From Lancefieldella parvula DSM 20469 (GTDB taxonomy: Bacteria; Actinomycetota; Coriobacteriia; Coriobacteriales; Atopobiaceae): a stretch of 64,000 bases of DNA. The position numbers and the translations under genes are program-made. The stretch spans positions 1,457,501-1,521,500 of the forward strand of contig NC_013203.1 in NCBI RefSeq assembly GCF_000024225.1, given 5' to 3'. Below the pieces are notes generated by a model. It did no database searches. It was not told the origin of the DNA and worked only from the letters and a program-made list of their open reading frames with translations. Of this stretch, positions 1-64,000 are shown in pieces. The number at the start of each line of letters is the position of its first letter. Within the stretch, counting starts at the first letter, position 1.

Positions 1-1035
<1,035 letters not shown>

Positions 1036-1261
1036 AAAAATTAACTGACTAAAAGTCAGTACAATTTAAAGTTGAGTTGAATCCACGTCTCTAAAATCCC
1101 GCTGATCTCGGATTCGCTGAAATTATGAATTGACTTTTGAACAAACTGTTCAAATTCGAATTTCGCTTGTCTGTCTTTGCTGATCTTTCGATCGCAGTAT
1201 CCGGTTTTCAAGGTTCGCTGCGCTGCGATTTCCCATTGCGTGGTGCGCGGCGCGGGGAATA

Positions 1262-1290
1262 ACTATACGCACTTACGGCTCGTTTGTGAA
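1262..1290 (-). promoter_or_regulatory. Probable rRNA operon promoter
   Basis: On the minus strand TTCACA (1290-1285) and TATAGT (1267-1262) are separated by exactly 17 bases, a good sigma-70-type layout. They lie about 230 bases upstream of the mature 16S 5' end, and the start region just downstream is GC-rich. The distance suits an rRNA leader. No experimental support; other leader promoters are possible. Confidence 0.5.
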
Positions 1291-1645
1291 GGTGATTTTC
1301 TATCTTCTTAATTCCTCCACAATTTCTACACGATTTATAGTCTTTAGTGAATTACAACGGATATTTAATATCAAATTACTTATGTTGCCTTGAATTAATT
1401 CTTTATTTTTCATCTATATAGTGTTGTCTTATTTAAACGTTTTAATACGTGCGTACATACTGTTTCTAAAATATTATTCCAAAACATTGCTTCAGAAATA
1501 CCATTCCTGAATGGTATTTCAAAATTAATCGAATTTCTCGTTTGATCGAATTTCTCGTCAATTGATAGAACTGTATGCTAGCTTCATGCTGTAAGAAAAC
1601 AAGATCACGCTGGAATGATCTACGTAATTTAATGTTTAATAAGAC
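1291..1645. other. AT-rich intergenic region between rrn leader and phosphohexomutase gene
   Basis: No credible gene. It contains a near-perfect inverted repeat with 12-base arms at 1495-1506 and 1509-1520 and a 2-base centre, without a T-run on either side. Next to it is a tandem direct repeat, ATCGAATTTCTCGT, at 1528-1541 and 1545-1558. The inverted repeat could end transcription from the gene to the right or be a protein site upstream of the rRNA promoter; the sequence does not decide. Confidence 0.5.
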
Positions 1646-3061
1646 TTAAATTTCGTCTTTTACAATCTGGCAGGCTGCGTCGAGGAGCTGATCACGAAGC
1701 GTCTCGTTAGCAGCCTCAGAATATACGCGTACCAGAGCATCCATACGAGAAGGACGAATAAGCACCCATGAATCGTCTTTGAACTGAAGCTTAAGACCAT
1801 CTGCGTGACTTACCAAAACAGGTACTTGACCTGCAACATTTTCTGGGTTAAGACCTGGAAGGATGTTCCTGAACGCTTGAGTAGCCGCAGCGTCAAGACG
1901 CACTCCTCGCCTGCTATAACACATGCGACCCAGCTCAGCCTCATCCTCAGCAACAAGCTGTGCAAGCGATTTATGGGTGTACGCAAGCATCTCGACAACA
2001 AGCAGAGCCACAAGCAGGCCGTCTCGCTCCAAGAGGTGACTCGGAATACAGATGCCGCCGTACTCCTCTGCAGCGAGAAGAACGTCTCCCTGCTCAATCT
2101 CCGAATAAAGTCGAGCAAATCCAACGGGTACGCTCGCAGATTCCAATCCAAGATGAGCGGCTTGCCTAGAAACCGTTGCAGAACAGGTCAACGTAGAAAC
2201 AACACGACCGGTTTGCTTACGATTTTGTACAAGATGACGTGTAATGAGCGGGATAAGCTCGTGTGGACTAAGGAGACGACCGCTTTCATCTACAGCAGCA
2301 GCGCGGTCTCCGTCGCAATCAATCAAAAGTCCCAACTGCGCATGGCGGGTTACCACCATTGAAGAGCACTCGTCGGCCCATGGATCTGCTGGCTGTGGGT
2401 GGATACCACCAAAATCCCTAACAGGACCTTGATGCATTTGATGCACAACGCATCCAGCAGACGAAAGCACGTCGGCAAGCAGGTCTGTTGCCGCGCCGTA
2501 CATGGGATCAACCACCACGCTAGGGCGCAACTCCTTAATAACAGACACATTAATCTGATCAAGCAGCGCACTTTTATAAGGTGTCACGATATCTGTAGTG
2601 GTAAAAGTTCCACGCTGATCTGTTGGCTCAAGCGGCGTTGTCGATTCCACGCGCTGAAGAAAGTCACGCGAAACTGGACCACCATTAGCAGCGCGAATAA
2701 TCATGCCGCAATATTCGCAGGAAAGTTCAGTTGCAGAAATGATAAGGCCACCAGCTACATTATCGTGATGCGCGCAGGCCCAGCAAATAGATGGTGTGGG
2801 ACAAAACGTCTCGGAAACACGCACGTCTAGACCAAAGGAGGCTAGTGTTGCGGCAGCTTCAAGAGCAGACGAATCTGCCTCAAAGCGCGTGTCAAACCCA
2901 ACAAACACAATACCGCCAGGCAGCTCTTGTGACCAGACAGTACCGAGGGCCTCTGCGAGTCTAACTACATTATCCCTGGTAAAGCCTTTGTCATAGCGAG
3001 CTTGCCAGCCATCGCTGCCAAAACGGAGTATGTCAGGTCTTTTATCCAATGCGGTTGGCAT
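1646..3061 (-). CDS. Phosphohexomutase family protein (phosphoglucomutase/phosphomannomutase) with altered active-site loop
   Basis: An alpha-D-phosphohexomutase of about 471 residues, expected to interconvert hexose 6- and 1-phosphates. Seen: the N-terminal FGSDGWQAR motif, the metal loop DCDGDR (Asp247, Asp249, Asp251), the sugar loop EEYGG (about 331-335) and the C-terminal phosphate loop RPSRMD (from about 436). The catalytic phosphoserine loop, normally TASHNP, reads SATELS (109-114), so Thr111 stands where Ser is expected and the HNP part is lost. The ATG at 3061 overlaps the galU 3' end by 20 bases; the frame stays open to 3178, but that would extend deep into galU. Pairing with galU suggests glucose-1-phosphate supply for UDP-glucose. 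Activity is uncertain because of the loop. Confidence 0.8.
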   Translation of the reverse strand: MPTALDKRPDILRFGSDGWQARYDKGFTRDNVVRLAEALGTVWSQELPGGIVFVGFDTRFEADSSALEAAATLASFGLDVRVSETFCPTPSICWACAHHDNVAGGLIISATELSCEYCGMIIRAANGGPVSRDFLQRVESTTPLEPTDQRGTFTTTDIVTPYKSALLDQINVSVIKELRPSVVVDPMYGAATDLLADVLSSAGCVVHQMHQGPVRDFGGIHPQPADPWADECSSMVVTRHAQLGLLIDCDGDRAAAVDESGRLLSPHELIPLITRHLVQNRKQTGRVVSTLTCSATVSRQAAHLGLESASVPVGFARLYSEIEQGDVLLAAEEYGGICIPSHLLERDGLLVALLVVEMLAYTHKSLAQLVAEDEAELGRMCYSRRGVRLDAAATQAFRNILPGLNPENVAGQVPVLVSHADGLKLQFKDDSWVLIRPSRMDALVRVYSEAANETLRDQLLDAACQIVKDEI

Positions 3062-3935
3062 AGCTGCCGAGCGCCTCTTTAAACGCCGCTGCAGAATCCT
3101 GGTCAGAGAGTGCCATACGAGCATTAGTTGCTGCCCAAGCTGCAGGAGTACCGGTATCGCAACCCTCTTCTGGATCAATTACCAGCGCGTACATTTCTTC
3201 CTCAGCAAGCAGGCGCTCCATTGCGTCTGTCAACTGAATCTCGTTACCTGCACCAGGACCCTGAGTTGCCAGAAGCTCCATAATCTTTGGAGAGAGCAAG
3301 TAACGGCCAACAATAAACAGGTGAGAAGGTGCGTCTTCTGGACGGGGTTTCTCGACAAGTCCGGTTACCTTCCAAATAGCACCCTCACCCTCAGCATTAT
3401 CTGAAGGAGAAGAAATGCACTCGCCCGCGATAATACCGTAACGATACACTTGATCTGCGGGAACTGGGGCAACCGCAATGACGGAAGCGTTGTTATACTG
3501 CTTAGAAATCTCTGCCATTCGAATGCACATCTGACGGTCTGGAACAAAATAATCACCGAGAAGAACAAAAAATGGCTCGTCTCCTACGCCGTCTGCAGCG
3601 CAAAGCACTGCATGGCCAAGGCCACGAGGATTGTCCTGATAGGTAAAAGAAACAGGAAGCGCAGAAGCTGCATGAACTTTATCGGCAAGGTCTTGCTTTC
3701 CGCGAGAAGAAAGATCGGACTCAAACTTCTGATCTTCAGCAAAGTAGGTTTCAACCTGTGGTTTCTCACGAGAATTGATGATGATTACTTCATCGACCTC
3801 TTCTGGCTCAAGAGCCTCTTCTACTACGTACTGAATAACGGGCTTATCCAAAACAGGCAACAGCTCTTTAGGAGTTACCTTTGTCGCAGGTAAAAAACGC
3901 GTACCTAGACCTGCTGCTGGGATAATTGCCTTCAT
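3042..3935 (-). CDS. galU: UTP--glucose-1-phosphate uridylyltransferase
   Basis: Makes UDP-glucose from UTP and glucose-1-phosphate in the cytoplasm, for wall glycans and glycolipids. The 297-residue length is normal. The N-terminus has the nucleotide-binding signature AGLGTRFLPATKVTPKE, followed by KPVIQYVVEEA, the LLGDYFV metal/nucleotide segment and GLVEKP. The ATG at 3935 follows an AAAGGT ribosome site. It is followed by an overlapping phosphohexomutase gene on the same strand, so the two are probably translated from one message. A DtxR-type regulator gene lies upstream with a gap of about 120 bases. Confidence 0.96.
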   Translation of the reverse strand: MKAIIPAAGLGTRFLPATKVTPKELLPVLDKPVIQYVVEEALEPEEVDEVIIINSREKPQVETYFAEDQKFESDLSSRGKQDLADKVHAASALPVSFTYQDNPRGLGHAVLCAADGVGDEPFFVLLGDYFVPDRQMCIRMAEISKQYNNASVIAVAPVPADQVYRYGIIAGECISSPSDNAEGEGAIWKVTGLVEKPRPEDAPSHLFIVGRYLLSPKIMELLATQGPGAGNEIQLTDAMERLLAEEEMYALVIDPEEGCDTGTPAAWAATNARMALSDQDSAAAFKEALGSYANRIG

Positions 3936-4055
3936 GTGTTTACCTTTCAGTTATAAGCCCTGCTGGCTCTGCACACCTAACGTGCATTTTTAAAGATGGC
4001 GATTTTGTCGCCGATAAACTCAAATGACAAACGCTCACCTAAACGTCTAGTTAAG

Positions 4056-4484
4056 CTATTTACTTGGAATCTCAATACCGCGCTTTTCAAGGAACGTAAT
4101 AAGCTTTGCCAAAGTATCTATAGAAAGTGAATGTTCCATAAGACAAGCTTCTGCGTCTGCAGTCTCTGTGTCTACTCCCAAATCTTCCTCGAGGAAAGTG
4201 CGAAGCGCACGGTGAGCGCGCCACGTGGTACGAGCATTTGCCTCGCCTTCTTTGGTCAGCGTAACGCGACCATAACGACTCTGCTCAACCATGTCCTGCT
4301 CTTTAAGCTGAGAAAGCGCCTTATTAACGCTTGCTTTAGAAACATCAAGGCATTCAGCAATGTCAACGGAGCGGACACTCTTATCGTCATCTGGCTGCTC
4401 AAGTGCAATTCGATAAATTGCCTCGAGATAATCCTCACCGGCTTTTGTCAGTGTGTGGTCGCTTTGTACGTTATCGTTGGCCAT
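4056..4484 (-). CDS. DtxR/MntR-family metal-dependent transcriptional repressor
   Basis: A 142-residue regulator: a winged helix (about 10-75) followed by a metal-binding dimerisation domain, without the C-terminal SH3-like domain of long DtxR proteins. Likely ligands are the acidic EDYLEAIY segment near the N-terminus, the His in TWRAHRALR, and the EACLMEH block. The Cys before MEH matches the iron-type DtxR arrangement (Cys102, Glu105, His106) rather than MntR, which has Glu there, so iron sensing is slightly favoured. A strong ribosome site, CGGAGGAGAG, precedes the ATG. No transporter target is adjacent, so it probably acts elsewhere. Confidence 0.88.
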   Translation of the reverse strand: MANDNVQSDHTLTKAGEDYLEAIYRIALEQPDDDKSVRSVDIAECLDVSKASVNKALSQLKEQDMVEQSRYGRVTLTKEGEANARTTWRAHRALRTFLEEDLGVDTETADAEACLMEHSLSIDTLAKLITFLEKRGIEIPSK

Positions 4485-4592
4485 AACTCTCCTCCGATGA
4501 CTGCTTGGCAGTCTTTTTCATGCAAAATCAATTGCGCTACGCAACGAAAATACTTCTAATACTTGAATGATACCCAAAAACGAAGCTAAATT

Positions 4593-5816
4593 TTACTGGC
4601 GAGAAGAGCTGTTTGGAGATTCTGAGGACTCTTCAGAGCTTTTCTCGGTAGCTTCAGCATTTGCCTCAGCATCTGTTTGTTCATTTAAACCAGACGGATC
4701 GTTTCCTTCATCAATCACTTTCATCATCTTTGCAAGTGCTTCTTTATCTGTAATAACATACGACTGGCCATCAATTTCTGTTCCCTCAGATGGTACGTAT
4801 GCCGTATAGATATCCTTATCGGTATTCATTCCAATCATCTGAGTACCTAGGGAAATAATATCTGAGACAGACAAATCAGTAATGACCATACTTGCTGTTG
4901 AATTGACAATATTGGCAATGGCCACAGGATCTCCGGTGTTCAAAATCTGAGCAATCATGGCCTTGATGAACGTTCTTTGGTGGCGCATACGAGTGTAATC
5001 GCTATCTGCAAAAGCGTAACGAACGCGAGTGAAGAAGAGTGCTTGAGCACCGTTGAGCTTCTGAACGCCAGGATACAGCTCAACAACGTCGCTAAAGTTC
5101 TCTGTATCACGCATGTACTGCTCAACGTTTACGGTCACGCCTCCAAGAGCATCTGTAATGCCAGCAAGACCATCGAAGTTAACCTCAGCATAGTGAGCAA
5201 TATGTACGCCGCACAGTTCGTTAACAGCCTGCACCATACCATTTGCTCCGTCATAGTAGTGGACGGCATTGATCTTCATGTAGGAACCCTTCCACAAGAC
5301 ACGTGTGTCTCGTGGAATAGAAAGCATAGTCACACGCTTATGAATGGGATCAACACGCGCCAAAATAATGGAATCTGCACGATACTCGGTTTCACCAGGT
5401 CGTCCATCTGTTCCTAGAAGCAGCACATAATAGGGATCACTTGGTGCAGAAGGCTCCTGAAGCGTTTGGCGAAGCTCATTAGTGATGACCTGCGAGTTAT
5501 TAAGCTGCGCCTGAACATTTGCGTACCAAATACCTACGCCTACCACAGCAGCAACAAAAACAGCCGCAAAAACACCTAAAAGAGACCTTACCACCATCTG
5601 TTTTCTAAAAACACGTTTACGGCGCTTGTGGTAACCCTCTGCCTGCGTACGGCTAAAAGGAGAAGTGCCAGCTGAGATTTTCTGCGAAGCATTAGCCGCG
5701 ACGCTAGGTGCAGTCCCTTGTGCACTGCCAGCTGCAGTATTTTGTGCGGCATCAGCCGAGGTACCTTGTGTAGCTCCGCTGTCTAGCAATTTTGCATGCT
5801 TTGGTGTAGTTGACAC
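4593..5816 (-). CDS. LytR-CpsA-Psr (LCP) family cell-wall polymer ligase
   Basis: A 407-residue membrane-anchored LCP enzyme; the family attaches undecaprenyl-linked glycopolymers to peptidoglycan. It has a low-complexity Ala/Ser/Thr-rich cytoplasmic stretch, one membrane segment (about 77-98) and an extracellular LCP domain. Visible LCP signatures are LLGTDGRPGETEYRADSI, the MLSIPRDTRV arginine motif, and HYYDGANGM followed by VNFDGLAGITDALGGV. The C-terminal tail is rich in Glu, Ser and Asn. It starts 3 bases after the murA stop, so it is co-transcribed and probably translationally coupled with it, linking peptidoglycan precursor synthesis to wall decoration. Confidence 0.92.
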   Translation of the reverse strand: MSTTPKHAKLLDSGATQGTSADAAQNTAAGSAQGTAPSVAANASQKISAGTSPFSRTQAEGYHKRRKRVFRKQMVVRSLLGVFAAVFVAAVVGVGIWYANVQAQLNNSQVITNELRQTLQEPSAPSDPYYVLLLGTDGRPGETEYRADSIILARVDPIHKRVTMLSIPRDTRVLWKGSYMKINAVHYYDGANGMVQAVNELCGVHIAHYAEVNFDGLAGITDALGGVTVNVEQYMRDTENFSDVVELYPGVQKLNGAQALFFTRVRYAFADSDYTRMRHQRTFIKAMIAQILNTGDPVAIANIVNSTASMVITDLSVSDIISLGTQMIGMNTDKDIYTAYVPSEGTEIDGQSYVITDKEALAKMMKVIDEGNDPSGLNEQTDAEANAEATEKSSEESSESPNSSSRQ

Positions 5817-5819
5817 AAA

Positions 5820-7103
5820 CTATCCTTCGATAAAATCGTCGTCTGGAATGGTAGTGCGCTGAGCATCTGCTCCCAGCGCGACGAGTTTCTCGACAAATCC
5901 CTCGTAACCACGGTCAATGTGGTGAATATCGGAAACGATTGTTTCACCCTCAGCCACAAGACCAGCCATGACAAGAGCAGCGCCGCCACGAAGATCTGGA
6001 GACTTAACCTGTGCTCCCTCAAACCCGGAGACACCGCGAACAATAGCATGATGTCCCTCGATAGTGATATCAGCTCCCATACGGGAAAGCTCGGACGCTA
6101 GCATAAAGCGGTTCTCAAAGACATTCTCGGTAATAATACAGGTTCCCTTTGCCAGAGCAAGCAGCGTCATAGTTTGTGCCTGCATATCCGTTGGGAAGCC
6201 TGGAAACGGCAGCGTCTGAATGTCGATAGCCTTAAGATCTTGCTGGCGAGAAGCCCGTGCCCACCTATCTCCAGTCTCAACGGTAATGCCCATCTGCTCA
6301 TACTTCTTAAGCACCAGACCAAGGTGATTTGGCTCGAAGCCGTGAACGGTAATGGGCTCACCAGTAAGCGCACCGATAGCCAGGAAAGTACCAGCCTCAA
6401 TACGATCGCCAACAACTTCATGCTCAACAGGATGCAGCTCAGTTACGCCATGAATCTCAATAACAGGAGATCCAGCGCCCTGAATGTTGGCACCCATTTT
6501 ATTGAGCATGTTAGCTAGATCGACAATTTCTGGCTCACGGGCTGCGTTATCGATGACCGTTACACCCTTTGCAAAGACTGATGCCATCATCAGGTTCTCT
6601 GTTGCGCCAACAGAAGCAAAAGCAAGAGAAACAGTCTCTCCGGTTACGCCGTGAGGAGCACTTGCATGAATATTGCCGTGCTCAACCTTAAATTCGACGC
6701 CCAAAGCCTCAAGACCCAAAATGTGCATATCAATTTTACGTGCGCCGATATTACACCCGCCTGGCATCGCAACAACAGCTTTACCAAAACGTGAGATAAG
6801 GGGGCCCAAAACAGCAGTTGACGCACGCATTTGTGCAACAAGGCTGTAAGGAGTCTCCCAGCTTGTAATATCTGTGGTATCAATTTTGAGTTCGTGAAGA
6901 CCAACGACTTCAATACGAGCACCTAACGTCTTGAGTACCTTACCCATGACGTGAACGTCTGCAATATTAGGAACGTTGGTAAGTGTAGTAACACCAGGAG
7001 CCATGATGGTTGCAGCCATCAATTTGAGGGCAGAGTTTTTTGCGCCCTCTACGGTGACCTCTCCTGTGACAGAGTTGCCACCCACTACTTTTATGACGTC
7101 CAT
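5820..7103 (-). CDS. murA: UDP-N-acetylglucosamine 1-carboxyvinyltransferase
   Basis: First committed step of peptidoglycan synthesis: transfers enolpyruvate from PEP to UDP-GlcNAc in the cytoplasm. The 427 residues match the family length. The N-terminus has the [13 protein letters not shown] motif, and Cys117 in [13 protein letters not shown] is the catalytic cysteine that fosfomycin alkylates in sensitive enzymes, so this copy has the sensitive-type residue. GGAGGTTT precedes the ATG. It lies 27 bases after atpC and directly before the LCP gene; murA downstream of the ATP synthase operon is a known conserved arrangement in Gram-positives. Confidence 0.97.
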
Positions 7104-7130
7104 AAACCTCCGAAAACGACAGTGTGAGAA

Positions 7131-7553
7131 TTACTCCTCAACCACTTGCTTCAGAAGTAGATTACACCAGTCTATCTTTTTTGCGTAGTAGGCACGACGA
7201 TTATCATCTTCTGGAAGAGAAAGCATCTGGTCAATGACATCGTCTCTTGTTTCGCGCACAACATCTGCATCAATGTCATCAACACGACGAGCATGATCTG
7301 CCAAGATAATGACTCCTGTTGGATCAATCTCTGCATATCCACCAGAAATCACTATCTTGGTCATAGATTCTTCTTCAGACTCTGGATGAGGCATGTGCAG
7401 TCTTACAACACCATCACCAAGCGCAATGATTTCTGGTGCGTGGCCTGGCCACACACCATACTCTCCATCTGATGAAGCAAGAATCAGACTCTCAACGGTT
7501 CCTTCGTAGAGGAGCTTATCTGGTCTGACAAACTGACAAGTCAACTCAGCCAT
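7131..7553 (-). CDS. atpC: ATP synthase epsilon subunit
   Basis: 140 residues; the F1 central-stalk subunit that couples rotation to catalysis and can inhibit ATP hydrolysis. The N-terminal beta sandwich is recognisable from MAELTCQFVRPDKLLYEG, SSDGEYGVWPGHAPEIIALG and GGYAEI. The C-terminal helices are short but present, ending in a segment with several hydrophobic residues and VVEE. AGGA lies before the ATG. It is the last gene of the atp operon, 8 bases after atpD, with murA following on the same strand. Confidence 0.95.
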   Translation of the reverse strand: MAELTCQFVRPDKLLYEGTVESLILASSDGEYGVWPGHAPEIIALGDGVVRLHMPHPESEEESMTKIVISGGYAEIDPTGVIILADHARRVDDIDADVVRETRDDVIDQMLSLPEDDNRRAYYAKKIDWCNLLLKQVVEE

Positions 7554-7561
7554 GAGAAATC

Positions 7562-9960
<2,399 letters not shown>

Positions 9961-9966
9961 TAGTAA

Positions 9967-11640
9967 TTACTCCTGCAATGAACCCTGGGTTACTGCGTCA
10001 AAAGAACCTGGTGTATCTGCATTAGCTTCTGCTTCATCCACAACCTTGTTTGGATGCTCTTCTATAAACTTAGCCTTGAAGTGCTTAATGTGATCACTCA
10101 AGCGCTCTGCCTGCTCATCAGAAATCTTTCCTGTGCGCAAAGAGTTGCGGAGCTGTGGGTGATACTCACTCATGTACTGAGCAAGGCCGTCACGGAAGAG
10201 AGCAACGTTCTCAAGATCAACGTCATCAATGAAATTCTCTTTTGCGGCGTAAATTGCGCAAATCTGGTCAACTACGTCCAGAGCTGAGTAACGTGGCTGC
10301 TTGAGAAGCTCCATCATATGAGCACCATGGTTAAGCTGGTACTGCGTAGTTGCATCCAAGTCGGATCCAAACTGCGAGAATGCCTGCTTCTCACGGTAAC
10401 TTGCAAGGTCCAGACGAAGTGTACCTGCAACCTGCTTCATAGCCTTAACCTGAGCGTCGCCACCGACGCGGGATACGGAAATACCTACGTCGACTGCTGG
10501 GCGCTGACCCTGGAAGAATAGGTTAGACTGCAGATAAATCTGGCCGTCTGTAATGGAAATGACATTTGTAGGAATGTATGCAGAGACATCGCCTTCCTGC
10601 GTCTCAATAATTGGAAGTGCTGTAAGAGAACCTGCTCCGTTTTCATCGGAGAGCTTACATGCACGCTCCAGCAAGCGTGAGTGCAGGTAGAAAATATCAC
10701 CAGGATATGCCTCACGTCCTGGTGGACGGTGAAGCGTCAGTGACATCTGACGGTATGCAACTGCCTGCTTAGAGAGGTCATCGTAAACAACAAGAACGTG
10801 TCCGCCTGGATGATCTTTGTCAGCAGGCTTGCCGTCCTTATCGTTATACATAAAGAACTCACCAATAGCAGCGCCTGCCATAGGGGCAATGTACTGCATT
10901 GGAGCAGAATCAGCTGCGGTAGCTGCAACAATGACGGTCTTATCAAGAACACCATGGCGGGAAAGAGACTCGCGGATGTTTGCAACTGTAGACGCCTTCT
11001 GACCGATGGCGACATAGATACAAATCATGTCGGTGTTCTTCTGGTTTACGATTGCGTCAATTGCGATAGCGGTCTTACCAGTCTTACGGTCACCAATGAT
11101 CAACTCACGCTGACCACGGCCGACAGGAACCATAGCGTCAATTGCAAGAAGACCAGTCTGAACTGGCTCGCAGACAGGCTGACGCTGCATAATGCCAGGA
11201 GCCTTGAACTCAATAGGACGACGATGTGTAGCGTGGATTGCACCAAGACCGTCAATAGGCTGACCCAATGGATTAACCACACGACCAAGCATGTCGTATC
11301 CAGCAGGGATGTCCATAACACGGCCAGTAGTGCGACACTCGTCGCCTTCCTTGATTTCAGAAACTTCGCCGAACAAAACAGCACCGACAGAAGTCTCATC
11401 AAGGTTCTGAGCAAGACCGAATACGCTGTGGCCAGTAACGGAGCTGGTAAACTCCAGCAACTCGCCTGCCATAGCGCTGCGTAGACCAGCAACACGAGCA
11501 ATACCGTCTGCTACCTCAGTAACAGCAGATACCTCTTGCTGGGATACGGTTGAATTGACCTTAGAAAGGCGCTCTCTAAGCTGTGCCATTACAGCATCTG
11601 AGCTTAGCGTTCCTTCCTGTATGGTGGTCTTATCAGTCAT
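9967..11640 (-). CDS. atpA: ATP synthase alpha subunit
   Basis: Non-catalytic nucleotide-binding F1 subunit of 557 residues, longer than the usual 500-515. Walker A is [11 protein letters not shown], followed by the family blocks [19 protein letters not shown] and [24 protein letters not shown], and [26 protein letters not shown]. The extra length is a C-terminal tail of roughly 40 residues rich in acid and small residues ([19 protein letters not shown]). ATG overlaps the atpH stop (TAATG). The tail is probably flexible; its role is unknown. Confidence 0.97.
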
Positions 11641-12113
11641 TACAATTCACTTTCAACGTGATCTGAAGAGAGCCTACTCTTAATGTGAGTGAGTTGTGTC
11701 TTTACCGATGCATCATAACGATGATCACGTGCCTCAACTACGATGCCGCCCAAAATCTTTGGATTAACACGCTCAATAAGATACACCTGAGTATTGAAGT
11801 TCTTCTCGAGCTTCTCGGTGACCTTTGCGCGTAACTCATCATCAAGAGGCATTGTAGTAGTTACCGTTACCGTAAGTGTCTTGTCTTCTTCTTCAAGAAG
11901 CTCCTGGAACGTAGCGGCAACATCATTGATAAGGCTGACATCCTCACTCGCCTGCATAGCACCAAGAGTCTCAAGAACTTCTGGAGAGAACTTCTTTGCG
12001 TGCTGCACCTGTACGAGGTCTGCCGTTGCACGACCCTCTGCGCGGCCAGCCTCCAGGAGCGCCCTGGTATAGCCCTCTACTTTTCTGTCTTGATCGTCTT
12101 TATTAGTGCTCAT
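11640..12113 (-). CDS. atpH: ATP synthase delta subunit
   Basis: 157 residues, at the short end for F1 delta (OSCP), which joins F1 to the peripheral stalk. The C-terminal signature is intact: [24 protein letters not shown], matching the canonical IxGGxxVxxxDxxxDxS pattern. The N-terminal helical domain ([13 protein letters not shown] onward) looks shortened relative to typical 175-180 residue proteins. It overlaps the atpF 3' end by 11 bases and the atpA start by one base. Confidence 0.93.
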
Positions 12114-12714
12114 CTGGAGTACCTACTTCCGCAAGGTACTTTTCGGCAAGAGCACGCTGCTGCTCTACTGAGAGCTCGTTGCCAATAATCTTTCCGGCAA
12201 TATCGACGGCAAGATCAACAACGGAATCAGAAAGCTCGGCCATAGCGTGACGACGCTCAGACTCTACAACGCCCTTACCCTTAGTAATAATCTCAACAGC
12301 TTCTGCCTTTGCCTGCTCGATAATACGAGCACGCTCTTCTTCGCCCTCACGCTTAGCAGCAGAAACAATCTCGTTTGCTTGCTGCTTAGCTGCGTCGATA
12401 CCAGCTGCTGCGATTTCACGATCCTTGTTAGCTTCCTCGCGAGACTTTGCTGCAGCGTCCAGATCGCCTTGGATCTTCTCTTGACGCTTGTCAAGCATAC
12501 GTAGAACGGAAGGCCATACAAACTTTGCTACAACAGCAAAGATGATCAGAAACGCAATCAGAGCAGGAACAAACTCAGCGGGCTTTGGAAGAAGAATATC
12601 GGCACCACTTGCACCCTCTTCGGCAAGTGCGACTGAGGGAGCCATTGCCACAAGTAGAGCAGCAGTTGCGCCTACTGTGCTGGCCTTTCTTGCTCCCTTA
12701 CAAATCGTATTCAT
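12103..12714 (-). CDS. atpF: ATP synthase subunit b with signal-peptide-like N-terminus
   Basis: Peripheral stalk subunit, about 203 residues. The ATG at 12714 is preceded by GGAGG with a 5-base spacer, so the longer frame from 12726 is not used. Before the usual membrane helix (FVPALIAFLIIFAVVAKFVW, about 47-66) there is a signal-peptide-like stretch: basic KGARK, a hydrophobic run and PSVALAEEGASG, a plausible cleavage site after ALA. The rest is the long charged coiled coil typical of b. Ordinary b subunits lack such an N-terminal extension; signal-bearing b subunits are known in some Mollicutes (there as lipoproteins). Confidence 0.94.
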   Translation of the reverse strand: MNTICKGARKASTVGATAALLVAMAPSVALAEEGASGADILLPKPAEFVPALIAFLIIFAVVAKFVWPSVLRMLDKRQEKIQGDLDAAAKSREEANKDREIAAAGIDAAKQQANEIVSAAKREGEEERARIIEQAKAEAVEIITKGKGVVESERRHAMAELSDSVVDLAVDIAGKIIGNELSVEQQRALAEKYLAEVGTPDEH

Positions 12715-12756
12715 GCATTCCTCCAACGTAGCGATTTCGCTGTTACGTACTGTTAT

Positions 12757-12951
12757 TTACTTAACCATCAGGGTAACAACGAAGCCAATCAGGGTAAGAG
12801 CCTCGATAAATGCGCAGCCAAGAATAAAGACTGTGAAGAGACGGCCCTGAACCTCTGGCTGACGAGCCATGTTGTTAGCGGCACTCATTGCTACGGCGCT
12901 AATACAACCTGCTGCTGCGACAACGCAAATAGCATATCCAAAAATTCCCAC
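12757..12951 (-). CDS. atpE: ATP synthase subunit c
   Basis: Membrane rotor-ring subunit. The GTG at 12951 has GGAGG four bases upstream and gives a 64-residue protein; upstream in-frame codons lack a ribosome site. Two helices joined by the polar loop ARQPE are clear, and the ion-binding glutamate is in AFIEALTLIGFV. The first helix reads AAAGCISAVAMSAANN, without the usual GxGxGxG helix-packing motif. No Gln in helix 1 and no Ser after the Glu, so the sodium signature is absent and protons are the likely ion. It is short compared with the usual 70-85 residues. Confidence 0.93.
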   Translation of the reverse strand: MGIFGYAICVVAAAGCISAVAMSAANNMARQPEVQGRLFTVFILGCAFIEALTLIGFVVTLMVK

Positions 12952-13087
12952 GATTCCTCCTTTTTCGCTCGCCCCTCTCAAGGCGACCAATATTCATACC
13001 TATCATCAACTGAGCGTGGACTCAGAAGACTTCATCTTTTGTGCCGTTTGGCACGGATGTGGCAATGCCACCAACTAAGCGTTTGGC

Positions 13088-13888
13088 TTAGTGCTCAGAC
13101 TCTACCAGCTGGATATATACAGTGGAGAGTAGGGTAAAAACGTATGCCTGAATGAAGGCAACAATAGTTTCTACCAAGTAAATGATAATCAACAGCAGAA
13201 TCCAGAAAAGCGAGAAGCCTGCCTGAGCAGCTGTTGACGCGGAGAAGTTCTCAAGTGCTGGCATAAAGTACATAGATGCAAGAATTGCAAACGTACCCAT
13301 AACGATGTGACCTGCATACATATTGCAGAACAAACGGACAGCCAGAGTAACCAGACGAAGGAATGTTGAGAATACCTCAATAACCCAAATAACTGCTGCA
13401 ATCACAGGATTAACACCCTTTGGTGCAAGGCTCAAGATATACCCAATAACGCCCATCTTCTTTGCGCCCACATACATAAAATATCCAAGGGAGCAAAGAC
13501 CAAGAGCGGCAGTAACACCAATAGTACCAGTACCTGGATGTGCGCCAGGAATAAGACCAATGATGTTATTAATTAAGATGAACATAAACATAGTGATCAA
13601 GAATGGGAAGTGTGTGCGCCAAGTTTCTCCAAGAGAAGCCTTGCAGACATCATCTCTAATGTACTCAATCAGATACTCAACACCATTAACAAAGCGTCCT
13701 TTAGGAACAACGCTCTCTGCCTGCTTTTTCTTAAACCTAAAGCAGACAATAAGGAAAATCACAGCAGCGACCAAGAAATAGAAAATGTAGTTCGTGAAAC
13801 CAAAGGTGGTGTTACCAACCAATGCGTGTGGTAAAAAACTTTCGAGCAGCTCGGCCATCTCTGCTGGCAACTGCGCAAGAACATCCAC
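13088..13888 (-). CDS. atpB: ATP synthase subunit a
   Basis: 266-residue membrane stator subunit forming the ion half-channels. Helix 4 carries the essential arginine in TLAVRLFCNMYAGHI, and the last helices contain LVETIVAFIQAYVFTLLSTVYI, the conserved C-terminal block. The start is GTG at 13888 with GGGGAGG about 10 bases upstream. It is the first gene of the operon; no atpI precedes it. The promoter should lie in the 400-base region to the right, but no clear -35/-10 pair stands out there. Confidence 0.96.
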   Translation of the reverse strand: MDVLAQLPAEMAELLESFLPHALVGNTTFGFTNYIFYFLVAAVIFLIVCFRFKKKQAESVVPKGRFVNGVEYLIEYIRDDVCKASLGETWRTHFPFLITMFMFILINNIIGLIPGAHPGTGTIGVTAALGLCSLGYFMYVGAKKMGVIGYILSLAPKGVNPVIAAVIWVIEVFSTFLRLVTLAVRLFCNMYAGHIVMGTFAILASMYFMPALENFSASTAAQAGFSLFWILLLIIIYLVETIVAFIQAYVFTLLSTVYIQLVESEH

Positions 13889-14300
13889 TCTGTCTCAACC
13901 TCCCCATACAATCTGCAACCATTTCAGATTGCCCGTCACTGCTCAGCATACTTGAAACGCAACATAAGATGCCAAGAATATGCCACTTGGAGTGTATTAT
14001 CTACCACTCGGCGTACATATTTGCGACGAACGGCGATACTAGCACTAAATGTATGCATAGTCACGATTACAAAACCAAATAATTGACTCATGCTCAAAAT
14101 CTCACATTACTGACACATTTCGTATTAGCCACCGTTATTGGTTCATTTAACTATAACACTAACGAACTGCTGTTATGCTGCTATTTTCTCGGCAGGTATA
14201 GTTAGGTTTAAATAAAAAATAATTGCATCAATATTCCCGGTTATCCGCAAACTTGTTGATATATGACAGCAACTATTTCTTCTCGTAAAACGATGATTTG
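13889..14300. other. Intergenic region upstream of the ATP synthase operon
   Basis: AT-rich, no credible gene on either strand. It should hold the atp promoter, read leftward. A TATAGT element on the minus strand near 14155-14160 is a possible -10 but lacks a convincing -35. A TTCTCG core occurs at about 14207 and 14280. Nothing else recognised. Confidence 0.5.
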
Positions 14301-14340
14301 AAAAATGATCCAGTGCACACGTTATGCGAGCACTGGATCA
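14301..14340 (-). terminator. Rho-independent terminator after upp
   Basis: Perfect 11-base inverted repeat TGATCCAGTGC (14306-14316) and its complement (14330-14340) around a 13-base loop. Reading leftward, the stem is followed by five T (plus-strand A at 14301-14305). It lies about 55 bases beyond the upp stop and separates upp transcription from the atp operon. Confidence 0.8.
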
Positions 14341-14396
14341 TGTACTAGCGTACGTATTCGCAACCCTATTAGATTGCGAGAAGAACAATGAACTCC

Positions 14397-15041
14397 TTAC
14401 TTGGTGCCATAAATACGGTCACCTGCATCACCGAGACCTGGAAGAATGTAAGCATTTGGACTCAGCTGACGATCAACAGTGCAAGTGTAGAGGCGTACAT
14501 CTGGGTCAAAGTCCAAAGTTGCTTTGACACCTTCAGGGCAAGAAACAATGGTCAAGCAACGGATATCCTTGACACCAGCTTCACGCAGGAACTGAATAGC
14601 AGCAGTTAGGGAACCGCCAGTTGCCAACATTGGGTCAACAACCAGGCAAGTACGGTTCTCAATATCTGCAGGGAACTTGCAGTAATACTGGTGAGGAAGA
14701 TGGGTCTCTGGATCGCGATACATACCAACATGACCAACACGAGCAGAGGGAACCAGCTCTAAAATGCCGTCAACCATACCAAGACCAGCACGAAGAATTG
14801 GAATAATCGCAACCTTCTTACCAGCGATACGCTTAGCAGTCATGGTCTCAAGAGGAGTCTCTACCTGGACGTCCTCAAGTGGGAAATCACGCATAGCCTC
14901 ATAGCTCTCAAGAATTGCAAGTTCGTTAACAAGCTCACGGAACTGCTTTGTAGTAGTTGTCTTATCACGAAGAATGTGAAGCTTGTGCTGAACCAATGGG
15001 TGGTCAACAACCGTAAGTCTGGACTCATCGTAATCTGCCAT
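14397..15041 (-). CDS. upp: Uracil phosphoribosyltransferase
   Basis: Pyrimidine salvage enzyme that makes UMP from uracil and PRPP. 214 residues, normal length. The PRPP-binding loop is VDPMLATGGSLTAAI, with VVSCPEGVKATL and the uracil-binding C-terminal segment NAYILPGLGDAGDRIYGTK. A strong GGAGGGAG site precedes the ATG. Located between rpiB and the atp operon, a placement also known from Bacillus, but ended by its own terminator here. Confidence 0.97.
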   Translation of the reverse strand: MADYDESRLTVVDHPLVQHKLHILRDKTTTTKQFRELVNELAILESYEAMRDFPLEDVQVETPLETMTAKRIAGKKVAIIPILRAGLGMVDGILELVPSARVGHVGMYRDPETHLPHQYYCKFPADIENRTCLVVDPMLATGGSLTAAIQFLREAGVKDIRCLTIVSCPEGVKATLDFDPDVRLYTCTVDRQLSPNAYILPGLGDAGDRIYGTK

Positions 15042-15163
15042 AATGCTCCCTCCAAGAGCTTGACCTGTGCTTTATTTGAATGTCTGCAACTTTAGCCTAG
15101 CTAGTACATTCCATGCAGGTTTGCGTATGTATTACTCATACAGCACCATTGTGTGCTGCTCGC

Positions 15164-15628
15164 TTACTCAGCATCAACACCCTTAAAGTTAGGGTCATCC
15201 TCACGCATAATCTTCTCGACACGTCCAGTATGGCGGCCGCCTGCAAACTCGGTGCTTAGGAAGGTATCCACAATAGCCTCGTTAACAGCAAGATCGGTGA
15301 ATCGGCCAGAAAGGCCAATGACGTTTGCATTGTTATGTTCACGAGCAAGCTCTGCAAACTGAACAGTCTGAACAGGAGTTGCGCGAATACCAGGAACTTT
15401 ATCAGCGGTCATGGCAATGCCAATGCCGGTGCCGCAAATCAGAACACCACGATCAGCCTTACCCGCTGCAACTGCACGAGCAACCTTATCTGCAAAATCA
15501 GGGTAATCAACACGGTCATCATTTGCTGGACCAAAGTCCAAAACCTCGTGACCAAGCGACTTAATGTGCTCAATAATAGGATCTTTCTGGATAAAGCCAG
15601 CGTGATCAGAGCCAACTGCAATACGCAT
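15164..15628 (-). CDS. rpiB: Ribose-5-phosphate isomerase B
   Basis: Interconverts ribose-5-phosphate and ribulose-5-phosphate (RpiB/LacAB family). The ATG at 15628 follows GGAGGATACGT; the open frame extends further but has no ribosome site. Product about 154 residues, as usual. Seen: N-terminal GSDHAGF, ICGTGIGIAMTADKVPGIRA with the active-site Cys, and REHNNANVIGLSGR with the anion-binding region. The gene sits among prfA-prmC-tsaC and upp in a conserved block. Confidence 0.95.
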   Translation of the reverse strand: MRIAVGSDHAGFIQKDPIIEHIKSLGHEVLDFGPANDDRVDYPDFADKVARAVAAGKADRGVLICGTGIGIAMTADKVPGIRATPVQTVQFAELAREHNNANVIGLSGRFTDLAVNEAIVDTFLSTEFAGGRHTGRVEKIMREDDPNFKGVDAE

Positions 15629-15717
15629 ACGTATCCTCCTCAGAAAATTCACTCCTATAGAGAGTACCGCATGCAGGCAAAAGCTGCAGCCAAAACACAT
15701 AAAAGGAATAGGATTTT

Positions 15718-16368
15718 TTATCTTTCCGCAAATTCCGCGGTGGCGAGAATATCCTCGGTTGGAAGAGCGCCTTCGCGCAAAATGCGCAGCTCATTACCTG
15801 TACAATCAACAATGGTCGACGCAATAGCAAGGGGCGCTGGACCTCCGTCAAGTACCAAATCAGCCTCTTCAACAAGCTCCGCCTCAAGACCACATCCATC
15901 AACTGCAGAAGGAGTTCCGTGCGTATTGGCGCTGGTAGTAGCCAAAGGACATCCGAGCTGCTGTGCAATCCGGCACACAAGTGGTGAATTGGGCATACGA
16001 AGCGCAATGGTCCGATTATCCGGTAAAACATACTCTTCAGGAACGTTCTCTGATGCGTTAACCACTAACGTAAGAGCTCCTGGCCAATATGCTTCTACCA
16101 GCTTATTTGCCCAGTCATGTGTAATATGAGCATATTTTTGCAAGTCAGACTTACTGCCCACAAGCCATGGAAGTGTCTGCTCTACGGGACGTTGCTTAAT
16201 CTCAAAAATACGCTTATGTCCTGGGTTTTGAGGAGTTGCTGCTGCACCAATCCCGTAGACAGAATCAGTAGGCATAATAAGTACACCGCCACGACGAGCA
16301 ACCTCAACTGCTAAAGAAACTACAGATGCATCTGGACTCATCTGGTCAACTTTGATGTACTCTCCCAT
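15718..16368 (-). CDS. tsaC: L-threonylcarbamoyladenylate synthase (Sua5/YrdC family)
   Basis: Makes threonylcarbamoyl-AMP for the t6A37 modification of ANN-decoding tRNAs. 216 residues, a single YrdC domain without the Sua5 extension. Motifs: GGVLIMPTDSVYGIGAAA, KIFEIKQRP-like KRIFEIKQRP, LPWLVGS, YWPGALTLVV, and the later TTSANTHGTPS segment. GAGGGTTTC precedes the ATG. Directly downstream of prmC in the prfA-prmC-tsaC order common in Gram-positives. Confidence 0.94.
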   Translation of the reverse strand: MGEYIKVDQMSPDASVVSLAVEVARRGGVLIMPTDSVYGIGAAATPQNPGHKRIFEIKQRPVEQTLPWLVGSKSDLQKYAHITHDWANKLVEAYWPGALTLVVNASENVPEEYVLPDNRTIALRMPNSPLVCRIAQQLGCPLATTSANTHGTPSAVDGCGLEAELVEEADLVLDGGPAPLAIASTIVDCTGNELRILREGALPTEDILATAEFAER

Positions 16369-16424
16369 GAAACCCTCAACTCTTTGTTGTGTTACACAGA
16401 TTTTCTCGCCAGACGTCTGAAATA

Positions 16425-17318
16425 CTACTTTACTAGACGAGATACAAGAATGCGTGGTCTGTGCGTCAGGTCCTCTTTAACCTCAACGGACTCCCAAATT
16501 CCCTGCTCCTCAGCAAGGTGTGCTGCCTTGTCCAAGTGTCCCTCGTAGAGCTCAACACAAAGCATTCCTCCAGGCAAAAGCATGCGCGGAGCTACCTCAA
16601 GCAATCGCCTATAGACGTCCAAACCGTCCTCGCCCCCGTCAAGTGCCAGCTTGGGCTCAAAACCCTTGACCTCAGCAGGGACCTCCTGTTCAAGCACGCT
16701 TGTGGGAATGTAAGGCGGATTAGACACCAACACCGAGAAGGATTGTGCAAGTTCTGCAGGCACTCCTTCTACCAAGTCACACTCAATAAGTTCCACACGG
16801 TCCTGCAGGTCCAGAGCATCTCTGTTGCGAGTTGCTAGCGCAATCGCCTTAGGAGAAAGGTCTGTAGCATAGACGCGTGTCTGTGGGCGCTCAGTGGCAA
16901 TAGAGAGCGAAATGCAGCCCGTTCCAACACCAACCTCAAGCACGCGTACTTCCCCGTCAGCATTTGGAGTTGACGCATCAACGCCTTCTAGCGCAACGTC
17001 TACCAGAACTTCTGTCTCTGGCCGCGGAATAAGCACACCAGGCTCGCAGGTAAGCACCAGGTGCCTAAAAGGCATCTCTCCTGTCACGTACTGGAGTGGC
17101 TCGCCCTCTGCACGGCGTTTAATTGCCTCGCGCATACGAGCACGCTCGTCTGCAGAAAGCGGCTTGTCAAAGTTGGTGTAAAGCTGAACGCGAGAAAGAC
17201 CCGTCACTGCAGACAAAAGCCATTCCGCAGAAAGACGTGGATGCTCATCGCCTTTCTTTTCCAGGTGCTGAGTGGTCCACGTTAAAATTTTCTGAATTGT
17301 CCAAACTTCATCCGTCAT
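16425..17318 (-). CDS. prmC: Release factor glutamine methyltransferase
   Basis: N5-methylates the Gln of the GGQ motif of peptide chain release factors. 297 residues: an N-terminal helical domain, then an SAM-dependent Rossmann domain with EVGVGTGCISLSIA (SAM loop) and the catalytic VSNPPYIP motif that binds the target glutamine. It begins 12 bases after the stop of prfA, its substrate gene, so the two are almost certainly co-expressed. The ribosome site is weak, which fits translation carried over from prfA. Confidence 0.96.
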   Translation of the reverse strand: MTDEVWTIQKILTWTTQHLEKKGDEHPRLSAEWLLSAVTGLSRVQLYTNFDKPLSADERARMREAIKRRAEGEPLQYVTGEMPFRHLVLTCEPGVLIPRPETEVLVDVALEGVDASTPNADGEVRVLEVGVGTGCISLSIATERPQTRVYATDLSPKAIALATRNRDALDLQDRVELIECDLVEGVPAELAQSFSVLVSNPPYIPTSVLEQEVPAEVKGFEPKLALDGGEDGLDVYRRLLEVAPRMLLPGGMLCVELYEGHLDKAAHLAEEQGIWESVEVKEDLTHRPRILVSRLVK

Positions 17319-17330
17319 GAAGTTTGCGCC

Positions 17331-18398
17331 TTAAACAGCCTGAGCGAGTTTCTCGGCACGCTCTGCTGCAGCTAGAGCCTCAATGACAGATGGCAGTGTA
17401 TCGCCCAACAGAACGCCGTTGTAGGTACCGTTAAAGCCAACGCGGTGGTCGGTTACGCGATCCTGTGGCTGGTTGTACGTACGAATCTTCTCTGAACGTG
17501 CACCATGACCAATCTGGGAAAGACGCTCTGCACCCTGCTCAGCCTGTTGACGTTCAAGCTCCATCTCGTAAAGACGAGCGCGAAGCATCTGCATACAAAC
17601 CTCGCGATTCTGAATCTGAGAACGCTGGTCCTGGGACTGAACAACGGTGTTTGTTGGCAGGTGAGTAATACGAACTGCAGAATACGTGGTGTTAACGCAC
17701 TGACCACCAGGGCCAGATGCGCAGTAGGTATCAATACGCAAATCTTCCTGGTTAATCTGAATATCAATCTCGTCAGCCTCTGGGAGAACTGCAACGGTTG
17801 CAGTAGAGGTCTGAATACGACCCTGAGACTCCGTCTTAGGAACGCGCTGAACACGGTGAACGCCGGACTCATACTTCATGACTGAATAGACCTTATCGCC
17901 TGTAACCTTAAACTCAATGGTCTTAAAGCCACCTGCCTCAGAAGGAGAACTGGACAAAATCTCTGTCTTCCACCCGCGAGCCTCAGCAAAGCGCTCATAC
18001 ATCTTAAAGAGATCGCCCGCAAAAATTGCAGCCTCATCACCGCCAACACCAGCGCGAATCTCAACAATAGTGTCCTTCTCGTCATTTGGATCGCCTGGAA
18101 TCAGCATGACCTTAATCTCATCCTCAAGCTGAGGGAGCATCTCTTCATTAGCAGCAATATCTTCCTGCAGCATCTCTTTTTCTTCTGGATCAGAAGTAGC
18201 ATTAAGAAGTTCCTTTGCCGCTTCGATATCGTCAAGAGCAGTGATGTACTTATTAGCGTGAGCAACCAAGTCCGCCTGATTAGAGTGCTCCTTTGCAACA
18301 CGAGCATACTCTTTTGGATCAGAAACAACAGCTGGATCTGCAAGCTTTTGCTCAAGCTCAGCATACGCATCGACGATTTTTTCTAGCTTGTCACGCAT
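17331..18398 (-). CDS. prfA: Peptide chain release factor 1
   Basis: Terminates translation at UAA and UAG. The ATG at 18398 has AGGAG six bases upstream and gives a normal 355-residue protein; the frame continues upstream without a ribosome site. The catalytic GGQ is in ASGPGGQCVNTTYSAVRI, preceded by HRVQRVPKTESQGRIQTS. First gene of the leftward prfA-prmC-tsaC-rpiB-upp series. Confidence 0.97.
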   Translation of the reverse strand: MRDKLEKIVDAYAELEQKLADPAVVSDPKEYARVAKEHSNQADLVAHANKYITALDDIEAAKELLNATSDPEEKEMLQEDIAANEEMLPQLEDEIKVMLIPGDPNDEKDTIVEIRAGVGGDEAAIFAGDLFKMYERFAEARGWKTEILSSSPSEAGGFKTIEFKVTGDKVYSVMKYESGVHRVQRVPKTESQGRIQTSTATVAVLPEADEIDIQINQEDLRIDTYCASGPGGQCVNTTYSAVRITHLPTNTVVQSQDQRSQIQNREVCMQMLRARLYEMELERQQAEQGAERLSQIGHGARSEKIRTYNQPQDRVTDHRVGFNGTYNGVLLGDTLPSVIEALAAAERAEKLAQAV

Positions 18399-18613
18399 TC
18401 TTGCTCCTAAGATAAATACTTTGTGCACGCTTGGCTCATTGGCACGTGTCCAAACTATCGCGCAAGCTGCTTACAAGGTGAGAATTCAACTAAAGAAGTG
18501 TACCACCACTAGGCAGTTTTTAAACCGATAGCCCCCTATCTGCACAGGATGAGGGTACACAAGTTGCCTAATTGTGAGAAAATTACAGCAGGTCCGTACA
18601 GTAATGGGGAGCT

Positions 18614-20302
18614 ATGACTTCTAAGAACAAAACTTCACAACCAGATAACTTATCTGCTGCAGAGGATACATCTTCAGACGAGAAGAGTCTTGATGCCCAA
18701 GCTATTGAGGCGACTGACCCTATTGCTGCTGATATGGCTGCTGCCAATGAAGATTACATTATGGAAATTGTCAGCCCCATTTTTCCTGCTCTAGACGAGG
18801 ACGACAAAGAGGGTGACGATAACTCGACTTCAGATGAAGGTTCTTCTGAAAACGATGCGGACAGTACAACTGACCTGGAAAAAATCGTAAACGATGCCGC
18901 TCTGACACAGGACCTCTCTGCTGTAGAAGCTCGCCTCAAAGAGCTTGAAGAAAGCACGAAAGAGCACTCAGAAATTAAAGCTGCTGAAACTTCTTTCAAA
19001 AGCAGTGCTGATGCTAGCAATGAAGCATCAGCTGATGACGCAACCTCTATCAAAGATGTTGCTGATACATTCTCAAGCTATCTTCGCAGTAGACGTCGTG
19101 CGCTTTTTAGATTTGTACGCCGTTATAGCTTGCTTTCTGGCATTCTTGCTCTTTTGAGCCTTGCTATTTTATCTGCGATTATCGTCTTCTTTATTCGCGT
19201 AAGCAATGTTCCTTCAACTGACACTGTTATTGCTGACGCTCGTACACGAGCTGAGGCTCCAGCGTGGACTCCCGGCAAATACGATGCCGATGAATCCTTG
19301 CTGCTTACAGGCATTGAAGTTATTTCTCGCACAAGAAGCACTACAGCAATCTCAAGTGATGCTGCTCAGTTTGGCGCCACAGGCTACGCCAACTCTGTAG
19401 TGCGACTTACCTACACAGGTAATGCAATTGCAGCCACAAAGATAAGCAAACTAGGATATGCAAATACCCAAGGCTGGAACGCTATTGGTAATGAAGAGTC
19501 TCAATCAGTCACTTACCAAGCCACCTCTGGTGTTTCCACAACAAAGGTTCTTGATGCAATTGGTGATGTGCTATCCAAGCTTGATGAACATAATCCTAAC
19601 GAAGCTGTCACGTATAGCTCACAATTTTCTGGCGCAACCTTTACTGTTCTTGATGCAAGCTTTGATCGCAGTCAACAGACTTGCTGGGTAAAAATGTCAG
19701 GTGTTTCAACAACCTTCTATGGTTCACTTACCTGTGAAATTACTGCTTCATTTACCTTTGACGCCTCTACGGGCACCTGGACACTAGACTCAGTCAGTCC
19801 GTCGGCTGGGCTGAAATATGACTACAGCGGACTTGTTGGAACTTGGAAGGGTACTTTTATCAGCTGCGAAGCAAGCAGTGGAAGTTCCTGCTATGCCGGT
19901 CGAACTAATCCTTTAACGTTAGCGATAACGTCTGCAAGTTTTTCTCGTGATCAACTGACACTTACAGCCACTGTAGAGGGTGTTATGCATAACCATGGAG
20001 CACTTAATACCTCATATCGTTGGTATCCGGGTGACACTGAGTTTAAGAACGCATCTACTTCTCTAGTAACTTCAGGAACCATCGGAGAAGAAATCCAAGT
20101 TTCTGGAACAATCGATCTGACCAATGCAAGCTTAAACACAAATTCCGCTTCTAATACAACCCACGCTACAGCTCAAAAACCACAGCTGAAGGTCACCTTT
20201 GATAGCGCTAACAGCAGCGTTATGGCTCAACTCATTTCTACTCATACGGAGAACGGTCAAACAGTCACCTTTACTGATACCTATCAACTCACCAAAGAGT
20301 AA
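18614..20302 (+). CDS. Membrane-anchored protein of unknown function, acidic cytoplasmic N-terminus and exported C-terminal region
   Basis: 562 residues, not recognised. GGGGAGCT precedes the ATG. Residues 1-150 are very acidic and Ser/Thr-rich with a short likely coiled coil (DLSAVEARLKELEES region). A basic segment (RSRRRALFRFVRRY) comes just before one membrane helix (about 172-193), so the N-terminus should be cytoplasmic by the positive-inside rule. The remaining 370 residues, rich in Ser/Thr, look like exported beta-rich domains; one region (about 410-430) has two Cys (SCEASSGSSCYAG) that could form a disulfide. It stands alone, divergent from prfA and ended by a strong terminator. A surface or wall-associated role is an inference. 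Confidence 0.75.
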   Translation: MTSKNKTSQPDNLSAAEDTSSDEKSLDAQAIEATDPIAADMAAANEDYIMEIVSPIFPALDEDDKEGDDNSTSDEGSSENDADSTTDLEKIVNDAALTQDLSAVEARLKELEESTKEHSEIKAAETSFKSSADASNEASADDATSIKDVADTFSSYLRSRRRALFRFVRRYSLLSGILALLSLAILSAIIVFFIRVSNVPSTDTVIADARTRAEAPAWTPGKYDADESLLLTGIEVISRTRSTTAISSDAAQFGATGYANSVVRLTYTGNAIAATKISKLGYANTQGWNAIGNEESQSVTYQATSGVSTTKVLDAIGDVLSKLDEHNPNEAVTYSSQFSGATFTVLDASFDRSQQTCWVKMSGVSTTFYGSLTCEITASFTFDASTGTWTLDSVSPSAGLKYDYSGLVGTWKGTFISCEASSGSSCYAGRTNPLTLAITSASFSRDQLTLTATVEGVMHNHGALNTSYRWYPGDTEFKNASTSLVTSGTIGEEIQVSGTIDLTNASLNTNSASNTTHATAQKPQLKVTFDSANSSVMAQLISTHTENGQTVTFTDTYQLTKE

Positions 20303-20303
20303 A

Positions 20304-20343
20304 AATAATCCCGTCAGGCCAAGTTGTTCCTGACGGGATTATT
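20304..20343. terminator. Bidirectional terminator between the unknown exported protein and dedA
   Basis: Perfect 15-base arms at 20304-20318 and 20329-20343 with a 10-base loop. The A-rich outer left part and T-rich right part can end transcription of the rightward gene; the leftward dedA message can use the same stem. It begins two bases after the stop of the preceding gene. Confidence 0.8.
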
Positions 20344-20374
20344 ATCAGCAAAATCTAAGCAATACGAAAGCTTA

Positions 20375-21064
20375 TTACTTAGCCTCGTCTCCCTCTTTAT
20401 CTGTGGCTTCTTTACTGCTCTTCTCGCCCTTATTTATGCGTCCGCGAACAATCCCCACAATTGTTGGGGTAACTGAGACGGCAACAATTCCTACAATCAA
20501 TAGCTCAAAGTGCTCCTGAACTACAGAAATACCACCAAAGAAATAACCGAGAAGTACAAACATTGTGGACCACGTAAGACCACCAAGAATGTTGTAAACG
20601 ACAAAGTTTCTCCAGTGCATACCTCCCATACCAGCAATAAAAGGCACAAACGTGCGAATAAAAGGAAAGAAACGTCCTAAGAAAATTGCTAGATGACCGT
20701 GCTTATCCAAGAACTTCTGAGTTTTTTCAAGATGCTCTGGGGTGAGTGCTTTTACTTTTCCGGAAGCAATAATTTTTTTTCCAAAGAAATGGCCAATCAT
20801 AAAGTTCATCTGATCACCAAGAATTGCGGCAGACCAAGTAATAACGAGCAGTAAAACAATATTAAAACCGCCGCTATGGGCAAAAAATCCCGCCGCAAAA
20901 AGCAGAGAATCACCTGGTAAAAATGGGAAAAAGACTACACCGGTTTCAATAAAAACAATTAGGAAAACAAAACCGTATGCAGCAAGAGGGCCGGTGGCAA
21001 TCATTGAAGCAATAAATGAACGAGGATCTCTAAGCAGTTCAATGATGTAGTTTACAAAACCCAT
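20375..21064 (-). CDS. DedA family membrane protein
   Basis: 229-residue multi-pass protein of the DedA/VTT superfamily; members are linked to membrane lipid homeostasis and undecaprenyl-phosphate or phospholipid flipping. Seen: the FLPGDSLLFAAGF motif of helix 2 and GRFFPFIRTFVPFIAGMG, the conserved Phe-x-Arg-x3-Pro block, followed by the Trp-rich helix. The C-terminal tail is hydrophilic with Lys/Glu. The ribosome site is weak (GGACTTCG before the ATG). The SRP RNA gene lies just upstream on the same strand. Confidence 0.93.
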   Translation of the reverse strand: MGFVNYIIELLRDPRSFIASMIATGPLAAYGFVFLIVFIETGVVFFPFLPGDSLLFAAGFFAHSGGFNIVLLLVITWSAAILGDQMNFMIGHFFGKKIIASGKVKALTPEHLEKTQKFLDKHGHLAIFLGRFFPFIRTFVPFIAGMGGMHWRNFVVYNILGGLTWSTMFVLLGYFFGGISVVQEHFELLIVGIVAVSVTPTIVGIVRGRINKGEKSSKEATDKEGDEAK

Positions 21065-21120
21065 CGAAGTCCAATCGTCGTGACAAATGTCGCGGCAAGC
21101 ACAATTTACACCTAAGAAAA

Positions 21121-21225
21121 GCGCATTGAGTGGGAACGGATGCCCGCGAGTGACCCCTTATGGCTGCTGTCTCCCGACCCTGACCAGGTTCGAGGTGTCA
21201 CGTCATCCGCACCCGTTCAATGCGC
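21121..21225 (-). ncRNA. ffs: Signal recognition particle RNA (small bacterial type)
   Basis: Read leftward, this contains the conserved SRP core: CCTGGTCAGGGTCGGGAG followed by ACAGCAGCCATAAGGGG, the apical loop with symmetric and asymmetric internal loops that binds Ffh. The ends GCGCATTGA...GGATG and CATCC...TTCAATGCGC pair to close a rod of about 105 bases. Boundaries are taken from this terminal helix. With Ffh this RNA targets membrane proteins to the translocon. Confidence 0.9.
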
Positions 21226-21275
21226 TGTAGATACTCTACCCTATTAGAGTAATCTTTGCACAAGTCAAATGCCGC

Positions 21276-21614
21276 CTATGCGTTTTTTGACGAATTTTTC
21301 TCAATTGCTTTGATGATCTTCTCGACGTTCTTTTTTCCTCTTGAGATGCCTACATGTAAAATTCCAGCTATAGGAACAGATATGACGAGAAGAACAATAC
21401 CGCCTACAAGTGCAGTTGTTGCCATAGAGCTTGTAGAAAGACTTCCGTACACACTGAGATAAATGAGCCATACCCCAATCGCAATACCAGAATAAGCGGC
21501 TCTTTTATAAACACTAAGTGTTCCAAGAGCTTTTGACTGCATACGGGCTTCAACGACCAAAGGATTATCCTCATGCGAGTGAGAAGCTGCTCCTACATAT
21601 TTTTTCTTACTCAT
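21276..21614 (-). CDS. Small two-helix membrane protein, unknown
   Basis: About 112 residues, not recognised. The ATG at 21614 is chosen because GAGAG lies six bases upstream. A hydrophilic His/Ser-rich N-terminus (AASHSHEDNP) and basic segment precede two membrane helices (around AYSGIAIGVWLIYLSVYG and ATTALVGGIVLLVISVPIAG), and a Lys-rich tail follows. It lies between the PTS operon and the SRP RNA on the same strand. No function can be inferred. Confidence 0.7.
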   Translation of the reverse strand: MSKKKYVGAASHSHEDNPLVVEARMQSKALGTLSVYKRAAYSGIAIGVWLIYLSVYGSLSTSSMATTALVGGIVLLVISVPIAGILHVGISRGKKNVEKIIKAIEKNSSKNA

Positions 21615-21628
21615 AAAAACTCTCAATC

Positions 21629-21661
21629 AAAAGTGGCACCGCCTTATGACGATGCCACTTT
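21629..21661 (-). terminator. Possible terminator after the PTS operon
   Basis: Nine-base inverted repeat AAAGTGGCA (21630-21638) and complement (21653-21661); leftward it is followed by a short TTTT. It lies between the IID stop and the start of the small membrane protein. The T-run is short, so it may only be partly effective. Confidence 0.45.
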
Positions 21662-21706
21662 ATTACGTTTATCTTTTCTGCGCCAGACAGGATTTTGCGC
21701 AAAAAA

Positions 21707-22525
21707 TTAGTAAGACAGACCTGGGTTGAAGACGCCAAGAACAACGCCAACAAGTGCTACAACAACAAGAATAAGCATAACAACCGTTGGGCTGAGCTTC
21801 TTCTTAGTCATCAACCACCAGCAAAGGTATACAAACAGAAGATTCAATACCTTAGGGAAAATGCCGTTAAGTGTTGTTTGAATGTCAACACCAGCAATAT
21901 TCAGAGAAGTTGTGACATTGATCCATGTAGCGGCAACCGAGCCAATAACCATAGTACCAATCATAACGATGGAGCTACGGAGAGCCTCAGATTCGGGACC
22001 AACAAGTGCCTCAACAGCAGAAGAACCGAGACTATAGCCCTGGTTATAAGCAAACTTCATGCCGAAGTACATAATGAGGTTCCAGACCACAACATAGAAC
22101 AGTGGGCCAAGAACGGAGCCGCCCTTAGAAAGGCCAAGTGCAATTCCAAGAAGAATTGGAATGAAAGTACCAACGATAATGGAATCACCAAGACCAGCAA
22201 GAGGGCCCATAAGGCCAGCGCGAAGACCGTTGATGGTCTCGTCGTCAATTGCCTCACCGTTTGCACGAGCCTCTTCCAAAGAAGCAGTCAAGCCAACAAC
22301 CATAGAACCAATCTGTGGCTCAGTATTGAAGAAGGTTGTATAGGTAGAAAGAGCCTCAACCTTTTGGTCATCAGTATCGTAAAGCTCGTCAACGATTGGA
22401 AGCATAGATGCAAGATAACCGAATGTCTGCATGTGCTCCTGAGAGAAGCAGGTAAGATTGCCGTAAATCCAGCTCAAGAAAGACTTATTACGTGCTTTCT
22501 GAGAAATGGTTTTCTTTTCAGCCAT
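21707..22525 (-). CDS. PTS mannose/fructose/sorbose-family IID component
   Basis: 272-residue membrane component of a mannose-family permease; IIC and IID together form the transport channel. The N-terminal half has the IID signature MQTFGYLASMLPIV and a run through AGLMGPLAGLGDSIIVGTFIPILLGIALGLSKGG, with a hydrophobic C-terminal helix. GGAGGATATTTAATC precedes the ATG, two bases after the IIC stop. Last gene of the IIA-IIB-IIC-IID operon. The sugar cannot be read from sequence; glucose/mannose is common in the family. Confidence 0.93.
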   Translation of the reverse strand: MAEKKTISQKARNKSFLSWIYGNLTCFSQEHMQTFGYLASMLPIVDELYDTDDQKVEALSTYTTFFNTEPQIGSMVVGLTASLEEARANGEAIDDETINGLRAGLMGPLAGLGDSIIVGTFIPILLGIALGLSKGGSVLGPLFYVVVWNLIMYFGMKFAYNQGYSLGSSAVEALVGPESEALRSSIVMIGTMVIGSVAATWINVTTSLNIAGVDIQTTLNGIFPKVLNLLFVYLCWWLMTKKKLSPTVVMLILVVVALVGVVLGVFNPGLSY

Positions 22526-22527
22526 GA

Positions 22528-23394
22528 TTAAATATCCTCCTCTTCTTCATCGTCTGCGCTTACATTGCCTGATGCTGCAGCGGCCAAACGAACATTTTTT
22601 GCCTGCTGAAGCTGGTAGTTAAGAACAGCGAAGAAGACTGCTACAACTGCAGAGACAATGAGGTTCAGGCCAAGTGCACCAGCAAGGATAAAGCCAAAGG
22701 CAAAAGTTACCCAATCAAGAGGCTTAGTAATAACCTGCTTGCACAGAATTGCAACACCAACAGTAGGAAGAAGGGTACCAACAGTGAAGAGGGTCATCAT
22801 TGGAATGCCGTTCATAGGAAGGTATTCCTTCATGACGCCGACCATGCTCTCGCCAGCCATGCAAATAAAGAATGTTGGAATGAACGAGAAAATAATGTGA
22901 GAAACCCAAGGGAATACAAAGTCAACCATTGGAATGGTCTTCTTGATACGACCCCACTCCTTGGTCTCCATTGCACGCCAACCAATACCCTGCCATACAA
23001 GGTTCATGGTAGCAGTGCCATAGAACAAAACGGTACCAAGCGTACCAACAGCGGCGCCAATAGCAGCTGCCTGGGATGCAGCCTCAACAGAACTTGGATC
23101 AAGACCATAAGCCTTGATTGCAAGAATTGCTAGAGGAATGCCGATGTAGGAAACTGCACGAACATCAGCGGAGACAGTTCCGCCAGGAGTTACAAGTGCA
23201 ATATAGACCAGCTGAATAGCTGCGCCAACAATAATGCCAGTCTGAACATCACCAAGAATGACGCCAACGACAAGACCTGCAACAAGTGGACGACCGAGAG
23301 TATAGTTACCTACGGTAGTGCCACCCATACCAGGCAGTGACGCAAGGCATGCAAACAAACCCAAAAGGGCAGCTTGAAACGCATTAATTGCCAT
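22528..23394 (-). CDS. PTS mannose/fructose/sorbose-family IIC component
   Basis: 288-residue membrane subunit with the family N-terminus (AALLGLFACLASLPGMGGTTVGNYTLGRPLV) and the VTPGGTVSADVRAVSYIGIP block. The hydrophilic end (SGNVSADDEEEEDI) is strongly acidic. It follows IIB by 19 bases with AAGG upstream of the ATG. Works with IID as the membrane channel, receiving phosphate from IIB to the incoming sugar. Confidence 0.93.
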   Translation of the reverse strand: MAINAFQAALLGLFACLASLPGMGGTTVGNYTLGRPLVAGLVVGVILGDVQTGIIVGAAIQLVYIALVTPGGTVSADVRAVSYIGIPLAILAIKAYGLDPSSVEAASQAAAIGAAVGTLGTVLFYGTATMNLVWQGIGWRAMETKEWGRIKKTIPMVDFVFPWVSHIIFSFIPTFFICMAGESMVGVMKEYLPMNGIPMMTLFTVGTLLPTVGVAILCKQVITKPLDWVTFAFGFILAGALGLNLIVSAVVAVFFAVLNYQLQQAKNVRLAAAASGNVSADDEEEEDI

Positions 23395-23413
23395 AAAAAT
23401 CGCCTTCCGAATA

Positions 23414-23908
23414 CTACTTTACATCGAACTTCTCGCGGAATTTAGGCCACTCACCAATTGCCTTTTCTTTAAGAAGAGCAAATTGAACGGTATAACCAGC
23501 TTTGGTTATATCCTCAAATGCCTGTCCCTCTTCTTGCGTAAAGGACTGGTTGTTACCCAGTTTTACCGCACCAGGACGATCATTACCAGGACCGATAATG
23601 ATAGTGTTAATTCCTGGCTTAAAACCAAAGTCAACAAGAATTTTCTTCATGTCAACTGGGTTTTTAGTAATAAGGAAATAACGAGAATCGCTGTCAAGAA
23701 CCTTCTGAGCGTTCTCTTTAAAATGATCAAATGTCCAGACAAAAACTTTCTTGTCAGGTGCTGCTGATTTGTAGGCAGATTTAAGAACAGGATTTGATGC
23801 AGCCGCATCATTTACTGCAATGATTCCATCACAGGGAACCTCAAGTGCCCAACGGGTAACTGTTTGACCATGAATCATACGGTCATCAACACGAACAAAT
23901 GAAATCAC
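23414..23908 (-). CDS. PTS mannose/fructose/sorbose-family IIB component
   Basis: 164-residue cytoplasmic phosphocarrier. The phosphorylated histidine is in VDDRMIHGQTVTRWA (His14). A GTG start at 23908 has AGGAG five bases upstream. It is a separate protein rather than the IIAB fusion (ManX) seen in E. coli. Takes phosphate from the IIA encoded just upstream. Confidence 0.93.
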   Translation of the reverse strand: MISFVRVDDRMIHGQTVTRWALEVPCDGIIAVNDAAASNPVLKSAYKSAAPDKKVFVWTFDHFKENAQKVLDSDSRYFLITKNPVDMKKILVDFGFKPGINTIIIGPGNDRPGAVKLGNNQSFTQEEGQAFEDITKAGYTVQFALLKEKAIGEWPKFREKFDVK

Positions 23909-23962
23909 GTTTTCTCCTAACGTATGTCTTGCGCAAGCAACTACGCTTACTTGCAGTAATTA

Positions 23963-24394
23963 CTAAAGATCTTCTTCATCCTCATCGTCAAGAGCAAGGA
24001 CAATCTGATTAACTCCATTTTTTCCTTCATCCAAAATAGATGAAACAAGAGCTTCACCACTCAGACCATCATCTATTGCCATCAGAGCACCAATTGCCAT
24101 TGGAAGATTGGCACCACTAAAAGCTACCGTATGGGATAGCAGACCTTTTTTAGCGAGAAGATCAAGTGCATTAGTAAGTGGAGAACCACCGATGATGTCT
24201 CCAAGAACAACAACCTCATCGTCAGCAGTAAGTGGCTCAAGAATTTTTGACAAATTCTTGACATACTCACCTGCTCCAACACCATCTTCCATGCTATAGC
24301 TTAAAATGTCTTCTCTTGGCCCCATTAACATGTCCATTACGCTATGTAAACCTGGCGCAAAAGTTCCGTGACTTACAAGCAAAAGATACTTCAT
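23963..24394 (-). CDS. PTS mannose-family IIA component
   Basis: 143-residue cytoplasmic phosphocarrier, first gene of the operon. The active histidine is His9 in LVSHGTFA; the family pattern DIIGGSPLTNALDLLAKKG follows. GGAGCGGTA precedes the ATG. The C-terminal stretch is acidic (ALDDEDEEDL). Just upstream is a tandem 13-base direct repeat that may bind a regulator. Confidence 0.92.
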   Translation of the reverse strand: MKYLLLVSHGTFAPGLHSVMDMLMGPREDILSYSMEDGVGAGEYVKNLSKILEPLTADDEVVVLGDIIGGSPLTNALDLLAKKGLLSHTVAFSGANLPMAIGALMAIDDGLSGEALVSSILDEGKNGVNQIVLALDDEDEEDL

Positions 24395-24702
24395 TACCGC
24401 TCCATTCCAGACCAGATGTCACTTGCGTAGTATCACTTGCGTAGTTGTTATAACACAAAGCTATACAGACACTGTTGACATTCTTAAATTATTAATAATA
24501 TTGATGTGTTATTTCTTAAATTTTGTTCAAATTATTCAATCATTTCCTCTGTAATTTATCGAGCAAGCGTTTTTAGCCGTAAAAATGTATATTCATTGAT
24601 TTTTCTCTTATATTAATATTTTAGCGTATTAGAGATAATAATAAGACAGATTTAAAATATAAATGTCTATTCTAAGTTCCATACAAATCCGTCTCAACCG
24701 AC
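24395..24702. other. Intergenic region upstream of the PTS operon, with tandem direct repeat
   Basis: No gene. TCACTTGCGTAGT occurs twice in tandem (24419-24431 and 24433-24445, 14-base period), beginning 25 bases before the IIA start codon. A TATAAC element on the minus strand at 24447-24452 could be the -10 and would put the repeats in the initial transcribed region. The rest, towards pgi, is very AT-rich without recognisable features. Confidence 0.55.
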
Positions 24703-24733
24703 AAAAAAGAAGACCATACACGATGGCCTTCTT
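24703..24733 (-). terminator. Rho-independent terminator after pgi
   Basis: Leftward, an 11-base stem AAGAAGGCCAT/ATGGTCTTCTT with one G-T pair and a 5-base loop is followed by six T. Arms at 24723-24733 and 24707-24717. It lies about 40 bases beyond the pgi stop. Confidence 0.8.
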
Positions 24734-24770
24734 AATACGCACTCCAAAAACCTTTATGTTACATAATGCA

Positions 24771-26477
24771 CTATCTTCTGTTTTTGCGATAGAAAGCTAC
24801 AAGAGACTGAGTAGAAGCGTCTTGTTTTGCCAACTCTTCATCGTTATGAATTGCGGGGAAAATCTGCTTTGCAAGCTGTTTACCAAGCTCAACACCCCAC
24901 TGATCGTAGGAATCAATGCCCCACACCACACCTTCAACAAAGGTGATATGTTCATAGAGTGCAATAAGTGTTCCGATAGCGCGAGGGTTAAGCTCTTTAC
25001 CAAAGATAGAAGTAGTTGGCCTATTTCCCTCAAAAACGCGCGCAGGAACCATCCACTCTGGAGTTCCCTCAGCCCTAACCTCATCAGCAGTCTTGCCAAA
25101 AGCAAGCGCTTTGGTCTGCGCAAAGAAATTAGAGAGGAAGAGCTCGTGAACATCAAGATCTGCATCTTTTGAAGCAAAAGCAGTGTTTGCAAATGCAATA
25201 AAATCAGCAGGGATTATCTGAGTTCCCTGATGAATGAGCTGATAGAATGCGTGTTGCCCATTAGTGCCAGCCTCTCCCCAGAAAATTTCGCCTGTCTTAG
25301 AAGTAACAGCGGTACCATCCCAGCGGGTAGACTTGCCGTTAGACTCCATGGTGAGCTGCTGCAGGTATGCAGGGAATCTATGCAGATATTGACTATACGG
25401 AAGTACTGCATGAGACGCTACACCAAAGAAATTAACGTACCAAACGTTTAAGAGACCCATAAGAGCAACAACATTTTGTCTAAGTGGAGTGTTCTTGAAA
25501 TACTCATCAACTGCATTAAAGCCGCTAAGGAACTCTGCAAAGCGTTGTGGGCCAAAAACAAGCGCCAGTACAAGGCCAACCGCAGAATCAACTGAATAAC
25601 GGCCGCCAACCCAGTTCCAAAAACCAAAGGCATTCTCTGGATCAATACCAAAGTCTTCTACTAGATTAAGTGCGGTTGAAACGGCAACAAAATGTTTGCG
25701 AATAGCTTCTGCATTCTGAACATTTGAACCGTCAATAACGCCCTGTTCAGTAAGCTTTTCCAAAAGCCACGTGCGAGCACAACGAGCATTGGTAAGCGTC
25801 TCAAGCGTAGTAAAAGTCTTAGAAACAATAATGAAAAGTGTTGTTTCTGGATCAAGATCCTTGGTTTTCTCGCCAAGGTCAGCAGGATCAATGTTGGAGA
25901 CAAAACGAGCGGTTATACCAGCATCTGCAAAAGGCTTTAGTGCTTCATAGACCATAACAGGACCAAGATCTGATCCACCAATACCAATGCTTACAACGGT
26001 CTTGATAGGCTTACCAGAAATACCCTTCCACTCCCCCGAGCGAACTCGATCACAGAAGGCATACATCTTGTTCAGAGTCTGGTGGACGTCAGCAACAACA
26101 TCTTGTCCGTCAACAATAAGCGTACCAACTTCAGAAGCAGGACGACGAAGAGCCGTATGAAGAACTGCTCGATCCTCAGTAGTATTGATATGCTTACCAG
26201 CGTACATAGCGTCTCTACGCTCTTCAAGCTTAACCTCTTTTGCAAGGTTGCACAAAAGATCAAGCGTCTCTTGCGTGGCAAGATTTTTAGAAAGATCAAT
26301 AAGGAACTGGTCCAGCTCAAACGTAAAATTCTGGACGCGCTCTGGATCTTCTGCAAACCATTTCTTCAGCGTATCTTTAGTATCTTTTAAGTTGATGTAG
26401 TGATCTGTAAGTGCACGCCAAGCTTTAGTTTGTGTTGCGTCAGTAGGCAAAAAGTTTGGTGCTGTAGGTAATGCCAT
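24771..26477 (-). CDS. pgi: Glucose-6-phosphate isomerase
   Basis: Glycolytic interconversion of glucose- and fructose-6-phosphate. 568 residues, slightly long for the E. coli-like family. Seen: [13 protein letters not shown] (phosphate site), the [13 protein letters not shown] block, [12 protein letters not shown], and [24 protein letters not shown] with the catalytic Glu/His region. AAGGAGATTGGT precedes the ATG. It has its own terminator and stands between the PTS operon and an unknown gene, giving a route for imported hexose phosphate. Confidence 0.97.
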
Positions 26478-26573
26478 ACCAATCTCCTTCTTTTGACTAC
26501 CTCAAGGATAATCTGCACGATACTCATGAAACTCCACAATGTCGTTTTTTGATAAAAATACGACAAATCATTA

Positions 26574-27101
26574 CTAATAGGGTTCTCCCAAAGGTGGAAC
26601 CTGTTTAATCGCAGCCCAGCGCATCTGTTTCTGATGAAGATCATCAAGTGCAGAAGCAAAATTATCAAGATTTATCATGCGCATTCCGCATACACGAACA
26701 AGGACACGGGGCGAGAAGGTCTTTTCGGCATCAGTCTTTAATTGGGCAAGCTCTTCTGCAAATGCCTCACGCACTGATGTAACTGCTGCATCATTTACCA
26801 TCAACACAGTATCTGGACTAAATGCACTTATCGCCTGCCTCACAAGCTGAGGGTTAATAGGGTCTCCTGTTTTTGTGGTAGTAAGTAAGGTGGCCCATGC
26901 CTCAGGTGCATATCCTAAGTGCTCTAGAGAGGCTCGAAGTGCGGAAAGCTCTGCTTCTTCAAAGTCTTCTTGCCCCTTTACTAATAGAACCGATGCAAAA
27001 GCATTGCCTGCCATACACACCCCCTGAGCAGCAAAATCTCCAAACTCATGCGTTATTTTTGCTATGTAAGCTTCTTTTCGCATAAATCTTTCGCTTGGCA
27101 T
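26574..27101 (-). CDS. Conserved-looking protein of unknown function
   Basis: About 175 residues, not recognised. The ATG at 27101 has AGAGGTG upstream and is preferred over an earlier in-frame codon at 27125. The protein is soluble, of mixed alpha/beta character, without membrane segments or signal peptide; two segments (SALRASLEHLGYAPEAWATL and VLVRVCGMRMINLDNFASAL) look structured. It is divergent from trxA and lies 96 bases before pgi on the same strand. No function is proposed. Confidence 0.7.
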   Translation of the reverse strand: MPSERFMRKEAYIAKITHEFGDFAAQGVCMAGNAFASVLLVKGQEDFEEAELSALRASLEHLGYAPEAWATLLTTTKTGDPINPQLVRQAISAFSPDTVLMVNDAAVTSVREAFAEELAQLKTDAEKTFSPRVLVRVCGMRMINLDNFASALDDLHQKQMRWAAIKQVPPLGEPY

Positions 27102-27252
27102 GCACACCTCTTTCTTATATGCCAACTATGCACGTAATTCATAATTTGAGCAAGTCTGCAAAGTTATGTGTATACACTTTTCTAATTTGGGGATAAGTTT
27201 GCTAGCGCTTGTAATTAAATGGCTTAAGGCCGTATGTAACTGGAGGTTCGTT

Positions 27253-27570
27253 ATGGCACAGCAACTTACTACTGCAGAGTTCGATTCTGTTCTTGCTAAC
27301 GCAGACAAGCCTGTTCTTGTTGATTTCTGGGCATCTTGGTGTGGTCCTTGCCGCGCTCTTGGTCCAGTTGTCGAGGAAGTTGGCAATGAGATGGCAGACA
27401 AGCTTGACGTCTACAAGGTAAACGTTGATGACGAGGCAGATCTTGCAACTCGTTTCCGCATCGTTTCCATCCCTACCCTCATCCTCTTCAAGAACGGTGA
27501 GCCTGTTCACACCATGGTTGGCAACCTTCCTAAGGCTGACCTCGTTTCTGAGCTCAACGCTAACCTGTAA
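27253..27570 (+). CDS. trxA: Thioredoxin
   Basis: 105-residue disulfide reductant. The active site WCGPC is in DFWASWCGPCRALGPVV; the cis-proline loop is RFRIVSIPTLILFKNG. The ATG at 27253 has GGAGG six bases upstream; the open frame to the left is not used. A palindrome GTGTATACAC lies about 85 bases upstream. Followed by a terminator and then a PAP2 phosphatase on the same strand. Confidence 0.97.
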   Translation: MAQQLTTAEFDSVLANADKPVLVDFWASWCGPCRALGPVVEEVGNEMADKLDVYKVNVDDEADLATRFRIVSIPTLILFKNGEPVHTMVGNLPKADLVSELNANL

Positions 27571-27616
27571 GTTCTTGTATGCCACACGCCTGTGCTGGCT
27601 TATCATTGAACTAAGC

Positions 27617-27647
27617 GGCGGTACGTCTATCGGCGTGCCGCCTTTTT
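27617..27647 (+). terminator. Rho-independent terminator after trxA
   Basis: Nine-base stem GGCGGTACG (27617-27625) with CGTGCCGCC (27634-27642), one G-T pair, followed by five T. It falls between trxA and the PAP2 gene, so the latter may depend partly on read-through. Confidence 0.8.
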
Positions 27648-27669
27648 GTTACAGTTACAAGGAGAACCA

Positions 27670-28386
27670 ATGGCCGATAAAAGCCTTGACGCTCAAAAGA
27701 CAGGACTTTTAAAGGGGGTTCGCAAGCGCCTCTTTCTACAGCGTTTGCGTTCAAGCCTCTCTACCATCATTCTGCTTATCTCTTCAGCAATTTTTATTTT
27801 TTTGTTGATTGACGTTTCTGAAGGCGATGTCATTGGCATCGATCGCTTTGCCTACAGACTCTTTGTTGTCCACCTCAGAACTCCACTTCTCACAGAAATA
27901 ATGGAGGGTTTCTCTGGGCTTGCAAGTCCCGTCACTGTTATTGTCATGCTTATTGTGGTTGCTGCTTTTGCGCCAGGGCCAAGTGTTGGTAGGCTTGCTT
28001 CCATTAATCTTGGTGGCGTCGTTATTGTTGACCTCATCTTTAAAGCCATTGTCCAGCGCCCCCGCCCAGATGGTTTTAGGCTGGTAGTTGAAACCGGCTA
28101 TAGCTTCCCTTCGGGCCACTCGATGTTCTCAATGGCCTTTTACGGTTTACTTATTTGGCTGGTCTGGCATTACGAGAAAGACAAACTTCAGCGCTGGATT
28201 TGGTGTGGTCTATTCTCTGGTATCATCATCATGATTGGCGTCAGTAGAATTTATCTAGGCGTACACTACGCCACCGATGTTATTGGTGGTTTCTCGCTTG
28301 CCCTTGTATGGCTGGTTCTCTTCACCAAACTGATGATTCCATCACTTATTTACAAGAAAAAAGTACCTCAAGCGAAGACAGACTAA
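27670..28386 (+). CDS. PAP2-family membrane phosphatase
   Basis: About 238 residues with five or six membrane helices. The three PAP2 motifs are complete: KAIVQRPRP, FPSGHSM and SRIYLGVHYATDVIGG, with catalytic His in motifs 2 and 3. Such enzymes dephosphorylate phosphatidylglycerol phosphate or undecaprenyl pyrophosphate; which one cannot be decided from sequence. AAGGAGAACC precedes the ATG at 27670. Its 3' end overlaps a convergent gene by 41 bases. Confidence 0.92.
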   Translation: MADKSLDAQKTGLLKGVRKRLFLQRLRSSLSTIILLISSAIFIFLLIDVSEGDVIGIDRFAYRLFVVHLRTPLLTEIMEGFSGLASPVTVIVMLIVVAAFAPGPSVGRLASINLGGVVIVDLIFKAIVQRPRPDGFRLVVETGYSFPSGHSMFSMAFYGLLIWLVWHYEKDKLQRWIWCGLFSGIIIMIGVSRIYLGVHYATDVIGGFSLALVWLVLFTKLMIPSLIYKKKVPQAKTD

Positions 28387-28843
28387 TAATCTCTGCGCTG
28401 ACCACCTGAGCTGCTTCTTCATCAACGATAATACGTCCCATAGTTGCACCCTCGCGCCCACGAGGGTAGGTCGGACTTCCTGGATTCATCACAAGGGTAT
28501 TAGTCCACTCGTCGCGCTGTAAAAGGGGCTTATGCGTATGACCACAAATAGCAATGTTACATTTAACGAGGTCGAGCCTCTCGCGATAATGACATACCTG
28601 CCACTTAAGACCAGCCGCAAAGAAAATAATCTTTTTCTTTACCATAGGACCGTAGTTGTAGCAAAAATCATTATTGCCCAGACAAAGCTTAACGGGAGCA
28701 ATTTTTTGCAACGTCTGATAATCGGCGTTAGAGGTAATATCCCCTGCATGAACAATGTAATTGGCGCCTTGTAGAGCCTCAAGCAACTCAGATGACAAAT
28801 ACCCATGCGTATCTGAAATTACGTCAAACCTTACAAGTGCCAT
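28346..28843 (-). CDS. YfcE/MJ0936-type metallophosphoesterase
   Basis: 165-residue calcineurin-like phosphoesterase, probably a two-metal phosphodiesterase. Metal motifs are in order: DVISDTHG (Asp/His), VHAGDI, GNND, and later ICGHTHKP, plus a Gly-rich NPGSPTYPRG segment. AGGAGTTTGGT precedes the ATG. The last 41 bases overlap the 3' end of the convergent PAP2 gene. Substrate unknown. Confidence 0.93.
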   Translation of the reverse strand: MALVRFDVISDTHGYLSSELLEALQGANYIVHAGDITSNADYQTLQKIAPVKLCLGNNDFCYNYGPMVKKKIIFFAAGLKWQVCHYRERLDLVKCNIAICGHTHKPLLQRDEWTNTLVMNPGSPTYPRGREGATMGRIIVDEEAAQVVSAEIISLSSLEVLFSCK

Positions 28844-28895
28844 ACCAAACTCCTACGTGCGCTTTTAAGCTGCTGGTGAGAAACTCTTTGAGCTT

Positions 28896-29609
28896 CTACA
28901 GTCCCAACGCTCGCTTGAGTGCGACCACACGACGGCGAGAAACCGAGATGTGACGCTCCTCAAATCCCTGAATAGTCAACTGAAGGATACCAGCAGAGAT
29001 AACCTCAACATCGTCAACATACTCAAGATTCACGATAAAGCTACGATGAATGCGGAAGAATCCGTGTGGAGCAAGGCGCTCTTCAAGTTTTTGCAAAGAA
29101 ATGGTAGATAGGAAGCGATCGTCTTCTGTATAAATGCAAGAATAATCGTCTTTTGCTTCAATAAAGCGAATCTGATCAATAGGAACAAGAACTTTGCTTC
29201 CACTCTTAATGACGGGAATTCGCTCAATGGTTGCCATAGGAGACTGAGGACGTAGGCGCTCCTCAACCTTATCAAGAGCCTGCTCAAGACGCTCGGTCTC
29301 AACAGGCTTCATTAGGTAATCGACAGCATTAACGCCAAATGCATCCAATGCATACTCACTATATGCGGTAACAAACACAATCTGAGGAGGATTCTTCAAC
29401 TTGTGAAGAGCCTCTGCAAGCTGCATTCCATTTGTCTTAGGCATAGAGATATCAAGGAATATAACCTCAACACGAGACTCCATGAGTTTCTCGACAGCAT
29501 CCCTTGCACTTGTGGCCTCAATGATTTCTTCGAGACGACCAGTTTCCTCAAGTAAGAACTTAAGCTCAGAACGGGCTGGAGCCTCGTCGTCAACAATCAT
29601 GGCACGCAT
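28896..29609 (-). CDS. LytTR-family response regulator
   Basis: About 237 residues: a receiver domain (1-120) with acidic pair DDE, phospho-acceptor Asp in VIFLDISMPK and the VTAYSEYALDAFGVNAVDYLMKP segment, then a LytTR DNA-binding domain (KDDYSCIYTEDDRFL, FFRIHRSFIVNLEYV). The ATG at 29609 has GGGAG nine bases upstream; two earlier ATG codons are less well spaced. It follows the LytS-type kinase by about 48 bases. Regulators of this type often control wall hydrolysis, carbon or competence genes; the target here is unknown. Confidence 0.93.
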   Translation of the reverse strand: MRAMIVDDEAPARSELKFLLEETGRLEEIIEATSARDAVEKLMESRVEVIFLDISMPKTNGMQLAEALHKLKNPPQIVFVTAYSEYALDAFGVNAVDYLMKPVETERLEQALDKVEERLRPQSPMATIERIPVIKSGSKVLVPIDQIRFIEAKDDYSCIYTEDDRFLSTISLQKLEERLAPHGFFRIHRSFIVNLEYVDDVEVISAGILQLTIQGFEERHISVSRRRVVALKRALGL

Positions 29610-29657
29610 GTCATTCATCTCCCAACGGCCTAACGCAGCGTTAAGCAAAACTGTGTA

Positions 29658-30998
29658 CTACTGTGCTGTTACCTGCAGTGCCGCACCTGCAAGCTTGAGT
29701 GTCACGCACGTGCCCTGACCTGGCTTAGACATGATTTCCATGCCAGATCCAGCAGCGTAGAAGCGCTCAGCTCGCTCAGCTACGTTCTTAATGGCAATAC
29801 CCGTACCTTCACTTCTCCCCGAAGAATTGTGCGGAGTAGGGCCTTGACCATTAAGCAAGCGAGAAACAGTCTCTTCATCCATTCCAAGACCATCATCAGC
29901 AACAGATATAAGAATATCATCTTCGTCGCGTGCGACGTGGATGTCAATATGGAGTGCGCCTTCATCTTTCATGGCATGCCTCACTGCATTCTCAACAATA
30001 GGCTGAATCAAAAAAGACGGGACCTGAATGTCTTCGCATCCCTCGTCAACATGCTCAGACTCCTGGATACGTTCTTCTCCAAAACGGGCTTTTTCAATTG
30101 TCAAATACCTGCGTGTTTGTGTCAATTCCTGAGAAAGCGGAATGAGCGAGCCTTGAGAACTCTCAAGTGTGCGACGATAAAACACAGAAAACTCACGAAG
30201 CAAGTCTCGTGCCTTATTAGGATTTGTACGCGTAAGAGATGCAATGGTATTGAGCGTATTAAACAGGAAATGCGGATTAATTTGAGCCTGCAAGGCTTTG
30301 ACCTCGGCCCGAGCGGTCAGTTCTGCCTGACGATCAAGCTCGTAAGATGAAAGTTGTGTGGAGAGAAGCTCACCCAAGCCCTCAGCGATTGCCAACTGCG
30401 TGCGATCAATTTCAATACCGCGGCGATAATACAGTTTGATGGTTCCGACAGGGCGATCCTGAACAATCAACGGAACAATAATGCCAAAGGAACTGCCACC
30501 ATTTCCAAAACCACCTCGCCTTTTTAGCACCTGCTGGCGACTGTCAACCGAGACAAACGTCTCCATGCGCCCACTTTCCAAAACCTCAGTTGCAGGACCA
30601 ACAACTTTTGATCCAGGTACATGTGCAGTTGCAATATCTCCCTCAAAACCCAATACGTACTCCGTATCGGTAATAGAGATAGCGGCAGCTGAAGTTTCTG
30701 AAAGCAATAAAGTACAGATAGTTGGTGCTGTTTCTTGTGACAATCCACCACGTAAAGTCTTAAGCGTCTTTGACGCAACCTCAAGTGTGCGTTCTGTTTC
30801 TTGAGATCTAGTATGTTCATTACCAGGCTGAGTAGTACCGCCAAGAACAATGACCGTGGCAAGTCCTCCGCCCGCAACAAGAGCGGCAAACAGATTGTCT
30901 GTTACGACACTCCAAGAAAGCAAACCCAGCAATACACAGGCAAAAAGGACCAAGACCACCTTGGTTGACCTCTGCATATACTGAGCAAGCCCCTGCAT
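29658..30998 (-). CDS. LytS-type sensor histidine kinase
   Basis: 446 residues: two short N-terminal membrane helices (about 14-33 and 37-53), a GAF-like region (about 85-235), then the His_kinase domain with QINPHFLFNTLNTI, in which the first His of the PHFLFNTL motif is phosphorylated, and the ATPase with VENAVRHAMKD, ADDGLGMD and GTGIAIKNV. The receptor for stimulus is probably the GAF region rather than the short extracellular loop. Lies between queT and the LytTR regulator; starts 6 bases after the queT stop, so the three form an operon. Confidence 0.92.
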   Translation of the reverse strand: MQGLAQYMQRSTKVVLVLFACVLLGLLSWSVVTDNLFAALVAGGGLATVIVLGGTTQPGNEHTRSQETERTLEVASKTLKTLRGGLSQETAPTICTLLLSETSAAAISITDTEYVLGFEGDIATAHVPGSKVVGPATEVLESGRMETFVSVDSRQQVLKRRGGFGNGGSSFGIIVPLIVQDRPVGTIKLYYRRGIEIDRTQLAIAEGLGELLSTQLSSYELDRQAELTARAEVKALQAQINPHFLFNTLNTIASLTRTNPNKARDLLREFSVFYRRTLESSQGSLIPLSQELTQTRRYLTIEKARFGEERIQESEHVDEGCEDIQVPSFLIQPIVENAVRHAMKDEGALHIDIHVARDEDDILISVADDGLGMDEETVSRLLNGQGPTPHNSSGRSEGTGIAIKNVAERAERFYAAGSGMEIMSKPGQGTCVTLKLAGAALQVTAQ

Positions 30999-31004
30999 AG
31001 CTAT

Positions 31005-31631
31005 CTAGTTCCCTACTGATTCTGTGGTAGAACCCTCAGAAAAAGCAAGCTGCTGAGGCAAAGGCGAATGCTTAAGTGCACGAGCTAAAGGCACACCAAG
31101 TACATAAAGAACAACAGCCTCTCCGAGTCCTGTGGTAATAAAGCCAAACAAGAACATAAGAGGATACGATCCATCAAGCTCTATAGTAGTAAATGGAATT
31201 GTGTAAAATCCCAACCCCTGAAGCAAAATTGGAAGATACGCAGAAACAATAACCGCATTTGCAAGCACTGGTCCGAGAAGGGCGAGCGGCACATTTTTTC
31301 TGTTCTTCCAGGTAAACCATGCACCAAGGGCAGTTGCTAAGGAACCAAAAACAACGTCTAGCAATCCTAAAGCTCCCGTGCCGGAAATAACCATATTCGC
31401 AAGGTTGGCGATAACGCAACCGAGTGTAAGTCCTGGAATTGCATCAGCAGTAAAAAGTGCAATGACAACGACTGCCTCAGAAATACGGAACTGCACGGGA
31501 CCCCAGGCCAGACCGCCTAAGAAGAGAAGGGTTGCAAGCGTAAGCGCTGCGTAAAGAGCTGCAATGATACCAATACGTGCAAGGCGCTGAGCGCGCTGTT
31601 TTGTTGCATAAGCTGAAGAAACCTGTGGCAA
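31005..31631 (-). CDS. queT: QueT-family transporter (queuosine precursor, predicted)
   Basis: 208 residues with about six hydrophobic segments, matching the QueT family of ECF-type S components: LARIGIIAALYAALTL, the FRISEAVVVIALF block, GLTLGCVIANL and ALLGPVLANAVIVSAYLP. These proteins are thought to import queuosine precursors. A TTG start at 31631 with AAGGGG upstream is the best option. No classical preQ1 riboswitch is recognised in the roughly 215-base leader. Its operon position before a two-component system is unexplained. Confidence 0.82.
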   Translation of the reverse strand: MPQVSSAYATKQRAQRLARIGIIAALYAALTLATLLFLGGLAWGPVQFRISEAVVVIALFTADAIPGLTLGCVIANLANMVISGTGALGLLDVVFGSLATALGAWFTWKNRKNVPLALLGPVLANAVIVSAYLPILLQGLGFYTIPFTTIELDGSYPLMFLFGFITTGLGEAVVLYVLGVPLARALKHSPLPQQLAFSEGSTTESVGN

Positions 31632-31847
31632 AACATTCCCCTTGTTTAACTCTAAAAACTTGTTTCATAATACGACGAAAAGCATATATGAGCAAATGAG
31701 CTACCTAGGCGTGCGTTAGTTCTGCAAAAAAACTACACCTATGACCTGCAGCGTATTTAAACCATTGGATATAAGCTCACTATAATGTGACACTATAAAG
31801 CGCATAGGGTTTCTCGCCATACGCGCTCAGTTGCATAAAATTTTGAA

Positions 31848-32594
31848 CTAGTAATGCAAATGCATTCCTGGATAGACCATCTCGCGAGCATGCTTTTGAT
31901 ATGCAGCAATAGCCTCTTCTTCAAAGGCAAGAGGAGTGTCTTTTTCACCCGCCATATCCAAAATCCAACGTGTGAGGTAAGGGTTGAGTGGAAGCAGCGG
32001 ACCAATAAGCCAGGTGGCAATAGCGTTCTTGCGTCGGAAACCTTCCAACTTGCTTTCTTTATTGATGCCAAAACCTACCTTATTTTTAAGAAAATGGCAG
32101 TTGGAGTTATCTCCCTCAGTAAGCGTGAACTGCATCTTAAAGCCAACAACAGTAAAAGGCTCTTTGCCGTTGCCGGGATCAAACTCTCCCACCTGAACGT
32201 CGTGGAAGCGCTGAGGCATATAACGAGTAGTCGTGAATTTGAACAAACCCAAGCCTTTAATTTCAGAGCCGTCTGGATTAACGATTTTCTCGCCAAAAAG
32301 CTCTGAAGCGTTACCGGTAAACAGCATAGGGACGCCCTGATCAGCCAGTTCAGCCAGTCTATCCTTGTAAGGCATGAGGCGAGAAATAATAAGCTCTTGC
32401 TGAGCCTCTGTCATGCCACCCATGATGATTGCTGACGGTGTATGTTCCACAAAGTAAGGCGTCGCGGCATGAGAGGTATACACAAAGTTCTCTTTTGGGA
32501 GACAAGCCTCCAGGTAGAGAGCATTTCCGTTATCTCCACCCTGGTTGCCATACTCTGGATAAAGAATCTCAATCTTAGTTGCTGGATTACTCAT
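31848..32594 (-). CDS. gatD: GatD-like glutamine amidotransferase subunit (MurT partner), catalytic residues missing
   Basis: 248 residues, a type 1 (CobB/CobQ-like) amidotransferase domain that in MurT/GatD supplies ammonia to amidate lipid II glutamate. Family features are present (YPEYGNQGGDNGNA, AIIMGGMTEAQ and GPLLPLNPYLTRW). But the nucleophile elbow, normally with Cys (CGGYQ-like), reads LFTGNASELFG, with Gly94 where Cys is expected. The catalytic His position in the x-H-GPLLPxNP motif is Ile197 in ATWLIGPLLPLNP. Both S. aureus catalytic residues (Cys94, His189) are thus absent. The gene overlaps murT by 8 bases, so pairing is clear. It is probably not a working glutaminase, or uses another nucleophile. 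Confidence 0.85.
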   Translation of the reverse strand: MSNPATKIEILYPEYGNQGGDNGNALYLEACLPKENFVYTSHAATPYFVEHTPSAIIMGGMTEAQQELIISRLMPYKDRLAELADQGVPMLFTGNASELFGEKIVNPDGSEIKGLGLFKFTTTRYMPQRFHDVQVGEFDPGNGKEPFTVVGFKMQFTLTEGDNSNCHFLKNKVGFGINKESKLEGFRRKNAIATWLIGPLLPLNPYLTRWILDMAGEKDTPLAFEEEAIAAYQKHAREMVYPGMHLHY

Positions 32595-33999
32595 TGGAGG
32601 CCTCCATCTGTTTTAAGCGCTCAATGATACGGTTTCTGCTGATATCAGCAATACCACCGTTGTAGAGGCCATGTGCATAGAAAACGTGTTGGCAAGCATT
32701 GAGATCAACCAGGTCAGCAGTCTCTTCAGGAGAGTTTGCTACAAAGGTCTTAGCAGGATCAACGCCCGCAAGTCTGAGTCTGAGCTGCAGATCAAGTGAT
32801 GTATCACCGTAAATAATGACCTGCTTAACACTTGGATCTTGCAGGAACTCAAAGTCGGTCTGGTAGTACCAGCCAATGTACTCTGTCTGGTCCTTAGCTT
32901 TTGCCATATATGCATCAGCAATCATGATGATAATTGCCTTATCGCCTGGTTGTTTGCGCAGGATATCAATAGTAACTGAGGTTGCCGTGTCATTCTCGCC
33001 CTTAGAAGCCATGCTAATAAGGCGACGACCGTTGTAATCAATCTCGTTATACCTGGAAGAAGCAATGTTAACGCGCTGCAAAGACGCGGCGATAGTTGCA
33101 GGCGCAAGACCCATCTCACGCGCGGTAACAATAGCTACAAACAGGTTGTAGAGGTTAACGATAGAGTAGCTGTTGAGCTTATATTCGTACGTTGGTGCAC
33201 CCTCGTGGCAGTGTTCTTTGACCACAAACTTGCCAGTCTCTGGCTCTACTGAGATAACCTCATAATCAGGAGTTGGATTGGTATACCCGCATTCCTCGCA
33301 AGTTGCGTGGCCAAGATGTCTGAGATGAGCGTAATCCCACTTGAGCTTGCCGCCACATTTTGGACATGCGGTAAGGTCTGAAACAATGCCTACAGGATCC
33401 GCAGTATCATCAGCCAACCTTGCAATTGAGTAATACGTACGATGAGTACATTGAGGGGCAAGTCTGCAGCTAATCATGTCATCTGCGTTCAAAATCAGAT
33501 GAGTTGAAGCAGGGATACCCTTATCCATAACGTCAAACACATAGTCTGGCGTTGCACTGCGAGAAAACGTATCGCGGAACAAATTAGTAACGGACAAAAT
33601 ATCAGGCTGCAAATAAGGAAAAATGCGAGGTCCAGAGAGCTCATCAAACTCCATAACTGCAAGCTTAGTCTTTGAAGCGCCCTTCCATGTGGCGTTCTTT
33701 GCAAATGAGCTTGCAAAACCACTAGAAATATTACCGCCAACGCGATTAGTAACAGTCTGATAACCGTTATCAGCGAGAAGATCGTTGAGCAAGTTATTAG
33801 TGGTTGTCTTGCCATTAGTACCTGTGATAAAGACAACCTGTTCTGGCTTAGCGATATCCCCTAAAAATGCAGGGTCAATGGCCTCCGCAATAAATCCTGG
33901 TAGAGTTCCACCTTCGTGATTAGTCAACTTAAGTGCTGCAAGTGTTGCTTTAGCAGCGAGAAAAGCTACAGGAAATAATCTGCTCTTTTTTTGTGCCAC
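32587..33999 (-). CDS. murT: MurT-like lipid II isoglutaminyl synthase, Mur ligase subunit
   Basis: About 470 residues. A Mur ligase ATP loop GTNGKTTTNNLL, then a four-cysteine zinc ribbon characteristic of MurT (CPKCGGKLKW...CEECGY), and a C-terminal DUF1727 domain. With GatD it amidates the alpha-carboxyl of D-Glu in lipid II. The start is a GTG at 33999 with GGGAG five bases upstream; an ATG at 34011 has no ribosome site. The overlapping gatD-like partner lacks its Cys/His, which raises the question of the ammonia source. Confidence 0.92.
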   Translation of the reverse strand: MAQKKSRLFPVAFLAAKATLAALKLTNHEGGTLPGFIAEAIDPAFLGDIAKPEQVVFITGTNGKTTTNNLLNDLLADNGYQTVTNRVGGNISSGFASSFAKNATWKGASKTKLAVMEFDELSGPRIFPYLQPDILSVTNLFRDTFSRSATPDYVFDVMDKGIPASTHLILNADDMISCRLAPQCTHRTYYSIARLADDTADPVGIVSDLTACPKCGGKLKWDYAHLRHLGHATCEECGYTNPTPDYEVISVEPETGKFVVKEHCHEGAPTYEYKLNSYSIVNLYNLFVAIVTAREMGLAPATIAASLQRVNIASSRYNEIDYNGRRLISMASKGENDTATSVTIDILRKQPGDKAIIIMIADAYMAKAKDQTEYIGWYYQTDFEFLQDPSVKQVIIYGDTSLDLQLRLRLAGVDPAKTFVANSPEETADLVDLNACQHVFYAHGLYNGGIADISRNRIIERLKQMEASNE

Positions 34000-34090
34000 A
34001 GTAACTCCCATCGTGAGCAAAGTCTCTCTAGTTTATCACCTCACGAGAAGGGCTTGAAGAACACAGGTCTTCTCGTCAAAAATGTCGCAT

Positions 34091-34122
34091 AAAAAAGCCG
34101 AGCCAGGACATCCTGGCTCGGC
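34091..34122 (-). terminator. Rho-independent terminator after nifJ
   Basis: Perfect 11-base stem GCCGAGCCAGG with its complement around a 4-base loop (arms 34097-34107 and 34112-34122); leftward it is followed by six T. Lies between nifJ and murT. Confidence 0.85.
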
Positions 34123-34147
34123 CAAAGCTCCGTGAAAGTAAGTTGCC

Positions 34148-37100
34148 TTACTCCTCAGGCTGCTCCTTCTTCTCTGCTGCATAGAGCTCGGAGAGGCGTA
34201 CAAGGTGATCGTAGCGAGCCATTGCGGCTTCCTCGTTCTCCTTGAAGAGCTTCTCTGCGTGCTCTGGGAACTCGCGGGTGAGTCGGCTGTAACGAGCCTC
34301 GTTCATCAGGAACTCCTGGTAGCCACCCTTAGGTGCCTTAGAGTCGAGCGTGAACTTCTTACCTGCTGGTGCAGATGGGTTGAAGCGATAGAGGTTCCAG
34401 TAGCCAGTATCGACTGCCTTCTTCATCTCCTCCTGTGCGTGAGCCATGCCACCCTTAATGGAGTGCATCTCACATGGGGAGTAACCGATGATGAGGGATG
34501 GTCCTGGATAAGCCTCTGCCTCGGCAATTGCCTTGAGGGTCTGCTGGAGGTTTGCGCCCATGGAGACCTGAGCAACATAGACGTAACCGTAAGTCATAGC
34601 GATCTCAGCAAGGTTCTTCTGCTTGATGTCTTTACCAGCTGCAGCGAACTGTGCAACCTGGCCAAGACGGGAAGCCTTAGAGGACTGACCACCGGTGTTG
34701 GAATAAACCTCAGTGTCGAAGACAAAGACGTTGATATCCTCGCCGGAAGCAAGAACGTGGTCAAGGCCACCGAAGCCGATGTCGTATGCCCAACCGTCGC
34801 CACCGAAGATCCAGAAGGACTTCTTGGTGAGGAAGCTCTTGTTAGCAAGGATTTCCTTAGCTGTTGCAAGGTCAGACTTAGCAAGCTCAACCACAAAAGT
34901 CTTGGAAGCTTCCTTCGAGAGGGCTGCGTCGTTGACGGACTCAATCCATGCCTTAGCAGCATCCTTGAGGTCCTGAGATGCGCCGTCCTCATCGACAAGC
35001 TGCTGAGCAAGCTCGAGAAGACGCTTCTGCTGTGCCTGGTGACCAAGCATCAGACCCATACCGTGCTCAGCGTTGTCCTCGAAGAGGGAGTTGTTCCATG
35101 CCGGACCGTGACCATTTGCATCGGTAGTGAATGGTGAGCAGGAAGCTGGGTTACCCCAAATAGAGGAGCAACCAGTTGCGTTGGAGATGTACATACGATC
35201 GCCGAAGAGCTGAGTAACCAGACGACCATAGCTGGTCTCAGCGCAGCCTGCGCAGGAACCAGAGAACTCAAGAAGAGGCTTCTTGAACTGGGATCCCTTA
35301 ACGTTGTTAGCGACAAGCTCGGTCTTCTCGGAGACGTGATTAACTGCGTAATCAAAGATCTCCTGCTTGGACTCTTGCTCCTCGATTGGCTTCATGGTCA
35401 GAGCATCTGCAGGGCAGATGTAGACGCAGTTGGAGCAACCAGTACAGTCGAGCTGAGAAATAGCAATCTCAAACTTGTAGCCCTTAGCCTTAGGACCAAC
35501 GGCATCCTTGAACTGAGACTGTGCTGGTGCAGCAGCAACCTCTTCGTCGGTAAGGACGAATGGACGAATGACTGCGTGTGGGCAGACATAAGCGCACTGG
35601 TTACACTGGATGCACTTCTCGACGTTCCACTCAGGAACAACAACAGCAATGCCACGCTTCTCATACGCAGCAGCGCCAAGTTCAAACTGACCGTCAACGT
35701 GGTTCTTAAATGCGGAAACAGGAAGTGCGTCACCCTCCATACGAGAGACTGGTGTCATGATGTCGCGAACCTGCTTGAGCAGAGCCTCACGACCCTCAAG
35801 GGTGATTGTGCTAGGAGCATCCTCTGCAGAAGCCCAATCAGCAGGAATCTCAATCTTAGTAAATGCGGTAGCGCCGGCGTCGATTGCCTTGTGGTTCATA
35901 TCGACGACGTTCTGACCCTTCTTCAGGTAAGAGTGAGTTGCAGCATCCTTCATGTACTGAAGTGCGTCTGCCTCTGGGAGAACCTTTGCAAGAGCAAAGA
36001 ATGCAGACTGAAGAATAGTGTTAGTGCGTTTACCCATACCAATTTCCTTGGCAAGGTCAATTGCATTAATCAGATAAACGTTGATGTTGTTCTTAGCAAT
36101 GTAGCGCTTTGCCTCTGCTGGCAGGTGGTGTGCAAACTCCTCTGCATCCCACTGGCAGTTGACCAGGAAAGTACCGCCAGGCTTGACATCGCGGACCATC
36201 TTGTAGCCCTTGATGATATATGCAGGGACGTGGCATGCAACAAAGTCTGCCTTGGTGACATAGTAAGGAGAACGAATCTTGTGATCACCGAAACGCAGGT
36301 GGCTGATGGTAATGCCGCCAGTCTTCTTGGAGTCATACTGGAAGTATGCCTGAACATATTTATCGGTGTGGTCACCAATAATCTTAATGGAGTTCTTGTT
36401 AGCACCAACGGTACCGTCGCCGCCGATACCCCAGAACTTGCACTCAATGGTGCCCTCAGCTGCAGTGTTAGGAGCCTCAGGATCCTCTGGGAGAGACAGA
36501 TTGGTAACATCGTCAACAATACCAATGGTGAACTCGCGCTGAGGATTATCCTTCTTGAGCTCCTCAAAGATTGCAAATGCAGATGATGGTGGGGTGTCCT
36601 TGGAACCAAGGCCATAACGACCGCCAACAACCTTAATGCCTGTACGACCAGCCTCATAGAGAGAAGAAACAACGTCCTCGTAGAGAGGCTCACCAACGGA
36701 GCCTGGCTCCTTGGTACGGTCGAGAACAGCAATCTTCTTGACGGACTCAGGAAGAACATCAACAAAGTGCTTTACAGAGAATGGACGATAGAGGCGGACC
36801 TTAACCAGACCGACCTTCTCGCCATGAGCATTCAGGTAATCGATAACCTCTTCAAGGGTATCGCAGAAGGAACCCATGCAGATAACAACGCGATCAGCGT
36901 CTTCTGCACCGTAGTAGTTGAACAGACCGTAATCAGTACCAAGCTTAGCGTTGATCTTGTTCATGTAGTCTTCAACGACTGCTGGCAGCTGGTTATAAAC
37001 CTCGTTGCATGCCTCGCGGTGCTGGAAGAAGATATCGCCGTTCTCGTGGGAACCACGGCTTGCTGGATGCTCTGGGTTCAGTGCGTGATCACGGAATGCC

Positions 37101-37702
37101 TGAACAGCATCCATATCACACATCTCAGCCAGGTCAGCATAATCCCAAACAGCAACCTTCTGAATCTCGTGAGAAGTACGGAAGCCGTCGAAGAAGTTAA
37201 CAAATGGAACCTTGCCCTTAATTGCTGCGAGGTGAGCAACAGGAGCCAGATCCATAACCTCCTGGACGTTGCCTTCTGCGAGAAGTGCAAAACCAGTCTG
37301 ACGAGTAGCCATAACATCAGAGTGATCGCCAAAGATGTTCAATGCATGGGTTGCAACGGTACGTGCGCTGACGTGGAAAACACCAGGAAGCTGCTCGCCG
37401 GCAATCTTGTACATGTTTGGAAGCATGAGCAAGAGACCCTGAGAAGCGGTGTAAGTAGTGGTCAGAGCACCCGAACCAAGAGAACCGTGAACAGCACCAG
37501 CTGCGCCAGCCTCGGACTGCATCTCGACAACCTTGACGGTTGTGCCAAAGATGTTCTTTACGCCCTGAGCGGACCACTGGTCAACATAGTCTGCCATTGG
37601 ACTTGATGGGGTAATTGGGTAAATGCCCGCTACCTCAGTAAACGCATACGACACGTAAGCCGCGGCGTTGTTACCGTCCATGGACTTAAACTTTCTTGCC
37701 AT
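34148..37702 (-). CDS. nifJ: Pyruvate:ferredoxin (flavodoxin) oxidoreductase
   Basis: About 1184 residues; oxidises pyruvate with CoA to acetyl-CoA and CO2, passing electrons to ferredoxin in anaerobes. Single-chain architecture: N-terminal pyrimidine-binding domain (YPITPSSPMAD), the gamma domain, an inserted ferredoxin domain with two 4Fe-4S motifs (CIQCNQCAYVCP and CTGCSNCVYICP, about residues 700 and 754), a further SCAGCAETSYGRL block near 815, and a C-terminal TPP-binding domain with GGDGWAYDIGFGG. GGAGAGGAA precedes the ATG at 37702, so the earlier frame is not used. Followed by a strong terminator; monocistronic. Confidence 0.97.
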   Translation of the reverse strand: MARKFKSMDGNNAAAYVSYAFTEVAGIYPITPSSPMADYVDQWSAQGVKNIFGTTVKVVEMQSEAGAAGAVHGSLGSGALTTTYTASQGLLLMLPNMYKIAGEQLPGVFHVSARTVATHALNIFGDHSDVMATRQTGFALLAEGNVQEVMDLAPVAHLAAIKGKVPFVNFFDGFRTSHEIQKVAVWDYADLAEMCDMDAVQAFRDHALNPEHPASRGSHENGDIFFQHREACNEVYNQLPAVVEDYMNKINAKLGTDYGLFNYYGAEDADRVVICMGSFCDTLEEVIDYLNAHGEKVGLVKVRLYRPFSVKHFVDVLPESVKKIAVLDRTKEPGSVGEPLYEDVVSSLYEAGRTGIKVVGGRYGLGSKDTPPSSAFAIFEELKKDNPQREFTIGIVDDVTNLSLPEDPEAPNTAAEGTIECKFWGIGGDGTVGANKNSIKIIGDHTDKYVQAYFQYDSKKTGGITISHLRFGDHKIRSPYYVTKADFVACHVPAYIIKGYKMVRDVKPGGTFLVNCQWDAEEFAHHLPAEAKRYIAKNNINVYLINAIDLAKEIGMGKRTNTILQSAFFALAKVLPEADALQYMKDAATHSYLKKGQNVVDMNHKAIDAGATAFTKIEIPADWASAEDAPSTITLEGREALLKQVRDIMTPVSRMEGDALPVSAFKNHVDGQFELGAAAYEKRGIAVVVPEWNVEKCIQCNQCAYVCPHAVIRPFVLTDEEVAAAPAQSQFKDAVGPKAKGYKFEIAISQLDCTGCSNCVYICPADALTMKPIEEQESKQEIFDYAVNHVSEKTELVANNVKGSQFKKPLLEFSGSCAGCAETSYGRLVTQLFGDRMYISNATGCSSIWGNPASCSPFTTDANGHGPAWNNSLFEDNAEHGMGLMLGHQAQQKRLLELAQQLVDEDGASQDLKDAAKAWIESVNDAALSKEASKTFVVELAKSDLATAKEILANKSFLTKKSFWIFGGDGWAYDIGFGGLDHVLASGEDINVFVFDTEVYSNTGGQSSKASRLGQVAQFAAAGKDIKQKNLAEIAMTYGYVYVAQVSMGANLQQTLKAIAEAEAYPGPSLIIGYSPCEMHSIKGGMAHAQEEMKKAVDTGYWNLYRFNPSAPAGKKFTLDSKAPKGGYQEFLMNEARYSRLTREFPEHAEKLFKENEEAAMARYDHLVRLSELYAAEKKEQPEE

Positions 37703-38095
37703 TTCCTCTCCTTGCCTAATCTGTGATTTCTCACAGTATGCGTCTGTGCGATCCAAAATAAAGCTGTAGACCCTGGGTGACTACGGAAACAGGTTTCATA
37801 GTTCGGCCGGCAGCGGTCGCATAATGCTTTTATTATTGCGCAAAAAAACAATGAAACAAATCAGAAATACAAGCCAATAAATACCTATTTTTAGGTAGGA
37901 ATTTCTACCTGCGAAATTGCAAAATAAACATAACAATAAAGTACAACTTTTTTGTAACTCAACAAAATATTCAAGTACGCAAACAGCCATCTGTCTAAAA
38001 ACTAAACAGATTTTTACGTGAGCAATCAACGCACAATAGTTTTATCACGCATTGATTGCGCTTTTAAATGCTCTTAAATCTCATGCCTCTTCTGA
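37703..38095. other. Intergenic region upstream of nifJ
   Basis: No gene seen; AT-rich. It should hold the nifJ promoter. An inverted repeat with 8-base core arms (38022-38032 and 38049-38059, one mismatch in 11) lies near the 3' end of the gene to the right, and a small hairpin ATCTGT...ACAGAT followed by T5 on the plus strand at about 37989-38015. Neither has a clear gene to serve. Confidence 0.45.
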
Positions 38096-38758
38096 TTACT
38101 TTGAAGCTTTAATTTCACAAAGCTTCTTGTAACCAAATAAAAAACGCTCTCCTATCTGGCCTTCAGCATCAGAGGCACATACGATTCCGTGTTCATCTGA
38201 TGTAAGAAAAGCTTCATCAAATTCAACAGTTCCATCAAATATCTGTGCAACAACATCTGGGTTAAACTCTATTGGCTCATGAAGAGTCTGTGCTAAATCA
38301 AGCACCAAACTTGTAGCTCCAGATTGAACACTTTCTTCTGAGGTGCCAACGATAATCCTTCCGTCCTTTACCAGCCAGAGTACCTCTGGTGCACAATGAG
38401 TTTGCTGCTCTTCTCGCTGTGAAATTCTTGCACGTCCTGCAAGAGACAGAACAGATCTCTCCTCCAAAGACTGATAAGGCCCAACGGTCATAGCAGCCTG
38501 GCCATTACTTTCAAGCAAAATCATTAGAACGCCATCTGGATACTCTTGTGATCCTTCTTTAAGCGTTCCCTCAATGTGTTGCTTAGCCCAAGCAATCAAG
38601 TGCGGAGAAACTTCTTTTTGAGCAACTATTCGTCTACTCAGCGCACGTAAGTGCCTGTTATCAAGAGGAAGAGCTCCTCCAGCCAGTCTCCAGCGACAAA
38701 CAAGTTCTGGATTATCAAGCTCAAACTTCTGAGCTGCTTTTAACTCTTCCTGGTCCAC
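38096..38758 (-). CDS. Protein of unknown function
   Basis: About 220 residues, not recognised. The start is a GTG at 38758, with GGGGGAGG five bases upstream. Soluble, no signal peptide or membrane segment. The C-terminal half, with VLWLVKDGRIIVGTSEES and FDGTVEFDEAFLTSDEHGIVCA, has the alternating pattern of a beta-rich enzyme and faintly recalls PLP class IV enzymes, but no catalytic motif can be shown. It follows purH by 52 bases on the same strand, so is probably co-transcribed. Confidence 0.72.
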   Translation of the reverse strand: MDQEELKAAQKFELDNPELVCRWRLAGGALPLDNRHLRALSRRIVAQKEVSPHLIAWAKQHIEGTLKEGSQEYPDGVLMILLESNGQAAMTVGPYQSLEERSVLSLAGRARISQREEQQTHCAPEVLWLVKDGRIIVGTSEESVQSGATSLVLDLAQTLHEPIEFNPDVVAQIFDGTVEFDEAFLTSDEHGIVCASDAEGQIGERFLFGYKKLCEIKASK

Positions 38759-38810
38759 AGTATCCTCCCCCAATTTTTATAGTATTGACTGCTAGTCCCG
38801 ACTTAGCAGA

Positions 38811-40400
38811 TTAGTGCCTAAAGTGTCGCTTTCCCGTAAACACCATTGCAATACCATATTCATCACAAGCAGCAATGGATTCATCGTCTCTAACTGATCC
38901 ACCTGGCTGAATAATAGCTGTTACGCCATGAGCTGCCAGCGTGTCAACGTTATCTCGGAATGGGAAGAATGCGTCAGATGCAGCCACAAGGTTCTTTGAA
39001 TCAATTCCCATACGCTCGCAAGCTGCTTCAGCACGCTCACATGCGAGAAGAGCAGCATCAACACGGTTGGGCTGACCTGGTCCCATACCAATTCCAGCCT
39101 GATCTTTTGCGACCAGAATTGCATTAGACTTAACGGTCTTACAGACCTTCCAAGCAAATACCAAATCAGACAACTCTTCTGAAGTTGGTTGACGCTTTGT
39201 GACAACCTCAAAGCTATCCGCAGTTTCATCAGCATGATCAAGGTCTTGCACTAAAAGACCACCATCAACAGTTCTCATTTCGAGCTCACGACTTCTATCG
39301 ATTCCGCCCGTAGCTAATACGCGAAGATTTGTTCTCTTTGACAGTCGCTCAAGAGCCTCTTCCGTGAAACTTGATGCAATAAGAACCTCAACAAACTGCT
39401 TATTGATATCTGCAAAATGCTCCACAAACTCCAGTGGAACTTCTCTGTTCACTGCAATAATTCCACCAAATGCAGAAAGAGGATCACAAGCAAATGCCCG
39501 GTCATATGCCTCAATAACATTTTCTGCTGTTGCAGAACCACAAGGATTCTGATGCTTCAAAATAATGACTGATGGATCATCAAACTCACGAACAGCCGCC
39601 CAAGCTGCATCGGTATCCAACAAATTGTTGTAAGACAAAGGCTTACCCTGAAGTTGCTGAGCATTTGCTAGGGAGTGTGCAGGAGCGCCAGGCATCTTGT
39701 AAAACGCTGCGGACTGCTGAGGATTTTCTCCGTAACGAAGATCTTGCTCCTTTGTTGCCTTTACCAGCAAAGTCTCTGGGAATTTACTTTGCTCTGCTTC
39801 AACAACACCAGAAAGGTATGCGGCAATAGCGCCATCGTATGCAGCCGTTGTCTTAAATACCTTCAAAGCCAGCTGCTGGCGAGAAGCCCTTGTAGTTGCA
39901 CCGTCATGGACACGCATCTCATCAAGAACACGACCATAATCTGCCGGATCAACAACAACCGTAACAAAATCATTATTCTTTGCAGCAGAGCGGAGCATTG
40001 AAGGTCCACCGATATCGATATGCTCAATTGCATTTTCAAGAGTTACTGATGGATCAGCTACAGTCTTCTCAAACTCATAGAGATTAACGCAGACCAGGTC
40101 AATCATGCCAATACCATTATTCTCTGCGTCTGCGACATGACCGGAATTATCTCTACGGCATAAAAGACCACCATGAACACGAGGATGCAGCGTCTTAACA
40201 CGACCGTCCATCATTTCTGGAAATCCGGTATAAGACTCAATAGGAACTACGGGGACACCAGCCTCTTCAAGGGTTTTTGCGGTTCCACCTGTTGAAATTA
40301 CTTCAACACCAAACTCTTTAGTAAGAGTTTGTGCAAATTCAACAATACCCGTTTTATCTGTTACCGAAATTAGCGCACGTTTGATAGGGGCCTCAGCCAT
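38811..40400 (-). CDS. purH: Bifunctional AICAR formyltransferase/IMP cyclohydrolase
   Basis: About 529 residues; the last two steps of purine synthesis. N-terminal IMP cyclohydrolase domain ([31 protein letters not shown]), C-terminal formyltransferase domain with [27 protein letters not shown] with the Lys-His pair, and [26 protein letters not shown] precedes the ATG at 40400. Another purine gene, purC, lies 20 kb away in this window. An unknown gene follows. Confidence 0.97.
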
Positions 40401-40475
40401 TGCCGCTCCTTTGTGTTTGACACTTGCTATCAGAAACACTTACAGACTATCAGCTGCAAAACACTACGTACTAGA

Positions 40476-40504
40476 TGTAAACAAACTTGAAACTATTCTA
40501 TAAT
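40476..40504 (+). promoter_or_regulatory. Possible promoter for the GNAT-gluQ pair
   Basis: A consensus TATAAT (40499-40504) has a weak TGTAAA -35 17 bases upstream. Transcription would start about 30 bases before the GNAT start codon, with AAAGGA in between. It is divergent from purH. Confidence 0.4.
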
Positions 40505-40540
40505 CTTCCGATGTAAAACACACGAAAGGAACTATTTCAT

Positions 40541-41170
40541 ATGTCTATTGATACTCCCATCATAGTCCCCTTTGAAGATGCTGACTTACCGGAGCTCATA
40601 TCAATCTTTGAACGCGTCTGGTACTTGGATGGTGAAGAGTCAAAAGATGAAAGTCACTCCCTTGCGACTATTGATATCGCCTATTTTATTAGCGTTTCTA
40701 CTCATCGCTTTGTAGCAAAACAAGGCGACCAAATACTTGGTCTTATTTTTTGCTCAAACGGAGAAACTCCAGCCGATTATAAAAAATGGCAAAAACTAGA
40801 AAATGAGGCAACCACAAAAGCTAAAAAACTATTCAGCGCAGAAGATTTTGAGGATCATGAGGTCTTTGGCGATGTCGAATCTGGTCTAGTTCACAAATAT
40901 TGGAACACAGACACTAACAATCCTAAATGGGAGATTACCCTGTTCTGTGTTAACCCTGCTATAAAAAGCCAGGGCATTGGAGGCATGCTCTTCTCCTACA
41001 TTTTGAACTTTATGAAAGAACAGGGAGCCAAGCATTATTTTCTTGCAACTGATGATAGCTGTGACTTTGGCTTCTATCAGCACAAGGGTCTTACATGTAA
41101 AGACAAAGCGGCTGTCAAATCATCAACAAAAGACTTTGGATTTGCTTATATCTATGCAGGAGATCTCTAA
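40541..41170 (+). CDS. GNAT-family N-acetyltransferase
   Basis: 209 residues. The acetyl-CoA-binding pyrophosphate loop is SQGIGGMLFSYI (about 146), preceded by a beta strand ITLFCVNPAI. A roughly 30-residue insertion rich in Lys/Glu lies between strands 2 and 4. AAAGGA lies before the ATG. Two bases separate its stop from gluQ, so co-transcription is clear. The acceptor is unknown. Confidence 0.88.
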   Translation: MSIDTPIIVPFEDADLPELISIFERVWYLDGEESKDESHSLATIDIAYFISVSTHRFVAKQGDQILGLIFCSNGETPADYKKWQKLENEATTKAKKLFSAEDFEDHEVFGDVESGLVHKYWNTDTNNPKWEITLFCVNPAIKSQGIGGMLFSYILNFMKEQGAKHYFLATDDSCDFGFYQHKGLTCKDKAAVKSSTKDFGFAYIYAGDL

Positions 41171-41172
41171 GA

Positions 41173-42108
41173 ATGAACCCTTGCGTTGGAAGGTTTGCGC
41201 CCACTCCTTCCGGAAGAATGCATCTTGGTAACGTTTTCTCAGCGCTTATGGCTTGGGCTAGTACTCGTTCCCAAAATGGCAACTTTATTCTTCGCATCGA
41301 AGACTTAGATATTCGCGCTCATAACCCTCAATATACCTCCTATCTTCTTGATGACCTGCAGTGGTTGGGGCTAGATTGGGACAGAGGCCCGTTCTACCAA
41401 AGTAAGCGTACAGAGCTCTACCAAGAGGCTCTTTTAAGATTAAAACAGCAGGGGCTCCTATATCCTTGCTTTTGCTCCCGAGCAGACTTACACGTCGCGC
41501 AGGCCCCTCATGCCAGCGACGGTACGTATATCTATGCAGGAACTTGCAGCAATCTAAGCCAGTCTGAGCGTGAAGAACTCTCAAAACATAAAATTCCAGC
41601 AACACGTATGCGAGTTTCTAATAAGAACTACACATTTGAAGACAAAGTCTATGGTCCAATATCTCAAAACCTTGCTGAATCATGTGGAGACTTTATTGTC
41701 CAACGTGCAGACGGAATCTTTGCTTATCAGCTTGCTGTGGTAGTGGACGATGCTGATATGGGCATAACTGAAGTAGTCAGAGGATCGGATCTTCTCTCCT
41801 CGACACCTAGACAACTTTATTTACAAGACACACTTGGTCTTTCTCATCCCACATACGCTCACCTCCCCTTACTTGTTGCACCGGATGGTAGAAGGCTTTC
41901 CAAACGTGACCGTGACTTAGATCTTGGTGCCCTTAGAGCTCAAGGAAAAACACCAGAAGAAATTCTTGGCTTTTTGGCTTATTGCATAGGTCTTGCGGAA
42001 AAGGATGAAACTCTTTCTGCAGCACAAGTTGTAAATCGCTTTTCCTGGGATGCACTTCACGCTCACCGAAAAAACGTGGTTGTTGAGCATTTTTCACATG
42101 TTTTGTGA
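41173..42108 (+). CDS. gluQ: Glutamyl-Q tRNA(Asp) synthetase
   Basis: 311 residues; glutamylates queuosine in tRNA-Asp. A class I synthetase core with SGRMHLGN in place of HIGH, LSKRDRDLD in place of KMSKS, and the zinc site CFCSRADLHVAQ...Y..GTC. No anticodon-binding domain, as in the family. The gene ends exactly where base composition changes: its stop (TGA at 42106) overlaps a GTG that opens the histidine kinase fragment. The last few residues may therefore have been altered at the junction. Note queT in the same window. Confidence 0.93.
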   Translation: MNPCVGRFAPTPSGRMHLGNVFSALMAWASTRSQNGNFILRIEDLDIRAHNPQYTSYLLDDLQWLGLDWDRGPFYQSKRTELYQEALLRLKQQGLLYPCFCSRADLHVAQAPHASDGTYIYAGTCSNLSQSEREELSKHKIPATRMRVSNKNYTFEDKVYGPISQNLAESCGDFIVQRADGIFAYQLAVVVDDADMGITEVVRGSDLLSSTPRQLYLQDTLGLSHPTYAHLPLLVAPDGRRLSKRDRDLDLGALRAQGKTPEEILGFLAYCIGLAEKDETLSAAQVVNRFSWDALHAHRKNVVVEHFSHVL

Positions 42109-42785
42109 ATGACGCAAGCCACGAATTGCGCACCCCCATTGCGGTTATTCGCGGGTATGCCGATATGCTTGATCGCTGGGGAAAAACTGACGAGGCGGTT
42201 CTTGATGAATCTATCGCCGCATTGAAATCCGAAAGCGAGCACATGCATGAGCTCGTTGAACAGCTGCTCTTTCTTGCACGAGGCGATGCCGGCAGAAATA
42301 CCCTTACCACGGCTCACGTAAATTTTGCACGGCTTGCCTATGACGTATGGGAAGAGTCCGAGATGATTGACCCTGACCATCGCTATGTCCTGGACTTTGA
42401 CGCAACGTTTATGAATGAACCGCACTATCAAGTTGTTGGCGATATCGCGCTGCTCAAACAATGCCTGAGAATCATTGTCCACAATGCCGCCCGCTATTCT
42501 CCTTCGAATACATCCATTACATTTGACGTTTCATATGACGAGAAGTACGTCCGTGTATCTATACAAGATAAAGGTGTTGGCATATCCGACGCAGCGGTTT
42601 CACATATTTTTGAGCGGTTTTGGCGCGCCGACAGAGCCCGTGCGGAAAATAACGACGGGTCCGGCCTCGGCCTCTCTATTGCAAAGTGGATCGTTGACAG
42701 TCATGACGGCTCTGTCGACGTGCTCTCGCGCAAAGGTGTAGGCACGCGATTCACCATTGCTATATCTCGCGACGAGCAACCGTAA
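42105..42785 (+). pseudogene. Sensor histidine kinase fragment lacking the N-terminal sensor half
   Basis: 227 residues that begin precisely at the H-box (NDASHELRTPIAVIRG), then HisKA helices and an intact ATPase (HNAARYSPSNT, DKGVGIS, FERFWRADRARA, GSGLGLSIA). Sensor, membrane helices and HAMP are absent. In intact genes the H-box is usually preceded by F-V-(N/A)-D; here the codons for F-V run into the last codons of gluQ, so the fusion point can be placed at about 42100-42105. The G+C content is higher than that of gluQ. No response regulator accompanies it. It is most likely a remnant left at the edge of the acquired segment; it could still be translated from the GTG, coupled to gluQ. Confidence 0.8.
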
Positions 42786-43479
42786 AAAACGAGAAGTAAT
42801 CTGGACGGTGCTTTGACTGCGTAAACTCAAACATCTCGCCTTGGAAATTGAATGTTTGCCCGGTTACCACGGCCAGGTAATCTGCACCGTCAAGATCGAG
42901 ACAGTCTTGATCTTCTCGGGTAACACGCTCAACGGTAACGGTTCGTTTGCTGGTTGCAATCTGCATATTGAGGGTCTTCTCGATATAGTCATAGATTGAA
43001 AACTGAGCTATATCAGGAGTTAAGCCTGGTACAAGACTTGCTCGGAAATAATTGCAGTCAAGAATCGATGCTTTAGAGCCTACAACCCTCACTCGAACAA
43101 CATATAAAAGCTCATCGCCCTCACCAAATCCGGTGTAGCGTGCGAAGTCTTTATCGGCAACAATACGTTCAAACTTGAGAACCCGTGTTTCCGTATCGAG
43201 TTGATTGCGCTTGGATGCCTCTTGAAATGTTTCAATACCTCCCAGCTCAAAAAGAGCTCGCGGGCGCTTTTGGTAAATAACGCGCACCCCTTTGCCATGT
43301 ACGGGCTGCAGTGCCCCTTGCTGCGTTAAAAGTGCAATTGCCTTTCTGAGCGTATTGTGAGAGCAACTGTATTCTTTTATAAGATTCGCCTCAGATGGAA
43401 TATAGGTCTGATAGGGATATTCTCCTCGCTCTATTTTTCCTAAAAGATTCCTATAAATCTCATCATAAATTGCCTTCAT
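42760..43479 (-). CDS. treR: Trehalose operon repressor (GntR family)
   Basis: 239 residues. GntR winged helix (MKAIYDEIYRNLLGKIERGEYPYQTYIPSEANLIKEYS region) followed by a UTRA effector domain ending in HRPDYFSFFTVARRE, a common end of TreR-type proteins. Family members release their operator on binding trehalose-6-phosphate. The ATG at 43479 has GGAG six bases upstream; an ATG four codons earlier has none. Divergent from treB-treC, and it overlaps the kinase fragment tail to tail by 26 bases. Confidence 0.85.
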   Translation of the reverse strand: MKAIYDEIYRNLLGKIERGEYPYQTYIPSEANLIKEYSCSHNTLRKAIALLTQQGALQPVHGKGVRVIYQKRPRALFELGGIETFQEASKRNQLDTETRVLKFERIVADKDFARYTGFGEGDELLYVVRVRVVGSKASILDCNYFRASLVPGLTPDIAQFSIYDYIEKTLNMQIATSKRTVTVERVTREDQDCLDLDGADYLAVVTGQTFNFQGEMFEFTQSKHRPDYFSFFTVARREI

Positions 43480-43649
43480 GCATATCTCCATCGCTGTTTA
43501 GTTGCAATTATTTTATATTTTTTCACCAAAAACAGCATATCACCTACTTATCCAAATCATCTGCATAAGACGTTTATAGGCAAATTTATACCGCTCAGCA
43601 ATACGAAACTGTCGATTTTTCATTTTCCGCCAAAGAAATTGCTCCGATG

Positions 43650-43675
43650 AACTAACTTATTTGCATAAGTTAGTT
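43650..43675 (+). promoter_or_regulatory. Probable TreR operator upstream of treB
   Basis: Perfect inverted repeat with 11-base arms AACTAACTTAT (43650-43660) and complement (43665-43675) and a 4-base centre, ending 20 bases before the treB start. A second, partial copy of the half-site core TGCATAAG lies at about 43570. The position suits repression of treB-treC by a dimeric GntR protein. No T-run follows, so it is not a terminator. Confidence 0.55.
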
Positions 43676-43695
43676 CCACGAGGAAAAGAGGAAAG

Positions 43696-45189
43696 ATGGC
43701 AAAGTTCGACCATGATGCTCGTGAACTCCTCGAGCTCGTTGGCGGCAAAGACAACATTGCTGCGGCTTCACACTGTATGACACGCATGCGATTTGCCTTG
43801 AAAGATCCTTCAAAAGCGGATGTGGCTGCCATTGAAAAGCTTGCATCCGTTAAAGGAAGTTTCACGCAAGCCGGCCAGTTTCAAGTTATTATCGGCAATG
43901 ACGTCGCCGACTTTTACGACACCTTTGTCGGTATTTCTGGCGTAAGTGAGGCTTCAAAACAAGACGTCAAATCAGCCGCCCTTCAAAACACAAACATTTT
44001 GCAGCGAGCCATGGGAGCCATTGCCGAGGTCTTTGCTCCCCTGATTCCCGCAATCATTACCGGCGGCCTTATTCTTGGCTTCCGAAACGTGCTTGGCGAG
44101 ATGCCCTACTTTGGACCTGAAGGCAACCAGACCCTCGCTTCGCTTTCCGTCTTCTGGACGGGCGTATATAACTTCTTGTGGCTTATTGGCGAGGCAGTCT
44201 TCCATGCCGGCATCCCTGTAGGCATTTGCTGGTCAATCACAAAGAAAATGGGCGGGACCCCCATGCTCGGCATTGTGCTTGGCCTCACCCTCGTTTCCGG
44301 CCAGCTCATGAATGCCTATGCTGTTTCAGGAGCAACCGCCGCTGATTGGGCTACCCATACATGGAATTTTGACTTCGCGCAGGTCCGCATGATTGGATAT
44401 CAGGCTCAAGTTATCCCCGCTATTCTCGCTGCGATTACCTTCAACTACCTCGAGCGATTCTTTAAGAAAATCACGCCATCCGTCATTCAGATGATCGTAG
44501 TGCCCTTCTGCTCACTTTTGCTTGCCGTTATGGCTGCTCACTTCGTGCTTGGCCCCATTGGCTGGACCATCGGATCTTGGATCGGAAACATTGTTCTCGC
44601 AGGCATCACAAGTCCGTTTGCATGGCTCTTTGGCCTTATCTTTGGCGCCGTATATGCTCCCCTTGTCATCACTGGCTTGCACCACATGTCCAATGCCGTT
44701 GACATGCAGCTTATTGCAAGTTCCAATAACTATGGCACTCCACTGTGGCCCATGATCGCACTTTCCAATATTGCTCAGGGTTCATCGGTTCTCGCCATGT
44801 CTGTCCTTCAGAAGCATGACGAAAATGCTCAGCAGGTAAACATCCCTTCCATCATCTCTTGCTACCTTGGCGTTACCGAACCCGCTATGTTTGGCGTCAA
44901 CCTCAAATACGGTTTCCCCTTCGTATGCGCTATGATTGGCAGTTCCATTGCAGGAGGTGTCTGTACGGCCTTTGGTGTCAACGCTCTCTCCATTGGCGTT
45001 GGTGGACTCCCCGGAATTCTTTCAATTCGCCCCGAGTTTATCGGCATCTTCGCCGTTTGCATGGCCATCGCTGTAGTGGTTCCATTTGTTCTTACATTCA
45101 CCATCGGCAAACGCCAAGGTATTGATAAAGGTATCGATACCAATGTCGTCACGCTTGATGGCGAGAAAAACAGTGCCCTTTCGGCCTAA
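43696..45189 (+). CDS. treB: PTS trehalose-specific EIIBC component
   Basis: 497 residues. EIIB domain with phosphorylated Cys in AASHCMTRMRFAL (about Cys28), a linker, then an EIIC domain of about ten helices with LHHMSNAVDMQLIASSN. No EIIA is fused, so phosphate must come from an IIA encoded elsewhere, such as a glucose-type IIA. Trehalose specificity rests on the neighbour treC and the regulator. GAGGAAAAGAGGAAAG precedes the ATG. Higher G+C than the genome around it. Confidence 0.92.
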   Translation: MAKFDHDARELLELVGGKDNIAAASHCMTRMRFALKDPSKADVAAIEKLASVKGSFTQAGQFQVIIGNDVADFYDTFVGISGVSEASKQDVKSAALQNTNILQRAMGAIAEVFAPLIPAIITGGLILGFRNVLGEMPYFGPEGNQTLASLSVFWTGVYNFLWLIGEAVFHAGIPVGICWSITKKMGGTPMLGIVLGLTLVSGQLMNAYAVSGATAADWATHTWNFDFAQVRMIGYQAQVIPAILAAITFNYLERFFKKITPSVIQMIVVPFCSLLLAVMAAHFVLGPIGWTIGSWIGNIVLAGITSPFAWLFGLIFGAVYAPLVITGLHHMSNAVDMQLIASSNNYGTPLWPMIALSNIAQGSSVLAMSVLQKHDENAQQVNIPSIISCYLGVTEPAMFGVNLKYGFPFVCAMIGSSIAGGVCTAFGVNALSIGVGGLPGILSIRPEFIGIFAVCMAIAVVVPFVLTFTIGKRQGIDKGIDTNVVTLDGEKNSALSA

Positions 45190-45212
45190 TAAAACCTGTA
45201 AGAGGAGCGGAT

Positions 45213-46910
45213 ATGTCAGGGCAATCTTCACGAGTAACAAGCAATCCCAAGGGCGCTTATACGCGCGCTGAGTTTCTCGGCACCAAGGTTGTGTATCAAA
45301 TCTACGTCCGCTCCTTTAACGATTCAAACGGAGACGGCATCGGAGACCTTCCCGGCATCACGCAACGTCTTGACTACCTGCAAAAACTCGGCGTTGACTA
45401 TCTGTGGCTTACTCCGTTTTTTGTTTCACCCCAACATGACAATGGCTACGACGTTGCAGATTACCGCAACGTCGAGCCTCTCTTTGGCACCATGGCTGAC
45501 TTCAACGAACTTTCAGCCGAAGCAAAAAAGCACGGTATCAAGCTGATGCTCGACATGGTCTTTAACCACACATCAACCGAGCATCCATGGTTTCAGCGGG
45601 CACTTAGCGGCGATCCTCAATACCTTGCCTACTATACCTTTGTCGATGGCAACCCCAACACGCCGCCAACAAACTGGAAGTCCAAGTTTGGCGGAAGCGC
45701 ATGGGAGTGGGTTCCCACACTTCATAAGTGGTATCTCCATCTCTTTGACGCCTCACAGGCGGATCTCAACTGGGACAACCCAAGCGTCCGAGCCGAGCTT
45801 GCCGACATAGTGAGTTTCTGGCACAACAAAGGCGTTGATGGTTTTCGCTTTGACGTTGTTAATCTCATTTCCAAGCCAGATGTCTTTGAGGACGACGCCA
45901 TAGGAGACGGCAGGCGCTTTTACACCGACGGGCCACATGTCCACGAATACCTGCAGGAACTCGTCAAGCGCGGTGGTATCGACGGGCTGATGACCGTCGG
46001 TGAAATGAGCTCCACCTCAATTGAAAACTGCATACGCTATTCCAATCCGGCTGACCATGAGCTTGCCATGACCTTCTCGTTTCATCACCTTAAGGTTGAT
46101 TACCTCAACGGAGACAAGTGGTCGCTCAAAGAGCCGGATATCGGCAAGCTTCGTGAGCTGTTGAAATCGTGGCAAGAACAGATTACGGCAGGTGGAGGCT
46201 GGAATGCGCTGTTTTGGGCCAATCACGATCAGCCTCGTCCGAATTCTCGCTTTGGCGATACCGAGCACTACTGGGAAATGTCCAGCAAACTGCTTGCCGT
46301 CACCGCACATCTTCTGCGCGGAACTCCCTATATTTACCAGGGAGAAGAGCTGGGTATGACCAATGCGGGATTTACCAATATCACACAGTATCGAGACGTG
46401 GAGTCCCTCAATTACTTTAAGATCCTTCAGGATCGGGGCTGCTCCCCCAAAGAAGCGCTCCATATCATCTCCGAGCGCTCCCGCGACAATGGGCGCACAC
46501 CCGTTCAATGGGATGCCTCAAAAACCGCAGGTTTCACTTCCGGTACACCGTGGATTGGCATTCCCGACAACCACACCATCATCAATGCTGCTGCAGAAGT
46601 TGGCGATCCTGACTCGATATTCTCCTTCTATCAAAAGCTCATTGTTCTTCGAAAAACTCATCCCGTTATCAGCGAGGGAGATGTTTGCTTTATCGACTCC
46701 GCTGGCGAGAAGGTCATTGCCTACGAGCGTACCTTGGATAGCTGTTGCGTGCGCGTCTTTGCAAACTTCTCTGACCAAAAGGTTCGCTGTGCGCCGAAAG
46801 CTGAAATCGATGGGTCTGACGTCCTTATTGGTAACTATCCCAACACCGTAACCGATGCAGATGCGCTCATACTTCGTCCTTTTGAGGCACGAGCCTTTAT
46901 CTGGGAATGA
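45213..46910 (+). CDS. treC: Alpha,alpha-phosphotrehalase (trehalose-6-phosphate hydrolase)
   Basis: 565-residue GH13 enzyme that splits trehalose-6-phosphate to glucose and glucose-6-phosphate. Conserved regions: DMVFNHTS, GFRFDVVNLISK with the nucleophile Asp, TVGEMSSTS with the acid/base Glu, and FWANHDQPR with the transition-state Asp. TVGEMSS and SRFGD are typical of phosphotrehalases rather than oligo-1,6-glucosidases. AAGAGGAGCGGAT precedes the ATG, 23 bases after treB. The glucose-6-phosphate feeds pgi. Confidence 0.94.
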   Translation: MSGQSSRVTSNPKGAYTRAEFLGTKVVYQIYVRSFNDSNGDGIGDLPGITQRLDYLQKLGVDYLWLTPFFVSPQHDNGYDVADYRNVEPLFGTMADFNELSAEAKKHGIKLMLDMVFNHTSTEHPWFQRALSGDPQYLAYYTFVDGNPNTPPTNWKSKFGGSAWEWVPTLHKWYLHLFDASQADLNWDNPSVRAELADIVSFWHNKGVDGFRFDVVNLISKPDVFEDDAIGDGRRFYTDGPHVHEYLQELVKRGGIDGLMTVGEMSSTSIENCIRYSNPADHELAMTFSFHHLKVDYLNGDKWSLKEPDIGKLRELLKSWQEQITAGGGWNALFWANHDQPRPNSRFGDTEHYWEMSSKLLAVTAHLLRGTPYIYQGEELGMTNAGFTNITQYRDVESLNYFKILQDRGCSPKEALHIISERSRDNGRTPVQWDASKTAGFTSGTPWIGIPDNHTIINAAAEVGDPDSIFSFYQKLIVLRKTHPVISEGDVCFIDSAGEKVIAYERTLDSCCVRVFANFSDQKVRCAPKAEIDGSDVLIGNYPNTVTDADALILRPFEARAFIWE

Positions 46911-47300
46911 TAGAGTCATACTCGAGTCCTCCCAAAGCTCCTTATCCAAAGTTCTTGTCGACACCTAGAAGTTGCTAGGTTTCTCTTAGCTTGCCATACG
47001 TGCATTTACCAAATTTGCAGCAAGTTTGGTCGACTCAAGACCAACTTGGCGCATTTCTAGCAGCCTCTCTAAACAGTCCCTCGAAAACTATAAAACCTAC
47101 GTACTTCATTTAAGTAGCTCGTTTACATACTTCTATCAGAAGGCTAGACGTGGAGATTCTGTGAATGAGCAAAAACAGCTCTACGTTCTCTTTGCTATAC
47201 ATGTGAACTCCAATCCGACCGCCCTTGACGGTCCAACTTTTCGTCCGCACCCCCTTGTGAGTGGCGCCAGTTCGGGGTATCATTCACAAGCACCCATTTT
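46911..47300. other. Intergenic region between treC and tRNA-Ser
   Basis: No full gene. A weak hairpin ACCTAG...CTAGGT (46963-46968 and 46975-46980) followed by TTCTCTT might end treC transcription. On the minus strand, 46986-47087 is a 33-codon frame ending in a stop that reads like a coding end but has a stop upstream; it could be a remnant. The rest shows nothing recognisable. Confidence 0.45.
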
Positions 47301-47391
47301 GGAGAGCTGACCGAGAGGCCGAAGGTGCTCGCCTGCTAAGCGAGTATGGGCCCCAAGCCCATCTGGGGTTCGAATCCCCAGCTCTCCGCCA
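47301..47391 (+). tRNA. tRNA-Ser (GCT)
   Basis: 91 bases including an encoded CCA. Acceptor GGAGAGC pairs with GCTCTCC; anticodon loop CTGCTAA gives anticodon GCT; the T-loop GGTTCGAATCC and a long class II variable arm are present. Confidence 0.95.
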
Positions 47392-47400
47392 GAATTTTCT

Positions 47401-47430
47401 GCTCGTTGCATCACCGCAACGAGCTTTTTT
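47401..47430 (+). terminator. Terminator after tRNA-Ser
   Basis: Perfect nine-base stem GCTCGTTGC (47401-47409) and GCAACGAGC (47416-47424), 6-base loop, followed by six T. Confidence 0.85.
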
Positions 47431-47504
47431 CTTACCGAGAAGAACTTTTTTCTAAGATTAGTCTTGCATTTTTTACTGGAAAATGGCATTCTATCTACTT
47501 GCAC

Positions 47505-47581
47505 GCGGCGTTACCTCAGCTGGATAGAGGACCTGACTACGAATCAGGGCGTCATAGGTTCGAATCCTATACGCCGCACCA
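47505..47581 (+). tRNA. tRNA-Arg (ACG)
   Basis: 77 bases with encoded CCA. Acceptor GCGGCGT pairs with ACGCCGC. The anticodon stem CTGAC..(loop)..GTCAG-type segment CTGACTACGAATCAG exposes ACG, which is normally deaminated to ICG to read CGU/CGC/CGA. T-arm GGTTCGAATCC is regular. Confidence 0.95.
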
Positions 47582-47592
47582 CTTGAACTTAG

Positions 47593-47616
47593 GAGCTCCT
47601 TCAGGAGCTCTTTTTT
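47593..47616 (+). terminator. Terminator after tRNA-Arg
   Basis: Seven-base stem GAGCTCC (47593-47599) and GGAGCTC (47604-47610) with a 4-base loop, then six T. Confidence 0.85.
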
Positions 47617-47617
47617 A

Positions 47618-47938
47618 TTATCTAACCGGTCTTAAAGCTACTTCTCCAGAAGAATTTGCATACAGATAACTGTACAAAATATGAGCCTCATCAAGCTCAT
47701 CCATTACTTCTGCCATACATGTTTCCGCTGCTATAACATCTAAATACTCTTGCGGATCCAAATCTTTAAGTCCAACTCTTCCTTTAAGTGAAATCCAATT
47801 TCTTAACACTTCAACTTGATCTGGCGCTATTTGAATCTCTGAATAAAACTCCTTATTCCCAAATCCTATTTCTGCTTCTTCTCCCTGAACTAACTGCCGA
47901 ATAACAACTCTTTCTTTTACTCCAACTCTATTCTTCAT
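47618..47938 (-). CDS. Small protein of unknown function behind an SOS-like palindrome
   Basis: 106 residues, not recognised. AGAGGTAGAA precedes the ATG. Soluble and acidic; the C-terminal half (DPQEYLDVIAAETCMAEVMDELDEAHILYSYLYA) is probably helical. No catalytic or DNA-binding motif is visible. It is monocistronic, between tRNA-Arg and serS. About 35 bases upstream of the start codon are a TATACT -10-like element and a 32-base perfect palindrome, so it is likely under tight control by a dimeric regulator, perhaps LexA. Confidence 0.75.
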   Translation of the reverse strand: MKNRVGVKERVVIRQLVQGEEAEIGFGNKEFYSEIQIAPDQVEVLRNWISLKGRVGLKDLDPQEYLDVIAAETCMAEVMDELDEAHILYSYLYANSSGEVALRPVR

Positions 47939-47971
47939 TTCTACCTCTTCCTTTTCTACTTTGTCATCCTC

Positions 47972-48010
47972 AGTATAGTTGATTTATAGAACATATGTTC
48001 TATAAATCAA
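47972..48010 (-). promoter_or_regulatory. 32-bp perfect palindrome (LexA/SOS-box-like) with adjacent -10 element
   Basis: 47979-48010 reads the same on both strands over all 32 bases, centred on CATATG (47992-47997). The core GAACATATGTTC fits the Gram-positive LexA box (GAAC-RNRY-GTTC). On the minus strand TATACT (47977-47972) follows immediately, so the palindrome covers the -35 zone of a promoter for the 106-residue gene, a classical repressor layout. Identity of the regulator is an inference. Confidence 0.65.
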
Positions 48011-48011
48011 T

Positions 48012-48049
48012 AAAAGAAATGGTCTCCACAATTTTTTGAAGACCATTTC
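48012..48049 (-). terminator. Terminator after serS
   Basis: Ten-base inverted repeat GAAATGGTCT (48016-48025) and its complement (48040-48049); leftward it is followed by a TTTCTTTTA-like stretch. It abuts the palindrome and separates serS from the small gene. Confidence 0.7.
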
Positions 48050-48082
48050 AGAAATTGAATCAATTTTGATTAAAAAGAGAAA

Positions 48083-49366
48083 CTATTCTGGACGAATAAC
48101 CTCAATGCCACCCATGTAAGGGCGAAGCACCTCAGGAACAGTAACGGAGCCATCCGCGTTCTGATAATTCTCCATAATTGCTGCCATAGTACGACCAACC
48201 GCCAGGCCCGAGCCATTAAGTGTATGAACTAAGCGGGTGCCCTTAAATTCGGCTGGATCCTTATAGCGAATATTTGCACGACGTGCCTGGAAATCCCAGC
48301 AGTTTGAGCAAGAAGAAATCTCCTTGTATGCGTTATAGCTTGGGAGCCAGACTTCGATGTCATAGCACTTACATGCAGAGAATCCAATGTCGCCAGTGCA
48401 GAGAGTAACCACATGATAAGGAAGACCCAGAAGCTGAAGGATCTTCTCGGCTTCCTGAACCATAGACTCAAGTTGATTCATGGAATCCTCAGGCTTTGCA
48501 AACTTAACCATCTCTACCTTGTCAAACTGGTGAACGCGGATGATACCACGAGTGTCTCGACCAGCTGAACCTGCCTCCTCGCGGAAACATGGAGTGAACG
48601 CGGTATAGAGCAAAGGAAGCTGAGATGCATCCAGAATTTCATCACGGTGAATGTTAGTGAGCTGAACCTCAGCAGTTGGAATGAGGTAAAGGTCAGGCTG
48701 AACGTGATACAAATCTTCCTCAAACTTTGGAAGCTGACCAGTGCCATAGAGTGAATCCTGGTTAGTAATGACTGGTGGCCACCACTCTTTGAAGCCTGCC
48801 TGATTATGCGTATCAATCATGAAGTTAATAAGCGCACGTTCCATACGAGCGCCCATACCACCAAGAAGGTAGAAACGAGTTCCTGCAAGTTTTACACCAC
48901 GATCAAAGTCAATCATGCCCAGTTCAGGACCAAGGTCCCAGTGTGCTTTTGGCTCAAAGTCAAACTGAGTTGGCTCTCCCCACTTGCGAACCTCTGGATT
49001 ATCAGAGTCGTCTTTGCCATAAGGAACAGATGCGTCAGGAATGTTTGGAATAGCTGCAACAAGGGCTGTGAGCTCCTCCTCAACCTCACCGCGACGCTGG
49101 TCAAGCCTAGCAATGTGATCTTTGTTAGCTGCTACCTGCTCCTTAGCTGCCTCAGCCTCTTCCTTCTTGCCCTCACGCATAAGAAGGCCAATCTGCTTAG
49201 AAACAGCATTGCGCTCTGCCTGAAGCGTCTCTACCTCACTAATTACGCTTCTACGTTCCTCATCAAGCTCAAAGAACTTCTCGCGATCCCAATGGGCGTT
49301 TTGCCTAGACTCGCAAGCCTTATCTACGAGGTCAGGATTCTCGCGCACAAATTTGATATCAAGCAT
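48083..49366 (-). CDS. serS: Seryl-tRNA synthetase
   Basis: 427 residues, normal length. N-terminal coiled-coil arm (about 30-110) that binds the long variable arm of tRNA-Ser, then class II motifs: motif 2 with [22 protein letters not shown] and motif 3 [27 protein letters not shown] precedes the ATG. No T-box leader is seen upstream. A tRNA-Ser(GCT) gene lies 700 bases beyond its 3' end. Confidence 0.98.
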
Positions 49367-49476
49367 GCAGCTTCTCCTTGAATCAACACTTTTTGGCAGT
49401 GCATTCTTTCTTATAGCCTACCAAGTATATACTTGTATTTAGATTCTTAACCCTTCACATGTTCTGGAGTAGGATT

Positions 49477-49698
49477 ATGGACGCAATTAACTCGTTTATT
49501 AGTTGGCTTTTTGGCGATAAGACTGGTGCATTATTCCTTGTGCTTGGTGGAATTTTGCTCTTTTTAGTTATTTCTTTTGTGCTTGAGCGCAAAACAAAAA
49601 AGATGTATTTCAACCACAAAAAAACTGATGAAGATTGGGATCTCTTTGGAGATGACTCCGAAGAGGGCTGGTCTGACTTTGAGGAAGACAATAAATAA
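49477..49698 (+). CDS. Small single-pass membrane protein, unknown
   Basis: About 73 residues. The ATG at 49477 has GGAG seven bases upstream; an in-frame ATG at 49459 lacks one. An N-terminal amphipathic stretch (FISWLFGDKTGA), one membrane helix (about 18-38), a basic membrane border (ERKTKKMYFNHKK), and an extremely acidic Trp/Asp/Glu-rich tail. It is divergent from serS and ends in a terminator. Not recognised; the tail suggests a protein-binding role but this is a guess. Confidence 0.72.
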   Translation: MDAINSFISWLFGDKTGALFLVLGGILLFLVISFVLERKTKKMYFNHKKTDEDWDLFGDDSEEGWSDFEEDNK

Positions 49699-49703
49699 GC
49701 AAC

Positions 49704-49730
49704 AAAAAAGCCCCGTTAAGGGACTTTTTT
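49704..49730. terminator. Terminator shared by the small membrane protein and tRNA-Leu
   Basis: AAAAAGCCCC-GTTAA-GGGACTTTTTT forms a stem with one C-A mismatch; A-run on one side and T-run on the other allow use in both directions. Confidence 0.7.
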
Positions 49731-49739
49731 AAATGCAAA

Positions 49740-49826
49740 TGGTGCGGGCGAAGGGACTTGAACCCCCATGAACTTGCGTTCATACGGACCTGAACCGTAC
49801 GCGTCTGCCAATTCCGCCACACCCGC
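49740..49826 (-). tRNA. tRNA-Leu (CAG)
   Basis: 87 bases with encoded CCA. Acceptor GCGGGTG pairs with CGCCCGC (one G-T). The anticodon loop TTCAGGT gives CAG; a class II variable arm and GGTTCAAGTCC T-arm are present. Confidence 0.94.
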
Positions 49827-49959
49827 GTGCTAGGGAATAATACTACAACATTTTGTTTTCTTCTAATGGAAAAACAATAGATATATAAGAAAATTCTTTT
49901 CAGCGGTAGAATATAAGAAGTCACGGCCGACAAACACACTTTAAACACAGGAGGTTGCC

Positions 49960-51753
49960 GTGAGTGACTCGCGGTCACAGACCACGCAGACCACATATAT
50001 ACATGCACCTTCTGCTCAGCAGACAACTTTTGCGGCTGAGCCGGAAGTTTTGCTGGATCGATATCGCGTTCTTGCCCGTAGAGGTAATGGAGGCTTTGGT
50101 ACTGTTTGTACCTGCTGGGATACTCGCTTGCAGAGGCGTGTAGCTATCAAACGCATGCCACTTTTAGGTGCTTCCGAAACTCCTGGTGTGCTGGCCTCTA
50201 CGGTTGATGAAGCGCTCGCAGAGGCGCGAACTGCCTGCTTATTAGCACACCCCAACATTGTGACCGTTCATGACTTTGAAATTGAAGGTAATTACGCCTA
50301 CCTAGTTATGGAGTTTGTAGACGGTCTCAACCTATCTGAGCTCCTAGCTCGTGTTGAAGGCGGCTATCTTACCTACGCTGAAGCTGCTCACATGGTCTCT
50401 TCACTTGCCAAGGCGCTCCAGTACGCCCACGATAACGGCGTTCTTCACCTGGATATCAAGCCAACTAACATTATGATTGACCGTCAAGGTACCGTAAAAC
50501 TTGCCGATTTTGGTATGGCAACGCTTGCTTCGGCTGCTGGTTATGGTGGTGCTCGAGGCGGCACGGTAGGCTACATGCCTCCTGAGCAAGTTGAAGGCAT
50601 GCTTGTTGACGAACGTGCTGATATTTTCTCGCTTGCTGTTGTTTTGAGACAGGCCCTTACAGGATCTAATGTATTCTCAGGCAGAACTGCAAAGGAATCG
50701 CTTGATCGTATATACAAAGGTCCAAAGATTCCTCTGTTAAAAGAAGATCCTGAAGTTCCGTTTGCTGTAGATGCGGCCTTGACGCAAGCACTTTCTCCTG
50801 AGCCATCTCTGCGACAGGGCAGTATTTCTGAATTCGCGCAAGAAATTGTGACTCCTCTTGGCAACGAAAAACAGGGCGAGAAAAGCCTCAAAGCCTTAGT
50901 AGAACAATCAGAAGAAGAGACCGAGACCTGGGATGTCAAGCATCTTCCTCTTTCAATTCGTTTCCCCTGGCTGCCCTCAGTTGCTGTGCGTGGTACATCT
51001 GCACTGGTCACCGGCGTTCTTCTCGCCCAATTGTTTCAGTTTATTGAACCAGATTCACTCATATTTATTGTCGTGGGCTCCCTTGTGGGAGCAGCAATCG
51101 CCGCTCTTTGGACACCCTTAGGATCCGCGCTTGTCATTGCGTGTACAGCGTACGCTCTAGCGAGCATTAGTCCTACCAGCACTTCATTCCCATTTGCAAC
51201 GCTTGTAACCTTAGTGAGCGTTATCTGGTGGGCATTTGCGGGAAGAGCCTCAAAACTCAGCAGTATTAACTGCTTGCTAGGTGCGTTATTACCTACTCCT
51301 GTTTCGGCACCAGCTCTTGCCTCTGCTACTATGCGACCTTTGCCTGCGGTTTTGACAGGAGCCTTCAGCTATCTCTTTGGAACTCTGCTTATTAAAGGCA
51401 TGTCTTTTGGATTTGCTGCAACACCTCTTGCCTATGACTACACCTCACTAGCCGCAGGTCTTCCTTTCTGGATCCGTTTTGGAACATGCGCACTATCTGC
51501 TCTTTTAGGCTCACTGATAAGTCAAAAAAGACGTCGCGGATGGATGATTTTTGGACAAATTGTCTGCGCTACAGTACTTTCAGGTGGCTTTATATGGGCA
51601 GCTTGGATGGAGAATCCCAATTTTTGGGTAGTTGAAAGTATAGTTTCAGTACTAATTACGGTATTCTTATGTGTGTTTGTATGTATTGCAATTGTCCTGA
51701 TAGGTCCACTTCAAGCGGATCAGGAAGGCGAGGAATTAAATGAGCTTTCTTAG
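49960..51753 (+). CDS. Membrane serine/threonine protein kinase of non-RD type
   Basis: 597 residues. GTG start with GGAGG at 6-base spacing. Kinase domain about 34-290: Gly loop RGNGGFGTV, VAIK Lys64, catalytic loop HLDIKPTNIM (Asp165, with Leu instead of the usual Arg before it) and DFG 183-185, YMPPEQ, ADIFSLAVVL. The rest (about 345-585) is a bundle of some seven membrane helices with no extracellular sensor domain. Heads a cluster of fhaA, fhaB, pstP, rodA-pbp and pknB, where many actinobacteria have pknA. Lack of the RD arginine suggests it is not switched on by activation-loop phosphorylation. Overlaps fhaA by 14 bases. Confidence 0.92.
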   Translation: MSDSRSQTTQTTYIHAPSAQQTTFAAEPEVLLDRYRVLARRGNGGFGTVCTCWDTRLQRRVAIKRMPLLGASETPGVLASTVDEALAEARTACLLAHPNIVTVHDFEIEGNYAYLVMEFVDGLNLSELLARVEGGYLTYAEAAHMVSSLAKALQYAHDNGVLHLDIKPTNIMIDRQGTVKLADFGMATLASAAGYGGARGGTVGYMPPEQVEGMLVDERADIFSLAVVLRQALTGSNVFSGRTAKESLDRIYKGPKIPLLKEDPEVPFAVDAALTQALSPEPSLRQGSISEFAQEIVTPLGNEKQGEKSLKALVEQSEEETETWDVKHLPLSIRFPWLPSVAVRGTSALVTGVLLAQLFQFIEPDSLIFIVVGSLVGAAIAALWTPLGSALVIACTAYALASISPTSTSFPFATLVTLVSVIWWAFAGRASKLSSINCLLGALLPTPVSAPALASATMRPLPAVLTGAFSYLFGTLLIKGMSFGFAATPLAYDYTSLAAGLPFWIRFGTCALSALLGSLISQKRRRGWMIFGQIVCATVLSGGFIWAAWMENPNFWVVESIVSVLITVFLCVFVCIAIVLIGPLQADQEGEELNELS

Positions 51754-52864
51754 TGACTTTGAAAACCGTATTGGTTCGGTCTTTGGTGCCGCACCTCAAG
51801 GATATGCAGAGCCCTTCTCTTTTAAGAAGCTAGCCAAACGTGCAGCTAAAGAGATGGAACGTGAGACCTATGAAATCGACGGTGTAGACACTGCACCTGC
51901 CTTGTATACCGTTTTAGTTGCTCCTCAAGATGATTCACTGATGCGTCCTCTTTATGCTGATCTAACTGCAGAGATTTCTAACTTTGTGGCTACTCAGGCT
52001 CAGCAAAAAGATTATGTGTTTGTAGGTCAACCTCTTGTTCGTTTTATGGTTGATCCTTCTCTAAAACCTGGAAAATTTGCCGTCTTTGCAGAAAATGTTG
52101 ATGGCAATACTCTTGACCAGCTGCGTAATGAAGAGCGTGCTTTCTTGGGCGGAAACTCCAGTGTTGGAGGAGCTGCGGCACAGATGCCTCAACAACACAA
52201 TTCCCGCGCTACTGTTCGACCAGAATCACAGCCAGAGCCAGATCCGTTGTCTGTAGTTCGACCTGTTTCTGCAGATAATGCAACGCCAGAGGTGTTGGGT
52301 GATCTTGCTGGTACAGATGCCGGTCTTGCGGTAATGCCACCAGATTTTGTTGAGGCTCAAGGTGCAATTCCTGTTGTTTCTGCAGCTGAATCCACCCCTA
52401 TGCCTGTTCTTCCTAGCTCAAATGAACTTCCAGACCTTCCAGTAAACGGTGCTATCCCAACAGCAGCTCCCGTTCCTATGACTCAGCGTCGTATCACACC
52501 TTCTCTTGATGCGCAGCTTAATGGCATAGGTGGACGTTCTTCTCGCAATTTGCAAGGCACGCCACGCGCAAATATGGACGCTATCTGCATCTTAATTGAT
52601 CGTCAGAGTGGACGTTCGTATCGTGTTGAGGCTCCTCGCGCTATCATTGGTCGTGAGCGTTCTCAAGCAGACATTGTTCTGCGTGATCCCAACGTTTCAA
52701 GACGTCATGCTGAAATGACCTACGACGGTCACGATTGGCACATTGCTGATTTGCACTCCACCAACGGAACGCTAGTCAACGATATCGACGTAGATGAGGT
52801 TATTCTGCGCGATGGAGACCTTATTACCATTGGTCTTATGGACCTTCAGTTCCGGGAGAACTAA
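51740..52864 (+). CDS. fhaA: FhaA-like protein (DUF3662 and FHA domains)
   Basis: 374 residues. DUF3662 domain at about 1-130 (FENRIGSVFGAAPQGYAEPFSFKKLAKRA region), a long Pro/Ala/Val-rich linker, then a C-terminal FHA domain (about 285-374) with GRERSQADIVLRDPNVSRRHAEM and HSTNGTLVN, all phosphothreonine-binding residues in place. Family members are docking partners of PknA/PknB and of MviN in mycobacteria. It overlaps the kinase gene and the next fhaB gene by one base. Confidence 0.95.
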   Translation: MSFLSDFENRIGSVFGAAPQGYAEPFSFKKLAKRAAKEMERETYEIDGVDTAPALYTVLVAPQDDSLMRPLYADLTAEISNFVATQAQQKDYVFVGQPLVRFMVDPSLKPGKFAVFAENVDGNTLDQLRNEERAFLGGNSSVGGAAAQMPQQHNSRATVRPESQPEPDPLSVVRPVSADNATPEVLGDLAGTDAGLAVMPPDFVEAQGAIPVVSAAESTPMPVLPSSNELPDLPVNGAIPTAAPVPMTQRRITPSLDAQLNGIGGRSSRNLQGTPRANMDAICILIDRQSGRSYRVEAPRAIIGRERSQADIVLRDPNVSRRHAEMTYDGHDWHIADLHSTNGTLVNDIDVDEVILRDGDLITIGLMDLQFREN

Positions 52865-53277
52865 TGATTGACTTGATTCTCTTTGCAGGACGCGTTCTGC
52901 TTGTTGTCCTGCTTTACATCTTCTTATTCTCAGTCATGCGCACAGGTATTGGTCTTGTCCGTGGACAACGCAAAGACGGAGCTATTTGGTCCGTTGATGT
53001 CGAGAAGGGCGTCAAGTCCTTACGCGGCCTTCATGTTGACATCTTAGGTCCCGTTGTCATTGGACGCTCTCCTTCTTCTGACATCGTGATTGACGAACCT
53101 TACGTTTCTGCTTCACACGCTCGCTTTACAATCCAGGGCCCTGCTCTGGTGCTTGAAGACCTTGGATCCACAAATGGAACCATGGTTAATGGTCACATCA
53201 TCGAACAACCTGTTACCCTTCGTGATACAGATGAAGTTCAGGTCGGCGATGTGATTATGCGTGTTGGACGTCGATAA
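52864..53277 (+). CDS. fhaB: FhaB/FipA-like membrane-anchored FHA protein
   Basis: 137 residues: an N-terminal membrane helix (about 2-22) and a C-terminal FHA domain with VIGRSPSSDIVIDEPYVSASHARF and GSTNGTMVNG. In actinobacteria this protein links kinase signals to the cell-division machinery. The start overlaps the fhaA stop (TAATG). The next gene, pstP, begins 7 bases after its stop. Confidence 0.94.
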   Translation: MIDLILFAGRVLLVVLLYIFLFSVMRTGIGLVRGQRKDGAIWSVDVEKGVKSLRGLHVDILGPVVIGRSPSSDIVIDEPYVSASHARFTIQGPALVLEDLGSTNGTMVNGHIIEQPVTLRDTDEVQVGDVIMRVGRR

Positions 53278-53284
53278 GAGGCTC

Positions 53285-54544
53285 ATGGTTTCTTCTGATA
53301 CAACACATATTTCTGATACACCTACTCAAGAGCCCGTTAGTGCTCCTGGTCGTTGTGAGTTGCCACTTGATGGTCGAGGCGATACAGAAGCAGTTTCAGG
53401 CTCTAACACCTTTATTTCTTGGGGTGCCCGCTCTGACGTAGGATTAGTCCGCGATCACAACGAAGACTCATTCCTCCTGCGTACTCCTCTCTTTGCCATC
53501 TGTGACGGTATGGGAGGACACGCTGCTGGTGAAGTGGCAAGCTCAATTGCCGTTAAAGTTATCGCTGAACAGGCTCCAAGTACTGCAGACGACGTACGTC
53601 TTGGTGCTGCAATTGAGGCCGCTAACCAGGAAGTTATTGACGCTCCTGCAAAGGGTGTTGGCAAACCTGGAATGGGTTCCACTGCTTCTGCTGTTCTCAT
53701 TGAAGGCAATCAGATGGCTGTTGCCCATGTTGGTGACTCCCGTATTTATCTACTCCATCACGGAACTTTGGTCCGCATTACTCACGATCACAGCTACGTT
53801 GAGGAGCTCATTGATTCTGGACAAATTACTGCTGATGAGGCTCGCACACACCCTTCTCGCTCAGTAGTTACACGAGCCCTTGGTTCTGATCCAGACATGT
53901 ATGCAGATCATTTCTCACTCGAAGTATCTGATGGTGACCGCATCATTTTGTGCTCCGATGGTCTTTCTGGCATGGTTCCTGATGACGAGATTGAATCTAT
54001 TGCCGTCTCTAACGTTACACCACAAAAGGCTGCCGATAACCTTGTTTCTGCAGCTCTTACCTATGGTGGATCAGACAACATCACTGTTATTGTCATCGAT
54101 GTCTTAGACGACGGTATAGCCGATCAAACAAGGCGACATCTTACCCGTGGCGTCATTGCAACGTTTATCTCGTTCCTTGCGCTCTTTGCAGCCACTATTG
54201 CTGTGTTCTTCCTATTTGTAAGCAGCGAGTGGTATTTGGGAATCAACGGAACTACCGTTGGTGTATATCGAGGTATTCCTACAACAATTGCTGGCATAAA
54301 TATGTCTTCGCTTGTTGAAACTACGTCAATCGAAATAAAAGATTTGCCTGACGCAGTTCAAGACTCACTTGCCGACGGAATCCGTGTTAAAGACGAGGAT
54401 GAAGCACACAGCACCGTCGAGGATTACCGCAAGCAAATTGACGATGCCAACAATCGAGCAGTTAAAAAGAAAGAAGATGCTCAATCTAGCGGAACACCAA
54501 CAACAGAAACAACAACTTCAACAACAAATTCGGGAGGTGAGTAG
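53285..54544 (+). CDS. pstP: PP2C-type serine/threonine phosphatase
   Basis: About 419 residues. A PP2C domain with all metal motifs: [52 protein letters not shown] and [10 protein letters not shown]. One membrane helix (about 288-312) follows and then a Ser/Thr/Lys-rich tail. AAGAGGCTC precedes the ATG at 53285. An acidic, Thr-rich N-terminal extension of about 40 residues is present. It is expected to reverse the work of the neighbouring kinases. Gap to the next gene is 2 bases. Confidence 0.95.
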
Positions 54545-54546
54545 GA

Positions 54547-57411
54547 ATGGAAAAAGCGGGTGGATTAAGACGTAATACGGAACTCTTCTTACTGTTTGTC
54601 GGAGCGATTCCAGTATTTCTACTGTACGCCATGTATATGATTACTGCTCGTTCAACGCTAAGCGTTGAGACTATGGCTGTTCCTATTGGCCTCTTCGCAG
54701 CATTTACCGTAGCTCACATCGCTATTAGATTCCTTGCTCCCGCAGCTGACCCCGCCATTCTCCCTATTGTGTTTGTGCTTTCGGGAATTGGTATCACCAT
54801 GGTCACTAGACTTTCTCCAAATCTCGCTGTCAACCAGACTATTTGGCTTTTTATCTCTGTTGTTGTCATGATTGTGGTGCTAGCGATCATTAGAAACCTT
54901 GACGCGTTAGCGGACTACAAATACTCCATTGGTATTCTCGGTGTCATATTGCTTCTTTTGCCAATTGTTATTGGTCAGGACCGCTACGGCTCAAGGCTTT
55001 GGATTTCGTTTGGTCCCTTTACTTTCCAGCCTGGCGAGATTGCAAAGATTGCTATTACGCTCTTTCTAGCGTTTTACCTTGCGCTTAATCGAGAAGCTCT
55101 GTCGGTCTCCATGCGCTCTGTGGGACCATTCCGAATTCCTCGCTTCAAAATGCTACTGCCCTTATTTGTCATGTGGGGCATCAGCCTGATTGTTGTCATT
55201 TTCGAACGCGACCTTGGTAGCGCACTTCTTTTCTTCGTTTTCTTTGTCATTATGCTTTATGTTGCAACAGGTCGCGCTAGCTACGTTTTTGTCAGCGTTG
55301 CACTCTTGGCCATCGGTGGCGTGATACTTTACCACTTCTTTAGCCATGTTCAGACTCGTGTCAACATTTGGCTTGACCCCTTCAAAGATCCCTCTGGAGA
55401 TGGCTTCCAGATTGTTCAGTCTCTCTATTCCATCGCAGATGGAGGACTTGCTGGTACAGGAATTGATAAGGGAATGCCTACACTCATTCCTGTTGTTGAG
55501 TCTGACTTTATTTTCTCTGCCATTGCTGAAGAAATGGGTCTTTTTGGTGGAGCAGCAATTATTACCCTGTTCCTGCTCCTTACAGTGCGTGGTCTTGCAA
55601 CAGCCGCTCGTGCAAAGTCTGATTCATCTGCCTTTGCCGCAGCTGGCCTTACCAGTGTTTTGGCATTCCAGACCTTCCTTATTATTGCAGGCGTCACTAA
55701 GCTCATGCCTCTTACTGGCGTCACTCTACCCTTTATGAGCCAGGGCGGCAGTTCTCTGCTTTCCAGCTTTATCATTGTTGCCTTACTGCTCAGAGCAGGT
55801 GACGAGGGAACTGGTCGCGAGACAGAGCTTGAGCCAAGCAAAAAAGTACTTGATTCCCAGAGACTTGAAATTTCTTCTGGTGGAGCTCACGCCTCTTCCG
55901 TTCTGCACGGTAGTCACATCCGCGGAGGCTTTGATCTACAGTCTGAGGAGTCAGGTGTTCTAGGACGCGTTGCTCTCGGAAAGCGTCTAACCAATTTGGT
56001 TACCGTATTTACCCTCTTCTTCACCGTTCTTCTCGGCAATCTAACCTTCCTAATGGTAATTGACGCCCCTAGGCTTCAAGCACTTCCTACCAACAACCAC
56101 ACTATTGCTAAGAGCGCTTACGTTCAGCGCGGTGCCATCATAACCTCTGACGGCGTCACGCTGGCAGAAAGCGTCAAACAAGACGACGGTACCTACGTGC
56201 GCAACTATCCGCACGACGGTATGGCTTCTCACACGGTTGGCTACATCTCTACTCAGTACGGAACTGCGGGTATTGAGTCCTCCATGAACGAAACACTCAC
56301 TGGCCATGCAGATCATTCCGATTGGAGAAGCGCTCTGTACTCGATGGCCGGTATTAACACCACTGGTTCAAGTGTTGTTCTGACCATCAATTCCCAAATG
56401 CAGGCCGTAGCAGAAGCTGCACTCCAAGGTTATTCTGGCTCTATTGTTGTTATGGATCCATCTACCGGAGCTGTACTTGCAAAGGCTTCAAGTCCTTCAT
56501 ATACCCACGCTGAACTGGGTACTATTATTGAATCCGGTACTGGCAGTCAGTTAGTCGACAGAACTACCCAGGCACTCTACTCCCCTGGCTCATCCTTTAA
56601 GACCGTTACGCTTGCTGCTGGAATTGATACGCACAAAACCACGCTGGACACCACATACTCAGCTCCAGGAACCATGGAGATTGGCGGCGGAACCATCCAC
56701 AACTACGCCAACGAGGACATGGGCACCATTCCTCTACGTGAGGCATTTGCTCGCTCTTCAAACACAGCCTTGGCACAGCTTGGTGTAGCACTAGGCGCGG
56801 ATAATCTGGTCAGCTATGCACGCGCCTTTGGTTATGGCACCGCACTTGGTCAAGATTTCTCAACAACGCCATCGCTAATGCCAAATCCTGCTGAGATGAC
56901 CACCTGGGAACTTGCCTGGGCATCCTGTGGCCTTCCTGTTGGCGAACACGCAAGTCCCGCAGGACCTCAAACTACCGTCATGCAAAACGCCGTTATTGCA
57001 GCTGCAATTGCTAACGGTGGTGTAGTTATGAACCCCTACATTGTTGATCGCGTTCTCTCGCCAGAGGGAGCTGTTGTTTCTACAACGTCACCAAAATCGC
57101 TTGGACAAGCTGTGTCTGCAGATACTGCTGCACAGGTTCGAGAAGCAATGTTGGGCGTTGTAGAATCTGGCACTGGCATGGGAGCTCGCGTTCCAGGTGT
57201 CAAGATTGCGGGAAAAACAGGTACAGCAGACGTCGAGAATGGTAACTTTAACTCGTTCTTCATTGGTTTTGCACCTTACGACCACCCAACCCTTGTTGTT
57301 TCTGTTGTCATCGAGGGCAATGGCGAGAACGTTTTGGGTTACGGTGCTCAAGTTGGTGGACGTGTTCTTGCACAGTGTCTAAACATCCAGGCTTTGGGGG
57401 CTGCTTCGTAA
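54547..57411 (+). CDS. RodA/FtsW glycosyltransferase fused to class B penicillin-binding protein
   Basis: 954 residues in one open frame. Residues 1-430: a SEDS polymerase with about ten helices, including [19 protein letters not shown] and [19 protein letters not shown] with the essential Asp, and [10 protein letters not shown]. Residues 430-475: linker; one membrane helix (about 478-500); then a transpeptidase (505-954) with SxxK (Ser682, Lys685), SxN (Ser737, Asn739) and KTG (890-892). Elsewhere rodA and pbpA are separate adjacent genes; here the polymerase and cross-linker are covalently joined. No frameshift or stop is seen between them. GGAGGTGAGTAGGA lies before the ATG, inside the end of pstP. 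Compare the mecillinam-target PBP2 with RodA. Confidence 0.94.
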
Positions 57412-57511
57412 ATCTCAAAGCATCACGCGACCTTCTCCCTAAGTAGTTAGGTGTGTTCTAAGATGGTAAGTAACGTGGCGAGAAAATCGCACGCTTGATA
57501 GGAGTTGAGTT

Positions 57512-59437
57512 ATGCCAGGTAGAATGCTCGGTGGGCGTTACCAGGTTCAAGACAAAATTGGTACCGGTGGAATGGCAACCGTTTACCGCGGACAGGACCA
57601 AGTTCTTGGTCGTACTGTTGCCATCAAAATGATGCTGCCACAGTACGCAAATGACCCGTCCTTTGCTGCTCGTTTTAAGCAGGAGGCACAGGCAGCGGCG
57701 GCGCTCTCAAGTCCATACATTGTCTCGGTCTATGACTGGGGCAAAGACGGCGAGTCTTACTACATTGTTATGGAGTATCTGCGCGGTACAGACCTTAAGA
57801 GCGGCATCCGTAAGCATGGAGCTCTTGATTCCCGTAAGGTCGCTCAGATTGGCTCTCAGATTGCCCAGGCGCTCTCTGTAGCACACCGTCACGACATCAT
57901 TCACCGTGACATCAAACCACAAAACATCATGGTCCAGCCAGATGGCAACATTAAGGTCATGGACTTTGGCATTGCTCGTGCAAAGAACAGCAGTCTAACC
58001 ACCGATAACTCTGTTCTCGGTACCGCTCACTATGTTTCTCCAGAGCAAAGTACCGGCAAACCTTTGGGACCAACCACCGATATCTATTCCCTGGGTATTG
58101 TCATGTACGAAGCTGCTACTGGTCGCGTTCCCTTTGTTGGCGACGATGCAATTAGCGTTGCCATGAAGCAAGTCAATGAGGCTCCTCAGCCACCATCGCT
58201 CATTAATCCCAACATTGACCCTGCTCTCGAGGCAATCATCCTTCGCTGCATGGAGAAAAATCCAGGGGATCGTTACCAGAGCGCTGACGAGCTTGCTCGC
58301 GCTCTTCGCGATTTCATTGCTGGTCGTGCCACTATTCCAAGTAACACTACTGTTAGCCCTCGCATTGTGACGCCGCCTCAGCCAACTTCTAGGCTTGATC
58401 GCCGCGGCATCGAAGGCTCCAACACCTACATGACTCGAGGTGGCGATACTGGTCGCTTGAACCGCGTTCATTCTCGTGAAGAAGCTGATGAGCTGGACAA
58501 GCGCGAGAATAATCGTCACAAGCGCAATATTATCCTTGGTATTCTAGCTGCTTTGGTTGTCGTAGCTCTTGCTGGTTTTGCTATTGCACACATCCTCGGC
58601 AACACCTCCCAGCAGTACCTGGTTCCGCAGTTTGTTGGACAAACAAAAGACCAAGCAACTCAGGCGCTAAATGCATCTGGCAGCCACTTTAAACTAGGAA
58701 CTGTCACAGAAAGCTATAGCGATTCTGCTCCTGAAGGCCAAGTTATCGACCAGACACCAAGCGCTAACAGACAGGCTCCTGAGGGAACCACTGTTAACCT
58801 TGTTATCTCTAAAGGCGCTAAACCTGCTGCGGCAGTTAAGGTACCCGATCTCACTAACAAGAGTCCATCAGAGGCCGAATCGGCCCTTGCTGCTGTTGGT
58901 CTCAAAGCAAGAAATGGTGATTCGGTTGAGTCGGACAACGTAGCTGTTGGTTACGTTGCAACACAGGAGCCAGCTGCAGGTAGCGACGCTAAGGCTGGCG
59001 ACACCATCACCTATCATTTGTCTTCTGGTAAGGGTAAGGTAGACGTCCCAGACGTCACGGAGATGACTTCTGAGCGCGCGTCTGACGTTCTGAAAGACGC
59101 TGGATTTAAGGTAGAAACTCAACAGCAGCCTTCATCAAGCGTTCCTGAAGGCCGTGTTATCTCCCAATCCCCAGCTAACGGCAAGGCAGATAAAGGTTCT
59201 ACTGTAACTATCGTTGTTTCTACTGGTGCTCAGAGCGGATCTGTTCCAAATGTTGTTGGCAAAGACTTTGAGACCGCTCAGACCACGCTCGAAAACGCTG
59301 GCTTCCAGGTCAATACTGTTTGGGTCTATGACGACAACGTTGCCACCGGTAATGTTGTTGGCCAGACGCCATCAAGCGCTGTACCTGGCGCTACTATCAC
59401 CATCCGCGTATCCAGTGGACCGCGACCATCAGTGTAA
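57512..59437 (+). CDS. pknB: PASTA-domain serine/threonine protein kinase (PknB type)
   Basis: 641 residues. Kinase domain about 9-275: IGTGGMATVYRG, VAIK (Lys39), HRDIKPQN (Asp133, with the RD arginine), DFG (151-153), SPEQ. A juxtamembrane segment, one membrane helix (about 345-367), then four PASTA repeats (starting near 371, 437, 506 and 573), which bind peptidoglycan fragments or lipid II. AGGAG precedes the ATG. Last gene of the cluster, about 100 bases after the RodA-PBP fusion, probably with its own promoter; ended by a terminator at 59528. Confidence 0.97.
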   Translation: MPGRMLGGRYQVQDKIGTGGMATVYRGQDQVLGRTVAIKMMLPQYANDPSFAARFKQEAQAAAALSSPYIVSVYDWGKDGESYYIVMEYLRGTDLKSGIRKHGALDSRKVAQIGSQIAQALSVAHRHDIIHRDIKPQNIMVQPDGNIKVMDFGIARAKNSSLTTDNSVLGTAHYVSPEQSTGKPLGPTTDIYSLGIVMYEAATGRVPFVGDDAISVAMKQVNEAPQPPSLINPNIDPALEAIILRCMEKNPGDRYQSADELARALRDFIAGRATIPSNTTVSPRIVTPPQPTSRLDRRGIEGSNTYMTRGGDTGRLNRVHSREEADELDKRENNRHKRNIILGILAALVVVALAGFAIAHILGNTSQQYLVPQFVGQTKDQATQALNASGSHFKLGTVTESYSDSAPEGQVIDQTPSANRQAPEGTTVNLVISKGAKPAAAVKVPDLTNKSPSEAESALAAVGLKARNGDSVESDNVAVGYVATQEPAAGSDAKAGDTITYHLSSGKGKVDVPDVTEMTSERASDVLKDAGFKVETQQQPSSSVPEGRVISQSPANGKADKGSTVTIVVSTGAQSGSVPNVVGKDFETAQTTLENAGFQVNTVWVYDDNVATGNVVGQTPSSAVPGATITIRVSSGPRPSV

Positions 59438-59448
59438 GCGCTGCGGGC

Positions 59449-59527
59449 GTGCGGGCGTAGCGCAGCTCCAAGCACGAAGCGCACGACGAGCGGCTCCAAG
59501 CACAAAGCGAGCACAGCCAGTACGTTC
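59449..59527. repeat. GC-rich degenerate direct repeats after pknB
   Basis: GCTCCAAGCACRAAGCG occurs at 59465-59481 and 59493-59509 (28-base period), preceded by two copies of TGCGGGCG. The stretch is far richer in G+C than the AT-rich sequence after the terminator. No frame is convincing. Origin unknown; a similar GC-rich tract occurs at 60108-60202. Confidence 0.6.
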
Positions 59528-59564
59528 AAAGCCCTGCAACCAGGTTCGGTTGCAGGGCTTTTTA
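59528..59564 (+). terminator. Rho-independent terminator after the kinase cluster
   Basis: Perfect 14-base stem AAAGCCCTGCAACC (59528-59541) with its complement (59548-59561), 6-base loop, followed by T residues. Confidence 0.85.
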
Positions 59565-59584
59565 CTGCTGCGAAAAAATAGTTG

Positions 59585-59714
59585 AACACACCTATGGCGG
59601 ATAATCTGCCAAAAAGACGTATACATGACGCTGAAAATACCTCAAACGTGCAGATTATCGTCATTAGGTGTGTAATATGCCCGCAATTGTGCAGATTATC
59701 CGTCATGGGTGTGT
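59585..59714. repeat. Three-copy 26-bp repeat, one copy inverted
   Basis: A unit close to GCAGATTATCCGTCATAGGT with a GTGT end occurs inverted at 59585-59610 and direct at 59648-59673 and 59689-59714 (41-base period). The last is followed by TTTTTT. The outer inverted pair could fold into a long imperfect hairpin, resembling a terminator or a small mobile-element-like structure. The region holds no gene. Confidence 0.7.
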
Positions 59715-59941
59715 TTTTTAGATACGGAATTTACCTATAGTAAAATTCTTTATATAAGTCTATTCATTATTCAGCATATTAGATGATGTTTATGCATTGA
59801 AATGTATATCTAGTAGTGAGACCGCCTAGCTGTCGGGCTATCTTGGTCAGAAGCATGGCGATTCTTCAGCAAGACCTACCAAAACTACACCATTTTGTAC
59901 GCTAGCCCTAAAAAGCCGCCGCTCAACACCTTGCAGCAAAG
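59715..59941. other. Intergenic sequence before tRNA-Arg
   Basis: AT-rich on the left, mixed on the right; no gene or clear motif seen. Confidence 0.4.
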
Positions 59942-59970
59942 AAAAACCGGCAGCGCGATGCTGTCGGTTT
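59942..59970 (-). terminator. Terminator after tRNA-Arg (CCT)
   Basis: Leftward stem AAACCGACAGC/GCTGCCGGTTT with one G-T pair (arms 59960-59970 and 59944-59954), 5-base loop, followed by five T. Confidence 0.75.
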
Positions 59971-59978
59971 GAAATCAA

Positions 59979-60054
59979 TGGTGCCCCCGGGCCGATTCGA
60001 ACGGCCGACACCCGCTTTAGGAGAGCGGTGCTCTATCCCCTGAGCTACGAAGGC
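59979..60054 (-). tRNA. tRNA-Arg (CCT)
   Basis: 76 bases with encoded CCA. Acceptor GCCTTCG pairs with CGGGGGC, including two T-G pairs. Anticodon loop CTCCTAA gives CCT, reading AGG. T-arm GGCCGTTCGAATCGGCC is regular. Confidence 0.94.
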
Positions 60055-60202
60055 ATGTGGGATATTCTACTCACGTAGGCTCGCATACGCAAATCGTTGG
60101 CGTTTGTGTGGCGAGAAGTGCTGCGGTGCTTGCACCGCCGATACCTCGCGCCATCAACGCTCGCGGCGCCAACGCTTGTGCGTCAGCAGCGACGCAAAGC
60201 CG

Positions 60203-60826
60203 CTACTTACGACCAGCCTTACGCTCTGCCCTCTTTCTGTCATACTCGGCCTGACGCTCAAGGTAGAAATCGTTGAGCTTCTTATCAGTCATGCCAGCAA
60301 CCTTAGCCTCAACCTTCTTGCGAAGAGGACGCATCTTGAAGAAGCTGTAGACAACCGAGCCAAAAATGCAGAAATAAGCAAAGACCAACATGATGGCAGA
60401 AATCATACCAACCCCAGTATTCAGATCCCTAGACTCTGGGACTAGATACGAGAGTGCTAGCGTAATGATGGTTGCTACAAAGCCAAGACCCAAAAAGACC
60501 CACCAAATGCGCTCAGCGCGATGATAGTCTGGATCCGCACGCAGCATAGCCTCAAACCCGCGACTACGAATATCCTCACGCTCACGCTGACGGGCACGTG
60601 CGGCACGCTTCTCCTCTTTGCTCTTCGGAGAGCAAGAACTACCAGAGCCACTCACGCGTACAGACGCAGCTGCTTCTCGTGCTGGTTTAGCAGAAGCAGC
60701 AGATTTGCGAGCAAAAGCGGAATACGAAGGACGCTCAGTCTCCTCAGAGTTTTCTTTCTTTGAAAGGCTTGCGGTAGCCTCACGCGCTTCTTTGGTTGCG
60801 CCTGTAATGGTGTCACGCAGTGACAT
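60203..60826 (-). CDS. Membrane protein of unknown function
   Basis: 207 residues, not recognised. GGAGACCA precedes the ATG, and the start overlaps the purC stop by 14 bases, so it is co-expressed with purC. Residues 1-90 are hydrophilic, rich in Ala, Ser, Lys and Arg; two helices follow (about 107-128 and 139-163); the C-terminal 40 residues are strongly basic and helical. Both ends should be cytoplasmic. The link with purine synthesis is probably only positional. Confidence 0.75.
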   Translation of the reverse strand: MSLRDTITGATKEAREATASLSKKENSEETERPSYSAFARKSAASAKPAREAAASVRVSGSGSSCSPKSKEEKRAARARQREREDIRSRGFEAMLRADPDYHRAERIWWVFLGLGFVATIITLALSYLVPESRDLNTGVGMISAIMLVFAYFCIFGSVVYSFFKMRPLRKKVEAKVAGMTDKKLNDFYLERQAEYDRKRAERKAGRK

Positions 60827-61709
60827 TGGTCTCCTTCAGTGGTACAAACTCAGTTCCCGTAATAATCTGGAATGCCGTACGATAACGTTCGGACGTGCCC
60901 TCAATTACCTCTTCTGGCAGATGAGGTGGCTCTCCTTGCATGTCCCAGTAGGCTTTCAGCCAATCCCGTACATACTGTTTATCATAACTTGGCTGAACAT
61001 GTCCCTCAATATATCCCTCAGCAGGCCAAAAACGGCTTGAATCGGGTGTAAGGCACTCATCAATAAGTGTAAGTTTTCCGTCGATAAAACCAAACTCAAA
61101 TTTGGTATCCGCAATAATAATTCCACGAGTTGCGGCATATTCTGCAGCAGCCTTATAAATTGCAAGCGAGGCTTCCTTCAACTGAGTTGCAACATCCTCA
61201 CCAACAATCTCACAGCAACGCTCAAACGAGATATTCTCGTCATGATCACCAAGCTCAGCCTTAGTAGAAGGTGTAAAGATTGGCTCAGGAAGCTTTGAGG
61301 CCTCGCTTAGACCATCAGGCAACTTAATGCCACAGACAGTACCGTCCTGGTCGTAAGTCTTCTTACCAGAACCAGTAAGGTAACCTCGTACGATGCACTC
61401 AATTGGCACAGTTTTTGCCTTTTTAACCAACATAGCGCGGCCTGCAAGATACTCAGTGTAATCTGCAAACTGCTCAGGAGTCTGGTCTGGCAAAACAGAA
61501 ATCATATGGTTAGGTAAAAGATCCTTAAAGCGATTAAACCAAAATGCGCTAATACGTGTCAAAATTTCTCCCTTAAAAGGAATCTCATCAGGGAGAATAA
61601 AGTCAAAAGCACTAATGCGATCGCTCGCAACCATTAAAAGTTTGTCGCCGCAATCGTAAATATCGCGAACCTTACCGTGCGAATCGGGACGAAGCTCAGC
61701 TCCAGCCAC
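60813..61709 (-). CDS. purC: Phosphoribosylaminoimidazole-succinocarboxamide synthase
   Basis: About 298 residues; makes SAICAR from CAIR and aspartate in purine synthesis. Seen: HGKVRDIYDCGDKLLMVASDRISAFD at the N-terminus, VECIV/IPIECIVRGYLTGSG, and later FGFIDGKLTLIDECLTPDSSRFW with catalytic residues. The GTG at 61709 has GAGG five bases upstream; an earlier TTG at 61730 has no ribosome site. Followed by the overlapping membrane protein gene. Confidence 0.95.
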   Translation of the reverse strand: MAGAELRPDSHGKVRDIYDCGDKLLMVASDRISAFDFILPDEIPFKGEILTRISAFWFNRFKDLLPNHMISVLPDQTPEQFADYTEYLAGRAMLVKKAKTVPIECIVRGYLTGSGKKTYDQDGTVCGIKLPDGLSEASKLPEPIFTPSTKAELGDHDENISFERCCEIVGEDVATQLKEASLAIYKAAAEYAATRGIIIADTKFEFGFIDGKLTLIDECLTPDSSRFWPAEGYIEGHVQPSYDKQYVRDWLKAYWDMQGEPPHLPEEVIEGTSERYRTAFQIITGTEFVPLKETNVTA

Positions 61710-61784
61710 AATGACCTCACTTCTGCGCAAAGCGCATTGTATTACAGGACTTTTGATTGTACGGCAAAATGTCCAAAAATCAGC

Positions 61785-63290
61785 CTACAACAAAGTTTCT
61801 GTAACAGAGATATTATTCTGGGCAAGTATCGGAAGATACAGCGAGAAAGTAGTACCTTTTCCAAGCTCGGATTCCACTGAAATAGTGCCGTTGTGACGGT
61901 CCATAATCTCTTTTGTAATTGCTAAGCCCACACCAAGACCACCTGACGCACGCTCACGACTTTCTTCCGCACGCCAGAATCTCGAGAAAGTCTGTGGAAT
62001 GTCCTCAGGGGCAATTCCCATACCATCATCAGTCACGGAAATAACCGCATCGGTGTTGTCAATTGAAACGGTTATGACAACATGGCCTCCGTCGTCGGTA
62101 TAACGAATAGCATTACTCAACAAATTAGTCAGAGCTTCTCGGATCATATCCGAATCAATGTCAACAAAACAGTTGCCCTCAGGAGTCTTATCCACAAAGG
62201 TCAACGTACGATTATTTTCTTTAAAAAGTGTTTCTTGCATAGCAACAATACTTGCCACCATTGCTACCACATTCACGCTTTCCGGGTTAAACTTTGTCTT
62301 TCCGTTCTCAAGCCTTGACAGGTGAAGCATGGCATCTACCAGGCGAGAAAGACGTCTACTCTCAGACACAATATTTTCTAGTCGCTCTTCATCAGCAGGT
62401 AAGATGCCGTCTTGAATTGCTTCAACGGTGGCCATAATAGCCATAAGTGGAGTTCTTAGCTCGTGCGCCACATCGCTGGTCAAACGACGTTCAAGCTTAA
62501 TGTCTCTTTCGAGTGAAGACGCCATATCGTCAAATGTTTCTCCCAGACGCCCTAATTCATTCTCGCCACGGATGCCCGAGCGAGCCGCAAGATTTCCGCT
62601 TCTAATTTGAACAGCTGTCTCGGTAATAAGGCGCACAGGTTTGGTAAGAGAACGTGAAGCTAAAATACCAATCAAGCCAGAAAGCGAGATTGCAATGGCT
62701 GCAGCAAGACTGATTGCCTGATAGGAACCATTACGGAATGCAATGTCTCGCTGGGTTAAAAACGGCTCAGAACCAAACGTCCAAATTCTAATGCTACCCA
62801 CAGATTCACCCTGCAAGTTTTGGACAACCGCATAGACCACGGCGTCGCCTGTCTGAGGGCCAGATGACGCACCATTTACACCAGATCTACGTGCATTTGG
62901 TGCAGAGTTGTCATACAACACCACGCCAGAAACATCCAAGACCTGAATGCCAATATCTGGATTAGACGACGCAGCCTGACGCGCAATAGAGAGTACGTCA
63001 GCAGTCCAACCTTCTGCTCGCGCGTATGCTTGAGACATATTGAGTGCGGTAGTATTAACGGTATTTTGTAAGTTCTCCCTGGTGTAAGCAGTAAAACGGA
63101 TTTCCCACACAATACCCAAGACAGAAATAAGCACCAATACTGTCATTACAGCGGTTAACGCAAAGAAAGCCGCCATGTGAGCAGTAAAGCTCTGAGCACC
63201 AACGGGATCCGGCTTAATAGTTTTATAAGAACCCTCATTTTCCTGAGGGTCCTTAAGAGAATTTGACTGATATTTCTTAAAAAGTGCCAA
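61785..63290 (-). CDS. OmpR-partner sensor histidine kinase
   Basis: 501 residues. Two membrane helices (about 44-66 and 191-212) flank an extracellular domain of about 125 residues that has a PAS/sCache-like look. A HAMP segment, then HisKA with SDVAHELRTPLMA, and an ATPase with NLLSNAIRYT, DDGMGIAP, FSRFWRAEESRE and GGLGVGLAITK. The only reasonable start is a TTG at 63290, 11 bases after the regulator stop; an ATG at 63176 would remove the cytoplasmic N-tail but keep the first helix nearly whole. Co-expressed with the regulator upstream. Confidence 0.92.
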   Translation of the reverse strand: MALFKKYQSNSLKDPQENEGSYKTIKPDPVGAQSFTAHMAAFFALTAVMTVLVLISVLGIVWEIRFTAYTRENLQNTVNTTALNMSQAYARAEGWTADVLSIARQAASSNPDIGIQVLDVSGVVLYDNSAPNARRSGVNGASSGPQTGDAVVYAVVQNLQGESVGSIRIWTFGSEPFLTQRDIAFRNGSYQAISLAAAIAISLSGLIGILASRSLTKPVRLITETAVQIRSGNLAARSGIRGENELGRLGETFDDMASSLERDIKLERRLTSDVAHELRTPLMAIMATVEAIQDGILPADEERLENIVSESRRLSRLVDAMLHLSRLENGKTKFNPESVNVVAMVASIVAMQETLFKENNRTLTFVDKTPEGNCFVDIDSDMIREALTNLLSNAIRYTDDGGHVVITVSIDNTDAVISVTDDGMGIAPEDIPQTFSRFWRAEESRERASGGLGVGLAITKEIMDRHNGTISVESELGKGTTFSLYLPILAQNNISVTETLL

Positions 63291-63301
63291 AGCTCTAAAG
63301 C

Positions 63302-64000
63302 TTAAGCCTCATGGCTAGCGTTGCCAGCCTCGAAGCGATAGCCAACACCGTGAACAGTGAACAGCCAGCGAGGATTACGAGGGTCATCACCTAACTTTGC
63401 ACGCAAGTTCTTAACATGCGAATCAATGGTGCGCTCGTAACCTTCAAAATCATAGCCCAAAACCTTCTCGACAAGCTCCATGCGCGTATATACACGGCCA
63501 GGATAACGAGCAAGGGTTGTAAGCAGCTTAAACTCTGAAGCAGTAAGGTCAACTTCCTCATTGTTAATGAGAATCTTGTGACCGGAAATATCAATGGTAA
63601 GAGTGCCGTAATCAAGCACGTCAACAGCAGTATCTGGCTCTGAATAAGTGCGGCGGAACAGCGCACGGACACGCGCCACTAACTCACGAGGTGAGAAGGG
63701 CTTAACAAGATAATCATCAGCACCAAGTTCAAGACCGATAATCCTATCCTCTACCTCACCTTTTGCGGTAAGCATAATGATAGGCACATTAGAAGTATCT
63801 CTGATTGCACGACAAACGCGCTCTCCAGAAAGTTTTGGAAGCATCAGATCAAGGATGACCAGGTCAAATGCATGTTTCTCAAACTCCTCAACTGCACTCT
63901 GACCATCGCCAACACCCTTAACAACGTAATTTTCGCGCTCAAGATATGCTGAGACAGCGTCACGGATGACTTTCTCATCTTCGACAATCAGAATTTTCTT
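63302..64000 (-). CDS. OmpR/PhoB-family response regulator (5' end outside window)
   Basis: The frame is open to the right edge; the visible part is 232 residues and begins KKILIVEDEKVIRDA, so only the first residue or so is missing. Receiver: acidic EDE, phospho-acceptor Asp in LVILDLMLPK, Thr in MLTAKGE, Lys in YLVKPF. C-terminal winged helix with EVDLTASEFKLL and YERTIDSHVKNLRAKLG and the GVGYRF wing. Partner of the kinase that follows. The regulated genes are unknown. Confidence 0.95.
   Translation of the reverse strand, partial: KKILIVEDEKVIRDAVSAYLERENYVVKGVGDGQSAVEEFEKHAFDLVILDLMLPKLSGERVCRAIRDTSNVPIIMLTAKGEVEDRIIGLELGADDYLVKPFSPRELVARVRALFRRTYSEPDTAVDVLDYGTLTIDISGHKILINNEEVDLTASEFKLLTTLARYPGRVYTRMELVEKVLGYDFEGYERTIDSHVKNLRAKLGDDPRNPRWLFTVHGVGYRFEAGNASHEA

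Follow-up and report, generated by a model that had tools for sequence, protein, structure and literature searches.

Sequence evidence suggests, with good confidence, that the MurT- and GatD-like proteins encoded in the window (the whole 64,000-nucleotide stretch of the Lancefieldella parvula genome that was analysed) form a functional ligase that is independent of glutamine: three residues of the glutaminase triad are lost, the ligase site is kept, both states are conserved throughout a clade, and a parallel loss has arisen independently in a second lineage. We propose that the pair is a working ATP-dependent Mur-type ligase that gave up glutamine, with the variant GatD lacking catalysis and serving as an indispensable structural subunit (a scaffold). 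The variant MurT would phosphorylate the carboxylate of an acceptor, which homology suggests is the alpha-carboxyl of D-Glu in a lipid-linked peptidoglycan precursor; an amine would then attack it directly from solution, in place of the ammonia delivered by GatD. An amino acid or another amine appears a more likely nucleophile than ammonia; the full proposal, with its acceptor and a nucleophile other than ammonia, falls just short of an even chance.

The GatD-like protein consists of a GATase_3 domain scoring over the Pfam cut-off, and among proteins of known structure S. aureus GatD (E = 6e-17) and the streptococcal GatDs are most closely related to it. In S. aureus, C94, H189 and MurT D349 are required for glutamine-dependent or glutaminase activity. 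Alignment to S. aureus GatD bore out the original prediction that the window protein lacks this Cys and His: Cys94 aligns exactly with Gly94, and His189 with Ile197. The absence of any other cysteine around the elbow was likewise confirmed, as the further cysteines, Cys31 (present in 28 of 30 relatives) and Cys166 (6 of 30), are neither of them close to it. Arg129, invariant in the variant GatDs (Table 1), is likely the equivalent of the glutamine-capturing Arg128, from which the profile alignment displaces it by one column. Restoration of glutaminase activity by a displaced Cys/His pair, which would have overturned the prediction, was looked for by alignment, and no such pair was found across the 30 scoreable relatives, in which no Cys and no His is invariant. 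Such a displaced pair could draw on the nearly invariant Cys31, but that residue would by homology lie at the end of helix 1, at the MurT interface and outside the pocket, and MurT D349 is lost as well; we regard this explanation as very improbable. The predicted 8-base overlap of gatD with murT, as expected for a partner, was found as well. The L. parvula genome (1,543,805 bp, one contig) holds a single GATase_3 gene and a single MurT_C gene, and a search for these two domains returned no second, canonical MurT/GatD pair elsewhere in it.

Table 1. Features of the variant murT/gatD pair in the window
Feature	Position	Strand	Description
gatD (variant)	31848..32594	-	class-I glutaminase fold without catalytic Cys or His; GATase_3, 248 aa
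Former His loop TWLIGPLLPLNP	31980..32015	-	Ile197 replaces His189; GP and NP retained
MPQRF including Arg129	32205..32219	-	Arg129 invariant in 30/30 variant GatDs
Former nucleophile elbow LFTGNASELFG	32292..32324	-	Gly94 replaces Cys94
GGDNGN motif	32523..32540	-	retained from canonical GatD; Asp/Glu 19 region, MurT interface
8-base overlap, murT stop and gatD ATG start	32587..32594	-	
murT (variant)	32587..34020	-	MurT-like Mur ligase; MurT_C, Mur_ligase_M domains
TEYIGWYYQTDFE	32848..32886	-	in place of canonical DGxDxSWxWDVDFE; D349 changed to Tyr and D355 to Gln, with loss of the negative gate
SKGENDTATS	32977..33006	-	near ATP ribose; in place of canonical AKNPxGxNQ loop
Zinc ribbon CPKC...CEEC	33289..33366	-	intact
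FRDTFSRSATPD	33544..33579	-	rewritten ammonia-channel loop; canonical FRDQxDRxGExD
EFDEL	33637..33651	-	Mg/ATP acidic residues; intact
RVGGN	33730..33744	-	acceptor-carboxylate Asn (S. pneumoniae MurT N85); intact
P-loop GTNGKTTT	33799..33822	-	intact

The partner MurT, whose true start may be an ATG lying three codons downstream of the TTG, had been described as intact; this holds for its ligase site, but Tyr stands at D349 and both the ammonia gate and the ammonia loop have been remodelled. K59, T60, N85, E108, D110, E111, N130, R138, N267 and the hinge residue R298 are kept in 30/30 variant MurTs, as are the four zinc cysteines. The D349 position is occupied by Tyr in 27 and by Phe in 3 of the 30, versus Asp in 84/84 canonical MurTs aligned. 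D355, the second acid of the negative gate that faces GatD, is Gln and S351 is Gly in all 30, and other residues also replace D346, G347 and, in the ammonia loop, D137 and E141. The SKGENxTATS segment may resemble a MurD loop. Following the residue roles assigned in MurT (acceptor carboxylate N85, Mg/ATP, gate and ammonia loop [PMC6085368]), the ligase half of the variant MurT is whole, and everything that would produce ammonia from glutamine or pass it on is gone.

Named GTDB contigs were scanned for the variant, which yielded 30 variant loci, all from Coriobacteria or their uncultured relatives (Lancefieldella, Atopobium, Collinsella and rumen Coriobacteriaceae). Both Cys94 and His189 are missing from 30/30 scoreable relatives (Lancefieldella, Collinsella and rumen Coriobacteriales), with Gly or His at the former and Ile or Leu at the latter position in every one. 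All loci share the GatD signatures MLFT[GH][NS]AxELLG (elbow) and TWxxGPxLPxNP (His loop) and the MurT signatures KGENxTA, for KNPxG, and EYxGWYYQxDFE, for the D349 loop. The comparison with other Atopobiaceae suggested alongside the original prediction found the variant to be patchy in that family and present in Collinsella too: variant GatDs (44 to 100% identity to the window protein) occur in 19 of 121 Atopobiaceae genomes, and most of the other genomes carry a canonical GatD of about 24 to 31% identity to it.

In nearly all variant loci murT and gatD overlap, are adjacent or are fused, and in 18 loci they form one protein. An AlphaFold2 model of one such natural fusion, from C. tanakaei An791 (mean pLDDT 82.5, pTM 0.81), matched both S. 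aureus MurT (6gs2_B; Z 26.6) and S. aureus GatD (5n9m_A; Z 25.1 over 234 residues), so that the modelled folds place the pair in the MurT/GatD structural family. The gene order is inverted, with gatD ahead of murT, in L054, L058, L060 and L061, and L065 (Collinsella vaginalis) carries two variant murT-gatD pairs in tandem, the second MurT having KGENGMACS instead of KGENATAAS. The fusions also bear on the suggestion that ammonia is borrowed from another amidotransferase docking on the variant GatD or MurT. The cell must hold other glutamine amidotransferases, but the genome has no second GATase_3 gene, the gate for ammonia entry is altered in the variant MurT, and the dead domain stays in place in the fused proteins; borrowing is left without support, and we consider it decidedly unlikely.

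The variant pair is under strong purifying selection (dN/dS 0.01 to 0.03): comparing L. parvula with strain BS2 gave dN/dS values of 0.029 for gatD and 0.012 for murT, and L. rimae was too divergent for dS to be estimated. In a quick tree of MurT, the variant forms one clade beside the canonical Coriobacteriales, with a stem of 1.9 and tips of 0.05 to 0.5, branch lengths that indicate a burst of change followed by tight conservation. A sequencing error, chance or a pseudogene as the cause of the Cys/His loss was ruled out by the 30/30 conservation together with dN/dS. The same data bear on whether the pair is inactive or purely regulatory, with lipid II no longer modified. Loss of the glutaminase triad would fit such a role; the ATP, Mg and acceptor residues, invariant in all 30, and the low dN/dS make loss of function unlikely, and we hold an inactive or regulatory pair to be improbable. 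Of the earlier suggestions, a GatD that is catalytically dead yet still paired with MurT is thus supported and pure regulation of MurT is not, while the idea that the pair no longer amidates lipid II survives in altered form, as the rewritten gate and the parallel described below raise the ligation of something else.

The variant usually takes the place of the canonical pair, since a canonical GatD was also present in 2 of the 19 Atopobiaceae carriers versus 93 of 102 non-carriers (Fisher P = 2e-12, kinship ignored). Variant neighbourhoods, read with open reading frames chosen with codon usage, differ from those of the canonical genes, which points to a second locus that took over rather than to decay in place; in-place decay of the canonical locus was rejected, as no nifJ, arcC, LytTR or queT match was found in 20/20 canonical neighbourhoods. 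In the window, gatD is followed by genes for a LytS-like kinase, a LytTR regulator and a QueT-like transporter (28896-30998 and 31005-31631), and the kinase and regulator recur in 21 to 23 of 31 variant loci. Of 31 named variant loci, 13 (L048, L049, L050, L052, L053, L054, L057, L058, L060, L061, L063, L065 and L074) have the carbamate kinase gene arcC nearby, against 0/20 canonical loci; it is mostly within 3 kb of murT/gatD, upstream in Lancefieldella and downstream in Collinsella. Genuine as this linkage is, it may reflect synteny passed down by descent, because nifJ shows it as well, and in L. parvula itself arcC is a long way from the pair.

A phylum-wide MurT survey, in which its scores were weak, brought up a second lineage, family f83. 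Cys94 was missing from the f83 GatDs in 37/37 genomes checked, replaced by Gly, Ala, Ser or Thr, and His189 is often lost and retained in many. Both residues were intact in 85 canonical GatDs (34 genomes from eight other families of f83's order, and 51 further canonical ones). A joint clade of f83 and the coriobacterial variant was rejected (P = 0.0057), which rules out a shared origin, and the loss in f83 is a second, independent one. The f83 MurT keeps D349 and an intact ATP site, has no zinc ribbon, and carries Asp in place of N267 in 26/26; the two lineages are therefore not identical solutions. In the first loci read (of L126-L129 and L150-L185), the pair is flanked by genes for an rpoD-type sigma factor and an alanine racemase-like protein, and the GatD matches of three genomes (G769, G813 and G794) each contain one internal stop codon and may be pseudogenes. 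Very probably f83 is the family Microbacteriaceae, judging from its 16S sequence (92% identity to Arthrobacter, with signatures that we take to be of Microbacterium type), its many genera and its small genomes, down to 0.9 to 1.4 Mb as in Rhodoluna. Tropheryma genomes are likewise small.

Microbacteriaceae have group B peptidoglycan, in which a cross-bridge amino acid sits on D-Glu (PMC10978784); in Clavibacter, D-Dab connects D-Glu to D-Ala (PMC9603630). Because the free carboxyl of D-Glu is the bridge site in such walls, a MurT using ammonia only would be in competition with bridge formation. A MurT whose GatD is dead may be an amino acid ligase acting on the alpha-carboxyl of D-Glu in lipid-linked peptidoglycan precursors, which in Microbacteriaceae would attach the amino acid that begins the group B cross-bridge and in Lancefieldella and Collinsella, in a separately evolved version, would load an amine; this is a tentative reading, distinctly short of an even chance. 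We found no report in the literature of an enzyme that attaches this first bridge residue, nor any in the open literature of Collinsella wall types. A D-Glu-alpha-Gly linkage is present in Micrococcus luteus. Amidated D-Glu has been reported among C. michiganensis muropeptides (PMC9603630), so a MurT with a dead GatD may also use ammonia. The A. parvulum peptidoglycan is reported to be of type A4alpha, L-Lys-D-Asp, with no extra amino acid, and the fine structure at D-Glu is absent from that account (PMC3035223); this composition fits free or amidated D-Glu better than an added amino acid. A D-Asp ligase for the A4 bridge was considered and is not favoured, since Olsenella uli has an L-Orn-D-Asp wall and yet neither it nor A. 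minutum is among the variant carriers found.

The closest experimental counterpart is the engineered S. aureus GatD C94G described by Muench et al., which together with S. aureus MurT lacked any glutamine-dependent activity and retained full NH3-dependent activity at pH 8.5; S. aureus MurT by itself was inactive (PMC3266927). The window pair resembles a natural form of this mutant, which makes a scaffold GatD with a MurT fed directly with an amine the best-supported reading. Like C94G it has Gly at the nucleophile position and a predicted intact amine-dependent ligase activity (PMC3266927), but it is natural and clade-wide, has lost the His and D349 too, and has an adapted MurT. The use of free ammonia raised in the original prediction is hence viable, and the pair may be an ammonia-dependent isoglutaminyl synthase that still forms D-isoglutamine on lipid II from free NH3, with GatD as scaffold only. 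Such an enzyme would reproduce the C94G phenotype, and it accords with the replacement of the canonical pair in most carriers, the A. parvulum wall composition, the amidated D-Glu of Clavibacter and the proximity of carbamate kinase, which yields NH3 and ATP, to many variant loci. The acidic gate and ammonia loop are, however, missing from the variant MurT, S. aureus MurT uses free NH3 at pH 8.5 and not at 7.5 (PMC3266927), the arcC linkage is open to the reservations given above, and f83 would go unexplained if that family truly has group B walls; we regard ammonia dependence as possible and on balance doubtful. The loss of the gate and loop, together with the independent loss of the GatD Cys in f83, is what leans the proposed glutamine-independent ligase towards an amino acid or other amine.

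The pair shares with MurT/GatD of S. aureus and S. pneumoniae both folds, the gene pairing, the P-loop, the Mg and acceptor residues and the zinc ribbon. Unlike them, it lacks Cys94, His189 and MurT D349, its gate and ammonia loop are replaced, and KGENxTATS stands where canonical MurT has the KNPxG loop. With f83 it has in common a GatD lacking the catalytic Cys and a neighbouring, diverged MurT whose ATP site is intact, and differs in origin, D349, zinc ribbon and the frequent retention of His in f83. The archaeal methanogen MurT-like protein is similarly a MurT homologue that works without a glutaminase partner, but there GatD is wholly absent rather than dead (PMC11915815). Three defining features of a glutamine-hydrolysing lipid II isoglutaminyl synthase that were tested (Cys94, His189 and MurT D349) are thus absent, and the P-loop, the Mg and acceptor-carboxylate residues and the murT/gatD adjacency are present; the pair should not be annotated as that enzyme. 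We found no report of a natural GatD without its Cys in the open literature, most subscription papers lying outside the search.

Several Gram-positive pathogens cannot do without the amidation of D-Glu by MurT/GatD, which is a drug target, and D-Glu modification is thought to influence NOD sensing. The two separate lineages provide a large natural set of pairs that have been retained with a dead glutaminase. Should the variant pair ligate an amino acid, it would offer a candidate for the gene that starts group B cross-bridges; should it use ammonia, it would be an isoglutaminyl synthase that is naturally independent of glutamine. In both cases, the variant pair would escape glutaminase inhibitors, automatic annotation of its genes as glutamine-hydrolysing is wrong, and the modification of D-Glu by oral and gut Coriobacteria needs to be measured again.
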